Shown here: piece after piece, positions 1 to 45,447 of the stretch
Numbering within the stretch: the stretch's first letter is position 1
Layout of the letters: each line of letters opens with the position of its first letter
Assembly (NCBI GenBank): GCA_017530365.1
Contig: JAFXMK010000038.1
Coordinates: 1 to 45,447 of the forward strand
Direction: 5' to 3'
Origin: Bacteroidales bacterium
GTDB taxonomy: Bacteria; Bacteroidota; Bacteroidia; Bacteroidales; F082
DNA: 45,447 nucleotides
Program-made: the position numbers and the translations under genes
Notes under the pieces: model-generated
The model's input: only the letters and a program-made list of their open reading frames with translations
Databases searched by the model: none
What the model was told of the DNA's origin: nothing

Positions 1-1280
1 CGATGGCCTTGATGGCACGGATGAAACCGACACCGCCGCCAGGGATGATACCCTCTTCGATGGCAGCGCGGGTGGCGTTCAAAGCGTCCTCGACGCGGTC
101 TTTCTTCTCCTTCATCTCGACCTCGGAAGCGGCACCCACATAGATGACAGCCACGCCACCGGCCAACTTGGCAAGACGCTCTTGCAGCTTCTCGCGATCG
201 TAGTCGCTCGTGGTGGTCTTGATTTGGGCCTTGATCTGGGCGGTGCGGGCCTCGATGTCCTTCTTGGCACCGTGGCCATTCACGATGGTGGTGTTGTCCT
301 TGTTGATGCTGACCTTGTCGGCCTGACCCAGCATCTGCAGGGTGGCATCCTCAAGTTTGTAGCCCTTCTCTTCGCTGATGACGGTACCACCGGTCAGGAT
401 GGCGATGTCTTCCAGCATCTCTTTACGACGGTCACCGAAGCCAGGAGCCTTGACGGCAGCAACTTTCAGCGAGCCACGCAGACGGTTGACGACCAAGGTA
501 GCCAAAGCTTCACCGTCGATGTCCTCGGCAATGATGATGAGCGGACGGCCGGTTTGTAAGGTCTTCTCGAGCACGGGCAGCAAGTCCTTCATCACAGAGA
601 TCTTCTTGTCGTAGATCAAAATGTAAGGACTCTCATAGACGGCTTCCATTTTCTCGGTGTTGGTCACGAAGTAAGGCGAGATGTAGCCACGGTCGAACTG
701 CATGCCTTCGACGACATCGACGTATGTGTTGATGCCCTTGGCGTCTTCAACGGTGATGACGCCTTCTTGTTTCACCTTGCCCATAGCCTCGGCGATGAGG
801 CCGCCGATGGTGCCGTCGTTGTTGGCAGAGATGGTAGCCACTTGCTTGATCTTCTCGTTGTCGCCATCAACCTTCACCGACATTTTCTTCAGCGAAGCGA
901 CCACAGCGGCAACAGCCTTGTCGATACCGCGCTTCAGGTCGAGCGGGTTGGCACCGGCGGTGACGTTCTTCAGACCTGTGGCAACGATGCTTTGAGCCAG
1001 CACGGTGGCGGTGGTGGTACCATCACCGGCGAGGTCGTTGGTCTTGGAAGCGACTTCCTTCACCAACTGGGCACCCATGTTCTCGACGGGGTCGATGAGT
1101 TCGATTTCCTTGGCGACCGTCACACCGTCCTTGGTGATTTGGGGAGCGCCATACGACTTCTCGATGACCACGTTACGACCTTTGGGGCCGAGGGTCACCT
1201 TCACTGCGTTTGACAATGCATCGACGCCTTTCTTCAGGCCGTCGCGCGATTCAATATTGAAAAGAATATCTTTTGCCATG
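1..1280 (-). CDS. groL: Chaperonin GroEL, C-terminus cut by window edge
   Basis: 60-kDa chaperonin subunit that forms the double-ring ATP-dependent folding chamber in the cytoplasm. About 426 of roughly 545 residues are present. The start is the ATG at 1278-1280, giving [18 protein letters not shown]. The nucleotide-binding motif [12 protein letters not shown] and the conserved [10 protein letters not shown] are intact, and the reading frame is open to base 1, where it reads [18 protein letters not shown]. The gene follows groES on the same strand with a gap of about 117 bp that holds a short-period repeat array, so the two form the usual groES-groEL operon. No frameshift is visible. Identity is near certain; only the C-terminal part is missing. 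Confidence 0.97.
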
Positions 1281-1329
1281 ATATTTCGTTGTTTAATTGT
1301 TGACTGTTGAAGTGTTTATTTGTTGTTTT

Positions 1330-1395
1330 GACACGGGACTGCGGGACACGGGACGCGGGACTGTCTCGCGTCTAAAGGTCTCGTGTCTCGCGTCT
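1330..1395. repeat. Inverted pair of short-period arrays between groES and groEL
   Basis: The left arm (1330-1362) is built of near-heptamers such as acgggac and gcgggac. The right arm (1364-1395) is built of the roughly complementary units ctcgcgt and ctcgtgt. Read as RNA the arms can fold, allowing G-U pairs, into a long hairpin between the two cistrons. The array starts a few bases after the groES stop codon. It belongs to the same class of boundary-hugging arrays found at 4724, 26828, 34174 and 35162. Confidence 0.8.
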
Positions 1396-1397
1396 AT

Positions 1398-1676
1398 TTA
1401 GATAATTGCGATCACATCAGATTCACGCATGATCATATAATCTTTGCCGTCGAGGTGGAACTCGGTGCCGGCGTATTTGCCATAGATGACATTGTCACCG
1501 ACCTTGAGGGTCATGGCGTTGTCCTTGGTGCCAGGACCAACGGCGACTACTTTGCCTTGTTGGGGTTTTTCTTTGGCGGTGTCGGGGATGATGATACCGC
1601 TAGCGGTTTTCTGTTCGGCTGCGGCGGGCTCGATCACCACACGGTCAGCCAAAGGTTTGATTGCTAATTTTGCCAT
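1398..1676 (-). CDS. groS: Co-chaperonin GroES
   Basis: 10-kDa co-chaperonin, the heptameric lid of the GroEL cage. The protein is 92 residues, normal for the family. It opens with [22 protein letters not shown] and contains a mobile-loop region around [21 protein letters not shown], followed by [11 protein letters not shown] and the C-terminal [15 protein letters not shown]. It is the first gene of the groES-groEL pair and is transcribed leftwards. The 175-bp region in front of it holds a dispersed repeat and the secG terminator. I see no clear CIRCE element or TAnnTTTG box in this stretch, so its control is not resolved. Confidence 0.97.
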
Positions 1677-1713
1677 TGTTATTGTTGTTTAAATGATTTG
1701 ATTTGTCAATAAT

Positions 1714-1755
1714 TGGATTGCTTCGTCATTGCGAGCGAAGCGCGGCAATCCATCG
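1714..1755. repeat. Dispersed palindromic repeat (GTCATTGCGAG type)
   Basis: The sequence has ggattgc and cttcg on the left, then tcattgcgag, then cgaag and gcaatcc on the right, forming an imperfect palindrome. A related copy, reading gtcattgcgagg on the minus strand, lies inside the gene at 31009-32034. The same type of repeat is common between genes in Bacteroidota. It sits upstream of groES, beyond the leader. Confidence 0.7.
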
Positions 1756-1784
1756 TCAGAATTCATGCCAAAATGAAAAAACAA

Positions 1785-1821
1785 AAAAAATGTCAGAATA
1801 TATGACATTCTGACATTTTTT
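1785..1821 (-). terminator. Rho-independent terminator after secG
   Basis: Perfect stem of aaaaaatgtcagaat against attctgacattttt with a 7-base loop. On the minus strand the stem is followed by a run of T broken by one G. It lies 32 bp past the secG stop and closes that operon. T-runs flank the stem on both strands, so it may work in both directions. Confidence 0.85.
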
Positions 1822-1852
1822 ACAGTTGTTTCGCTGTTTGGATCTATGCGTC

Positions 1853-2182
1853 TTATTCGGCTGGCATTTCTGCGGCTGGGGCTTCTGCAGCAGGAGCGAC
1901 AGGAGCGTTCAGCTCAATTTGCTCACGCATCTGTGAGTCTTGGACACTGCCAACGGTGCCAGTCTTGATGGACATGCTTGACATCAAACACAGAACCACC
2001 AGGATAATGGCCATTGTCCATGTGGCTTTTTCCAGAAAATCGGTCGTCTGACGAACACCCATCATCTGGTTTGCACTACCGAAATTAGAGATCAAACCGC
2101 CGCCTTTGGAGTTTTGGACCAAGACGACTAACCCAAGCAAAACACTGACAACCAGGATCAAAATTACTAAAACTGTGTACAT
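1853..2182 (-). CDS. secG: Protein translocase subunit SecG
   Basis: Small inner-membrane partner of SecY and SecE that stimulates preprotein export. The 109-residue protein has the SecG layout: a first membrane helix (about residues 3-24, VLVILILVVSVLLGLVVLVQ), the conserved cytoplasmic loop NSKGGGLISNFGSANQMMGVRQTTDFLEK, a second helix (about 54-72), then an Ala/Pro/Glu-rich tail typical of Bacteroidota SecG. It begins 6 bp after the stop of the 274-residue gene upstream and is followed by a strong terminator, so it is the last gene of the operon. Confidence 0.93.
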   Translation of the reverse strand: MYTVLVILILVVSVLLGLVVLVQNSKGGGLISNFGSANQMMGVRQTTDFLEKATWTMAIILVVLCLMSSMSIKTGTVGSVQDSQMREQIELNAPVAPAAEAPAAEMPAE

Positions 2183-2188
2183 GTCGAT

Positions 2189-3013
2189 TTATTTGTTGTT
2201 TGTTTGACTTTCTTTTATCATTTCAATTTGGGCTGCAAAATAAATACTTTTTTCTGGATTATTCAAGCTTAATTTTTCATATATTGAAATTGCTTTCTCA
2301 AAATAGCCCTGTTTGAAGTATATTTTTGCCAAGGTTTCACTGACGATATCGCCTTTGTCGGTGATACTGTTCTGTGCCACGGAAATGGGATTGTAGAACT
2401 CAGCCTTGGGTTTGGAGATGCTGGGATTTTCCGCGATGAACTTGTCAATCAATTCTTTTCGGCTCAACTTCTTTTTCGGCACTACCGCACCTTCTTCTTT
2501 TTGGTGTTTTTCTTCCTCCATGGCCTTCAACCGGGCGGCGATGATGGCCTTCAGCTCGTCGAGCGACTTGCGCTTCTCGTCCAAGAGGGCCAATTCGGCT
2601 GACAGCTCTTCGTGGCTGCCGCTCAGGTTGATTTCGGGGATGATGAACATCTTCTCAGGGATGACGGCGGGATCCACCTCATTTGCGCCGATTTTCGCGG
2701 AATCGACAAACTTGAAGAAGGAGGTCTCTTCTTGTTCCTGTACGGGTTCCTGTTCGGCCGGTCTTGTCGCCCACCGCTGTCGCGCCAAAAGCGAGAGCAG
2801 TCGGAGGTTGTTGCGGTCGGCGATGATGCAGGCTGCTTTCTTCAGCTGCCCATCATACCGGTCGTCGTCTTCGTTTTGGTAGGCCATGGCCAGCAAGCAC
2901 TGGGTCAGGCTGAAATAAGGATAGCGTCCGGCGAGGGATTCAAGTTCCTTCACCGTGTCGCCTCGCAGCATCTCGGGCTTGTTGAGATAGGTCAGCAGCT
3001 CCTTTGTTTCCAT
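2189..3013 (-). CDS. Conserved helical protein of unknown function, TPR-like C-terminus
   Basis: 274 residues, no signal peptide or membrane segment. The N-terminal part (METKELLTYLNKPEMLRGDTV, then YPYFSLTQCLLAMAYQ) looks alpha-helical. The middle (about residues 120-190) is charged, with a probable coiled coil around ELALLDEKRKSLDELKAIIAARLKAMEEEKHQ. The end (about 230-270, AKIYFKQGYFEKAISIYEKLSLNNPEKSIYFAAQI) reads like one TPR unit. Its place between lptE and secG suggests a link to envelope biogenesis, but this is inference from neighbours only. No catalytic motif is seen. Confidence 0.75.
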   Translation of the reverse strand: METKELLTYLNKPEMLRGDTVKELESLAGRYPYFSLTQCLLAMAYQNEDDDRYDGQLKKAACIIADRNNLRLLSLLARQRWATRPAEQEPVQEQEETSFFKFVDSAKIGANEVDPAVIPEKMFIIPEINLSGSHEELSAELALLDEKRKSLDELKAIIAARLKAMEEEKHQKEEGAVVPKKKLSRKELIDKFIAENPSISKPKAEFYNPISVAQNSITDKGDIVSETLAKIYFKQGYFEKAISIYEKLSLNNPEKSIYFAAQIEMIKESQTNNK

Positions 3014-3016
3014 GGC

Positions 3017-3520
3017 TTACCAGTTTACCAATGCTTTGTTGAACACGTCTTCCACGAGTGCATCGATGATCGTTCCCGTCAGCGATTCCTGCACGGAATT
3101 CAGATCTTGGTCACTCGGATAATCTTCATAGTGTGTGAACCTTGACTCGAAATTCTTGGTCTCGTCAAAAGTGTTGACAAACCGCACGTTGACCGTGATG
3201 GTGAGTCGGTTCAAAGCTGCGGTCTGTCCTGCCGTGATGGCGATAGGCGTGGTCTTGTAGTCGATGATCTCGCCTTCGAAAGCCAGGTCGCCACCAGCTT
3301 CCACCATGTCGAGCGAGGTCTGGTTCATGACGGCGTCGCGCAGGGCGGTGGTGAAGTCGTTGCTCAGGGTGGGGTTGATGAGCTGTGCCTGGTTCGGGAA
3401 ATACTGCACCGATACCGTCTTCGCCTCGGCGGGGATGGAAGCCCCGGAGAAGGAATAGATGCCGCAGCCGTTGCAGACGACAGCGAGCAGCAAAACGATA
3501 TAAAGGCGCAGTCTCTTCAT
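3017..3520 (-). CDS. lptE: LptE-family lipoprotein
   Basis: Probable outer-membrane lipoprotein of the LptE family, the plug of the LptD channel that inserts lipopolysaccharide. The 167-residue protein has a signal sequence ending LAVVCNGC, with Cys19 as the likely lipidated residue, followed by GIYSFSGASIPAEAKTVSVQYFPNQ, the characteristic start of Bacteroidota LptE proteins. The remainder is a small alpha/beta domain. It starts directly after the stop of the sigma-54 activator gene (no gap) and precedes the 274-residue gene by 3 bp, so all are co-transcribed. LptD is not in the window. Family assignment rests on the N-terminal pattern and context. Confidence 0.82.
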   Translation of the reverse strand: MKRLRLYIVLLLAVVCNGCGIYSFSGASIPAEAKTVSVQYFPNQAQLINPTLSNDFTTALRDAVMNQTSLDMVEAGGDLAFEGEIIDYKTTPIAITAGQTAALNRLTITVNVRFVNTFDETKNFESRFTHYEDYPSDQDLNSVQESLTGTIIDALVEDVFNKALVNW

Positions 3521-4717
3521 CTATTTAATCCCGAATTCGTTGATCTTTCTGTATAAGGTACGTTCACTGATACCCAGCTCCTTGGCGGCGTCCTTGCGTT
3601 TCCCGTTGTATTTCTCCAAGGCCCTCTTGATCATCTCAATCTCGTTTTGTTCCAGAGAAAGCGACACGGGCTCATGATGTTCGTGAGCCACTTCCTCGGA
3701 AGGCACAATCTCCATGTAATCGGGCTCGATGGTGACGGGGTCGTCGTGGCTTGCAGGAGCGGGCTCGATATAGCTGGTGTTGATGATGCCTTGGTGTGTC
3801 GTCAGCTCGTTGACGGTGTTGCGAAGCTCTGCGATGTCGTGCTTCATCTCGAACAACACCTTGTATAATAAGTCGCGTTCCGACATGCCGTCGGCGTTTT
3901 CCTCTCTTTGGAATAGCACGGGCAGGGCATTGGAGATCTTATTGGGCAGGTAACGCTCCAGCACGGTATCCGTGATGACGCGCTGTTGCTCGATGATGGA
4001 GATCTGCTCGGTGACATTCTTCAGCTGGCGCACGTTGCCATCCCAACGATAGTCTTCCAATACCTTGACGGCTTCATTGGTCAAGGAGATGGCCGGGATA
4101 TGGCTCTTTTCCGAGAAATCGGAGGCAAACTTGCGGAAGAGCAGGTAGATGTCGCCTTTTCTTTCCCTCAACGCCGGGATGTGGATCGGGATAGTGTTGA
4201 GGCGGTAGTAGAGGTCTTCGCGGAACTTGCCTTTTTGGATGGCCAAGGGCAGATCGACGTTGGTGGCGGCCACCACACGTACGTTGGTCTTCATCACCTT
4301 GGAGCCGCCCACGCGGATGTATTCTCCGTTTTCCAGCACACGCAGGAGGCGGGCTTGGGTCGATAAAGGCAGCTCAGCCACCTCGTCGAGGAAGAGGGTA
4401 CCTTCGTTGGCGATCTCGAAATAGCCTTTTCGCTCGGCGATAGCACCAGTGAAAGAGCCTTTCTCGTGACCGAACAGCTCGGAGTCGATGGTGCCTTCGG
4501 GGATGGCGCCGCAGTTCACGGCAAAATACTGACCGTGCTTCCGGGCGCTGTTTTGGTGGATGATCTTCGGGAAAACGTCTTTACCCGTTCCGCTCTCGCC
4601 AGTGATGAGTACGGTGAGGTCTGTGTTGGCCACCTGTGCCGCGATCTCGATGGCATGGAGCAGCTGCGGGTCGTTCCCGATGATGCCGAAGGTTCTCTTT
4701 ATGCTTTGTACGTCCAT
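3521..4717 (-). CDS. Sigma-54-dependent activator (AAA+ and Fis HTH, no receiver)
   Basis: Bacterial enhancer-binding protein that remodels sigma-54 RNA polymerase using ATP. The 398-residue protein begins directly with the AAA+ domain: Walker A GESGTGKD (about residues 40-47), the sigma-54 contact loop GSFTGA, Walker B GTLFLDEVAEL and the GGSKVMKTNVRVVAATN segment. A linker with helical character follows, then a Fis-type helix-turn-helix at the C-terminus (AAKELGISERTLYRKINEFGIK). There is no N-terminal receiver, PAS or GAF domain, so activity is probably set by level or by a partner. It follows pheT across a repeat array and abuts lptE. Target promoters are not identifiable here. Confidence 0.9.
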   Translation of the reverse strand: MDVQSIKRTFGIIGNDPQLLHAIEIAAQVANTDLTVLITGESGTGKDVFPKIIHQNSARKHGQYFAVNCGAIPEGTIDSELFGHEKGSFTGAIAERKGYFEIANEGTLFLDEVAELPLSTQARLLRVLENGEYIRVGGSKVMKTNVRVVAATNVDLPLAIQKGKFREDLYYRLNTIPIHIPALRERKGDIYLLFRKFASDFSEKSHIPAISLTNEAVKVLEDYRWDGNVRQLKNVTEQISIIEQQRVITDTVLERYLPNKISNALPVLFQREENADGMSERDLLYKVLFEMKHDIAELRNTVNELTTHQGIINTSYIEPAPASHDDPVTIEPDYMEIVPSEEVAHEHHEPVSLSLEQNEIEMIKRALEKYNGKRKDAAKELGISERTLYRKINEFGIK

Positions 4718-4723
4718 GGTTTT

Positions 4724-4814
4724 AGTTGTTCAGTTAATCAGTTGTTCAGTTGTTCAGTTGTTCAGTTGGGAGTTCTGTTGGTCTTAACTGATCAACTGAA
4801 CAACTGAACAACTA
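4724..4814. repeat. Inverted octamer arrays between pheT and the sigma-54 activator
   Basis: The left arm (4724-4767) contains repeated agttgttc units. The right arm (4785-4813) carries the complementary unit aactgaac. A stem of about 20 bp can form around an 18-base loop. The array fills nearly the whole intercistronic gap: it stops 7 bp from the pheT stop codon and starts 7 bp from the ATG of the next gene. The same octamer makes the single-orientation array at 35162-35223. Confidence 0.85.
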
Positions 4815-4819
4815 CCAAC

Positions 4820-7285
4820 TTATCTCAGTACTCCATTAAGCTCTTTCTCCATCGCCTGCTGAATCCTAGCCATAGCCTTCTCTATGGCCTTGTCGGTCAA
4901 GGTGGCGGTGGTGGACATCAGGATGAAACTCATGGCGTACTGTTTCTTGCCTTCCGGAATCTTGTCGCCTTCATAGACGTCGAAGAGGCTCATCTCCTGG
5001 AGGATCTTGTTCTCGGCGGCCATGGCGACTTTCTTCACCTCTTCGAAGGTGATGTTCTTGTCGAAGATCATGGCGAGGTCGCGGCGCACCGACGGGAACT
5101 TTGACAAGGGCTCGAAGTGGACTTCGGGAGCCTTGCCGTAGTTGTCCATCAGGGTGTTCCAGCAAAGGGTCGCATGGAAGACATCCTTCTTGATGTCGAA
5201 CAGCTTCAGTGACTTTTTGTCGAGCTTGCCCAGGGTGGCAATGCGTTTGCCTTCGAGGTAGAGCTCAAGCGAATATTCATAATGTTTCAACGTGCCTTCC
5301 TTGACTTCCAGCTGGTTCTGGTTGACGCGCAGCAGGTGCAGGATGCCCATCACATATTGTTTGAGGTCGAAGAAATCGACAGGTTTGGGCTGGTTGTTCC
5401 AGAGTTCCTGCTGCTTGTTGCCAGTGAGGAATAGGTCGAGGTGGCAGTATTCAGAATAGGGTGCCAGAGGATTTTGGCTGTTGTCGGCTTTGGCGTTGAA
5501 GAAATAGACGTTGCCGAACTCGAAGAACTTCATGTCGTTGACCTTGCGGTTTTGGTTGAAGGCGATGCTCTCGAGACCGCCCCAGAGCAGGGTTTGGCGC
5601 ATCACGTTGAGGTCGCTGCTCAAAGGATTCATGATCTTCACGTTACGCTCTGGATCGAAGTCGACGAAAGCTTCGCTGTAGGCCGACTTGGTAAGCGAGT
5701 TGTTCATGATTTCGTAGAATCCGTTGGCCACGAGCATGTCGGATATCTTCTGCTGCAGCTTGTCAGCATCGGGCTTGTTGATGCGGCTGATGGAGGCGTG
5801 GACACGGCTCGGGATTTCGATGTTGTCGTAGCCATAGATGCGGAGGATCTCCTCGATGACATCGACGGGACGGGTCACATCGACCTTACAAGTGGGCACA
5901 TCGATGACCACATGGGCGTCGTTTTGCTCCACCACCTTGCAGTCGAGGCTCTTCAGGATATTGACGGCTTGAGTCTTGTCGATGACCTTGCCTGCCACCT
6001 TGTTGAGGTAGTCGAATTTCAGATCGACGCGGGCAGGGGTGAAGTCACCGTTTTTCACGTCCTTAATCTCGGAGGAGATGGTGCCCCCTGCCAGTTCTTT
6101 CACCAGCATGGCAGCACGTTTCAGGGCATAGAGGGTGATGTTCGGGTCGGCGCCGCGCTCGTAGCGGAACGAGGCGTCGGTCTGCAAGCCGTGGTACTTG
6201 GCCGTCTTACGGATGCTGGTGGGATTGAAATAGGCGCTTTCAAGGAAGATGTTGGTGGTCTCTTCGGTGACGCCCGACTTGAGTCCTCCGAACACGCCAG
6301 CGATGCACATGGGCTCCTCGGCGTTGCATATCATCAGATTACGGCCGTTGAGCTTGCGCTCCACACCGTCCAACGTGATGAATGGCGTGCCTTCGGGGAG
6401 GCATTTCACGATGACTTTCTTGCCGGTGATTTTATCAGCGTCAAATATGTGCATGGGTTGTCCGACTTCCATCAGCACATAGTTGGAGATATCCACGATG
6501 TTGTTGATGCTGCGGAGTCCGACGGCGGCGAGGCGGTTCTTGAGCCACTCGGGTGAGGGACCCACTTTCACGCCGCTGATGCTCAGGCCTGAGTAGCGAG
6601 GACAGGCGGCGGTGTCTTCCACCACCACTTCGATGTCGTTGCTGTTGTTTTCCACCTTGAAGTCATCCACCGAAGGGAGGATGAGGTGGTATTGAGTGGT
6701 GTTCTCACGCTGGTTGAGGGCCGCCACGAGGTCACGCGCTGAACCAATATGCGAGGTGGCGTCGCTGCGGTTTGCAGTAAGACCGATCTCAATGGTATAG
6801 TCTTCTTCTACCGGGAAATAGTACGAGGCAGGTTTACCCACTTCATAGTTGTCGGGCAGCACCATGATGCCGTCGTGCGACTCGCCTAGCTGTAGCTCGT
6901 CCTCAGCGCAGATCATGCCTTCCGACACCTCGCCGCGGATCTTGCCTTTCTTGATGGTAATGTGCTCTTCGCCAATCCACAGCTCGGTGCCGATGGTGGC
7001 CACGAGCACCTTCTGTCCAGCGGCCACGTTAGGGGCGCCGCACACGATGTGCAGCGGTTCCTCGCCACCGCAATCGACGGTAGTGATGTGCAGGTGGTCG
7101 GAGTTGGGATGATCGACACAGGTAAGCACCTTGCCGACGACAACGCCTTTCAAAGCGCCTTTCACTGACTCGAACGGGGTGAGGTCTTCCACTTCGAGGC
7201 CTGTCGATGTCAGCACCTCACTGACTTTTTCCGCTGGGTAATCGCAGTTGACGTATTGTTTCAACCAGTTATAGGAGATTTTCAT
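4820..7285 (-). CDS. pheT: Phenylalanyl-tRNA synthetase beta subunit
   Basis: Beta chain of the alpha2-beta2 enzyme that charges tRNA-Phe; it holds the editing site and tRNA-binding parts. I place the start at the ATG 7283-7285 (MKISYNWLKQYVNCDYPAEK), which gives 821 residues. A longer reading would start upstream inside the promoter. In order: N-terminal domain and OB-fold tRNA-binding module (about 40-150, VVGKVLTCVDHPNSDHL), B3/B4 editing region (PRYSGL to MHIFDADKI), B5 DNA-binding-like domain, the inactive synthetase core, and the C-terminal FDX-ACB domain (FPSVRRDLAMIFDKNITFEEV). A TAnnTTTG promoter lies 27 bp upstream. pheS is not adjacent. Confidence 0.97.
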   Translation of the reverse strand: MKISYNWLKQYVNCDYPAEKVSEVLTSTGLEVEDLTPFESVKGALKGVVVGKVLTCVDHPNSDHLHITTVDCGGEEPLHIVCGAPNVAAGQKVLVATIGTELWIGEEHITIKKGKIRGEVSEGMICAEDELQLGESHDGIMVLPDNYEVGKPASYYFPVEEDYTIEIGLTANRSDATSHIGSARDLVAALNQRENTTQYHLILPSVDDFKVENNSNDIEVVVEDTAACPRYSGLSISGVKVGPSPEWLKNRLAAVGLRSINNIVDISNYVLMEVGQPMHIFDADKITGKKVIVKCLPEGTPFITLDGVERKLNGRNLMICNAEEPMCIAGVFGGLKSGVTEETTNIFLESAYFNPTSIRKTAKYHGLQTDASFRYERGADPNITLYALKRAAMLVKELAGGTISSEIKDVKNGDFTPARVDLKFDYLNKVAGKVIDKTQAVNILKSLDCKVVEQNDAHVVIDVPTCKVDVTRPVDVIEEILRIYGYDNIEIPSRVHASISRINKPDADKLQQKISDMLVANGFYEIMNNSLTKSAYSEAFVDFDPERNVKIMNPLSSDLNVMRQTLLWGGLESIAFNQNRKVNDMKFFEFGNVYFFNAKADNSQNPLAPYSEYCHLDLFLTGNKQQELWNNQPKPVDFFDLKQYVMGILHLLRVNQNQLEVKEGTLKHYEYSLELYLEGKRIATLGKLDKKSLKLFDIKKDVFHATLCWNTLMDNYGKAPEVHFEPLSKFPSVRRDLAMIFDKNITFEEVKKVAMAAENKILQEMSLFDVYEGDKIPEGKKQYAMSFILMSTTATLTDKAIEKAMARIQQAMEKELNGVLR

Positions 7286-7311
7286 TCTATTTTTATTTTT
7301 AATTTGGGCGG

Positions 7312-7344
7312 CAAATATACGAAAATCTGACAAAATGTCACAAA
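7312..7344 (-). promoter_or_regulatory. Bacteroidota-type promoter of pheT
   Basis: On the minus strand: TTTG (7341-7344), a 21-base spacer, then TATATTTG (7312-7319). This matches the Bacteroides -33/-7 consensus TTTG-N19-21-TAnnTTTG, and transcription would start about 20 bases before the pheT ATG. Confidence 0.8.
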
Positions 7345-7383
7345 AAAAATCCCTACAACACGATTTGTCTTGAATAATTTGCT

Positions 7384-7391
7384 TATATTTG
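7384..7391 (+). promoter_or_regulatory. Promoter -7 box of the T9SS cargo gene
   Basis: TATATTTG fits TAnnTTTG and lies 26 bp before the ATG at 7418. A TTTG at 7364-7367 could be the -33 element, though the 16-base spacer is short. Confidence 0.6.
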
Positions 7392-7417
7392 GAGCATTAA
7401 TTCACTAAAACTCTTGA

Positions 7418-8926
7418 ATGATGAAAAAACCTTTCCTCTTTTTTGCGATGCTCCTATTAGGTGCCGCTGGGCTACTCAGGGCACAAGAAACCGTACTGTT
7501 TTCCGACGATTTCGAGAGCGGCAATCTTAACAACTGGACCTTGATCGATGCCGATGGCGACGGCAACAACTGGTCAAACATCATCTCCACTTATACTAAT
7601 GCATTTGCCCATAGCGGCGATCATGTCGCTGCTTCCATTTCGTGGAATGCCGATGTAACTTACACTCCAGACAACTACATGGTTTCTCCATTGGTTGAAG
7701 GTGCCTTTAAGATAAATTACTTTGTGGTTGTGAATGTGGATTTTCCCGATCATTATGGCATTGCTGTGTCGTCAACGGGGACTGATCCCAGCGACTTCAC
7801 CATGGTCTTCGATGAGACGGTGCTTTACGGAAGCTCCGGAGGCTGGTTTGAAAAGGAAGTGGAACTGCCTGTGGGCACCAAATATGTCGCCTTTCGTCAC
7901 TACAATAGTGATGACAATAATTTCCTGCTGATAGACGATGTTGTCATTACGGAGAAAACTCCAGCTAATGTTATTTCTACGGCCAACTGGTATGCCGTTA
8001 TGAGCGGTATGGGCTTTAGCAATTGTTTCTATAGTTTCGGTTTGCATCAGCTTCTACAGACAGAGGTGGCAAGTGGTGAGATGAATGGCCATGCTGGCTC
8101 ATACGCCAATGGTTACTATTGGGGTGTGCTTTATGGGGCTGGTGGCACACGTAGTCTTTATAAAGCTCCAGTGGATAACAGCAACAAGACCATAGGAGAG
8201 CCCCAAGTGATTGTAGAGGATTTTTCCAATTCTATCCAATGCATGTCGTTCAACCCTGACGATGGTATGATGTACTTTGTTGATATTGTAAGGCCTTTCG
8301 AAAACCAGTTTATTCCTAGACTGGGTCGTTTCAATCTAAGTGACCCTGCCGGCTCCCAAACAATCATCAGCGAGCTGGATTTCAACCCTCAGGGTTTTGC
8401 CATAAACAGGAATGGGGATGCCTATTGTTTGAAAGATGGTGCCGATTTGTATCGTATGAATCTAACGAATGGGTCAACCATGCTGGTGGGATCTACAGGG
8501 TGTAGTGAATCCAACTATCATTGTTTAGCATTCGATTTGGAAACGAACGAGTTGATTTGGGCAATGAATAGGAGTATAATGATGCAGATGATACCTGTTT
8601 CATTTTACATAGTGGATACCGAAACAGGAGCTGCACAACACATAGGTGATATTGACGGTTGTTTCTCAGTGGATTATCTGTTCTCAGTGCCCAATGACGA
8701 GGGTGTCGCCGAGGTTCAAGGGGAAGGCATAGCCCTCTGGCCCAACCCGACCGGTAACACACTCTTTCTGGAGGATGCTGACGACGAAACTGTCAGTGTG
8801 TATGACCTCAACGGTCGCTTGGTGTTGCAAGAGCGCTATAACGGATCGCTCCACGTCGGAAGCCTTGTCCCAGGCATCTATATGGTCGCCGTCAAAGATA
8901 GAAAGATGCGCTTTGTGAAGGAATAA
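7418..8926 (+). CDS. Secreted T9SS cargo protein with cleaved-adhesin-type domain
   Basis: Predicted exported surface protein of 502 residues. A signal peptide (MMKKPFLFFAMLLLGAAGLLRAQ) is followed at about residues 26-175 by a beta-sandwich of the cleaved-adhesin / choice-of-anchor J type (LFSDDFESGNLNNWTLIDADGD, ending FLLIDDVVITEK). A middle beta-rich region (about 190-430) has repeating blade-like stretches such as DDGMMYFVD and NGDAYCLKDGADLYRMN. The C-terminus is a T9SS type A sorting domain (WPNPTGNTLFLEDADDE, VYDLNGRLVLQ, LVPGIYMVAV). It stands alone with its own promoter. Ligand or substrate is unknown; no protease motif is visible. Confidence 0.85.
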   Translation: MMKKPFLFFAMLLLGAAGLLRAQETVLFSDDFESGNLNNWTLIDADGDGNNWSNIISTYTNAFAHSGDHVAASISWNADVTYTPDNYMVSPLVEGAFKINYFVVVNVDFPDHYGIAVSSTGTDPSDFTMVFDETVLYGSSGGWFEKEVELPVGTKYVAFRHYNSDDNNFLLIDDVVITEKTPANVISTANWYAVMSGMGFSNCFYSFGLHQLLQTEVASGEMNGHAGSYANGYYWGVLYGAGGTRSLYKAPVDNSNKTIGEPQVIVEDFSNSIQCMSFNPDDGMMYFVDIVRPFENQFIPRLGRFNLSDPAGSQTIISELDFNPQGFAINRNGDAYCLKDGADLYRMNLTNGSTMLVGSTGCSESNYHCLAFDLETNELIWAMNRSIMMQMIPVSFYIVDTETGAAQHIGDIDGCFSVDYLFSVPNDEGVAEVQGEGIALWPNPTGNTLFLEDADDETVSVYDLNGRLVLQERYNGSLHVGSLVPGIYMVAVKDRKMRFVKE

Positions 8927-8972
8927 GTACATAAAAAATAAGGCATTTTCAAAATAGTTGGGAAAAAAGCCG

Positions 8973-8980
8973 TATCTTTG
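8973..8980 (+). promoter_or_regulatory. Promoter -7 box of the kinase-porW operon
   Basis: TATCTTTG matches TAnnTTTG, 22 bp before the ATG at 9003. No good -33 TTTG is seen at the usual distance. Confidence 0.6.
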
Positions 8981-9002
8981 CTCCCAAATACATTATTGAA
9001 AA

Positions 9003-10199
9003 ATGTCTGATACTATTAAGGACTTCACGAACATCAAGCCGTTCTATGCCTCCGTGCATGGCAACAGCAGGCTGTTTACCGCCAATTACAACGGCAGAAA
9101 GGTGATCCTCAAAGCACTGAAAGCGGAAGTTGCCGACGATGCCGAATGCAAGGAAAACCTGAAAAAAGAATACGAGCTGACGAGCGAACTCGAGTATAAA
9201 TTCATCCGCAAGGCCCTTGGCTTTGAAAACATCGAGGGACTGGGCAACTGCATCATTCTGGAATATATCGACGGCAAGTCACTTGCCGAGCATGTACGCG
9301 TTGGGACGTTGAATGAGAAACAGGTCAAAAGCGTGCTGATTGACCTTTGCGATGGTCTGAATTACATGCACCAGCGCGGCATCATCCACTGTGATCTCAA
9401 GCCGGAGAACATCATCGTCACTGCCGCAGATTTCCGCGCCAAGATCATTGACATCGGGCTGCCTGAGACGAAATACAAGACCGACCGCGAGCTGCTGATC
9501 AAGGAGAACGAGTTCATTGCCCCCGAGCTCATCAAGGGAGAGGAAGCCGATCCGCGTTCCGATGTGTATTCGATGGGTAAGATCATCGAGTTTATCGGCG
9601 AGCGCAACATGCTCAGCCAGTTCTCCAGCGTGGCCACCCACTGCACCCAGTTCTCAAGGGAACAGCGCTTCGACAGCATCTCGGAGGTCAAGTCAGTCAT
9701 CACGAAAGGCTATTCGGTCTTCAAACTCATCATCCTGTTGCTTGTCTTGGCTGCATTGGGCGTGGCCGCCTACATCTATGTCCCGAAGATCATTGAAAAG
9801 ACAAGGGTCGAAAAGGCAGAACGCCTCATTGTTGACTTCAGTCATGAGATGGATAAAATCAACGGTGAGACGAACGCTCTTTGTGAAAAATACAAGCTGG
9901 TCTCTTTAACTGAGCCTTTGGGCTTGCCGGAGGCATGGAAGGCCGACAGCGTCAGGTTCAGCCAACAGCTGGCGCCATTTATGGACATGGATAGCCTGCG
10001 TCAAGTTGCATCAATAGCCATGGAAAAACAAAAGCAAGCCATCGTCACAAGCCGCCAGCATGATTACGACGCCTTGCTGATGACGGAGTTCCGCCAAGCC
10101 ACCGACAGCATTGCTGTAAAGATGAGAACCAACGTAGCAGAGCCATCCGACTCCACCATGCTGGTGTTGGCCCGTCAATGGTATCAAAAAACCCATTAA
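9003..10199 (+). CDS. Membrane-anchored Ser/Thr protein kinase
   Basis: Hanks-type kinase of 398 residues. Visible motifs: ATP-anchoring lysine in VILKAL (Lys37), the catalytic loop IIHCDLKPENIIV with Asp131, Lys133 and Asn136, a metal-binding loop reading DIG (150-152) instead of DFG, the APE-equivalent APELIKG, and SDVYSMGKI. After the kinase domain comes one membrane helix (about 239-260, FKLIILLLVLAALGVAAYIYV) and a helical extracytoplasmic region of about 135 residues with no known sensor motif. The porW-like gene starts 12 bp after its stop, which suggests co-expression with type IX secretion. The kinase is probably active since the core residues are kept. Confidence 0.88.
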   Translation: MSDTIKDFTNIKPFYASVHGNSRLFTANYNGRKVILKALKAEVADDAECKENLKKEYELTSELEYKFIRKALGFENIEGLGNCIILEYIDGKSLAEHVRVGTLNEKQVKSVLIDLCDGLNYMHQRGIIHCDLKPENIIVTAADFRAKIIDIGLPETKYKTDRELLIKENEFIAPELIKGEEADPRSDVYSMGKIIEFIGERNMLSQFSSVATHCTQFSREQRFDSISEVKSVITKGYSVFKLIILLLVLAALGVAAYIYVPKIIEKTRVEKAERLIVDFSHEMDKINGETNALCEKYKLVSLTEPLGLPEAWKADSVRFSQQLAPFMDMDSLRQVASIAMEKQKQAIVTSRQHDYDALLMTEFRQATDSIAVKMRTNVAEPSDSTMLVLARQWYQKTH

Positions 10200-10211
10200 A
10201 TCGAATCTCAC

Positions 10212-12866
10212 GTGTTTAGAAAAAAATACATAGTAGCAATTGTTGGTTTTGTGACAGCTTTAACGCTGTTGGGAGGATGCTCAACCAAGAGGAATACCAT
10301 CACCCGACGTGCCTACCATAACCTCACAAGCCATTACAATCTCTTTTGGAACGGAGAATATAGCTTGATGGAAGGAGACCGACAGCTGAGGAATACTGTG
10401 AAGGATGACTATTCCAAAGTGCTGAGGGTCTATAATTATGGCACTAAGAACGATGCCATGGGACTGAATGCGCAGATGGACCGTGCCCTGCAAAAGACCT
10501 CCATCTGTGTCCAGAAGCACTCCATGAAGTTCAACGGGAAGGAACGTGTGAAATGGATCGACGACGCTTATCTCGTGATGGGCAAAGCCCATTTCTATAA
10601 ACAAGACTATATCCCGGCAAAGCGAACCTTCGATTTTGTTACCACGGAATTCAGCTATAACGACATTGCCCTAGTATCCAATCTTTGGCTTGTCAAGACC
10701 TATATTCAAACGGAACAGTATTCCAAAGCCATTGCAATCATTGAGCTGCTCCAAAGCAAGATGGCGGGCAGAAAAAAGCTTCCCAAGGAGTTGGTTCGTA
10801 ACTTTGACCTTACTGTTGCCGATTATTATATTGCCACCAAGGATTATCGCCGTGCCATCAGTTATCTTAAGACTGGCATGATGGTTACGAAAGACCGTGA
10901 CATGCGCCTGAGGGTGATGTTCATATTAGGCCAAATCTACATGGAGCTGAACGATGCCAAACATGCCACGGAATGGTTTAAGAGGGTCTCCAAGAAAAAT
11001 CCTCCCTACGAGATGCTTTTCGAATCCAAGATGAATATGGCCAGGATGGGGTCCTCAGGCAATGCCAAGGAGCTTTACAAGATGCTCAACCGGATGCTTG
11101 ACGACAGGAAGAATGAGGAATACATCGACCGTATCTATTTCGCCATGGCGGAATTGGCCATGAGGGAAGGCGATGTCAATAAAGCCATCGGCTATTATCG
11201 CGAATCGGTTGCTAACGCTAAGACCAACCGTATCCAGCGTGCCAACTCTTCCCTGAAGGTTGCCACCATCCTTTTCGACCGCAACAATTACGAATTGGCG
11301 CAGGCTTATTATGACACTGCAGTCAACGCGATGGATAGGGAGTCCTATCTGGGATACGATAGCATTCGTAATATTTCCTTGACCCTCAACGATCTGGTGG
11401 GTAACTTAACGATAATCCGCGACCAAGACAGCCTGTTGAGAGTCGCCAGTATGGATTCCATCAGCAGAAACGCCTTGATCGACAAGATCATCGCTCAAGT
11501 GATAGAACAGGAGCGTATCGATAAAGAAAGACAGGAATATGAAGAGCAGCTTGCTCTCATGGGTAGCAGCGTCGGTAAATCAACCGTACAGACCGAAGAC
11601 CCCAAGGCTTCAGGCGCTTGGTACTTCTACAATCCAACCATCCTGGGAAGTGGCTATAGTGAATTTAGCAAGAAATGGGGCATGCGTAAGCTTGAGGACA
11701 ACTGGCGCCTTTCCGACAAGCGCAACATCGGAAGCGGTGCTTTTGACGATGGCTATAGTGATTCTGGAAAGGATGACGAGGAAGGCAAGAAATCCGACAA
11801 AACAGCGCTTACCGATCACGACAGAGGTTATTATCTGCAGTCTCTCCCGTTTACTGATGAACAAAAACAGGAGGCCCACCTGCAGATCTCAGGCGCTTTG
11901 TATAATGTCGGCTTCATCTATTTGGACCGTCTGTCGGATTATCCTCACTCCATAGAGGCTTACGAGCGACTCGACACCCATTATCCTGGCAACAAGAACG
12001 AGCTTCCTGCTTGGTATGCGTTGTATAAGATGTACAACGACATGAAGGATACGGAAAAGGCTGATGACTACAAGAGCCGAATCCTTAGCAAATATCCGGA
12101 GTCGAGCTATGCCAGCTTCATCCTTGACCCGAATTATTACAAGAAGCTTGAAGAGGAATCCAAACAGGCTTCAGACCTTTATACAAGGACTTACGATGCT
12201 TACCAGCAAGGACAGTATTATCGTGTGAGGATGAACGCTGAGCGGGCGCTTGATCTTTATGCTGCCGACACGGCGCTGGCACCGCGTTTTGCCTTGTTGG
12301 ATGCCGTCGCTCGTGGACGTCTTGAGACCGTTGACTCTATGGCATACGCACTTCTGAGGGTGGTCAAGAACTATCCCAACAGTAGCATCCGCAGCTATGC
12401 CACAACGCTCTTGCAGGATGTCAATGATGAATACCATCTCGGGATTGACTTGAGAGACATTGCGGAAGGAAAAGGCGACAAGAAGGATGATAAGCCTAAG
12501 GCGCCATACGTATATGAGCCCAACACCCAGCATCTGGTGGTCGTCGTATTCAACCCGAAAGTGATCAGGGTGGATCCCTTGAAGGTGCGTATCTCCGATT
12601 TTCACAAGAAAGATTACAGATTCAAAGAGTTTGAGATCAATAGCATGGTGTTCAACGAACAGATGCTGGTCTCCATCAGTCCCTTTGATAACGAAAAAGA
12701 GGCAAAAGACTATATAGCGTCCATGTTCCTCACAGATTATATTTTCGGAGGTATGGCAAAGGACAGCTATTCGGTGTTGCCTGTCTCAGTTAAGAACTAT
12801 CCGGTTTTCTTCAAGGAAAAGAAGCTGGATGAATACAAAGCGTTTTTAGAAGAATTTTCAAAATAA
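10212..12866 (+). CDS. porW: PorW/SprE-like T9SS lipoprotein with TPR repeats
   Basis: Large lipoprotein (884 residues) resembling PorW of Porphyromonas and SprE of Flavobacterium, which are needed for type IX secretion and gliding. It starts with GTG (MFRKKYIVAIVGFVTALTLLGGC), with the lipobox LLGGC and Cys23. The family hallmark STKRNTITRRAYHNLTSHYN and FWNGEYSLMEG follow. Most of the protein is helical TPR-like repeats (about 110-430 and 550-690). The C-terminal part (after about 770) is a small alpha/beta domain with HLVVVVFN. It lies between the kinase and bactofilin genes and may be on the same transcript. The other T9SS core genes are not in the window. Confidence 0.82.
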   Translation: MFRKKYIVAIVGFVTALTLLGGCSTKRNTITRRAYHNLTSHYNLFWNGEYSLMEGDRQLRNTVKDDYSKVLRVYNYGTKNDAMGLNAQMDRALQKTSICVQKHSMKFNGKERVKWIDDAYLVMGKAHFYKQDYIPAKRTFDFVTTEFSYNDIALVSNLWLVKTYIQTEQYSKAIAIIELLQSKMAGRKKLPKELVRNFDLTVADYYIATKDYRRAISYLKTGMMVTKDRDMRLRVMFILGQIYMELNDAKHATEWFKRVSKKNPPYEMLFESKMNMARMGSSGNAKELYKMLNRMLDDRKNEEYIDRIYFAMAELAMREGDVNKAIGYYRESVANAKTNRIQRANSSLKVATILFDRNNYELAQAYYDTAVNAMDRESYLGYDSIRNISLTLNDLVGNLTIIRDQDSLLRVASMDSISRNALIDKIIAQVIEQERIDKERQEYEEQLALMGSSVGKSTVQTEDPKASGAWYFYNPTILGSGYSEFSKKWGMRKLEDNWRLSDKRNIGSGAFDDGYSDSGKDDEEGKKSDKTALTDHDRGYYLQSLPFTDEQKQEAHLQISGALYNVGFIYLDRLSDYPHSIEAYERLDTHYPGNKNELPAWYALYKMYNDMKDTEKADDYKSRILSKYPESSYASFILDPNYYKKLEEESKQASDLYTRTYDAYQQGQYYRVRMNAERALDLYAADTALAPRFALLDAVARGRLETVDSMAYALLRVVKNYPNSSIRSYATTLLQDVNDEYHLGIDLRDIAEGKGDKKDDKPKAPYVYEPNTQHLVVVVFNPKVIRVDPLKVRISDFHKKDYRFKEFEINSMVFNEQMLVSISPFDNEKEAKDYIASMFLTDYIFGGMAKDSYSVLPVSVKNYPVFFKEKKLDEYKAFLEEFSK

Positions 12867-12873
12867 TATAACT

Positions 12874-13230
12874 ATGGCTATGGAATCTCCAATAAGAAAT
12901 CTAATTGGTAAAGGTACCGTCATCAAAGGAGACATCGAATCCAGCGGTGATATCAGAGTCGATGGGCATCTCATCGGATCCTTGAAATCGAACGGCAAAA
13001 TCGTTGTCGGTCAGACTGGCATTATTGATGGAGACTTGACTTGTAAGCAAGCTGAGATCTCGGGAATGGTCAAGGGCGTTTTGAAGTGCGAGGAACTGAC
13101 TTCACTCAAAGCTACTTCGAAAGTCGAGATCGACATGATGACCAAACAACTCTTCATCGAAGTTGGCGCTGTCTTTACCGGCAAATGCCAGATGTCACAA
13201 CCTACTACCGTTCAACAACAGAACAAATAA
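12874..13230 (+). CDS. Bactofilin
   Basis: Small cytoskeletal protein that polymerises without nucleotide into filaments, used for cell shape and for placing envelope machinery. The 118-residue protein is the typical DUF583 beta-helix core: repeated short strands with Gly and hydrophobic positions (LIGKGTVIKGDIESSGDIRV, then DGHLIGSLKSNGKIVVG, TGIIDGDLTCKQAEISG). It is followed by a short polar tail rich in Gln. The gene starts 7 bp after porW and is followed 15 bp later by fabD. Being paired with PorW suggests a role in envelope organisation, but that is inferred from position. Confidence 0.93.
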   Translation: MAMESPIRNLIGKGTVIKGDIESSGDIRVDGHLIGSLKSNGKIVVGQTGIIDGDLTCKQAEISGMVKGVLKCEELTSLKATSKVEIDMMTKQLFIEVGAVFTGKCQMSQPTTVQQQNK

Positions 13231-13245
13231 GGAAAAGGGTTTTTT

Positions 13246-14145
13246 ATGATTAATGCATACGTTTTCCCTGGTCAGGGAGCCCAGTTTGTTGGCATGGGGA
13301 AAGATCTTTTCGACCATTCGTCGAAAGCAAAAGACATGTTCCATAAAGCCAACAGGATTTTAGAGTTTAAAATCACGGAATTGATGTTCGATGGTACGGA
13401 CGAGGATCTGCGTCAGACGAAGGTCACCCAACCTGCCATTTTCCTCCATTCTGTCATCCTTGCCACTATTCTCGAGGATTTCCAACCCAACATGGTGGCG
13501 GGTCATTCGCTTGGTGAATTTTCCGCTTTGGTGGCGAACAAGGTGCTGACCTTTGAAGACGGCCTCCGTCTAGTCGCCAAACGTGCCAACGCCATGCAAA
13601 AAGCCTGTGAGTTGCAGCCAGGCACTATGGCCGCTGTCATTGGCATGGAGGATAGCGTGGTTGAAAGTGTCTGTGCCTCCATCCACGATACGGTTGTCGT
13701 CCCTGCGAATTACAACTCTCCAGGACAGATTGTCATCTCTGGAACTATTGACGGCGTGGCTAAAGCCTCCGAAAAGCTTAAGGAAGCTGGTGCCAAGAGG
13801 GTGATTCCGTTGAATGTCGGCGGTGCTTTCCACAGCCCACTGATGGAGCCTGCTCGCGTGGAATTGGCTGAAGCCATCAATGCCACCAAGTTCAGCCTTG
13901 GCATCTGCCCGATATACCAGAATGTCACCGGTCAGTCGGTCACCGATCCTGAGATCATTAAGAAAAACCTGGTCGCCCAGCTTACCTCACCGGTTTGCTG
14001 GACCCAGACCATGCAGAACATGATTGCCAACGGCCTCAACAGAGTGGTGGAGGTCGGTCCCGGTACGGTGCTGCAAGGTCTCTTCAAGAAGGTGGACCGC
14101 AACCTCGACATGTCAAGCGCCTCCATTGAGAAGCCTGCAGAATAA
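13246..14145 (+). CDS. fabD: Malonyl-CoA:ACP transacylase FabD
   Basis: Moves malonyl groups from CoA to acyl carrier protein to feed fatty-acid synthesis in the cytoplasm. The 299-residue length is normal. It starts MINAYVFPGQGAQFVGMGKDL (the PGQGAQ oxyanion motif). The nucleophile is Ser88 in GHSLGE, and the catalytic His is in GAFHSPLM (about residue 194). VEVGPGTVLQGL near the C-terminus is also conserved. It lies 15 bp downstream of the bactofilin gene and 17 bp upstream of the S41 peptidase gene. Other fab genes are not adjacent. Confidence 0.97.
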   Translation: MINAYVFPGQGAQFVGMGKDLFDHSSKAKDMFHKANRILEFKITELMFDGTDEDLRQTKVTQPAIFLHSVILATILEDFQPNMVAGHSLGEFSALVANKVLTFEDGLRLVAKRANAMQKACELQPGTMAAVIGMEDSVVESVCASIHDTVVVPANYNSPGQIVISGTIDGVAKASEKLKEAGAKRVIPLNVGGAFHSPLMEPARVELAEAINATKFSLGICPIYQNVTGQSVTDPEIIKKNLVAQLTSPVCWTQTMQNMIANGLNRVVEVGPGTVLQGLFKKVDRNLDMSSASIEKPAE

Positions 14146-14162
14146 AGTAAAGCTGAATCGAG

Positions 14163-15788
14163 ATGGGTCGTAAGAATGCAAGCCCCATCCTTTGGATGGT
14201 GGTCCTAGGATTGTTTATCGGCTTTTTCGTGAGTGTTGTCACCGAGAACATCTACCTGAAAAAGCGTCCTCAAGTCATCGCCGCAAGCAAGTTCGACGAG
14301 GTGATGTATTATATTAATAATATGTATGTGGATACCGTCAAAGCCTCGGAGCTTGAAGATGAGGCCGTTGCTGCCTTGATGGATGAACTGGATCCACACA
14401 GCCAATACATCTCCCTTGAGGAATTCAACACCGTCAACGACCCGTTGCTGGGCGGTTTCGAAGGCATTGGCGTACAGTTCCGTATCGTTGAAGATACCGT
14501 GGCCATTGTCAATACCATCAAAGGAGGACCTTCAGAAAAAGTTGGCATCATGGCAGGTGACCGCATTGTATATGTTAACGATTCGCTCATTGCCGGAGTC
14601 AAGATCAAGAACGACAAGGTGATGAGGCTGCTCAAAGGCCCCAAGGGCACCAAGGTCAAGGTGAAGAACTACCGTAGGGGCGTTGAAGGATTGTTGGATT
14701 TCACTATTACCCGTGATGTCATCCCTACCTATAGTATCGACATCGCCTACATGCTTGATGACGAGACGGGTTACATCAAGTTGAGCAAGTTCTCTGCCAC
14801 GACACATCAAGAGTTTGTCGTTGCCGTCAAGAAATTGAAGGATGCTGGGATGAAACAGCTGGTATTTGATCTTCGCGGCAACGGTGGCGGTTACCTCAAT
14901 GAGGCGGTCGATATTGCCGATGAGTTCCTGCCCAAAGGGAGTCTGGTGGTGTTTACCGAGGGCCGTGTTAGGCCAAAAAGTGCCTTTTTCGCACGAAGGA
15001 AAGGCTTGTTGGAAGACATGCCTGTTGTGGTATTGATCGATGGTGAGTCGGCCAGCGCCAGTGAGATTGTGGCGGGTGCCATGCAGGATCATGATAGAGC
15101 CACTATCATCGGACGCCGTTCCTTTGGTAAGGGATTGGTGCAGGAGCAGATCATGCTCAGCGACAAATCAGCCATCCGCATCACGGTGGCGAAATACTAT
15201 ACGCCTACGGGTCGTTGTATCCAGAAGCCTTTTTCGGGGAGCAAGAAAGACTATATGCTCGAGTCCTACGACCGCTATGAAAACGGCGAGCTGTTTTCTG
15301 CTGACAGTATCCATTTTGCGGATTCCCTGAAATACTATACACCCAAGGGCAAGGTCGTTTATGGAGGGGGAGGTATCATGCCTGATGTGTATGTGCCCTT
15401 GGTCAACGACAGCACCGAGTACTTCTTCAATAGGATGGTGAACCTCGGCATTCTGTATCAATACGCCTTTGATTATTGCGACAGTCATCGTCGTGAATTG
15501 GCGCGGTACAAGACCGTTGCCGATTTCGAAAAGTCGTTTCATATCACCGATGCCATGTTCAACGAGTTGGTAGATCAGGCTGTGAAGAAAGGTTTGAAGG
15601 CCAACGAGAAGGAAAAACAGGTTGCCAGGAAGGAAGCAAACATCCTTTTGAAAGCCTATATAGCCCGTGATCTATTCGACGACGAGGGCTTTTATCCGAT
15701 TTACCGGGAGATGGACGACGTGCTTCAGAAAGCCTTGGAGGTGTTGTATTCTGAAAAAAAATCAGAAATTAGTTCTCATTCAATATAA
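14163..15788 (+). CDS. S41 family C-terminal processing peptidase
   Basis: Envelope serine protease of the CtpA/Prc type, 541 residues. An N-terminal signal anchor (about residues 8-30, PILWMVVLGLFIGFFVSVVTE) is followed by a helical segment, a PDZ domain (about 90-180, GGFEGIGVQFRIVEDT to KGGPSEKVGIMAGDRIVYVND) and the S41 catalytic domain. The catalytic Ser/Lys dyad lies in DGESASASEIVAGAMQD and GRRSFGKGLVQ. A helical C-terminal part of about 130 residues follows. It probably trims C-termini of periplasmic proteins. It is the last gene of the plus-strand run that starts with the kinase. Confidence 0.92.
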   Translation: MGRKNASPILWMVVLGLFIGFFVSVVTENIYLKKRPQVIAASKFDEVMYYINNMYVDTVKASELEDEAVAALMDELDPHSQYISLEEFNTVNDPLLGGFEGIGVQFRIVEDTVAIVNTIKGGPSEKVGIMAGDRIVYVNDSLIAGVKIKNDKVMRLLKGPKGTKVKVKNYRRGVEGLLDFTITRDVIPTYSIDIAYMLDDETGYIKLSKFSATTHQEFVVAVKKLKDAGMKQLVFDLRGNGGGYLNEAVDIADEFLPKGSLVVFTEGRVRPKSAFFARRKGLLEDMPVVVLIDGESASASEIVAGAMQDHDRATIIGRRSFGKGLVQEQIMLSDKSAIRITVAKYYTPTGRCIQKPFSGSKKDYMLESYDRYENGELFSADSIHFADSLKYYTPKGKVVYGGGGIMPDVYVPLVNDSTEYFFNRMVNLGILYQYAFDYCDSHRRELARYKTVADFEKSFHITDAMFNELVDQAVKKGLKANEKEKQVARKEANILLKAYIARDLFDDEGFYPIYREMDDVLQKALEVLYSEKKSEISSHSI

Positions 15789-15794
15789 TTTTTG

Positions 15795-15802
15795 TATTTT
15801 TG
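15795..15802 (+). promoter_or_regulatory. Promoter -7 box for yceD-rpmF
   Basis: TATTTTTG matches TAnnTTTG and is followed by CAGCCC. It lies 19 bp before the chosen ATG at 15822, which supports that start over the ATG at 15792. Confidence 0.65.
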
Positions 15803-15821
15803 CAGCCCGATTTTTAGGCAA

Positions 15822-16346
15822 ATGGAAAAGGAAAACGAATTCTTGATCCCTGTCAGCGGCCTTGCCCTTGGCGTCCACAACTTCAAGTTCGACATCAAGG
15901 ACGACTTCTTTGCCGACCTGGACTATTCCGAGGTGAAGCATGGCGCGGTGAGCGTGGATCTTGAAGTGGTAAGGGAGGAGTTGATGATGACTTTGAACTT
16001 CCACATCGAAGGCAAGGTGGAGGTTCCATGCGACCGCTGCGCCGACGAGTTCTTCATCCCGATCCAGAGCGAACAGGTGTTCTACATCAAGTTTGGCGCC
16101 GAAGAAGTCGAGGAATCAGACGACGTGGTCGTAGTGCCTGCTGAGGAGCACGCTTACGACATCAGTTCTTTGGTTTATGAATACATCATCCTGTCGATAC
16201 CGATCCATCGGGTTCATCCCGAAGGTGAATGTAATCCGAAAGTGCTGGCACTGCTTTCTCACGACGAGGAACCCTCGGAGGAGATTGAAGTCGAAACGGA
16301 TCCACGGTGGGCGGCTTTGAAGGATATCAAGATTGAAGATAATTAA
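15822..16346 (+). CDS. YceD / DUF177 family protein
   Basis: Member of the YceD (DUF177) family, linked to large-subunit rRNA accumulation and usually encoded next to rpmF, as here. I choose the ATG at 15822 (MEKENEFLIPVSGLALGVHNF; 174 residues), since an upstream ATG at 15792 would overlap the promoter. The family signature is the strand pair around VEVPCDRCADEFFIPIQSEQVFYIKF, with its CxxC pair, and the acidic C-terminus with DPRWAALKDI. The partner rpmF starts 32 bp downstream. The pairing is a conserved bacterial arrangement; the molecular action is not visible from sequence. Confidence 0.88.
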   Translation: MEKENEFLIPVSGLALGVHNFKFDIKDDFFADLDYSEVKHGAVSVDLEVVREELMMTLNFHIEGKVEVPCDRCADEFFIPIQSEQVFYIKFGAEEVEESDDVVVVPAEEHAYDISSLVYEYIILSIPIHRVHPEGECNPKVLALLSHDEEPSEEIEVETDPRWAALKDIKIEDN

Positions 16347-16378
16347 CAAACGGTTTAACATTTTAAAATAAAAGTAAA

Positions 16379-16564
16379 ATGGCACATCCTAAACGCAGAC
16401 AGTCTCACACCAGAGGCGCTAAGAGAAGAACTCACTACAAGGCTGAAGTCCCCACAATGGCAGTTTGCCCTGTTACCGGCACCATGCACGTCTATCACAG
16501 AGCATATTATGTTGACGGCGACCTTTATTACAAAGGAAAGCTCGTCATGGCCGCCAAGCAATAA
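16379..16564 (+). CDS. rpmF: 50S ribosomal protein L32
   Basis: Large-subunit ribosomal protein, 61 residues. It begins MAHPKRRQSHTRGAKRRTHY, the highly conserved basic N-terminus. The second half reads CPVTGTMHVYHRAYYVDGDLYYKG: only one Cys remains, so the four-Cys zinc ribbon of many L32 proteins is absent. This is the zinc-free form also known from Flavobacteria-type L32. It follows the yceD gene in the classic arrangement and is followed by a strong terminator. Confidence 0.96.
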   Translation: MAHPKRRQSHTRGAKRRTHYKAEVPTMAVCPVTGTMHVYHRAYYVDGDLYYKGKLVMAAKQ

Positions 16565-16596
16565 CGGATTTTTTTCATAATCTTTATATTGTTTTT

Positions 16597-16628
16597 CCCC
16601 ACTGGGCTTGTCCCAGTGGGGTTTTTTT
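16597..16628 (+). terminator. Rho-independent terminator after rpmF
   Basis: Ten-base perfect stem (ccccactggg / cccagtgggg) with a 5-base loop, followed by TTTTTTT. It lies 33 bp past the rpmF stop. Confidence 0.93.
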
Positions 16629-16636
16629 CGTGCCCA

Positions 16637-16669
16637 CACCCCCAGCCCCTCTCACCGAGGGAGAGGGGA
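16637..16669. repeat. CCCCTCTC palindromic repeat copy
   Basis: cccctctc (16646-16653) and gagagggg (16661-16668) form a hairpin preceded by acaccccca. The core matches the palindromes at 29007-29046 and 29302-29384. It sits between convergent rpmF and the PHP phosphatase gene. Confidence 0.75.
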
Positions 16670-16675
16670 GGAAAA

Positions 16676-17473
16676 CTACCGCTTGCTGGCAGCTATTGCC
16701 TTCTCGGCGGCTTCGAATTCCAATGTAAGCTCGCTGAAATGATGGGCATCAGAGGAAATGATGGTCGGAATGCCCATTTTGAAGGCCTCTTTGAGCAACC
16801 ACGGCGAAGGATAAAAGCCATTGTACCGTTTCTTGTAGATGCCCCGCGTGTTGATCTCCATGACGATGCCTTTCTGATGGATCAGGTCGAGGGTCTCCAA
16901 AGCCAACTTGCGGTACCATTCCTCATCTTCATGGAAATACCGGTCCCGGTTATGCATCTTGATCTTGTCGAAATGGGCGATGATGTCGAATTCCTCGTGC
17001 TCAAGCATCTGGTTGGTCTGGTCATAAAAAGCCCGAACCCCTTTTCGGATGTCGCCGTCGAAGAACTTCATCAATCCCTCATCGTAGATTTCCCATTTGG
17101 GACCATCGATGAACCAAAGCTCTTCTGGATTGGCGGAATGACCCACCAGATGCACCCCGCCAATCAAATAATCCAGATGGAATTTTTCCTTGGTTACGGC
17201 AAAGGTCTCGGAAACCCCAGGGATATAATCGGCTTCCAGGCCGCAAAGGATCTCAATCTTGTCCTTGAATTCTTCTTTCAAAGCGGCGATCTCAGCCACA
17301 TACTCGGGCATCCGTTCGCTCTTCACCGAAAAAGTGTTATCGAAGGGCAGGGGACTGTGCTCTGAAAAGCCCAGTTTCACTAATCCCTGTCGTATAGCCT
17401 CTTCCACATGTTCCCTAGGTGTGGATTTGCCATCACTATAAATACTGTGTGTATGGATGTTAAAATTTTGCAT
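16676..17473 (-). CDS. PHP-domain histidinol-phosphatase-type phosphoesterase
   Basis: 265-residue metal-dependent phosphoesterase of the HisJ/HisK class, which removes phosphate from histidinol phosphate in histidine synthesis. PHP motifs: NIHTHSIYSDGKSTPREHVEEAI at the N-terminus, GFSEHSPLP (about residues 36-44), GLEADYIPG, DYLIGGVHLVGH, DIIAHFDKIKMH, and a C-terminal SSDAHH. These supply the His/Asp/Glu ligands of a tri-metal site. The gene starts 4 bp after the U32 gene's stop, so they share a transcript. No other his genes are nearby, so the in vivo substrate could be another phosphate ester. Confidence 0.85.
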   Translation of the reverse strand: MQNFNIHTHSIYSDGKSTPREHVEEAIRQGLVKLGFSEHSPLPFDNTFSVKSERMPEYVAEIAALKEEFKDKIEILCGLEADYIPGVSETFAVTKEKFHLDYLIGGVHLVGHSANPEELWFIDGPKWEIYDEGLMKFFDGDIRKGVRAFYDQTNQMLEHEEFDIIAHFDKIKMHNRDRYFHEDEEWYRKLALETLDLIHQKGIVMEINTRGIYKKRYNGFYPSPWLLKEAFKMGIPTIISSDAHHFSELTLEFEAAEKAIAASKR

Positions 17474-17477
17474 ACTC

Positions 17478-18713
17478 CTAACTCCTCACTATCTTATAAA
17501 CCTTATCTCCTCTCCGGACTACAGCCTTTACAGGAATGGAACAGATATCGCCCTTGACGGCTCTCGGCACGGGGCCATCGTCCAAACGAATCTCCCGAAT
17601 ACTGTCTTCATAGACACCCGTGGTGGGACCAATAATCATGATGGGGTCATCGACGTTGAGCTCGTGGGTCTCCATCCGGATCTCGGCGACGCCAATTTTG
17701 CTGAAATAGTTGGTGACGGTTCCGATGAACTCTTTGGTCTGGGTGGCTTGAGAGCCGTATTGCTTGGACCACTCAAAAGTACGGCGTCCCAAATAATAAC
17801 CGTCCCAGAAGCCTCTGTTATAAACACTTTTCAGTCGCTCCATCCAGGCATCAATCTTCTCTTGGGTGAAGGTGCCTTCCTGGATGGCCTTCACCGCCTC
17901 GTGATAGACCTCCACGGTCATTTTGGTGTATTCCGGCGAACGGCCACGGCCTTCGATCTTCAGGACTTCCACCCCGGCATCCAACACCCGATCCAGGAAG
18001 GGAAGGGTGCAGAGGTCCTTGGGCGACATGATGTATTCGTTGTCCAAGGCCAGTTCATAGCCGTCGTCGCGCTCTTTTACGTCGTAGCTGCGGCGGCAGA
18101 GTTGCAGGCAGGCGCCACGGTTGGAAGAGGCATTGAAGATATCCTGACTCAGGTTGCACTTGCCTGAAATGGCCATGCATAGCGCCCCGTGGCAAAACAC
18201 TTCGATGCGTACCAACTCACCGTGAGGACCGCGAATCTGTTGTTTTTCGATCTCTTCGGTGATATGCTTCACCTGGTCGATGTTCAACTCACGGGCGGTC
18301 ACCATCACGTCGGCAAATTGGGAATAGTATCTTACTGCCTCCAAGTTGGTGATGTTGCATTGGGTGGACATGTGGACCTCAACGCCAATCTGACGGGCAT
18401 ATTGGATCACGCTTTGGTCGGAGGCGATAATGGCAGAGATGCCGTTGGCCTTGATGGCATCCAACAGCTGATGCATCTCGTCCATCTCCTCGTCATAAAT
18501 CACTGTGTTCACCGTGACGTAACTCTTCACGCCGTTGGCGTTGCAAGTCTCGGCAAGTTGTCGCAGATCATCGAGGGTGAAGTTCTTCGCTGACCGTGAA
18601 CGCATATTCAATTTGCCGATGCCGAAATACACGCTTCCGGCACCGGCTTGTATCGCAGCAGCCAGGGCCTCATACGAGCCCACTGGCGCCATGATTTCGA
18701 TGTCTTTTTTCAT
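17478..18713 (-). CDS. trhP: U32 family peptidase-like protein (TrhP/YegQ type)
   Basis: 411-residue U32 protein. The family includes TrhP (YegQ), needed for 5-hydroxyuridine formation at tRNA position 34, and related rRNA-hydroxylation proteins; the name peptidase is historical. It opens with IEIMAPVGSYEALAAAIQAGAGSVYFGIGKLNMR (TIM-barrel start). The conserved signature FCHGALCMAISGKCNLSQ is present, then a second Cys group RGACLQLCRR, together a likely Fe-S ligand set. The C-terminal part (about 330-411) is a small beta domain. It lies between a T9SS cargo gene and the PHP gene with 4-bp gaps on each side. The exact RNA target is not determined by sequence. Confidence 0.85.
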   Translation of the reverse strand: MKKDIEIMAPVGSYEALAAAIQAGAGSVYFGIGKLNMRSRSAKNFTLDDLRQLAETCNANGVKSYVTVNTVIYDEEMDEMHQLLDAIKANGISAIIASDQSVIQYARQIGVEVHMSTQCNITNLEAVRYYSQFADVMVTARELNIDQVKHITEEIEKQQIRGPHGELVRIEVFCHGALCMAISGKCNLSQDIFNASSNRGACLQLCRRSYDVKERDDGYELALDNEYIMSPKDLCTLPFLDRVLDAGVEVLKIEGRGRSPEYTKMTVEVYHEAVKAIQEGTFTQEKIDAWMERLKSVYNRGFWDGYYLGRRTFEWSKQYGSQATQTKEFIGTVTNYFSKIGVAEIRMETHELNVDDPIMIIGPTTGVYEDSIREIRLDDGPVPRAVKGDICSIPVKAVVRRGDKVYKIVRS

Positions 18714-18717
18714 GAGA

Positions 18718-19983
18718 TTATTGCTTCACGAACTTCTGTGTGCTCACACCGCCGTTTTCCAACGTGGCTTTCAGCAAATAACAACCCTTTGGCAAGGCGC
18801 TCACATTGACTGCTTCAACATTATTGTTGACCTCCAGAATCTGTCTGCCTTCCATGTCGAAGATCACTATTTGTTGCACGTCTTCCATACGGATGTTCAG
18901 AGTTTCTTGAACCGGATTGGGCCAGCAAAACACCTGATGCCCGTTTTGTTCTTCAACGCCTGTGCATTTCGAATAATAATATGTGATCGACCAAGCGTCA
19001 CTGACATAATCCCAACTGGCACTGGTTAATTTATTGGTGACAACAATGGCGTCATCTTCCCAGTAAAGATCAAAACCAGCTATGTTCTCGGCTTGCGCTG
19101 ACAAATCATAAGTAAATTCACCATGTCCATCAAGAACCCATGATGACTCGTTGTATTCGTAGCTATTACTGTTTATAGTGTTGTGATGATCATCGAAAAC
19201 AAGTTCTGTTTTATAAGAAAACACATAACCAAGGGTTTCGTCATAGTTACTATAAATATAGGAGATGCGGTTGTCCTGTTCGTCATACCCATACTCCTCC
19301 TTTTGGGCTGGTACCCATTCATAGGCTTCATCGGTGTTGTAGAGATATTCATCAATAAATGAGGTGCATAGCATTTTTTCGTTATAGGTGTAGCGGTACC
19401 GTTCATGGAGTTCCAGCTGGGGTTCTTCGGTTTCTACATCAATCCAATAGTAGTACAAATCGGTTTTTTCAATAAGCCCATTGAAATAGGTGTATTCTAG
19501 ATACATATCAGGCAGCCATGTGTTTTCTTCTCCATGGTAGTGTAATGATGATAGGCGTAAACCTTGACTATTGTATTCGAATGTCTGTCTGGTGCGATTC
19601 TTCCATTGGCCATCTTCAAAGATGTAGGAGGCCCATTCTGACAGCAAACCGTTTTCATTGTATTGATAATTTGAGCGCTCGTCGGTGTATCCGTCAAAAG
19701 AATAATGTGTATTGCTTATCAGACGGTTTTGAGCATCGTAGCTATACTCATCAATCCCGGATATTGTCCATGTTCCGTCAAATACGTAAAACGTTTCTTT
19801 GGTCAAATTAAACCTTTCATCATATTGCATAATGCGTTTGTAGTCCTGAGAGACGACACTGTCCATTTTTTCTTTGTACGCTCTGGTTTGGGAATTGAAT
19901 TTCTCGATTTTTTCGATTGTTTGGGCTTGCACTGTTGCGAAGAAACAGAGAACAATGGCAGCAAGCAGTAAAGTTCTTTTCAT
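18718..19983 (-). CDS. Secreted T9SS cargo protein with YD-like repeats
   Basis: 421-residue exported protein. Signal peptide MKRTLLLAAIVLCFFATVQAQ; a beta-rich body of repeated units with a Tyr-x-Tyr pattern (EYSYDAQNRLISNTHYS, YQYNENGLLSEW, FEYNSQGLRLSSLHYHG, YGYDEQDNRISYIYS) similar to RHS/YD repeats; then a T9SS type A sorting domain (CWPNPVQETLNIRMEDVQQ, IFDMEGRQILEV, LPKGCYLLKATLENG). The body probably forms a beta-fold used for binding. It sits between pgi and trhP, apparently in one operon, although no functional link is evident. Confidence 0.82.
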   Translation of the reverse strand: MKRTLLLAAIVLCFFATVQAQTIEKIEKFNSQTRAYKEKMDSVVSQDYKRIMQYDERFNLTKETFYVFDGTWTISGIDEYSYDAQNRLISNTHYSFDGYTDERSNYQYNENGLLSEWASYIFEDGQWKNRTRQTFEYNSQGLRLSSLHYHGEENTWLPDMYLEYTYFNGLIEKTDLYYYWIDVETEEPQLELHERYRYTYNEKMLCTSFIDEYLYNTDEAYEWVPAQKEEYGYDEQDNRISYIYSNYDETLGYVFSYKTELVFDDHHNTINSNSYEYNESSWVLDGHGEFTYDLSAQAENIAGFDLYWEDDAIVVTNKLTSASWDYVSDAWSITYYYSKCTGVEEQNGHQVFCWPNPVQETLNIRMEDVQQIVIFDMEGRQILEVNNNVEAVNVSALPKGCYLLKATLENGGVSTQKFVKQ

Positions 19984-20014
19984 ATTATAAGGTGTTTAGC
20001 GTTTTGCATTTTGA

Positions 20015-21352
20015 TTATTTGCATTCCAGTCTCTTATTCAGCGCCTCAGTCTGCGCCTCATAGCCTTTTTTGCCTAGTAGCGCGAACATGTTCTTTTTAT
20101 ATGCTTCCACGCCTGGCTGGTCGAAGGGATTCACCTCCAGCATGTAACCGCTCAAGGCGCAGCCCATCTCGAAGAAGTAGATCAGCTGACCGAGCACAAA
20201 AGCAGACACTTCGGGGATGACGATGCGAAGCACGGGTACGCCGCCATCTACATGGGCAAGCATGGTTCCGAGTTCAGCCTTGTGGTTCACTTCAGAGATG
20301 CGTTTTCCGGCGATGTAGTTGAGCTGGTCGAGGTCCTCGGTTTCCATGGGGATACGGAGCTCGTGGTTGGAGTTCTCCACCGAGATCACTGTTTCAAACA
20401 AGTTGCGCAGGCCGTCTTGGATGTACTGTCCCATGGAGTGGAGGTCGGTGCTGAAGGTGACTGATGCCGGGAAGATACCTTTGTGGTCCTTGCCATGGCT
20501 CTCGCCATAGAGTTGCTTCCACCATTCCGAGAAATACACTAGCCGCGGCTCGTAGTTGACCATGATCTCGTTGGTCTTGCCTGCCTTGTAAAGTAGATGT
20601 CGGACCACGGCATATTCCGAGACGATGTTGCCATTTAGGGTGGGGTTGTTCTTGCACATTTTTTCCATCTCGACGGCACCTTTCACCAAAGCACGGATGT
20701 CGATACCAGCCATGGCGATGGGCAGCAGTCCGACGGGGGTGAGCACTGAGAAGCGACCGCCCACGTCGTCGGGGACGATATAGGTCTTGTAGCCTTTCAC
20801 GTTGGCCAGTTGTTTCAAGGCGCCTTTGGCCTTGTCGGTGATGGCGACGATGCGCGAGGCAGCCTCTGCTTCGCCGTATTTTTTGATGATGTGTTGCTTC
20901 AGGATGCGGAAGGCGATGGCGGGCTCCGTCGTGGTTCCCGACTTGGAAATCACGGCCATCGAATAGTCTTTCTTATCGAGGATGGCGATGAGCTCGCTGA
21001 GGTAGTCCTCGCTCATGTTATGGCCTGCATACACGATCAAAGGCTTTTCGCCCGACAATGGTGCGAAGTGGTTCTGCAAGGCTTCGATGACGGCTCGGGC
21101 ACCCAAGTAGGAGCCGCCAATGCCGATTACAACGAAAATCTCGGATTTTTTGCGCAACACGGTAGTGGTCTTTTCAATGTCGGCTATCAGGGTTTCGTCG
21201 ATTTCCGAAGGCAGGTTGACCCAACCGAGGAAGTCGTTTCCGGCGCCGGTCTTATTGTAAACGGTGTTGTAAGTCGAAGCAATCGTCGATTCGTAAGATT
21301 GAATGCTTTCCTTGCCGATGAAGGAATTGGTGTGTGTTAATTCTAGTTTCAT
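20015..21352 (-). CDS. pgi: Glucose-6-phosphate isomerase
   Basis: Interconverts glucose-6-phosphate and fructose-6-phosphate in glycolysis and gluconeogenesis. The 445 residues match the short bacterial PGI form. Motifs: VVIGIGGSYLGARAVIEAL, AVISKSGTTTEPAIAFRIL (phosphate-binding SIS fold), VPDDVGGRFSVLTPVGLLP, the active-site Glu region GESHGKDHKGIFPASVTFSTDLHSMGQ, and a C-terminal NPFDQPGVEAYKKNMFALLG that includes the second PGI signature. A TATCTTTG promoter box lies at 21370-21377, and a candidate small RNA gene lies just upstream. Confidence 0.97.
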   Translation of the reverse strand: MKLELTHTNSFIGKESIQSYESTIASTYNTVYNKTGAGNDFLGWVNLPSEIDETLIADIEKTTTVLRKKSEIFVVIGIGGSYLGARAVIEALQNHFAPLSGEKPLIVYAGHNMSEDYLSELIAILDKKDYSMAVISKSGTTTEPAIAFRILKQHIIKKYGEAEAASRIVAITDKAKGALKQLANVKGYKTYIVPDDVGGRFSVLTPVGLLPIAMAGIDIRALVKGAVEMEKMCKNNPTLNGNIVSEYAVVRHLLYKAGKTNEIMVNYEPRLVYFSEWWKQLYGESHGKDHKGIFPASVTFSTDLHSMGQYIQDGLRNLFETVISVENSNHELRIPMETEDLDQLNYIAGKRISEVNHKAELGTMLAHVDGGVPVLRIVIPEVSAFVLGQLIYFFEMGCALSGYMLEVNPFDQPGVEAYKKNMFALLGKKGYEAQTEALNKRLECK

Positions 21353-21369
21353 GGTAGAGGTATTTTTGG

Positions 21370-21377
21370 CAAAGATA
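21370..21377 (-). promoter_or_regulatory. Promoter -7 box of pgi
   Basis: On the minus strand this reads TATCTTTG, 17 bp before the pgi ATG, just past the hairpin at 21389-21418. Confidence 0.6.
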
Positions 21378-21381
21378 GGAA

Positions 21382-21495
21382 TAAAACAAGAAAATCCCTA
21401 CAAAAGCAGGGATTTTCTAGAACCAAAAACCAAAATTTATGAAACCTTTAAATTGCAACCGTATTACGCGGTTACAAGGTCATTATGATAAGAAC
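21382..21495 (-). ncRNA. Candidate small RNA upstream of pgi
   Basis: A free-standing transcription unit on the minus strand: a TATCTTTG -7 box at 21501-21508, about 110 transcribed bases, then an intrinsic terminator at 21389-21418. Inside is a second hairpin (21455-21475) with a 7-bp stem and a 7-base loop reading CGUAAUA. No reading frame longer than a few codons fits. pgi has its own -7 box downstream, so this is not simply a pgi leader. It does not match an RNA family I recognise; the transcript is inferred from signals only. Confidence 0.5.
21389..21418 (-). terminator. Intrinsic terminator of the candidate small RNA
   Basis: Perfect 11-bp stem (agaaaatccct / agggattttct) with an 8-base loop, followed on the minus strand by TGTTTTATT. 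Confidence 0.75.
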
Positions 21496-21500
21496 CGATG

Positions 21501-21508
21501 CAAAGATA
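21501..21508 (-). promoter_or_regulatory. Promoter -7 box of the candidate small RNA
   Basis: Minus-strand TATCTTTG. A TTG lies 22 bases upstream (21531-21533), slightly further than the usual -33 spacing. Confidence 0.55.
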
Positions 21509-21578
21509 AGGGTTTTTCCGAAACATGAGTCAATCTGATACAAAAAATTATTCTTTTTTTGTTTTTAAGAATCTTTCT

Positions 21579-21586
21579 TATCTTTG
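21579..21586 (+). promoter_or_regulatory. Promoter -7 box of the RprXY-like operon
   Basis: TATCTTTG, with TTTG at 21558-21561 (17-base spacer), 26 bp before the ATG of the histidine kinase gene. Confidence 0.65.
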
Positions 21587-21612
21587 TAAGCTTTTGTCAA
21601 AAGTAGCATTTC

Positions 21613-22818
21613 ATGAAAAACAACAACTGGGGTTTGATCGGCTTTACCATTGGCTTGGTGGTAGTTTGGGTTTTTCTGTTGATTTCCCAAATCCATCTGG
21701 CTAACAGGGCTTTTTCCAACCAAAAGGAGTTGTTTCGCGTCAAGGTGGACGACCTTATTGACGAGTCGATGCAAAGGTTTGATTCCATTGATTTGGATTT
21801 GATTAGCGCCCATATTACAGAGAAACTAAACGAAAAAGGCATTGAAGAATCCTTCCAATTAGGACTTTTTTGTGAAGACGAGAACTTTTTTCATGCTGTT
21901 TCGGACAACGCCGACGAAAAGTCCATGCTTGAAAAGGGCTTTCAATACAACTTGCTGAGCATCTCTGATGAGGAGACGCATCTCGACACGCTTTACATTT
22001 ATTTCCCCAATATTGATAAACGGTTCTTTTGGGATGAATTGATGAACCGAATCATCATGGTCATCCTGTTGGTGTTGATCTTGCTGTGTTTCGTCAGTTT
22101 CTTTTTCATCTTGTTCAAACAGCGTAAAATCAATGCTTTCAGGGAACGCATGGTTCACAATATCACGCATGAACTGAAAACCCCAGTGACTTCCATCAGC
22201 TTGGCTACCCAATTGATGCTAGATGATTCCATTGTCATGGATCGGGAATCTGAGCACTCTTATCTGAAGATGATTTCTGATGAGACCAAGACCATGCAGG
22301 GGCTATTGGAAGAGGTGTTGACCATTTTCCGTAATGAGCAGACACAACGAGAGCGTGAGGATGTGTATGTTCACAAGCTTTTGACCACCATCGCTGGAGT
22401 GCATAGGCTCTCGTTGAATGAGTATCATGGGGAGTTGGTCTTCGATTTCCAAGCCACGAATGATGTTGTCTTCGGTGATACCGTTCATCTGGCCAATTCT
22501 TTCTCGAATTTGATTGACAATGCCATCAAATACCGTAAAGGCGCACCGCTAATCACCATCAGTACTAGAAATGTGGAGGATACCATAGAAATCAGTTTCA
22601 AGGACAACGGTATCGGCATTGCCAAGTCGGACCAAAAGATCATCTTTGAGGCATTTGCGAGGGTGAACACCGACAATAAGCATTATGTAAAGGGCTATGG
22701 ATTGGGGCTGAATTATGTCCAGCATGTTGTGAAATATCATAAAGGATCGATAAAAGTGGAGAGCAGATTGGGTGAGGGGTCAACATTTATTGTAACTTTG
22801 CCTTTGAAAGCAAACTAA
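21613..22818 (+). CDS. rprX: RprX-like sensor histidine kinase
   Basis: 401-residue membrane sensor kinase. Two membrane helices (about 6-24 and 146-168) frame a periplasmic domain of about 120 residues with no recognised ligand fold. Then comes the dimerisation/phosphoacceptor helix FRERMVHNITHELKTPVTSI with His186, and the ATPase domain: N-box NSFSNLIDNAIKYRKGAP, G1 FKDNGIGIAKSDQKIIFEAF, G2 KGYGLGLNYVQHVVKYHKG. Its partner regulator is encoded 75 bp downstream. The pair resembles RprX-RprY of Bacteroides; that name rests on the layout and the likeness of the regulator, so the stimulus is uncertain. Confidence 0.85.
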   Translation: MKNNNWGLIGFTIGLVVVWVFLLISQIHLANRAFSNQKELFRVKVDDLIDESMQRFDSIDLDLISAHITEKLNEKGIEESFQLGLFCEDENFFHAVSDNADEKSMLEKGFQYNLLSISDEETHLDTLYIYFPNIDKRFFWDELMNRIIMVILLVLILLCFVSFFFILFKQRKINAFRERMVHNITHELKTPVTSISLATQLMLDDSIVMDRESEHSYLKMISDETKTMQGLLEEVLTIFRNEQTQREREDVYVHKLLTTIAGVHRLSLNEYHGELVFDFQATNDVVFGDTVHLANSFSNLIDNAIKYRKGAPLITISTRNVEDTIEISFKDNGIGIAKSDQKIIFEAFARVNTDNKHYVKGYGLGLNYVQHVVKYHKGSIKVESRLGEGSTFIVTLPLKAN

Positions 22819-22893
22819 TATCCATTTTGAATACTATTTTTATTTTTTTACGTTAATATAAATGAACGTTTTTTATTTAAAAACTACTTAAAA

Positions 22894-23583
22894 ATGGCAC
22901 AAAAGATCAATACCCTGCTAGCAGAGGATGATAAGAACTTGGGTGTCATCCTTAAGAAGTATCTTGAAGCAAAGGACATCGCTGTCACTTTGTGCACCAA
23001 TGGAGAAGAAGCGCTCGAGACTTTCCGTACGGGCAACTTCAACTTCTGTATTTTTGATGTTATGATGCCTCTGATGGATGGCTTCACATTGGCCAAGGAA
23101 GTCAAGAAGATCAACAAACGTATCCCGATCATTTTCTTGACGGCCAAGACAACCCAAAAAGATGTGATCGAAGGCTTTAAGCTGGGAGCAGACGATTATA
23201 TCACAAAACCTTTCAGCATGGACGAATTGCTGCTTCGTATCCATGCGGTGTTCAACAGGACTTCAGTCGAGACATCGACCCCAACCACCTTCAAATTGGG
23301 CAATTACACTTTCGATGCCGCTCGACACGTGCTGACCAAAGGCGACCAGATCCGCAAACTCACTTCAAAGGAGGCAGATTTGCTGCTTCTGTTATGTGAA
23401 AACATGAACGAGACTCTGGAGCGGACAGTGGCATTGGAAAAGGTTTGGTATGAAGATTCCTATTTTAACGCACGTTCCATGGATGTATATGTCACCAAAC
23501 TGCGTAAGTATTTCAAGGATGAACCCAACGTGGAGCTGGTCAATGTCCACGGCGTGGGCTTCAAACTAGTGGTGAAAGCCTAG
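22894..23583 (+). CDS. rprY: RprY-like response regulator (OmpR family)
   Basis: 229-residue DNA-binding regulator. The receiver domain (about 1-120) has the acidic pair EDD (11-13), phosphoacceptor Asp55 in FDVMMPLMDGF, Thr83 in FLTAK and Lys106 in ITKPFSMDELLLRI. The OmpR/PhoB winged-helix domain (about 130-229) includes LTSKEADLLLLLCENMNETLERTVALEKVW and the recognition region SMDVYVTKLRKYFKDEPNVELVNVHGVGFKLV. The EDDKNLGVILKKYLEAK start is like Bacteroides RprY. Its stop TAG overlaps the stop of the convergent serine hydrolase gene within a shared CTAG. Confidence 0.88.
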   Translation: MAQKINTLLAEDDKNLGVILKKYLEAKDIAVTLCTNGEEALETFRTGNFNFCIFDVMMPLMDGFTLAKEVKKINKRIPIIFLTAKTTQKDVIEGFKLGADDYITKPFSMDELLLRIHAVFNRTSVETSTPTTFKLGNYTFDAARHVLTKGDQIRKLTSKEADLLLLLCENMNETLERTVALEKVWYEDSYFNARSMDVYVTKLRKYFKDEPNVELVNVHGVGFKLVVKA

Positions 23584-24782
23584 TTTTCTATAGGGCAGGA
23601 CTCAGGTAGTCTCACCGTTGTGTCGTTGACGAAATCCCAAAGCTCATCGCTGACAGCACTGCTACTGGTGTTGGTAAGGACGATGAGTACGCGGTGTTTT
23701 TCCAGATCCCTGATGAAGAAGGACCGGTAGCCTTTCCACCATCCGAAATGGAACACGACTCCGGGATGTTTCTCATTCATCCTCCATCCAAAGCCGTAGT
23801 TCTCTCCGTTTTTCCACTCCGGAGAACCGGGTACGAATGCCTCCTGCTGTATGCTGTCGGGAAGGAAGGTGTTGTGCTCCAGTGCGAGGCAGAACTTGTA
23901 AAGGTCATCGACAGTGGAATACATCATCTTGTCGCCCATCACTCCGTTCAGGTAGTCGTCCTCGGCTCTTTTGGGACCTTTGCTTAGCATGATATGTCCC
24001 TGAACGTCGGTGCTAACGTTGGGCTGCACCTTCTTGGAATTCCTCATGGAAAAGATGTAGGAACGTGTCATACCCAACGGCTCGAAGATTTGCTGTTGCA
24101 TGAAGTCCTCGAAGTGCTGTCCCGATACCCGCTCAACGATGTTGGCCAAAAGTGCATAGTTGATATTGGTGTAATGGAAGGTGACATCGGGCTGGTTGTA
24201 AGGATTGGGCTTATGTTGTGCATACAGCTTCACGATGTCTTCGTTGTCAACGGCGATGCCCCGGTCGGGCCAGTGTTCGTCAGCCAAGGTCTCGTAACGC
24301 GACAGGCCGGAGCGGTGGTTTAGCAGATGGCGTATGGTGATGCCTTTATAAGGAAATTCGGGGATGTACTTTGTGACCAGGTCGTCATAATCCAGCTTGC
24401 CTTGCGAATGGAGCAGCATGATGGCTTCGGCGGTGAACATCTTGGACACTGAAGCCAGCTGAAACTGGTCATCAACACGTAAGGAATCCTGCTGCTTGAC
24501 GAGATTCCGCCATCCGAATGCTTTCTTGTAGAGGACCTGTCCCTCTTCGGCATACAGCACCACGCCGTTCAGGATCCGTTCATTCCAAAGGTTGGTGAAA
24601 TAGCGGTCGGCCATGGCGGTGCGCTTCTCCACCTTGTCCTTGTTCAAGTCAACAAAGAGGCTGTCGGTGTTCAAGACGGGAACTACATTCTGGTGACCGC
24701 CATGCCTTCTTCCACAAAGTCCCCAGATGGCCAATCCGATCAGACAACAGCAAAATAATATGAAGTAAGTGCGTTTCTTCAT
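23580..24782 (-). CDS. Serine hydrolase of the beta-lactamase (class C/PBP-like) family
   Basis: 400-residue membrane-anchored or exported hydrolase. I use the ATG at 24780-24782 (MKKRTYFILFCCCLIGLAIWG) rather than a TTG 12 bp upstream. After the hydrophobic N-terminus comes a beta-lactamase fold: the nucleophile motif SVSK (Ser111, Lys114), the YxN motif in FHYTNINYALLANIVERVSG, and a C-terminal HFGWWKGYRSFF in place of the KTG/HxG triad. Such proteins are usually peptidases or esterases acting on cell-wall or D-amino acid compounds, not resistance enzymes. It converges on rprY. A minus-strand TATTTTTG box at 24792-24799 is close to the start. Confidence 0.83.
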   Translation of the reverse strand: MKKRTYFILFCCCLIGLAIWGLCGRRHGGHQNVVPVLNTDSLFVDLNKDKVEKRTAMADRYFTNLWNERILNGVVLYAEEGQVLYKKAFGWRNLVKQQDSLRVDDQFQLASVSKMFTAEAIMLLHSQGKLDYDDLVTKYIPEFPYKGITIRHLLNHRSGLSRYETLADEHWPDRGIAVDNEDIVKLYAQHKPNPYNQPDVTFHYTNINYALLANIVERVSGQHFEDFMQQQIFEPLGMTRSYIFSMRNSKKVQPNVSTDVQGHIMLSKGPKRAEDDYLNGVMGDKMMYSTVDDLYKFCLALEHNTFLPDSIQQEAFVPGSPEWKNGENYGFGWRMNEKHPGVVFHFGWWKGYRSFFIRDLEKHRVLIVLTNTSSSAVSDELWDFVNDTTVRLPESCPIEN

Positions 24783-24812
24783 TTTAAGTGACAAAAATAG
24801 AGAAAAAAACCG

Positions 24813-24820
24813 TAATTTTG
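24813..24820 (+). promoter_or_regulatory. Promoter -7 box of the DEAD-box helicase gene
   Basis: TAATTTTG fits TAnnTTTG and is followed by CCGCAC. It lies 30 bp before the ATG. Confidence 0.6.
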
Positions 24821-24850
24821 CCGCACTTTTTAATCATCACATAATATTTC

Positions 24851-26833
24851 ATGTCACAATTTACAGATTTTGGATTGAACTCCGCTCTGTTGAAGGCTAT
24901 TGGGGAGCTGGGGTTCGAGAATCCTATGCCAATACAGGAACAAGCGATTCCTGTGTTGCTGGCGCAAGACGTTGACTTCGTAGGTCTTGCCCAGACGGGT
25001 ACTGGAAAGACAGCCGCTTTCGGACTGCCGTTGCTCCAGAAGATTGACGCCTCACAGCGCTGTGTCCAAGCGCTGATCCTCTGTCCTACACGTGAGCTCT
25101 GCATGCAGATCACCAAGGACCTACGCAACTATGCGAAGTACATCCCCGAAATCCTCATTGTGCCGGTCTATGGCGGCGCCAGCATCGAGCTGCAGTTTAA
25201 AGACCTCGCCAAGAAGCCACAGATCATCGTGGCTACGCCTGGCCGTCTGCGCGACATGATTCGCCGCAACAAGGTGGATTTCAGCAACGTCAAGACCATG
25301 ATCCTCGACGAGGCCGATGAGATGCTCAACATGGGCTTTCAGGAAGAAGTCGATGACATCCTCGAGTACATGCCCAAGGAACGCAGCACCATGCTCTTCT
25401 CGGCTACCATGCCGAAAGAGGTGGAGGCTATCCTCAACAAGTACATGACTGATCCTGTGAAGGTGGCCGTGGGCGAACGCAACTCGGGTACCGCCAACGT
25501 GGATCACAAGTACTACATGATGGCCGCCAAGGACCGCTATTCGGTGCTGAAGCGCATCATCGACTACACGCCCTCCATCTATGGCATCATCTTCTGCCGT
25601 ACCAAGCTGGAGACCCAGGAGATCGCCGACAGCCTCATCCAGGACGGCTACAACGCCGCCGCCCTTCATGGAGACCTCTCGCAGGCAATGCGCGACAACG
25701 TAATGGATCACTTCCGCAAACGCTCCCTGCAATTGCTGGTGGCTACTGACGTGGCCGCCCGTGGCATCGACGTCAAAGAATTGACCCATATCATCAACTA
25801 CAACCTGCCCGACGACATCGAGACCTATGTGCACCGAAGCGGCCGTACAGGTCGTGCCGACAAACGCGGCATCTGCATCAGCCTGGTGCACCTCCGCGAG
25901 AAGCATAAAGTCAAACAGATCGAGAAGATCGTGGGTCGCCCCATCGAGAGGGCAATGATCCCCACGGGTAAGGAAGTTTGTGAGAAACAGCTTTTCAACC
26001 ATATCGACCGCATCGAGCATGTCGATATCAACCGTGAGGACATCGACGACTACTTGCCCGTTATCTTCAAGAAGCTGGAATGGATGTCGCGCGAGGAACT
26101 CATCACCCGCATGGTGGCTTTGAACTTCAACCGTTTCCTCGACTATTACAAGGATGCTGTTGACCTCAATGTCGATGAAAAGGACGCCAACAAAGACAAG
26201 AAAGAACGCAAGAAAGAGCGCGACCGTATGGACGAGACCATGAAGCGTCTCTATTTCGGCATGGGTAAGAACGACCATATCCTGCCGCAAAAGATCATCG
26301 GCAAGATCAATGACGTGACCCATACCAAGAATATCCCGATTGGCCGTATCGACCTCTTTGGCGACTATTCTTACGTAGATGTCGAAGAGAGCTTCGTTCC
26401 GATGATTCTGGAGTGCTTCTCCGACCCGCGTAAGAACCCCAAAGGCATCGTGGTGGAGGTAGCCAAGGAACAGCCCAAACGCGAGAAGAAAGTCCATGAG
26501 GAGAAGAAAGAAGGCGGCGAGAAGAAAGAGCGTCGTGAGAAGAAAGAACGTCACGACGACGAAAAGCCTAAATATAAGTCGGAACGCTCCCGCGACGGAC
26601 ACGAGTGGCTTGACCCTGACTGGCGCGAACATTTAGACAACATCGATGTGTTCGTTGACGATGACGATGTCCGTCCTTCCCGCAAGAAACGCAACGAAGA
26701 ACGTGGCTTTGGTGGCAAGAAAGAATCCCGTTCTGGGAATCCACGCTCAAACCGTGGTCGCCGTGGTGCTGCCCGCAACGAAGAGCCGTCATACTATTCT
26801 CCGAAGCGCCGTGGTGGGAAGAGGAGAGGTTAA
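24851..26833 (+). CDS. DEAD-box RNA helicase
   Basis: ATP-dependent RNA helicase, 660 residues, probably acting in ribosome assembly or cold-adapted RNA remodelling. The Q motif starts at FTDFGLNSALLKAIGELGFENPMPIQEQAIP. Motif I is AQTGTGKTAAFGL, motif II DEADEML, motif III SATMP, motif VI HRSGRTGRADKRG. A CsdA/DbpA-like RNA-binding domain (about 440-540) includes KNIPIGRIDLFGDYSYVDVEESF. A long basic, low-complexity tail (about 545-660) rich in Lys, Arg and Glu follows, ending SYYSPKRRGGKRRG. The stop codon TAA lies in the first heptamer of the array that leads into menA. Confidence 0.94.
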   Translation: MSQFTDFGLNSALLKAIGELGFENPMPIQEQAIPVLLAQDVDFVGLAQTGTGKTAAFGLPLLQKIDASQRCVQALILCPTRELCMQITKDLRNYAKYIPEILIVPVYGGASIELQFKDLAKKPQIIVATPGRLRDMIRRNKVDFSNVKTMILDEADEMLNMGFQEEVDDILEYMPKERSTMLFSATMPKEVEAILNKYMTDPVKVAVGERNSGTANVDHKYYMMAAKDRYSVLKRIIDYTPSIYGIIFCRTKLETQEIADSLIQDGYNAAALHGDLSQAMRDNVMDHFRKRSLQLLVATDVAARGIDVKELTHIINYNLPDDIETYVHRSGRTGRADKRGICISLVHLREKHKVKQIEKIVGRPIERAMIPTGKEVCEKQLFNHIDRIEHVDINREDIDDYLPVIFKKLEWMSREELITRMVALNFNRFLDYYKDAVDLNVDEKDANKDKKERKKERDRMDETMKRLYFGMGKNDHILPQKIIGKINDVTHTKNIPIGRIDLFGDYSYVDVEESFVPMILECFSDPRKNPKGIVVEVAKEQPKREKKVHEEKKEGGEKKERREKKERHDDEKPKYKSERSRDGHEWLDPDWREHLDNIDVFVDDDDVRPSRKKRNEERGFGGKKESRSGNPRSNRGRRGAARNEEPSYYSPKRRGGKRRG

Positions 26834-26890
26834 AGGTTATAGGTTAGAGGTTATAGGTTAAAGGTGAGAGGTGAGAGGTGAGAGGTTTGC
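26828..26890 (+). repeat. Heptamer array joining the helicase stop to the menA start
   Basis: Eight tandem 7-bp units: ggttaaa, ggttata, ggttaga, ggttata, ggttaaa, then ggtgaga three times, followed by a decayed ggtttgc. The first unit carries the helicase stop TAA and the seventh carries the GTG start of menA, so the array is the entire intergenic region. Each ggtgaga unit is purine-rich and could serve as a ribosome-binding site. Confidence 0.9.
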
Positions 26891-27785
26891 TTGGCTCCGT
26901 GCGGCTCGTCCGAGGACGGTGCTGCTTTCGCTGTCAGGGGTAATGATGGGCGGCTTTTTGGCCGCTGCGACAGGCTTTTTCTATCCTGTTACAGCAGCGT
27001 TATGCGTCTTGACTGCCATCCTGCTTCAAATCCTCTCGAACCTTGCCAACGACTACGGTGACTATAAGAAAGGCATTGACAACGCCCACCGCACGGGTCC
27101 TCAGCGCACCCTTCAAAGTGGTGCCTTAACCGAGCAGCAGATGTGGAGGGGAATCGTTGTTGTTGCCTTCATTACGCTGCTTTCGGGAGGTGCGCTGCTG
27201 TTGTTGGCGTGGTTCCATCTCAGCTGGAAGGAACTCATTGTGTTTGGCGTCTTGGGCCTAGCGGCCGTTGCAGCCGCTTTGTGCTATACCTTGGGCAAAC
27301 ACGCCTACGGCTATCGGGGCCTCGGCGACTTGTTCTGTTTCATCTTTTTCGGCTGGGTGGCCGTGGCCGGCACCTTTTACTTGGCGGCCAACCGATTCGA
27401 TCTTTTGGTGTTGTTGCCCGCCACTGCAATCGGTTTTCTCTCTGTCGCCGTGCTGAACATCAACAACATGCGCGACTGCGAAAACGACAAGGCTCATGGC
27501 AAGAACACCTTGGTGGTGAAGATGGGATTAAAAAGGGCTTTCGTTTATCACGTCTTTTTGATCGTTGGAGCCTTTGTCAGCCTCACGGTCTTTCTTTGGT
27601 TGAAGCACGTTCCATGGTATGCATACGCTTTTTGGCTGTTGTTCCCTTTGTTTTTCATGGATCTGATGACCATCCGTAAGACACTGGAGACAGGCGTTCC
27701 CGACAAGTTGCTCCCCAAGCAGGTGGTACAGACGTTTCTGCTGACGGTAGTTTTCGGGGTGCTGCTTATCTTGACGGCGAATTGA
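26871..27785 (+). CDS. menA: 1,4-dihydroxy-2-naphthoate polyprenyltransferase
   Basis: Integral membrane enzyme that attaches a polyprenyl chain to dihydroxynaphthoate in menaquinone synthesis. The 304-residue protein has about nine hydrophobic helices and the UbiA-family metal-diphosphate motif NLANDYGDYKKGID with GPQRTLQSGAL, and a second Asp-rich site NINNMRDCENDKAHGKNTL. The only start before the conserved AARPRT segment is the GTG at 26871, inside the heptamer array, so residues 1-5 (MRGER) are array-encoded. The frame upstream is closed by a TGA at 26865. No other men gene is adjacent. Confidence 0.93.
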   Translation: MRGERFAWLRAARPRTVLLSLSGVMMGGFLAAATGFFYPVTAALCVLTAILLQILSNLANDYGDYKKGIDNAHRTGPQRTLQSGALTEQQMWRGIVVVAFITLLSGGALLLLAWFHLSWKELIVFGVLGLAAVAAALCYTLGKHAYGYRGLGDLFCFIFFGWVAVAGTFYLAANRFDLLVLLPATAIGFLSVAVLNINNMRDCENDKAHGKNTLVVKMGLKRAFVYHVFLIVGAFVSLTVFLWLKHVPWYAYAFWLLFPLFFMDLMTIRKTLETGVPDKLLPKQVVQTFLLTVVFGVLLILTAN

Positions 27786-27833
27786 TTATGAACGGCGAAT
27801 TTTACGAATTTTACGAACTTACTAATCAACAAA

Positions 27834-27861
27834 AAAGGACACCAATCACTTGATGTCCTTT
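27834..27861 (-). terminator. Terminator after tRNA-Pro
   Basis: Near-perfect 11-bp stem (aaaggacacca / tgatgtccttt) with a 6-base loop. On the minus strand it is followed by TTTTTTG. It lies just past the 3' end of the tRNA. Confidence 0.8.
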
Positions 27862-27867
27862 GAATCG

Positions 27868-27941
27868 TCGGAGCGGCCCGACTCGAACGGGCGACCGCTT
27901 GCACCCCATGCAAGAATGCTAGCCAACTGCACCACGCCCCG
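27868..27941 (-). tRNA. tRNA-Pro (anticodon GGG)
   Basis: 74-base cloverleaf on the minus strand. The acceptor stem CGGGGCG pairs with CGCTCCG (one G-T pair). The D-arm is GTGC/GCAT. The anticodon stem CTTGC/GCAAG is perfect with loop ATGGGGT, giving anticodon GGG. The T-arm is GCCCG TTCGAGT CGGGC, with discriminator A. The C1-G72 start pair is typical of bacterial tRNA-Pro. The CCA end is not encoded. A TATCTTTG box at 27958-27965 is the likely promoter and a terminator follows. Confidence 0.93.
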
Positions 27942-27957
27942 ATTGCTTTTGCGGCTG

Positions 27958-27965
27958 CAAAGATA
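27958..27965 (-). promoter_or_regulatory. Promoter -7 box of tRNA-Pro
   Basis: Minus-strand TATCTTTG, 16 bp before the tRNA 5' end. Confidence 0.6.
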
Positions 27966-28008
27966 AAAAGGTTTTTTGAATTGTGACCCACTTTGAGCAA
28001 AAAAATGT

Positions 28009-28016
28009 TATCTTTG
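28009..28016 (+). promoter_or_regulatory. Promoter -7 box of trxB
   Basis: TATCTTTG followed by CTTC, 49 bp before the trxB ATG. It is divergent from the tRNA promoter 43 bp away. Confidence 0.65.
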
Positions 28017-28065
28017 CTTCATAATTGATTCTAACTTCTTTCTTTAACTCTAAATTCTAAAAATA

Positions 28066-29007
28066 ATGGAACATATCGAATGCCTCATCATCGGCTCCGG
28101 CCCTGCCGGTTATACTGCCGCTATTTATACTTGTCGCGCCGACATCAAGACGGTTGTTTATGAAGGAATGCAGCCTGGCGGACAGCTGACACAGACCACT
28201 GAAATCGAAAATTTTCCAGGCTATCCCAAGGGCATCAACGGTCCCGATATGATGGAAGACATCCGCCAACAGGCCTTGCGCTTCGGTGCAGAGATCCGTG
28301 AGGGCGAAGTCACTGCCATCGATGTCTCACAACGTCCTTTCAAGGTGACGACGGAATATGACGGCGAGTTGCTGGCCGACAGCATTATCGTCTCTACGGG
28401 TGCCTCAGCGCGTTACCTCGGACTCCCCACCGAAGAGGAGTTCAAGGGTGGCGGCGTCTCGGCTTGTGCTACCTGCGACGGTTTCTTCTATAAAGGAAAA
28501 GACGTGGCCGTGGTAGGCGGTGGCGACACCGCATGCGAGGATGCCACCTATCTTGCCAAGCTCTGCAATAAGGTCTATCTCATCGTCCGTCGCGACGTGT
28601 TGCGCGCCTCCAAGGCCATGCAACACCGTGTGCTGAATACGCCTAATATCGAGGTGCTGTGGAAACACCAAACCAAGGAACTCTTCGGCGAGCAACAAGG
28701 CTTCATGAAGAAACTGAAAGGTGCTGTCTTGTATCACAGCGACACCAAAGAGGAGCGCACTATCTATGTCGATGGCTTTTTCGAAGCGATCGGCCACACG
28801 CCCAACACCGAGCCTTTCAAAGGCATCCTCGACATGGATGAGGAAGGTTACATCATCACCAAGCCGAAATCCACCGCCACCAACGTGGAAGGCATCTTCG
28901 CTTGCGGCGACTGCCAGGACCGCATCTACCGTCAAGCCATCGTGGCTGCTGGAACGGGTGCCATGGCTGGCATCGAGGTGGAGAGATTCCTAATCGCTAA
29001 CAAATAG
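28066..29007 (+). CDS. trxB: Thioredoxin reductase
   Basis: FAD- and NADPH-dependent enzyme that reduces thioredoxin in the cytoplasm. The length of 313 residues is typical of the low-molecular-weight form. The FAD-binding motif IIGSGPAGYTAAIYTCRA is at residues 8-25, the redox-active pair CATC is at 134-137, and the NADPH-binding motif VVGGGDTACEDATYLAKL follows. FACGDCQDRIYRQAIVAAGTGAMAGIEVERF is the C-terminal FAD site. Its stop codon TAG provides the first base of the inverted-repeat-bounded element described next. Confidence 0.97.
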   Translation: MEHIECLIIGSGPAGYTAAIYTCRADIKTVVYEGMQPGGQLTQTTEIENFPGYPKGINGPDMMEDIRQQALRFGAEIREGEVTAIDVSQRPFKVTTEYDGELLADSIIVSTGASARYLGLPTEEEFKGGGVSACATCDGFFYKGKDVAVVGGGDTACEDATYLAKLCNKVYLIVRRDVLRASKAMQHRVLNTPNIEVLWKHQTKELFGEQQGFMKKLKGAVLYHSDTKEERTIYVDGFFEAIGHTPNTEPFKGILDMDEEGYIITKPKSTATNVEGIFACGDCQDRIYRQAIVAAGTGAMAGIEVERFLIANK

Positions 29008-29384
29008 ACCTCACCCCCTGACCCCCTCTCCAGCTGGAGAGGGGGGATTGAGTTAAGATTTGAGGTATGGGCGAGTTTGACAAATCCTATAGTGTGGTTC
29101 GGAACCAAATAATTAATCCGGATAAACTTGAGTTAGCTAGAGATTTTCGTAAGAATCCAACAGAGGAGGAGAATATGATGAATATCGCACTTCCGTGTTT
29201 GAATCAAGAGGTATTAGAACCTATAGGTTGAGAAACGATTATTGCGATAAACAACATCTTGAAGAATTAATAGAAATGATAATAAATGACCATCACTAGC
29301 CCATCTCCCCCTCTCCACTATGGAAAGGAAGTCGGTTTTTCGGCTCCCCCTCTCCATTTGGAGAGGGGGTCGGGGGGTGAGGTC
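29007..29384. mobile_element. 378-bp element with 25-bp inverted ends around a DUF559 remnant
   Basis: The left end (29007-29031) and right end (29360-29384, reverse complement) share 24 of 25 bases; both start gacctcaccccc and end gaccccctctcc. Each end also forms its own small palindrome with the next bases (ccccctctcc, a 4-base loop, ggagaggggg). Inside lie a gutted DUF559 gene and a second partial palindrome (29305-29330). No clear target-site duplication is visible. The end sequence is related to the repeat at 16637. Mobility is inferred from the architecture. Apart from the remnant I see nothing else coding in this 387-bp gap. Confidence 0.6.
29067..29299 (+). pseudogene. Internally deleted DUF559 (Vsr-like nuclease) gene
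   Basis: The N-terminal part in one frame (29067 onward) reads NQIINPDKLELARDFRKNPTEEENMM, the usual DUF559 opening (LARxLRKNxTxAE). The frame then runs to a stop at 29229. In another frame from 29180 the sequence continues YRTSVFESRGIRTYRLRNDY, then HLEELIEMII and a stop at 29297-29299. That is the usual DUF559 ending (LxxxGxxVxRFxNxxV). The central 50 or so residues, which hold the PD-(D/E)XK active site, are missing. An internal deletion explains both frames, and the product cannot be an active nuclease. Confidence 0.72.
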
Positions 29385-29394
29385 TAGACCCGAA

Positions 29395-30342
29395 ATGGAA
29401 CTAACCACCCCAATCAATATCACCCCTATTTCCCCAACCATCTCTTATGGCGACGGCTTGCTCTTTCTTGGCTCCTGCTTCGCCGACGAGGTGGGTGGGA
29501 TCTGTCGTGGCCTTGGCTTCAATGCCCAGGTAAATCCCTTCGGGACGCTCTATAACCCTTGCAGCGTGGCGAATTCGCTCTATCGTCTGAAAAGCGGCCA
29601 GCCTTTTTGCCATGAGGAAGTTGTCAAAGTGGGGGAGGACTACTACTGCACTTTCAGTCATAACACTGATTTCTGGTGCCCTTCCGAAGAAGCCGTTCTC
29701 GAAAAAGTAAATCAACATCTCGTCGAAGCTCATGCCCATTTCCTTCAATCGAAGTGGGTTGTGATCAGCTTGGGCACTTCTTGGGCTTTCCGTGAGAAGA
29801 TGACGGGTCAGGTGGTCTCCAACTGCCATAAGCTTCCTGCCAGCCGATTCGCAAGGACATTTCTTAGTATGGAGCAGTCAGTCGAGATCCTCTCAAACAT
29901 GCTGCGATCGATTCCCGACAAGCAGTTCATCTTTACCGTCTCGCCTTTGCGCCATCTGAAGGACGGTCTCCACGAAAACCAGCTGAGCAAAGCGGCTTTG
30001 CTCTTGGCGGTGGATCAAGTCTGCAAGGATTTTGACAACGCCCACTATTTTCCCGCCTACGAAATCCTTCTTGACGAGCTTCGCGACTATCGTTTCTATA
30101 AAGAGGACATGGTGCATCCCACCGACCAAGCGGTAAGATACATCTTCGAAAAATTCGTTCAATTCGCCGTTAATCCTTCTGAATATCCAGCAATGGCCGC
30201 CGCTGAAGAAGTAAAAAAGATGCTCCAGCACAAGCCGCTCTTCCCCGATAGTGATGCCTATCGCAAGTTTGAGCAGCAACGGGATCAGAAAACCTCTGAA
30301 ATAAAACAAAAATTTTCCAATATTATATTAGAAAATCTATAG
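29395..30342 (+). CDS. GSCFA domain protein
   Basis: 315-residue protein of the GSCFA family, an SGNH-hydrolase-like group common in Bacteroidota. I choose the ATG at 29395 (MELTTPINITPISPTISYG), because a longer reading would start within the repeat element. The name-giving motif is present as FLGSCFADEVG (about residues 26-36), with FNAQVNPFGTLYNP, then VVISLGTSWAFR and FTVSPLRHLKDGLHENQ, and the catalytic-type pair in DMVHPTDQAVRYIFEKF near the C-terminus. No signal peptide. Substrate unknown; the family may act on esters or acylated polymers. Confidence 0.87.
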   Translation: MELTTPINITPISPTISYGDGLLFLGSCFADEVGGICRGLGFNAQVNPFGTLYNPCSVANSLYRLKSGQPFCHEEVVKVGEDYYCTFSHNTDFWCPSEEAVLEKVNQHLVEAHAHFLQSKWVVISLGTSWAFREKMTGQVVSNCHKLPASRFARTFLSMEQSVEILSNMLRSIPDKQFIFTVSPLRHLKDGLHENQLSKAALLLAVDQVCKDFDNAHYFPAYEILLDELRDYRFYKEDMVHPTDQAVRYIFEKFVQFAVNPSEYPAMAAAEEVKKMLQHKPLFPDSDAYRKFEQQRDQKTSEIKQKFSNIILENL

Positions 30343-30350
30343 AAATGTAG

Positions 30351-30358
30351 TATTTTTG
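30351..30358 (+). promoter_or_regulatory. Promoter -7 box of the hairpin-led gene
   Basis: TATTTTTG fits TAnnTTTG and is followed by CCTCTG. It lies 46 bp before a terminator-like hairpin and 102 bp before the ATG at 30460. Confidence 0.6.
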
Positions 30359-30403
30359 CCTCTGAGATACAGTGAATGTCGGGTAATCCGAAACGAATAA
30401 AAG

Positions 30404-30447
30404 ACCCGCCAAGCGAACCATTAGTGTTGCTGGCGGGTTTTATTTTT
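30404..30447 (+). terminator. Terminator-like hairpin in a 5' leader
   Basis: acccgcca (30404-30411) pairs perfectly with tggcgggt (30431-30438), partly extended by agcgaac/gtgttgc, and is followed by TTTATTTTT. It lies between a -7 box and the ATG at 30460 of the next gene, so it could be an attenuator, or the end of a ~90-base small RNA. Confidence 0.7.
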
Positions 30448-30459
30448 AATAACTGTATT

Positions 30460-31002
30460 ATGGAAAACGAAAGAATAGTTACAATTGTATCAGCACCGAA
30501 AGAACATGGTTTCAAGAATTTCGCTGAAGCACGCAAATGGGCTAAGAAACATATTGTCGGTAGTGTTCAACAACCTGAAATTGGCGAAGTGAATATATCG
30601 AGAACGGCTATCGAAAAATACTTAAGTCAAAAAGCGGTCGAAAAAAGTGACAATAAGGGTGTCCACTTATCGGCATTGCGTGTGTTTCCCAAAATAATCG
30701 AAGAATCCATTGTTGGCAAGATACACGTCGACAGGAATGGTAATGAGAATCTAAAAGATATTGTAAGACTTTATGGAGCCATCGAAATTTGCGGTATTTT
30801 TTATCGTGTGAAAACTACGGTAAAGCCTTACACCAATGCGAATGAGAGAACTAAAGCTTATAGCTACGAGGTAAAAGAAATAGAGCTGTTAGATGGGACA
30901 CCTGGAGACGATCACAACAACCCTCTCCCCCGAACATCTAACAACTCTATAACTGTTGCAAAGTTATTACAAATTTCTGAATTCGACAATAATAATGACT
31001 AA
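30460..31002 (+). CDS. Small protein, possibly phage-polyvalent (LPD/PBECR-like)
   Basis: 180 residues; I choose the ATG at 30460 (MENERIVTIVSAPKEHGFKNF) over an upstream one that would translate the terminator hairpin. The body has the pattern of domains found in large polyvalent phage proteins and stand-alone relatives in Bacteroidota: VNISRTAIEKYLSQKAVEKS, then HLSALRVFPKIIEESI, and DIVRLYGAIEICGIFYRVKTTVKPY with EVKEIELLDG. The C-terminal tail is polar. Nuclease/toxin domains of the PBECR type are the nearest thing I recognise; the match is by pattern only. No antitoxin gene is obvious next to it. It lies between housekeeping genes, consistent with an acquired gene. Confidence 0.6.
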   Translation: MENERIVTIVSAPKEHGFKNFAEARKWAKKHIVGSVQQPEIGEVNISRTAIEKYLSQKAVEKSDNKGVHLSALRVFPKIIEESIVGKIHVDRNGNENLKDIVRLYGAIEICGIFYRVKTTVKPYTNANERTKAYSYEVKEIELLDGTPGDDHNNPLPRTSNNSITVAKLLQISEFDNNND

Positions 31003-31008
31003 AAAATT

Positions 31009-32034
31009 TTAATCCTTCTCAAAAACCTCAGTATAATCTTTTCCTTCGGGCGTTTCAAGAAGGTCTTCCTCAGAAACGACAGTGAAAACGTAAACAAGCT
31101 CCCTTTCATTCTTGGCCTCTCTGATGTATTGCCGCTTCAACTTCGGCTTCACTTCTGATAAACCAAGAACTTTTGACATCTTTCGCTTGAGTGTTTTCTC
31201 CGGAGTGTCGCCGAACGCCACATGCCACCAGTAACGCTTCGTAATCTCACCTTTGCCATTCACAACATGCAGATGAGCGACAGGATGTAGCATCTTGTTA
31301 CCACCATGCAATTCCATGTACAACGCTCGCCCCACGATGTTGCCGCGTTCATTGACGATAGGCAGGAATTGCATGGGATTCACTTCAGGTTCAAATTGGT
31401 GCGTTTCTTCGACATGGCTAGACAAAACAATCTCGTCGTTGTGTTCGCAACCCGAAGGCTCTTCGGTCAAAGGGGGAAAATCCATTATTGACGAATGTGG
31501 GTCGCTTCGGTCGTTCCTCCCTCGCAATGACGAGGACAAGGGCCTGTCAACTGCCATCTGTGTCAGTTCCATCGGTTCATACGAAACTACCTCAACAATG
31601 ATCCTTTCGGCGCCCTTCAATTCGATGACGTCCCCAGCCTTCTTTCCCGTCATGGCCTTGGCCAAGGGAGAGACGAACGAGAGCAGTCCTTTCGAAATAT
31701 CGGCTTCATCCACTCCTACAATCCTAACCACGCGCCCGTTGTAGCGCACCCAGGCTCCAAAGCTAACCGTTTCTTTGTTGGCCTTGGAAAGATCGACCTC
31801 AACTGCGCTATTGATACGACTAATGAGCAACTTCATCTTTGCTTCGATGAAGTTGCTCATGATGTAGTTGTCGCCAGCTTTGGCGTGTTCTGCCTCGAGT
31901 TTTTTCAGCTCTTCGTTGAGTGCTGCAAGCCCTTCCTTGGTGACATAATTAGGCACACCCTCAGGTAGGTAGGCCCTCAGCGGCACCCTTGGAATCTCTT
32001 CCTGATCACCTTCTTTTGTGAAAGCCCTACTCAT
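31009..32034 (-). CDS. GreA/GreB-family protein fused to a degenerate Nudix domain
   Basis: 341 residues, three parts. N-terminal about 1-160: GreA/GreB-like, with a shortened coiled coil (YVTKEGLAALNEELKKLEAEH) and the C-terminal FKBP-like domain (VSFGAWVRYNGRVVRIVGVDEADI, then KKAGDVIELKG). The acidic coiled-coil tip used to cut stalled transcripts appears reduced. Residues about 175-190 (SSLRGRNDRSDPHSS) are a translated dispersed repeat. The C-terminal part (about 225-330) resembles IDI/YfcD-like Nudix proteins (HPVAHLHVVNGKGEITKRYWWH), but the Nudix box reads FGDTPEKTLKRKMSKVLGL without the catalytic Glu residues. The start overlaps the dpp7 stop by 8 bp. Confidence 0.78.
   Translation of the reverse strand: MSRAFTKEGDQEEIPRVPLRAYLPEGVPNYVTKEGLAALNEELKKLEAEHAKAGDNYIMSNFIEAKMKLLISRINSAVEVDLSKANKETVSFGAWVRYNGRVVRIVGVDEADISKGLLSFVSPLAKAMTGKKAGDVIELKGAERIIVEVVSYEPMELTQMAVDRPLSSSLRGRNDRSDPHSSIMDFPPLTEEPSGCEHNDEIVLSSHVEETHQFEPEVNPMQFLPIVNERGNIVGRALYMELHGGNKMLHPVAHLHVVNGKGEITKRYWWHVAFGDTPEKTLKRKMSKVLGLSEVKPKLKRQYIREAKNERELVYVFTVVSEEDLLETPEGKDYTEVFEKD
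31497..31540 (-). repeat. Dispersed GTCATTGCGAG repeat inside a coding region
   Basis: On the minus strand it reads cgtcattgcgagg followed by gaacgaccgaagcgaccca, matching the copy at 1714-1755 at the core. It is translated in frame as the linker of the GreA-Nudix fusion. Confidence 0.7.
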
Positions 32035-34171
32035 TTTTAATCACCAATTCCTTGATGATATTGTCGCATTTGCCGACCTTCTCGATACACCAGAGCAGGT
32101 AACGGGCATCCATGCAGATGGTACGCTGCACCTTGTTCTCGAAGCTCAGGTCGCCGCTCATGGCTTCCCAGTTGCCGTCGAAAGCCAGACCGATGAGGTT
32201 GCCCTCGCCGTCGATGACGGGACTGCCTGAATTACCACCGGTGATGTCGTTGGTGGTGATGAAGTTGACAACCAGCTCGCCGTTTTCGTTGGCATAACGG
32301 CCGTAATCCTTGTTGGCCACGAGGTCGCGCACGTCTTGAGGGATGTCGAACTCCCAGTTGCCGGGCACGTACTTGGCCATCACGCCGTCCATGGTGGTGT
32401 AATAGTTGTAGTTGACGGCATCGGCGGCTTTATAGGGCTCCACGGTGCCGTAGGTCAGGCGCATGGTGAAGTTGGCGTCAGGATAGAAGTTGCGATCCTG
32501 CTGCATCTCCATCAGGCCTTTCATGTAAAGGCGCTCGCCTGCATTGCCGAGGTTCTGGGCCTCTTCATAACGGTCATACAGCGCAACGTAAGAGTCCACA
32601 ATATTGATGCTTAGGGCGTAAATGGGGTCTTTGTCCAAGGCTTTGGGCTTCTGCAACCATTTCTCTAAACGAGCCTTATCGGTAAAGATGGATTTCTCGA
32701 AAGCATTGGCCGCCCATTTGGTAAAATCGCCATTATTGTTCAGGCCAATGAGAATCACGTCATGAGGCATGAGATCGGTGGTGATGTTTTTGTAGAACAG
32801 ACTCAACAAGGCGGCGGTCACATCCTGATCCAAGGCCATGTCATAATCCTTGAAGAAGGCGTCAACACTGGGCTGCATCTTGTTGGCGTAATCCCTGATC
32901 CATTCTTTGTCGGCCTTGGCCACGATGGAGTCGTTCAGGCGACGGAACCTGCGGCTGAAGGCAATGGCTTCACCACCATTCCATCCGGCCTCGCGGTGAT
33001 ACACAAACGACTTTTGGATTTTATCCAAGATCTGCCATTTCTGCTTGATACCCTTGAAGATGTCGCCGTATTCGGCCATACGCTTCGGGTCGGCACCTAC
33101 CCATCTTGCGAAATCTTCCTCTTGGGCTTGGCGGCGTTCATAAACGTGGTTGCGCTTGAGTTGCTTCACTTGGCCGATGTAGTATTTCCAGTAGTTCGAC
33201 ACGCTGGCCTGCTTGGAGGCGTATTTAATGAACACCTCCTGATCGGCGTCCATGTGTTTGCGGTAGTTGTCGAGCTTGGTGGTGCGGCAGTCGATGATGG
33301 CGGGACCTTCTTCTTCGATCACGTTCTTCACGGTGTATGAAGTCGAATAACGGTCGGTGGAGCCGGGATAGCCGAGGATCATGGCATAGTCGCCAGGCTT
33401 TACGCCGTCGAGGTTGATGGGCAGGAACCACTTGCTCTTCATCGGGATGTTGTCGGCACTGTATTCAGCGGGGTTGCCATCCTTGTCGGTATAGACGCGG
33501 AAGATGTTGAAGTCGCCTTTGTGACGGGGCCACGTCCAGTTGTCGGTGTCGGCGCCGAACTTGCCGATGCCCCACGGGGGACAGCACACCAGACGGACGT
33601 CCTTGTATTCATCATATTCGAAGAGGATGAACTGGTTGCCACTGTAGAAAGGCACTACTTCGACGCGTACTTTGCGGTCGCCTTTGCGGTCTTTCTCAAG
33701 CTGACGGATGTTCTTGTCCACGAGCTCTTCGCGTTCGGCCTCGGTAGTCTCAGCGGTGACGCCTGCCAACACGGCTTCGGTCACGTCTTCCACTTGCTTC
33801 AAGAACAAGACGGAAAGACCGGGGTTGGGCAGCTCCTGGCTCTTCTCATTGGCCCAGAAACCATCGGTGAGGTAGTCGTGTTCCACCGAGGAGTGCTTCT
33901 GCACATAGCTCAGGCCGCAGTGGTGGTTGGTGAGCAGCAAGCCCTCGGGGGAGATGATCTCGCCGGTGCAGCCTCCGCCGAACTGGACGATGGCGTCTTT
34001 GATGCTCGGCTGGTTGAAGCTGAAAATCTGCTCGGCGGTGAGCTTGCAGCCCATGGCCTGCATCTCAGCCAGGTTCTGGCCGTTCAAGGAATAAGGCAAC
34101 CACATGCCTTCGTCGGCTCTTGCTATCATCATGGATAGCATTGCCATTACAATCAATAATACCCTCTTCAT
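32027..34171 (-). CDS. dpp7: S46 dipeptidyl-peptidase, DPP7 type
   Basis: Exported serine exopeptidase that releases dipeptides from peptide N-termini, used by Bacteroidota that feed on protein. The 714 residues start with a signal peptide (MKRVLLIVMAMLSMMIARA), then DEGMWLPYSLNG. Catalytic His84 lies in LTNHHCG, the Asp lies in the DTDNWTWPRHKGDFN region, and the nucleophile Ser648 lies in TGGNSGSPVI. Eighteen residues after that Ser is a Gly (AFDGNWEAMSG); Gly here marks DPP7 (hydrophobic P1), Arg marks DPP11 (Asp/Glu P1). A heptamer array forms its leader. Confidence 0.87.
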   Translation of the reverse strand: MKRVLLIVMAMLSMMIARADEGMWLPYSLNGQNLAEMQAMGCKLTAEQIFSFNQPSIKDAIVQFGGGCTGEIISPEGLLLTNHHCGLSYVQKHSSVEHDYLTDGFWANEKSQELPNPGLSVLFLKQVEDVTEAVLAGVTAETTEAEREELVDKNIRQLEKDRKGDRKVRVEVVPFYSGNQFILFEYDEYKDVRLVCCPPWGIGKFGADTDNWTWPRHKGDFNIFRVYTDKDGNPAEYSADNIPMKSKWFLPINLDGVKPGDYAMILGYPGSTDRYSTSYTVKNVIEEEGPAIIDCRTTKLDNYRKHMDADQEVFIKYASKQASVSNYWKYYIGQVKQLKRNHVYERRQAQEEDFARWVGADPKRMAEYGDIFKGIKQKWQILDKIQKSFVYHREAGWNGGEAIAFSRRFRRLNDSIVAKADKEWIRDYANKMQPSVDAFFKDYDMALDQDVTAALLSLFYKNITTDLMPHDVILIGLNNNGDFTKWAANAFEKSIFTDKARLEKWLQKPKALDKDPIYALSINIVDSYVALYDRYEEAQNLGNAGERLYMKGLMEMQQDRNFYPDANFTMRLTYGTVEPYKAADAVNYNYYTTMDGVMAKYVPGNWEFDIPQDVRDLVANKDYGRYANENGELVVNFITTNDITGGNSGSPVIDGEGNLIGLAFDGNWEAMSGDLSFENKVQRTICMDARYLLWCIEKVGKCDNIIKELVIKNE

Positions 34172-34173
34172 AA

Positions 34174-34222
34174 CTTTTATCTTTTATCTCTTATCTTTTA
34201 TCTTTTATCTCTTATCTCTTAT
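34174..34222. repeat. Heptamer array between purC and dpp7
   Basis: Seven tandem 7-bp units (cttttat or ctcttat) with no interruption. On the minus strand they read as purine-rich ataaaag/ataagag. The purC stop codon (34205-34207) and its last five sense codons (IRDKR) fall within the array, and the array ends 2 bp from the dpp7 ATG, so it also forms the dpp7 ribosome-binding region. Confidence 0.9.
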
Positions 34223-35155
34223 CCATCTCCCCACATTCACCTCAATCCTCTTCGCCAGATCTTCCGAATCCGGAGCCTTCTCGAACTTGTGTCCGGTCAC
34301 CTTTTCGTAGAGCTCGATATAGCGTTCCGAAACGCTCTCCACGTACTCGGGCGTCATCTCGGGCACCTGTTGTCCTTCTTTGCCTTGGAAGCCGTTGGCC
34401 ATGAGCCACTCGCGGACGAACTCCTTGGAGAGCTGCACCTGTGGCTCGCCCTTGGCGAAACGTTCCTCGTACTGGTCGGCGATGAAATAGCGCGATGAGT
34501 CGGGGGTGTGGATCTCGTCCATCAGCACGATCTGGTCGCCGATCTTGCCGAATTCATATTTGGTGTCAACCAAGATCAGGCCTTGCTTGGCGGCGATTTC
34601 AGTGCCTCTCTGGAAGAGCTTGCGGGTGATGTCCTCAATCTGGGCATAATCCTTCTCGCTGATCAAGCCACGGGCGATGATCTCCTCACGGGAGATGTCC
34701 TCGTCGTGGCCTTCTTCGGCCTTGGTGGTCGGGGTGATGATAGGCTCGGCAAAACGCTGGTGTTCCTTCATGCCGTCGGGGATCTGCACGCCGCAGATGG
34801 TGTGCTGTCCGCTCTTGTAGGTGCGCCATGAGCTGCCGGTGAGGTAGCCACGGATGATCATCTCGATGGGGAAGGGCTTGCAGAGGCGTCCCACGGTGAC
34901 CATCGGGTCGGGGGTGGCAAGCTTCCAGTTGGGCACGATGTCGGCGGTGGCGTCGAGAAACATGGCGGCGATCTGGTTCAGCACTTGGCCTTTGTAGGGG
35001 ATGCCCTTGGGCAGGATGACGTCAAAGGCGGAGATGCGGTCGGTGGCCACCATCACCATGTATTCATCATTAATAAAATAACAGTCGCGGACCTTGCCGT
35101 GATATACCTTGGTTTGGCCAGGGAATTGGTAATCTGTTCTTGTTAAAGCGTTCAT
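34205..35155 (-). CDS. purC: Phosphoribosylaminoimidazole-succinocarboxamide synthase
   Basis: SAICAR synthase, which joins CAIR and aspartate in purine synthesis. At 316 residues it is the longer, yeast-like form. Motifs: [34 protein letters not shown] near the N-terminus, [49 protein letters not shown] and a C-terminal [14 protein letters not shown]. The last residues (IRDKR) and the stop are encoded by the heptamer array at 34174-34222, so the original C-terminus may have been different. It is separated from phoH by an octamer array. Confidence 0.95.
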
Positions 35156-35161
35156 TATATT

Positions 35162-35223
35162 CAGTTGTTAGTTGTTCAGTTGTTCAGTTGTTCAGTTGTT
35201 CAGTTGTTCAGTTGTTCAGTTGT
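35162..35223. repeat. Octamer array between phoH and purC
   Basis: Six exact agttgttc units (35170-35217) plus partial ones on both sides. The phoH stop codon (35200-35202) and its last seven codons (TTEQLNN) lie in the array. The rest forms the leader of purC. The same octamer appears at 4724-4814. Confidence 0.9.
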
Positions 35224-36192
35224 CATTGCTTCGCCATTTTCTTCTGTCTCCTGCCTTCTCTTATAAGCGTTGATGATATCCGTCACCAGCTTATGCCTCA
35301 CCACATCCTTGTCGTCGAGCATGATGAATTCGATGCCGGGGACGTCCTTGAGCACCTCCATCGCCTGGGGCAGCCCCGACGGGGTCTTGGGCGGCAGGTC
35401 GATCTGGGTGATGTCGCCTGTGACGATGAACTTGGCGGAGCGTCCCATGCGGGTGAGGAACATCTTGAGTTGGCTTCGTGTGGCGTTCTGGGCTTCGTCC
35501 AGAATCACGAAAGCGTGGTCCAGGGTGCGGCCGCGCATGAAGGCCAACGGCGCCACTTCGATGGTGTGGTCCTCGAGATAGCCTTCCAGTTTTGACGAAG
35601 GGATCATGTCGCGCAAGGCGTCGTACAAAGGTTGGAGATAAGGGTCAAGTTTATCCTTCAGATCGCCAGGAAGGAAGCCCAGATGTTCTTCGGCTTCCAC
35701 GGCGGGACGTGTCAGGATGATCCTCCTGACCTGTTTTGCCTTCAGCGCCCTGACGGCCAACGCCACGGCGGTGTAGGTCTTGCCGGTGCCTGCCGGGCCG
35801 ATGGCGAAGATCAGGTCCTTGTGCTCCGAGGCGCTCACCATCCGCTTTTGGTTGGCGGTGATGGCTCTCACGGGCATGCCGCCGCGACCGAAGACCAGCA
35901 CATCGCTCTCCGACATCTTCTGCTGCAGCTCCATGTCGGAGTTGGCCTTCATCACGTCGTCAATGTCGCGTTCGTCAATTTTCCCTTTCCGCTCGAGCTG
36001 CACGGAGAGCATCTCGAAGCGGTTGATGAAAAACTCCATCTCTTCCTCGTCGCCCATCACCTTCACGAAATCGCCGCGGGCGATGATCTTCAGCTTGGGA
36101 AACAGGGATTTCACTTTGTCCAGATACTTGTCGTTCGGCCCATAAAGGTCCTTGGGATCGACATTTTCTATCTGGAGTATCTGTTCTGCCAT
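35200..36192 (-). CDS. phoH: PhoH-family ATPase
   Basis: Cytoplasmic P-loop ATPase related to PhoH/YbeZ, linked to RNA metabolism and ribosome quality control (often with YbeY). I choose the ATG at 36190-36192 (MAEQILQIENVDPKDLYGPND; 330 residues), as a longer reading would start inside the promoter. The N-terminal part (to about 110) is a KH-like alpha/beta region. The ATPase domain has Walker A FAIGPAGTGKTYTAVALAVRAL and Walker B HAFVILDEAQNATRSQLKMFLTRMG, plus VTGDITQIDLP. The C-terminal TTEQLNN and stop come from the octamer array. Confidence 0.92.
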   Translation of the reverse strand: MAEQILQIENVDPKDLYGPNDKYLDKVKSLFPKLKIIARGDFVKVMGDEEEMEFFINRFEMLSVQLERKGKIDERDIDDVMKANSDMELQQKMSESDVLVFGRGGMPVRAITANQKRMVSASEHKDLIFAIGPAGTGKTYTAVALAVRALKAKQVRRIILTRPAVEAEEHLGFLPGDLKDKLDPYLQPLYDALRDMIPSSKLEGYLEDHTIEVAPLAFMRGRTLDHAFVILDEAQNATRSQLKMFLTRMGRSAKFIVTGDITQIDLPPKTPSGLPQAMEVLKDVPGIEFIMLDDKDVVRHKLVTDIINAYKRRQETEENGEAMTTEQLNN

Positions 36193-36211
36193 TTTTGTTC
36201 GTAAATTTTTG

Positions 36212-36219
36212 CAAAGGTA
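36212..36219 (-). promoter_or_regulatory. Promoter -7 box of phoH
   Basis: Minus-strand TACCTTTG (TAnnTTTG), 19 bp before the chosen phoH start. Confidence 0.6.
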
Positions 36220-36255
36220 ATGAATTGTTTTTTTTCTTTTTTTCATATTTAGTGT

Positions 36256-36263
36256 TATCTTTG
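36256..36263 (+). promoter_or_regulatory. Promoter -7 box of the SAM hydrolase gene
   Basis: TATCTTTG followed by CAATC, 28 bp before the ATG. It is divergent from the phoH promoter. Confidence 0.65.
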
Positions 36264-36291
36264 CAATCACAAAATTTTTTTCGAGTTACAG

Positions 36292-37071
36292 ATGGCGATC
36301 ATTACGTTGACAAGCGACTGGGGTACCTCTGATTACTACGCTGCGGCGGTGAAGGGAGTGATTCTCTCACAGGTGCCGAACGTTACCATCGTCGATATCA
36401 CCCACGACATCAGTCCTTTCAACGTGGCCGAGGCGGGCTTTACCGTGCACAACTGCTATCGTAACTTCCCCGAAGGCACCATCCACATCATCGCTGTCGA
36501 GACCATCGAGTCGGACGTGAATCCGCATGTGGTGGTGAAGGCGCATGGGCAGTATTTCATCTCTACTGACAATGGTATTTTCAGCCACATCCTTGATGGT
36601 GAATATGAGGAGGCGGTGTTTATCGACGTGGAGCAGGACACCGACTTTTACACTTTCAGTACCCGCGACCGTTTTGCCAAGGTGGCAGTGATGATTGCCA
36701 AAGGCGAGCCACTGTCGAACATTGGTGCCAAGCGTGAGCGTCTCAACGACGGAGGTTCTTTCTGTGCCATCGTGAAAAACAACATCATTGAGGGTATTGT
36801 CATGCATATCGATGCCTACGACAACCTCATCACCAACATTTCCAGGGAGTTGTTCAACGAAGTGGGGAAGGGGAGGAACTTTGTCATTAAGGTGAAGGGT
36901 GACCTTTATACCATCGATGAGCTATCGGAGAGCTATGACGATGTGGATCCGTTGGATCCCGTGGCATTGTTCGGCACGCACGGTTATCTCGAAATTGCCC
37001 TCAACCACGCCAAGATGGCTTCACTTTGGGGCATCGACATCCGTTCGACGATCCAGGTAGTGTTTGAGTGA
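36292..37071 (+). CDS. S-adenosylmethionine hydrolase (DUF62) family protein
   Basis: 259 residues of the SAM hydroxide adenosyltransferase / DUF62 family, which splits S-adenosylmethionine to adenosine and methionine with water; halogenases are relatives. It starts MAIITLTSDWGTSDYYAAAVKGVILSQ, with the conserved Asp in TSDWG, and continues VTIVDITHDISPFNVAEAGFTVHNCY, then FISTDNGIFSHIL and a C-terminal beta domain (IDAYDNLITNIS, ALFGTHGYLEIALNHAKMASLWG). The gene ends 4 bp from the end of the RHS island fragment, so it marks the border of conserved DNA. Confidence 0.9.
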   Translation: MAIITLTSDWGTSDYYAAAVKGVILSQVPNVTIVDITHDISPFNVAEAGFTVHNCYRNFPEGTIHIIAVETIESDVNPHVVVKAHGQYFISTDNGIFSHILDGEYEEAVFIDVEQDTDFYTFSTRDRFAKVAVMIAKGEPLSNIGAKRERLNDGGSFCAIVKNNIIEGIVMHIDAYDNLITNISRELFNEVGKGRNFVIKVKGDLYTIDELSESYDDVDPLDPVALFGTHGYLEIALNHAKMASLWGIDIRSTIQVVFE

Positions 37072-37075
37072 TTTT

Positions 37076-37504
37076 TTATCTTATTGTTTTCATACGCTCT
37101 TCCATGCTGATCTGTTGCTGGTCGTAGCCGTATGTGTAGCAGATGCTGTCGTTGCCCTGCCAGACCACACTCACCTTGTCGAATCCCGTGTAGGCGACGG
37201 TCTGGCTCGACGAGGGGAACAGCTCGGCCATGGACTGTGCGAGGGTGGTGGCGTGTACCTTGGTGGCGTCGAACACGGGCTGCGAGAACACCGGGGTCAC
37301 TTGAGGAATGCCGTTCACTGCCGTCACGGCCTGCTTCGAGGTCATGCGGCCCAGGGCATCGTAGGTCACAGTGCAGGCCAAGTCCTGCCCCGAGGGCCTT
37401 GACAGGGTGATGCCCATCAGGCGGTTCATGTCGTCGTATGTGAAGGTCTCTTTCAAGTTCTTGATGTTGTCCTTTCGTGAGGCTAAAAATATTATTACAA
37501 ACAA
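37076..37504 (-). pseudogene. Truncated RHS fragment at the island edge
   Basis: 142 codons of RHS core, with no tip. It begins after the immunity-type gene with a TTG in a frame reading LASRKDNIKNLKETFTYDDMNRLMGI, then VTYDALGRMTSKQAVTAVNGIPQV, and ends SICYTYGYDQQQISMEERMKTIR. The homologous place in the 735-residue RHS protein reads SLSYTYGYDHQRISMEEHVGNTTRTKRY, so the last residues diverge and the rest of the core is lost. It is the 3' relic of the cassette array, 4 bp from the convergent SAM hydrolase gene. Unlikely to be a working toxin. Confidence 0.75.
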
Positions 37505-37507
37505 ATG

Positions 37508-38269
37508 CTACAAGTCAGGATAATATCTCTTTAGTTCTTGGATGCAGGAGGTGTTTTTATCTGCTGGTGTAAATACAAATTTAAAAATAAACTCTTTTAA
37601 ATTGTCACCAAAATTGAAAATAATTTGTCCTGTTTCTTTTTTGAAAAATATCATATATTCGTAACTATATAGCTTCATTTTTTTGTTCAAAAATGGTACC
37701 ATTTCGTATTGCTTTTGATAGAAAGAATACCTGCGACCCAATCTAGTTGGAAGGGAGATCTTTGTAAAGACATGAGTGCCTTCGATGAACATATACAATG
37801 ACAGAGTGTCTCCAAACGATTGTAAATCTATGCTGTCAAGAGAAACAACACCGTTGATGGAAGCTTTGAAATACTTGTCGTCATCGAAAAATAACACTAA
37901 ACGGTGAAGAGTATTGTCCACTCGATTCATATAGATATTGGTGTCGGGATTTTCACCGGCATAGCCCATATACCATTGCCGTTCAAGATAACAGCATGTT
38001 ATTTCCAACACATCGGGATTACAGGATTCTTTTCCAATCCAAAAGTTTCTATCATCAAGAAGATTATCTCCAAGGACAATCAAACTGTCTTCTGTCGTAT
38101 AGGTGCCATAAAAGTATTCTCCCCCAGGTAGCCGAAACGACAAGGAATCGTCAGAAATGCAAACAAACCCTTTTCCTGAAGATTCTTGATAATACTTAGG
38201 TTGGTGGTTTTGGCAAAAAGACACATTGACTGTCAACAGCAGTATAAAGAATACTATTTGTTTCATCAT
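37508..38269 (-). CDS. Secreted protein of unknown function in the RHS array
   Basis: 253 residues with a signal peptide (MMKQIVFFILLLTVNVSFCQ) and no lipobox. The mature part is beta-rich and aromatic (FRLPGGEYFYGTYTTEDSLIVLGDNLLDDR, DVLEITCCYLERQWYMGYAG, VLFFDDDKYFKASINGVVSL). AT-rich compared with the RHS tails beside it. It directly precedes an RHS fragment (3-bp gap), as the immunity genes in the other cassettes do, so it may be an orphan periplasmic immunity gene. No family recognised. Confidence 0.6.
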   Translation of the reverse strand: MMKQIVFFILLLTVNVSFCQNHQPKYYQESSGKGFVCISDDSLSFRLPGGEYFYGTYTTEDSLIVLGDNLLDDRNFWIGKESCNPDVLEITCCYLERQWYMGYAGENPDTNIYMNRVDNTLHRLVLFFDDDKYFKASINGVVSLDSIDLQSFGDTLSLYMFIEGTHVFTKISLPTRLGRRYSFYQKQYEMVPFLNKKMKLYSYEYMIFFKKETGQIIFNFGDNLKEFIFKFVFTPADKNTSCIQELKRYYPDL

Positions 38270-38279
38270 GAAGGATTTA

Positions 38280-38429
38280 TTATGGTTTGAGTCTGTATTT
38301 TATAAACGAAATGTTGTATAAATATCTCGGTATTGGATGGTAGTTTAAACCCGGAGACGTAAATGTTTTCATAATATTAGTTCCTTCTGGTTCAATGAAA
38401 TCTAATTCAATTGAACCATCAGGATTCAT
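38280..38429 (-). other. Short orphan reading frame, possible tip remnant
   Basis: 49 codons (MNPDGSIELDFIEPEGTNIMK, ending YLYNISFIKYRLKP) in a 199-bp gap between two immunity-type genes. It has the position and AT-rich composition of the variable parts of the array, so it may be the leftover 3' end of a deleted toxin tip. The rest of the gap shows no feature. Weakly supported. Confidence 0.35.
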
Positions 38430-38468
38430 TCTTATTCTTTTGCAATTGTTTCATGTTAATTACAGGGG

Positions 38469-39140
38469 TCAAAAATGAATTGTAAATCGGTCTGTGACAA
38501 ATCCTTCGTCTATCATTTGGATATTCAGGTTAAGGACAAAATCCATCGTTTCGATACTGTTATCTCCCGTCCATCCCTCATTTTGTAAAAGCCCTATCAA
38601 TCCTTCTTTGCTGGTTTTAAGGACCTCACCTTGATTCAATTGGTGCTTATTCACAAAATCCAAAAAACCGATAGCATTCTTTATTCTTTTATCCATTGGA
38701 TAATCCCATAAGAATTCTTGTGTTTGTTCGTCATATTCATAACAGATAACGCCTTTGATTTTTTCATTGTTGATTTCAACTTTAGAGATATAAGCGCTGT
38801 ACAAATTAAAAAAAGAGCATAAAAAACGTATGGCATATTTTTCCAAGCCAAATTCAAACGGCAATTTATCCTTTGCTTTTTGAACGGCTGTTCTTAACTG
38901 CTCGTCATTAAAATAAACACCAGGATGAAGATGTAGATCCTCTTTAAAACGAGAATAACGTCCTACCACAGCGTTTAATTCATCAAAGATTCTTTGTTCT
39001 GCTTCGGATAAACAACAGAGATTTATTTCCAAGTCGTAAGATTCATAAAAAGCATTACAAAAAGACTCTCCTGTTATCTTATCGGAAAGATAAGATTCTA
39101 TAATCCAGTACAAATATTTCTTGTCAGTTTTGTTAAACAT
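38469..39140 (-). CDS. Colicin D-like immunity protein
   Basis: 223 residues, cytoplasmic (no signal). The first 110 or so residues fit the colicin-immunity pattern seen in Bacteroidota toxin loci: YLYWIIESYLSDKITGESFCNAFYESYDLEINL, then LSEAEQRIFDELNAVVGRYSRFKEDL, then GVYFNDEQLRTAVQKAKDKL. The second half is alpha/beta with acidic stretches. Colicin D-type immunity proteins block tRNA-cleaving toxins. No matching tRNase tip remains in the window, so this looks like an orphan kept from a lost cassette. It follows the lipoprotein gene by 5 bp. Confidence 0.62.
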   Translation of the reverse strand: MFNKTDKKYLYWIIESYLSDKITGESFCNAFYESYDLEINLCCLSEAEQRIFDELNAVVGRYSRFKEDLHLHPGVYFNDEQLRTAVQKAKDKLPFEFGLEKYAIRFLCSFFNLYSAYISKVEINNEKIKGVICYEYDEQTQEFLWDYPMDKRIKNAIGFLDFVNKHQLNQGEVLKTSKEGLIGLLQNEGWTGDNSIETMDFVLNLNIQMIDEGFVTDRFTIHF

Positions 39141-39145
39141 ATTTT

Positions 39146-39736
39146 TTATTTTTCACATTTTAATTTGAGCTTTTCCGGAACTCCAAGTTCTTGTTTCTTT
39201 TTCAAATATTGATCAAAAGTAAGAGGGCCGTAAACATCCGAAGTTTTCAGATCAAGTATCCAATAATCATGGTATTGGGAATTGTTAATCATTTCCCAAT
39301 AATCATCGTAGTTTGTTAGTGGTTCTTTAGGCCTTCCCAAAAATGTTGAATTGCTGTCAAATGGACAAGGGAGTGTTTGAAGAGGACCAAAAACGCTGTC
39401 TAACGGTTTGCGATCGGCAAGCAAAAATGAACTATCCTTCACACTTTCATTAATATGTCCGCTAATAATAGTGCCGTATCCTGAACCTGATTCTATAATG
39501 AACCACGTGTATGCCGTATCATCATTTGGATAATAATGAAAAAAACGTCCACTGCATAAATGTTGAATGTTAGGGTTGCCAGAGCGAACCCATGATTCCG
39601 TATCTCCATGAAAGAGTCGTATTTCTTCAACACCTTCAGCTCCTTGTTCTTGTGCAATTTCGCACGAGGTCGTGTTACAACCACTAAATAGCGTAGTGAT
39701 GATAAATATACATAAATAAAGATCTCTTATTCTCAT
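39146..39736 (-). CDS. Lipoprotein, probable immunity to the adjacent RHS tip
   Basis: 196 residues. Signal with lipobox LFSGC (Cys20) in MRIRDLYLCIFIITTLFSGCNTT, so likely membrane-anchored in the envelope. The body is aromatic-rich (FFHYYPNDDTAYTWFIIESGSGY) and the end reads DLKTSDVYGPLTFDQYLKKKQELGVPEKLKL. Its ATG overlaps the TGA of the RHS gene upstream (ATGA at 39733-39736), a tight coupling expected of a toxin-immunity pair. I do not recognise the family firmly; DUF3997-type lipoproteins are similar in style. Confidence 0.6.
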   Translation of the reverse strand: MRIRDLYLCIFIITTLFSGCNTTSCEIAQEQGAEGVEEIRLFHGDTESWVRSGNPNIQHLCSGRFFHYYPNDDTAYTWFIIESGSGYGTIISGHINESVKDSSFLLADRKPLDSVFGPLQTLPCPFDSNSTFLGRPKEPLTNYDDYWEMINNSQYHDYWILDLKTSDVYGPLTFDQYLKKKQELGVPEKLKLKCEK

Positions 39737-40938
39737 GGCTTTATATAAACATAATTTGAGAAACGAAATTTAAATGGTCCACCCCAATAAACCGATGGTT
39801 GGGCATAACAAGGTTTTCCCCCCATCCAATGAGTGGGTATTGGAACGTCATCTATTACTGGACCATGTATAAAACCAGAGGCAGCAGTGGCTATATTTCG
39901 TTTGTTCCAACCAAATTGCCATTCTATATTAAAATTATAATCATCTGACTGTATTTCAAACAAATTATTCCCTACTGGTTTAAGACTGATTTTTCCTAAT
40001 GCTAATGCGTATTCTCCAGCTTCGAAATAATCATAAAGATTAATTGTTGCTGTTCCATCCTTTTCATAAGACAATTCTTTTTGTGTAATGAAACCAAAAT
40101 ATAATGTTGAAGCATCGATCCAATAGTCTTCTTTATTGCCAAATTGATAATGCCAAAATGCTTTAAAGAATATAGAATTACCTGTATGTACGGTAGCACC
40201 TTCTGGTGGATCCTCGCCATCGGCTACTTGTGTTGGTTCTGATAATTGTCCACCGCCATTTCCTCCAACGTGCTGCTCATTTCCCTCCATCCAAGTGATA
40301 ACTGGATCGGATGTGTCAAATTGTCGCTTTCCGACGTCTCTCGGTTCCAGGAAACTGCCATGTTCGGCGTAAGCATACGGATCGTTGGTGGCCGAGTTGG
40401 GCGTGTAGCCCGAAGCGCCGCCGCCCACCTGAAGCCAGCCGCTGGGGTCAACATATCTCAGAGGGTTGTTCGAACAATAGGCGTAGCGGTTGAAGCCCTG
40501 GGCGTTTTCGGGGCTGCCAACGTATTGGTCAACCGAAAGGAAACTGCTCGTTATCGGGTCGTACATGCGGCCGTTCATGTTGATGAGCCCGAAAGCATAG
40601 AGATGCTCATGGCCGGTGAAGCCCCTGTCGAACATCGGGGTGCCTGTGAAGCTTCCACTCCAGCTGTTGGGGTTGCGAAGGTTGCCCCAGGCGTCGAAAC
40701 TCAGCCGCTGCTCCACGGTGCCGCTTTCATCCGTTATCGCGGTCCACGAGCCTAGGTTGTCCTTGAGGACGTAGTGGGTCTCGTTGATTCCGTCGCAGCT
40801 CTCGACCACGGCGAAGACGTCCAGAGGGCTGCTTTTCTCGATGACGCCCGTGAGGCGGTTGAGCCAGTCGTATGTGAAGCGTTCCTCCATGTTGGTCCTG
40901 TTGTCCTTTCGGGTGGCTAAGTTATAAAGACTGTTCAA
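39733..40938 (-). CDS. Short RHS cassette with uncharacterised beta-rich tip
   Basis: 401 residues from a TTG that overlaps the upstream TGA; an ATG at 40890 (MEERFTYDWLNRL) is an alternative. One RHS repeat is joined directly to the end of the core: RLTGVIEKSSPLDVFAVVESCDG, where the longer cassette has over 200 further residues. The terminal core hallmark follows: GLINMNGRMYDPITSSFLSVDQYV and NRYAYCSNNPLRYVDPSG. The tip (about 170-401) carries FWHYQFGNKEDYWIDASTLYFGFITQKEL, ALALGKISLKPVGNNLFEIQ and NIEWQFGWNKRNIATAASGFIHG. It has no motif I can tie to an activity. Lacking a signal peptide, it is probably a silent or donor cassette. Confidence 0.72.
   Translation of the reverse strand: MNSLYNLATRKDNRTNMEERFTYDWLNRLTGVIEKSSPLDVFAVVESCDGINETHYVLKDNLGSWTAITDESGTVEQRLSFDAWGNLRNPNSWSGSFTGTPMFDRGFTGHEHLYAFGLINMNGRMYDPITSSFLSVDQYVGSPENAQGFNRYAYCSNNPLRYVDPSGWLQVGGGASGYTPNSATNDPYAYAEHGSFLEPRDVGKRQFDTSDPVITWMEGNEQHVGGNGGGQLSEPTQVADGEDPPEGATVHTGNSIFFKAFWHYQFGNKEDYWIDASTLYFGFITQKELSYEKDGTATINLYDYFEAGEYALALGKISLKPVGNNLFEIQSDDYNFNIEWQFGWNKRNIATAASGFIHGPVIDDVPIPTHWMGGKPCYAQPSVYWGGPFKFRFSNYVYIKP
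40440..40790 (-). repeat. RHS tail repeat, copy in the short cassette
   Basis: Closely similar at DNA level to 42715-43060 and to the edge segment 45290-45447. These segments encode the last RHS repeats and the PLRYVDPSG end that precedes each tip. They are GC-rich, in contrast to the AT-rich tips and immunity genes, and long enough to support homologous recombination between cassettes. Confidence 0.8.
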
Positions 40939-41741
40939 TAAACAGAAACGACCTTGCCATGAGAATCAAATTTTGCAAAAACACTATTATTGTCTATTGG
41001 ACCCTGATACAAATAATATGGGCCGACTTGCAAGGGTAAAAGTATATAGCGAAGGGATGGATCAGATCCAACTATAATATCCCTATATAATCTCGTTGTT
41101 TCATAATTTGGTGCTAGTTTAAACTTGTATGAACCACCAAAGAATCTGAATAGCGAAAGGTTAATTTTGTCAACATGCTTCTCTCCTGACTTTAACAGAA
41201 TGAAGTATTCATTGTTCTCTGAAAGTATGTTCTCTGGAAGCAAATCAATTTCATTGAATCTTGCTTTTGTGTCCGAATTGGTTAATAAACTCCGTAAATC
41301 CTCTATTTCGGTATTGGCATCCAGTGCTGCGTTGTTTCCTTCTTCACCATCGGTTTGCATCAAACTGTCATTGACATATAAATCCCAAAACTGCCCCACA
41401 CCTACAACAAAAGAAGAGTCAGAAAAACGCCCACAGATCTCACTCAAACTATGGTTTTCCAACGTACTAGTCCATCCGATTGGCTGTAACATGACTGTTC
41501 CCATGCATGGATATTGTGTGTCCGTAAAAGTGACCTTAGGCAAATAGTAGTTGGAGTCTGATTGATTTTCATAACTGATAAGTAAAAACGGCACCGTCAA
41601 TAAAGAATCTTTACCTACGGCTAAGCTATCTATTTCATTTTCCATTTCTATTGAAAAACGTATAGAAATGCTTTGAGCTATAACCGTGTCTATTCTCAAA
41701 AACGTCAATAATAATATTAAAGTGTTAATAAGTCGTCTCAT
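40935..41741 (-). CDS. Exported protein, probable immunity to the metalloprotease-type tip
   Basis: 268 residues. I choose the ATG at 41739-41741 (MRRLINTLILLLTFLRIDTVIAQ), because it overlaps the TGA of the RHS gene upstream as ATGA and starts with a signal peptide. The mature protein is beta-rich (SISIRFSIEMENEIDSLAVGKDSLL, VGQFWDLYVNDSLMQ, LSLFRFFGGSYKFKLAPNYETTRLY). The layout suggests a periplasmic inhibitor of the HExxH tip. No known immunity family recognised; sequence is AT-rich. Confidence 0.6.
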   Translation of the reverse strand: MRRLINTLILLLTFLRIDTVIAQSISIRFSIEMENEIDSLAVGKDSLLTVPFLLISYENQSDSNYYLPKVTFTDTQYPCMGTVMLQPIGWTSTLENHSLSEICGRFSDSSFVVGVGQFWDLYVNDSLMQTDGEEGNNAALDANTEIEDLRSLLTNSDTKARFNEIDLLPENILSENNEYFILLKSGEKHVDKINLSLFRFFGGSYKFKLAPNYETTRLYRDIIVGSDPSLRYILLPLQVGPYYLYQGPIDNNSVFAKFDSHGKVVSVY

Positions 41742-43945
41742 AATTTGATGAAAGTATAGTTTTTTGTCCAAGAAAAACAGTTGTATTGTAGTAATGGATT
41801 GTATATTATTGTTTCATATAGATGAGGCCATGGTTTTTTCGCTATAGAATACAAATAATCTGGTTGAACACCGTAAAAACTTCGTCCTCGTAATACATCT
41901 TCATACCCATAAGCATAGTAATCAAGCATTTCATAGAACTCCTTACAATAATAAACCCATTTTGGCATGCCTTCTAATACTGCAAATTGTGACACGTGAA
42001 CGAATTCGTGTCCCATGCTATAAAACAAGGTCTTAGCACTCTTAAAACAGAGATTCTTATTGAAATACATTTTTGACCGACCTGTTAACATCCCTCCCTT
42101 GCTAATGGGGCTGGTGGAAGCAGGGGCTTTAGAGGCTATCAGGTTTTCCATCTTATCAGGTGGGACATGTTCTACGGAAAATGCATCTAGTTTATCATAC
42201 GGAGCATCTGGATACCATGTTTCTCGGGCTTGTAAAAGGAATGCATCGTTTTGTTTTTCGATAGGAATAGGATCTCCTGCTTCTCTCTCAAGCTGAGCAC
42301 AACCTTTTCTGAAAATTTGCATTTCATCATGGTATTGTGCCAATTGTTCAAGTCCTCCCATTAAGGCCCCTGAAAACTCACCAATTACCCCAGCTTTTAC
42401 TCCTGCCCACAAACCCTGGCTGAAACTTGCTCCCTGCATCCAAGCTGCCGAGGAAGCGCTTACGAAGCCGTTAGCCAATCCGCTTGCCGCCCCTATTCCT
42501 ATCAAACTTCCTTCACCAAGCCATGACGCAGCTCCCAATCCAGCTCCATATCCTGCAGCACCGCCCAAGCCACCTGAAATCGCTCCTATTCCGGCAGCGA
42601 CCCAGAACTGTGCGCCGTTGTTGACACTCCCTGACATCAAGCGAGAGGCGGTATTGGTAAATGCTCCGATGAAAGCGCCCACCAAAACGGATTCCCAAAT
42701 CAATTCCCCACTTGGGTCAACATACCTCAGCGGGTTGTTCAGGCAATAGGCATACCTATTGAAGTTCTGAGAGTTGCCCGGGCTTTGCACGTATTGGTCA
42801 ACCGACAGGAAACCGCTCATCACCGGGTCGTACATGCGGCCGTTCATGTTGATGAGGCCGAAGTCATACAAATGCTCGTGTCCGGTGAAGCCTCGGTCGA
42901 ACATCGGGGTTCCCGAGAAGCTTCCGCTCCAGGTGTTGGGGTTGCGAAGGTTGCCCCAAGCGTCGTAACTCAGCCGTTGTTCCACAACACCATCGCCGTC
43001 GGTGATTGTGGTCCACGAACCAAGATTGTCCTTCAAGATGTAGTGTATCGTGCGATTGTTATTCTCGGTCTCCACTGCCGCAAACAAGCCCGTGGGGCCG
43101 CTGAGATAGGTGATCCATCGCGAGGCGGTTGTGTTTCCTGTGGCTTCCGTCACATACTCGCAGTTGCCCACATAGCGCTTGGTGCGGGTGGTGTTGCCCA
43201 CGTGCTCCTCCATGGAGATGCGCTGGTGGTCATAGCCGTAGGTGTAGCTCAAGCTGTTGTTGCCTTCAACAATTCCGCTGACTTTGTCGAAATGTGTGTA
43301 GGCAATACTCTGTGCCGTATTGGGGAACAGTCCCTCGGGAACCGTTGCCGATCTTAGGGCATGAGGTTTGTCGGCCATGTTATAACTGTTTGCGTCTGTA
43401 CTGAAAACAGTTAACCCGTCAGCGCTCTTATTGGTAATGCGTCCATAGCTGTCATACAGGGTCTGCCCCTTTTGGACCCCATTCAATGTGACATTTTTCA
43501 GCCTGTTCAACCTGTCATAGGTGAACGCCTCGGTGATGCCGCTTCCGTTGTTCAAGCGATGGTCCTTCCGGCTGAGCAGGTTCCCGAAGTCGTCATAGAC
43601 ATAAGTCAGTCGCTGGATTGTTGTATTCCCGTTTGGGCCTGTAGAGTGAATTCCCGTAAGCCGTCCCGTAAGTTCGTCATAGGTGTTCCTTGTCACGATA
43701 CAGTTGCCAAAAACTGTCTCTGTTGGCTGTCCCGCCGCATTGGCGTCTCCCAACCTCCATAACATCACACCCGTGTGCAGGTCGGTTATGTCATGAAGAA
43801 AACCGTTGGATTTGTAACCGTATTTGACGGACACTCCGGATGGATATGTTTCCGTAAGGACACGTGAAAGGCTGTCGTATGTGAAGGTCTCCTTCAAGTT
43901 CTTCTCGTGATTCTTTCGAAAGGTTATATAAAAAACCACCATCAT
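41738..43945 (-). CDS. RHS cassette with HExxH metalloprotease-like tip
   Basis: 735 residues starting at an ATG that overlaps the upstream TGA (ATGA). It has about 14 YD-type repeats (FTYDSLSRVLTETYPSG, YDELTGRLTGIHS, YGYDHQRISMEEHV) and the RHS core end GLINMNGRMYDPVMSGF and NRYAYCLNNPLRYVDPSG. A Gly/Ala-rich hydrophobic stretch follows (about 415-530, FIGAFTNTASRLMSG, AAGIGAISGGLGGAAGYGAGL), as seen in pretoxin translocation regions. The tip ends with SMGHEFVHVSQF, a zinc HExxH motif, with a possible third ligand Glu in EFYEMLDYYAYGYE. It has no signal peptide, so it is probably a donor cassette. Confidence 0.75.
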   Translation of the reverse strand: MMVVFYITFRKNHEKNLKETFTYDSLSRVLTETYPSGVSVKYGYKSNGFLHDITDLHTGVMLWRLGDANAAGQPTETVFGNCIVTRNTYDELTGRLTGIHSTGPNGNTTIQRLTYVYDDFGNLLSRKDHRLNNGSGITEAFTYDRLNRLKNVTLNGVQKGQTLYDSYGRITNKSADGLTVFSTDANSYNMADKPHALRSATVPEGLFPNTAQSIAYTHFDKVSGIVEGNNSLSYTYGYDHQRISMEEHVGNTTRTKRYVGNCEYVTEATGNTTASRWITYLSGPTGLFAAVETENNNRTIHYILKDNLGSWTTITDGDGVVEQRLSYDAWGNLRNPNTWSGSFSGTPMFDRGFTGHEHLYDFGLINMNGRMYDPVMSGFLSVDQYVQSPGNSQNFNRYAYCLNNPLRYVDPSGELIWESVLVGAFIGAFTNTASRLMSGSVNNGAQFWVAAGIGAISGGLGGAAGYGAGLGAASWLGEGSLIGIGAASGLANGFVSASSAAWMQGASFSQGLWAGVKAGVIGEFSGALMGGLEQLAQYHDEMQIFRKGCAQLEREAGDPIPIEKQNDAFLLQARETWYPDAPYDKLDAFSVEHVPPDKMENLIASKAPASTSPISKGGMLTGRSKMYFNKNLCFKSAKTLFYSMGHEFVHVSQFAVLEGMPKWVYYCKEFYEMLDYYAYGYEDVLRGRSFYGVQPDYLYSIAKKPWPHLYETIIYNPLLQYNCFSWTKNYTFIKL
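42715..43060 (-). repeat. RHS tail repeat, copy in the metalloprotease cassette
   Basis: Second copy of the conserved RHS tail, parallel to 40440-40790. The matches run from the PLRYVDPSG codons through the KDNLGSW codons with many scattered silent changes, i.e. diverged paralogues rather than a recent duplication. Confidence 0.8.
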
Positions 43946-44397
43946 TCTATCAAGTGTTCTACCCTGAAAACCGACTCCACATCCGCCACAAACCTATCCT
44001 TGTCGAAATCTGTTACCTTTTTAGGCATTTTTAAGCCTTTAATAGTTTCAATAATAGATGTTGTTAGGTGTGTTTTTATGTCTGCTTCCTCACTTGTTAG
44101 CATGAGCTCATAGTCGACTCTCAATTCACATTCAAAAGTTTTTTCTATTTGGTGATGCACATTTCCAAAGACCAACGTCTTCTTTTCAATGTATTTTGGC
44201 CGCCTGACTTTAAACAAGTGTTCAATTGTCGGTTTTACACAAATAAGACCGATTATAAATAGTTGTATCGATTCTCCGTAATTCATGTGTTCAATCGTTC
44301 GGTTTATGGATTCTTCCCATTTTGAAAGAATCATCCTTTTTTCAGAATATATTTCTCGGGAAAAACTAGATTCGAAGAAGTTGATTGCTATTTTCAT
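43942..44397 (-). CDS. Imm44-like immunity protein
   Basis: 151 residues, no signal peptide. The pattern matches Imm44-type proteins of Bacteroidota toxin loci: an N-terminal helical region (RMILSKWEESINRTIEHMNYGESIQ), a beta pair ending ECELRVDYELML, then helices (LTTSIIETIKGLKM) and the end TDFDKDRFVADVESVF. It lies 19 bp after the GIY-YIG-like RHS tip and its stop overlaps the start of the next RHS cassette (ATGA). It probably protects the cytoplasm against the upstream tip. Family call is by pattern. Confidence 0.6.
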   Translation of the reverse strand: MKIAINFFESSFSREIYSEKRMILSKWEESINRTIEHMNYGESIQLFIIGLICVKPTIEHLFKVRRPKYIEKKTLVFGNVHHQIEKTFECELRVDYELMLTSEEADIKTHLTTSIIETIKGLKMPKKVTDFDKDRFVADVESVFRVEHLIE

Positions 44398-44416
44398 GGA
44401 CCCTTGCTGATGTTAA

Positions 44417-45447
44417 TTATCTAAAAATCCGGTTTCCCGGAGGTAAATGACCGTTTTTAAAATAATATTGGTATATCAATATTTTCTCATGGATTTTTAT
44501 TTCTCTTTGATTACCTTCAAACACAGAAATCATGTGAACGTTGTAGGTCTGATACCAACTATCCGAATATCTTTTATTTCCCTGTGTTGTTTCTCCGATT
44601 TTCCAAATTTCACCTGCTTCCAAATAAACTAACGTAGAAGTCCCGTTTACGCAAGGATATATACCATTCGTGTTCGCTCGAAGTTCATAAACAAAACCGT
44701 CAGGCCCATCTGGTCTAGTCAAAAGATGAGAGATTTCTTTCTTCATTTTAGCAATTAATTCCTCGCCGTAGTATAGTGCTACTGCTCCAGTTGCTACTAT
44801 CGAGATGGCTTCTCCTATGGGAGTGGGTTCGACAGCGCTAGCTGTCCACATGGTTGTCAATACGGTAGCTGCGATGTTTATTCCTCGATTTGTACCTCCA
44901 CTTTCCCCATTATTGGCACGTAAGGTGTAATAGCTGGCAATTGCACTGGCCCCAGTTCCTGCGTTGTCAAAGTGTGCCGCGCCATAGTCACAGTAGCCTT
45001 GGCAATCATTGATCCACATTGAGTTGAAACTTGAAGGGATCGCCCATGCGCCAGCCTCGAAGCCGCCGCCTTCGGTCTGTATGTACCACGAAGAGTAATG
45101 ACAGGTGCCGAAACCGTCCATCCAATGTGCCCCCATGGTGCCACCGCCTCCAGCGTAGCCATAGCCGCCTTCAATGTTGTAGATTCCTGCTTCCCTCAGT
45201 TGTTCTCGAGTAACATAACAAGGGTCTGACAAATAATCTTGGATCAGTCCGGAAACATACCTCGGACCTCCGTGTCCTGCCAGCCACCCCGAAGGATCCA
45301 CAAACTTCAGCGGGTTGTACATGCAGTAGGCATAGCGGTTGAATCCCTGCGAACTCGTGGGATCCTGCACATAGCGGTCAGCCGAGAGGAACGACGACAT
45401 CACGGGATCGTACATTCGTCCGTTCATGTTGATCAAACCAAAAGACG
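44417..45447 (-). CDS. RHS protein with GIY-YIG-like tip, 5' end beyond window
   Basis: At least 343 codons, open to the window edge. The RHS end (GLINMNGRMYDPVMSSFLSADRYV, NRYAYCMYNPLKFVDPSG) is followed by a Gly/Tyr-rich linker (about 70-180 of the visible part). A hydrophobic helical stretch follows (NIAATVLTTMWTASAVEPTP, SIVATGAVALYYGEELI), then a C-terminal domain: VYLEAGEIWKIGETTQGNKRY, EIKIHEKILIYQYYFKNGHLPPGNRIFR. The Y...G.IWKIG..T...RY arrangement and the trailing Glu/Tyr resemble GIY-YIG-type nucleases, probably DNA- or RNA-cutting. This may be the 3' end of the main rhs gene, with the other cassettes downstream. Confidence 0.72.
   Translation of the reverse strand, partial: SFGLINMNGRMYDPVMSSFLSADRYVQDPTSSQGFNRYAYCMYNPLKFVDPSGWLAGHGGPRYVSGLIQDYLSDPCYVTREQLREAGIYNIEGGYGYAGGGGTMGAHWMDGFGTCHYSSWYIQTEGGGFEAGAWAIPSSFNSMWINDCQGYCDYGAAHFDNAGTGASAIASYYTLRANNGESGGTNRGINIAATVLTTMWTASAVEPTPIGEAISIVATGAVALYYGEELIAKMKKEISHLLTRPDGPDGFVYELRANTNGIYPCVNGTSTLVYLEAGEIWKIGETTQGNKRYSDSWYQTYNVHMISVFEGNQREIKIHEKILIYQYYFKNGHLPPGNRIFR

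Follow-up and report, generated by a model that had tools for sequence, protein, structure and literature searches.

A broken DUF559 nuclease gene between inverted triplex motifs as the probable remnant of a mobile element

Why does a broken nuclease gene lie between two inverted copies of a palindromic repeat, in the narrow space between trxB and a GSCFA gene? The question is raised by one locus of the window, the 45,447-nt stretch of DNA analysed here, where two perfect palindromes (29022-29045 and 29346-29369) belong to inverted arms of 41 nt each (29005-29045 and 29346-29386, given on the plus strand) that are 93% complementary. A first-pass annotation had described opposite palindromes sharing a 25-bp end; the shared end is real and longer than was thought. 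The left neighbour trxB (28066-29007, plus strand) ends with a TAG stop codon (29005-29007) that overlaps the left arm. The right neighbour is the GSCFA gene (29395-30342, plus strand), the start of which was chosen by homology.

The repeat and the gene it encloses

The sequence CCCCTCTCC occurs six times in the window with 0.28 copies expected, and none of 100 shuffles reached this number. Eight perfect palindromes were found in the window's genome, two of them being the pair at this locus, together with an inverted doublet without a gene, whose members are 76 bp apart. Within the locus there is also a decayed motif (29307-29331, plus strand), which is intact at the corresponding place in the sister genome G115. 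Judged from this genome it is probably the original right end, and the copy at 29346 would therefore be an additional one. The solitary copy that had been annotated at 16637-16669 is present in degenerate form (16635-16668, minus strand; stem arms 16646-16653 and 16661-16668). Its third strand reads GGGGTGTG, the complement of 16635-16642, and gives 8 of 8 triads by eye and 5 of 8 in a scripted scan that placed the arms differently.

Both copies at the locus can be read as an intrastrand triplex with 10 of 10 triads, in which the outer tail provides the third strand, followed by a 3-nt spacer and a purine arm. The left motif (29009-29045, minus strand) is composed of the stem-loop 29022-29045, the spacer 29019-29021 and the third strand GGGGGTGAGG, which is the complement of 29009-29018. 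The right motif, intact according to arm comparison and triad count, is on the plus strand, with the stem-loop 29346-29369, the spacer 29370-29372 and the third strand 29373-29382. By its sequence, the window repeat is of the BoxC/PIT/TM intrastrand triplex architecture, which was missed in the first-pass annotation, otherwise largely right and supported in its interpretation. BoxC/PIT/TM has been familiar from E. coli since the 1990s. According to PMC4666352, its E. coli consensus is CCCTCNCCC-N3-6-GGGNGAGGG-N3-GGGNGAGGG, the G/C-rich motif is present in more than 260 genomes, triplex motifs are tied to genomic instability, and mechanism and origin are left open. Rfam searches on five loci gave no matches.

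Between the arms, two fragments of a DUF559 gene lie on the plus strand in different frames. The N-terminal fragment (29127-29174) matches residues 1-16 of the intact same-site homologue in the related genome G103 at 81%, and the C-terminal fragment (29153-29287) matches residues 62-106 at 73% (E 4e-23); in this alignment the middle of the gene is missing, and the same deletion is found in G115. All of 40 aligned DUF559 proteins share an aspartate, a glutamate and a second aspartate (D52, E63 and D65 in the numbering of the first row), and by position the deleted part takes in all three. The DUF559 nuclease fold matches solved PD-(D/E)XK members, namely the homing endonuclease I-Bth0305I and Vsr. 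The intact same-site homologue in G098 scores 91.5 bits with PF04480 (cut-off 20.6). Neither of the two fragments in the window gave a PF04480 match by itself, nor was a DUF559 match found in a profile search of the window's genome, which is 88% complete. The earlier description of a gene with its catalytic centre deleted, and of a decayed copy, was correct. The DUF559 copy in the window is dead: its catalytic middle is lost, and the genome keeps only the leftover repeats. This genome has Y1_Tnp genes (G000:C1:143703-144047) but is without an intact DUF559 gene.

Palindromes and triplex motifs at DUF559 genes in other genomes

Within the family of the window's genome, 94 of 173 genomes had PF04480 matches. 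There were 93 matches with at least 84.6 bits, seven of which lay too close to a contig end, leaving 86 loci. We scored a pair when each flank had a GC-rich palindrome within 250 bp, and considered the palindromes the same when at least 7 nt were shared. Palindromes were found on both sides in 47 of the 86 loci and the same one in 40, compared to 5 and 0, respectively, of 5103 intervals taken at random from the same loci and not matched for intergenic position. In a scan of named genomes, the best 80 of 394 loci were confirmed (78 with enough flank); they came from several proteobacterial classes, from Melainabacteria/Gastranaerophilales and from other groups. Here a palindrome was present on at least one side in 69, on both sides in 48 and as a matching pair in 43 of the 78 loci, the corresponding counts in 3120 control intervals, likewise random and not intergenic-matched, being 596, 60 and 3. 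Thirty gammaproteobacterial loci were returned by a further search, without an interval control, and had palindromes on both sides in 21 of 29 cases and the same palindrome in 20. Over all sets, 103 of 193 rows carried a matching pair, corresponding to 100 of 190 distinct loci from many phyla (the duplicates L039/L233, L282/L373 and L300/L359 are all paired). After thinning, pairs remained in 27 of 65 loci at 60% identity and in 7 of 17 at 50%. Against both interval controls, intact DUF559 genes show the flank enrichment that the first-pass annotation had proposed as a check; 90 of the 190 distinct loci fail the matching-pair criterion within 250 bp.

The architecture of the ends is also shared. 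A third strand (at least 85% triads) was detected at 145 of the 206 palindromes of matching DUF559 pairs versus 6 of 206 with shuffled flanks. In 93 of these motifs the tail is directed at the gene and in 52 away from it, as in the window, so that two layouts of ends exist. The exact E. coli consensus was found within 300 bp of DUF559 in 14 of the 78 named-genome loci and 7 of the 29 gammaproteobacterial loci, and in none of the 86 Bacteroidota loci, in which the stem differs from that of E. coli, so that all matches near DUF559 are from outside the Bacteroidota set. Counted on both strands, there were 42 matches in 115 kb near DUF559 versus 8 in 1992 kb elsewhere in the same loci, an about 90-fold higher density.

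At the genome level, the palindrome CCCTCTCC was present in 25 of 26 DUF559 genomes chosen from the 80-locus scan, in 1 to 69 copies per genome, gene-flanking ones included; the reversed control gave 0 to 2. Among 274 Gammaproteobacteria, with a strong DUF559 match defined as at least 60 bits and phylogeny not corrected for, the palindrome was present in 48 of 60 genomes with DUF559 (12 are without any) versus 46 of 214 others. At least five copies were found in 33 of the 60 (31 of 58 after removal of two seed genomes) versus 16 of the 214, kinship being ignored in these counts too. G107 combines 27 motif copies, some arrayed in units of about 110 bp, with intact DUF559 (L213, G107:C142; L215), and G136, a genome 71% complete, has 14 palindromes without a DUF559 match.

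Escherichia coli K-12 itself harbours a DUF559 gene, ycjD (167 bits). A BoxC/TM-like motif lies some 170 bp from the 3' end of this gene and was recognised on that side only. Sequence similar to this motif was detected in 5376 of 5426 genomes (E up to 1), with a median count of 19 places in each, and a place covering at least 80% of the ycjD region in 3362 genomes. BoxC was first found near envM/fabI. The fabI-sapF gap (L232, L413-L415) contains ycjD in K-12 and efflux genes by sapF in three other strains. In the yihS-yihR and yhjG-yhjE gaps (L416-L425), strains alternate between BoxC motifs, REP-like sequence or neither; one of the states is a BoxC motif or pair, and another, in a K-12 strain at yhjG-yhjE, is REP-like sequence. 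No clean insertion footprint was found at these two gaps, the intergenic DNA being replaced instead.

Sites of the unit and the explanations to be weighed

The trxB-GSCFA neighbourhood was matched in 90 of 99 genus genomes, and 49 (drafts; the first 30 loci returned and 19 picked) were examined. In 27 of the 49 the trxB stop and the GSCFA start simply overlap (ATGA in 26, GTGA in one). A DUF559 unit is present in six, intact in G098, G103, G134 and G080 and broken in G115 and the window's genome (G000); a lone motif is found in three (G056, G068, G112), and the remaining 13 contain different spacers, in many cases with palindromes that are unrelated. Thus, the empty and filled states that the first-pass annotation had proposed to compare both exist in close relatives, and all six DUF559 carriers have the repeats. 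For example, the unit is present in G103 and absent from G101, G132 and G108; identity of the flanks is 95-96% on the upstream side and 93-94% on the downstream side. Between carriers the element appears about as divergent as trxB or somewhat more (82-84% for G103 and G134 against G098 and 81% between G103 and G134; 86-87% for trxB), which suggests repeated gain at one site or several precise losses. Precise loss would be the less likely course, because the codon overlap is restored at empty sites. Divergence near that of trxB could likewise be explained by an old, vertically inherited element that was lost repeatedly, and the at least 2-3 changes of DUF559 label on the trxB tree fit repeated gain or repeated loss. 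A target duplication at the junction could amount to about 2 bp at most, and its reading is ambiguous. Palindromic elements of the CGTCATTGCGAGG and ATCGGGGTGCC types also occur at this junction in relatives (29005-29394; L132-L210), so that it looks like a general landing site. Some of the repeats first taken as specific to G000 or to G115 turned out to share flanks on side-by-side comparison, and such repeats were not counted as recent insertions.

Sharp ends of the unit are seen in Sphingobium nicotianae, in which two copies with unrelated flanks show an 89% match of exactly 452 bp, bounded by a palindrome at either end; the reading frame starts immediately inside the left end and continues across the right palindrome to a stop at its outer edge. 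Among 80 other genomes of that genus sample, at least 8 contain complete or almost complete units that lack the flanks of the query. Eleven sphingomonad units were inspected. Both ends were recognised by script in eight of them (444-471 bp), one of the remaining three is cut by a contig end, and target duplication was not obvious at these units. Eleven solo sites in sphingomonads are single ends or shortened pairs. Units also lie inside genes. In L066 the unit is in frame within LeuRS, between the residues aligned to 236 and 237 of 1h3n, which we take to be the Thermus thermophilus enzyme; by eye, seven more ORFs carry it at the same LeuRS motif (L041, L048, L053, L054, L056, L060, L073) and L045 carries it in ValRS at the corresponding TTRPE motif. 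These positions (L066 aligned, the others by eye) correspond to the start of the editing domain in related synthetases. In L072 and L074, in-frame DUF559 was noted by eye in ORFs resembling a DNA methyltransferase and a type I restriction subunit. Searches of plasmids gave one weak match to the unit, and those of phages three records containing a relative of YcjD; the location of the units thus appears to be mainly chromosomal.

According to these sequence comparisons, the units have sharp ends at the motifs, occupy varied genomic places and are present or absent at one site among relatives, and their mobility is well supported. We therefore consider that the locus in the window is probably the dead remnant of a mobile element with one DUF559 gene and two inverted triplex ends, each of them a palindrome with a purine third strand. 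We infer further that DUF559 itself may mobilise the repeats. The nuclease would cut or nick target DNA, probably guided by the hairpin- or triplex-forming ends, and the unit would be copied in during repair; internally deleted copies, i.e. doublets and solo ends, could be moved in trans and persist as BoxC/PIT/TM repeats. We lean, if only slightly, towards the general form of this proposal, that widespread DUF559 nucleases mobilise triplex repeats and that BoxC/PIT/TM elements, those of E. coli included, are deleted derivatives. It counts against the mobile-element reading that no clean target duplication was found at the sphingomonad units and the trxB junction and that intergenic DNA was replaced at the two E. 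coli gaps. We also count against it the divergence of the element near that of trxB, the 90 unpaired loci, the repeats of G136 without DUF559, the one-sided ycjD motif, the 16 DUF559-negative Gammaproteobacteria with five or more palindromes, the 12 positive ones without any, and the mixed tail directions.

Part of the same evidence could be explained by a free-standing homing endonuclease which invades existing motif pairs and is a parasite of separately spread motifs. The DUF559 fold is near the catalytic domain of a homing endonuclease, gene-less doublets such as the 76-bp-apart pair of the window's genome exist, and the gene is found at the trxB site in scattered lineages with empty sisters, presence or absence at a fixed allelic site being a homing endonuclease trait. 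However, only gene-flanking motifs, and thus no earlier motif population, were found in G098 and G134 with the exact pattern, which misses degenerate copies (G134 is 58% complete), and whole units lie inside synthetase coding sequence. We regard this explanation as rather unlikely.

Alternatively, RAYT (Y1) transposases could move the motifs, which would be REP-like repeats, and DUF559 would be carried along as cargo. Y1_Tnp genes, RAYT and IS200 types not being separated, are present in 98 of 119 genomes of the window's family, and CGTC-like palindromes, taken for RAYT repeats, occur at the trxB-GSCFA junction in relatives. Yet matching palindromes were found at only 1 of 26 best-scoring Y1_Tnp loci, not of the CCCC type (type assigned by eye), and at 2 of 28 in a second set of best-scoring loci, with no CCCTC-type pair among the 28 by pattern; moreover, 9 of the 26 DUF559 genomes have no Y1 gene, and six of these nine have 19-51 palindromes, some assemblies being incomplete. 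Mobilisation by RAYT is thus highly improbable in our opinion. Finally, DUF559 could be a host repair nuclease kept by structure-forming, fragile intergenic DNA, without any mobile element. This would fit the link between the motif and instability (PMC4666352) and the repair role that the authors of PMC12907096 suggest for VsrA of Caulobacter, a protein with a DUF559 domain. Homologous units at different places with their ends at motifs, presence and absence among sister genomes and insertion within an essential synthetase gene make it very unlikely as well. We retain the mobile DUF559 element as the preferred reading.

Relation to known repeat systems

We know of no description of inverted triplex-forming ends or dispersed solo ends for homing endonucleases of the I-Bth0305I/Vsr type. 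MITEs are internally deleted derivatives that share the ends of an autonomous insertion sequence, and in this the solo ends and doublets are similar to them. In contrast to MITEs, the sole gene of the unit is a DUF559 nuclease and not a known transposase, and no clear target duplication was found. The architecture is the same as that of BoxC/PIT/TM, the published consensus is often present in the non-Bacteroidota sets, and solo copies and inverted pairs occur in both. While BoxC/PIT/TM was described without a mobilising gene, and no mobility-providing activities were found around the E. coli sites according to PMC4666352, here a nuclease gene lies between the inverted copies. A link between DUF559 and the repeats was not found in the consulted passages of the open PMC literature, including PMC4666352, PMC1189080, PMC3733652 and PMC2267715.

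Intact copies in many bacterial groups suggest a source for an unexplained, widespread repeat family. A gene travelling between inverted copies makes the origin of BoxC/PIT/TM testable, ycjD being present in E. coli K-12. If our reading is true, another enzyme fold would join the short list of those known to spread small repeats, and a role would be suggested for a large family still named DUF559. With respect to gene, ends and pairing, the proposed element class corresponds to no mobile-element family that was tested here or is known to us.

The first-pass annotation had compared the locus to the REP/RAYT relation. This holds as an analogy and not literally, since at the Y1 (HUH) genes tested these palindromes do not flank the gene as REPs flank a RAYT gene. 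Differences to REP/REPIN-RAYT systems are that the enzyme is of the PD-(D/E)XK and not the HUH type, and that the palindromes form a triplex motif. Nevertheless, the logic of the DUF559 element resembles that of REP/RAYT: small palindromic repeats, solo or in inverted pairs, are chromosomally dispersed and gathered around one enzyme gene.
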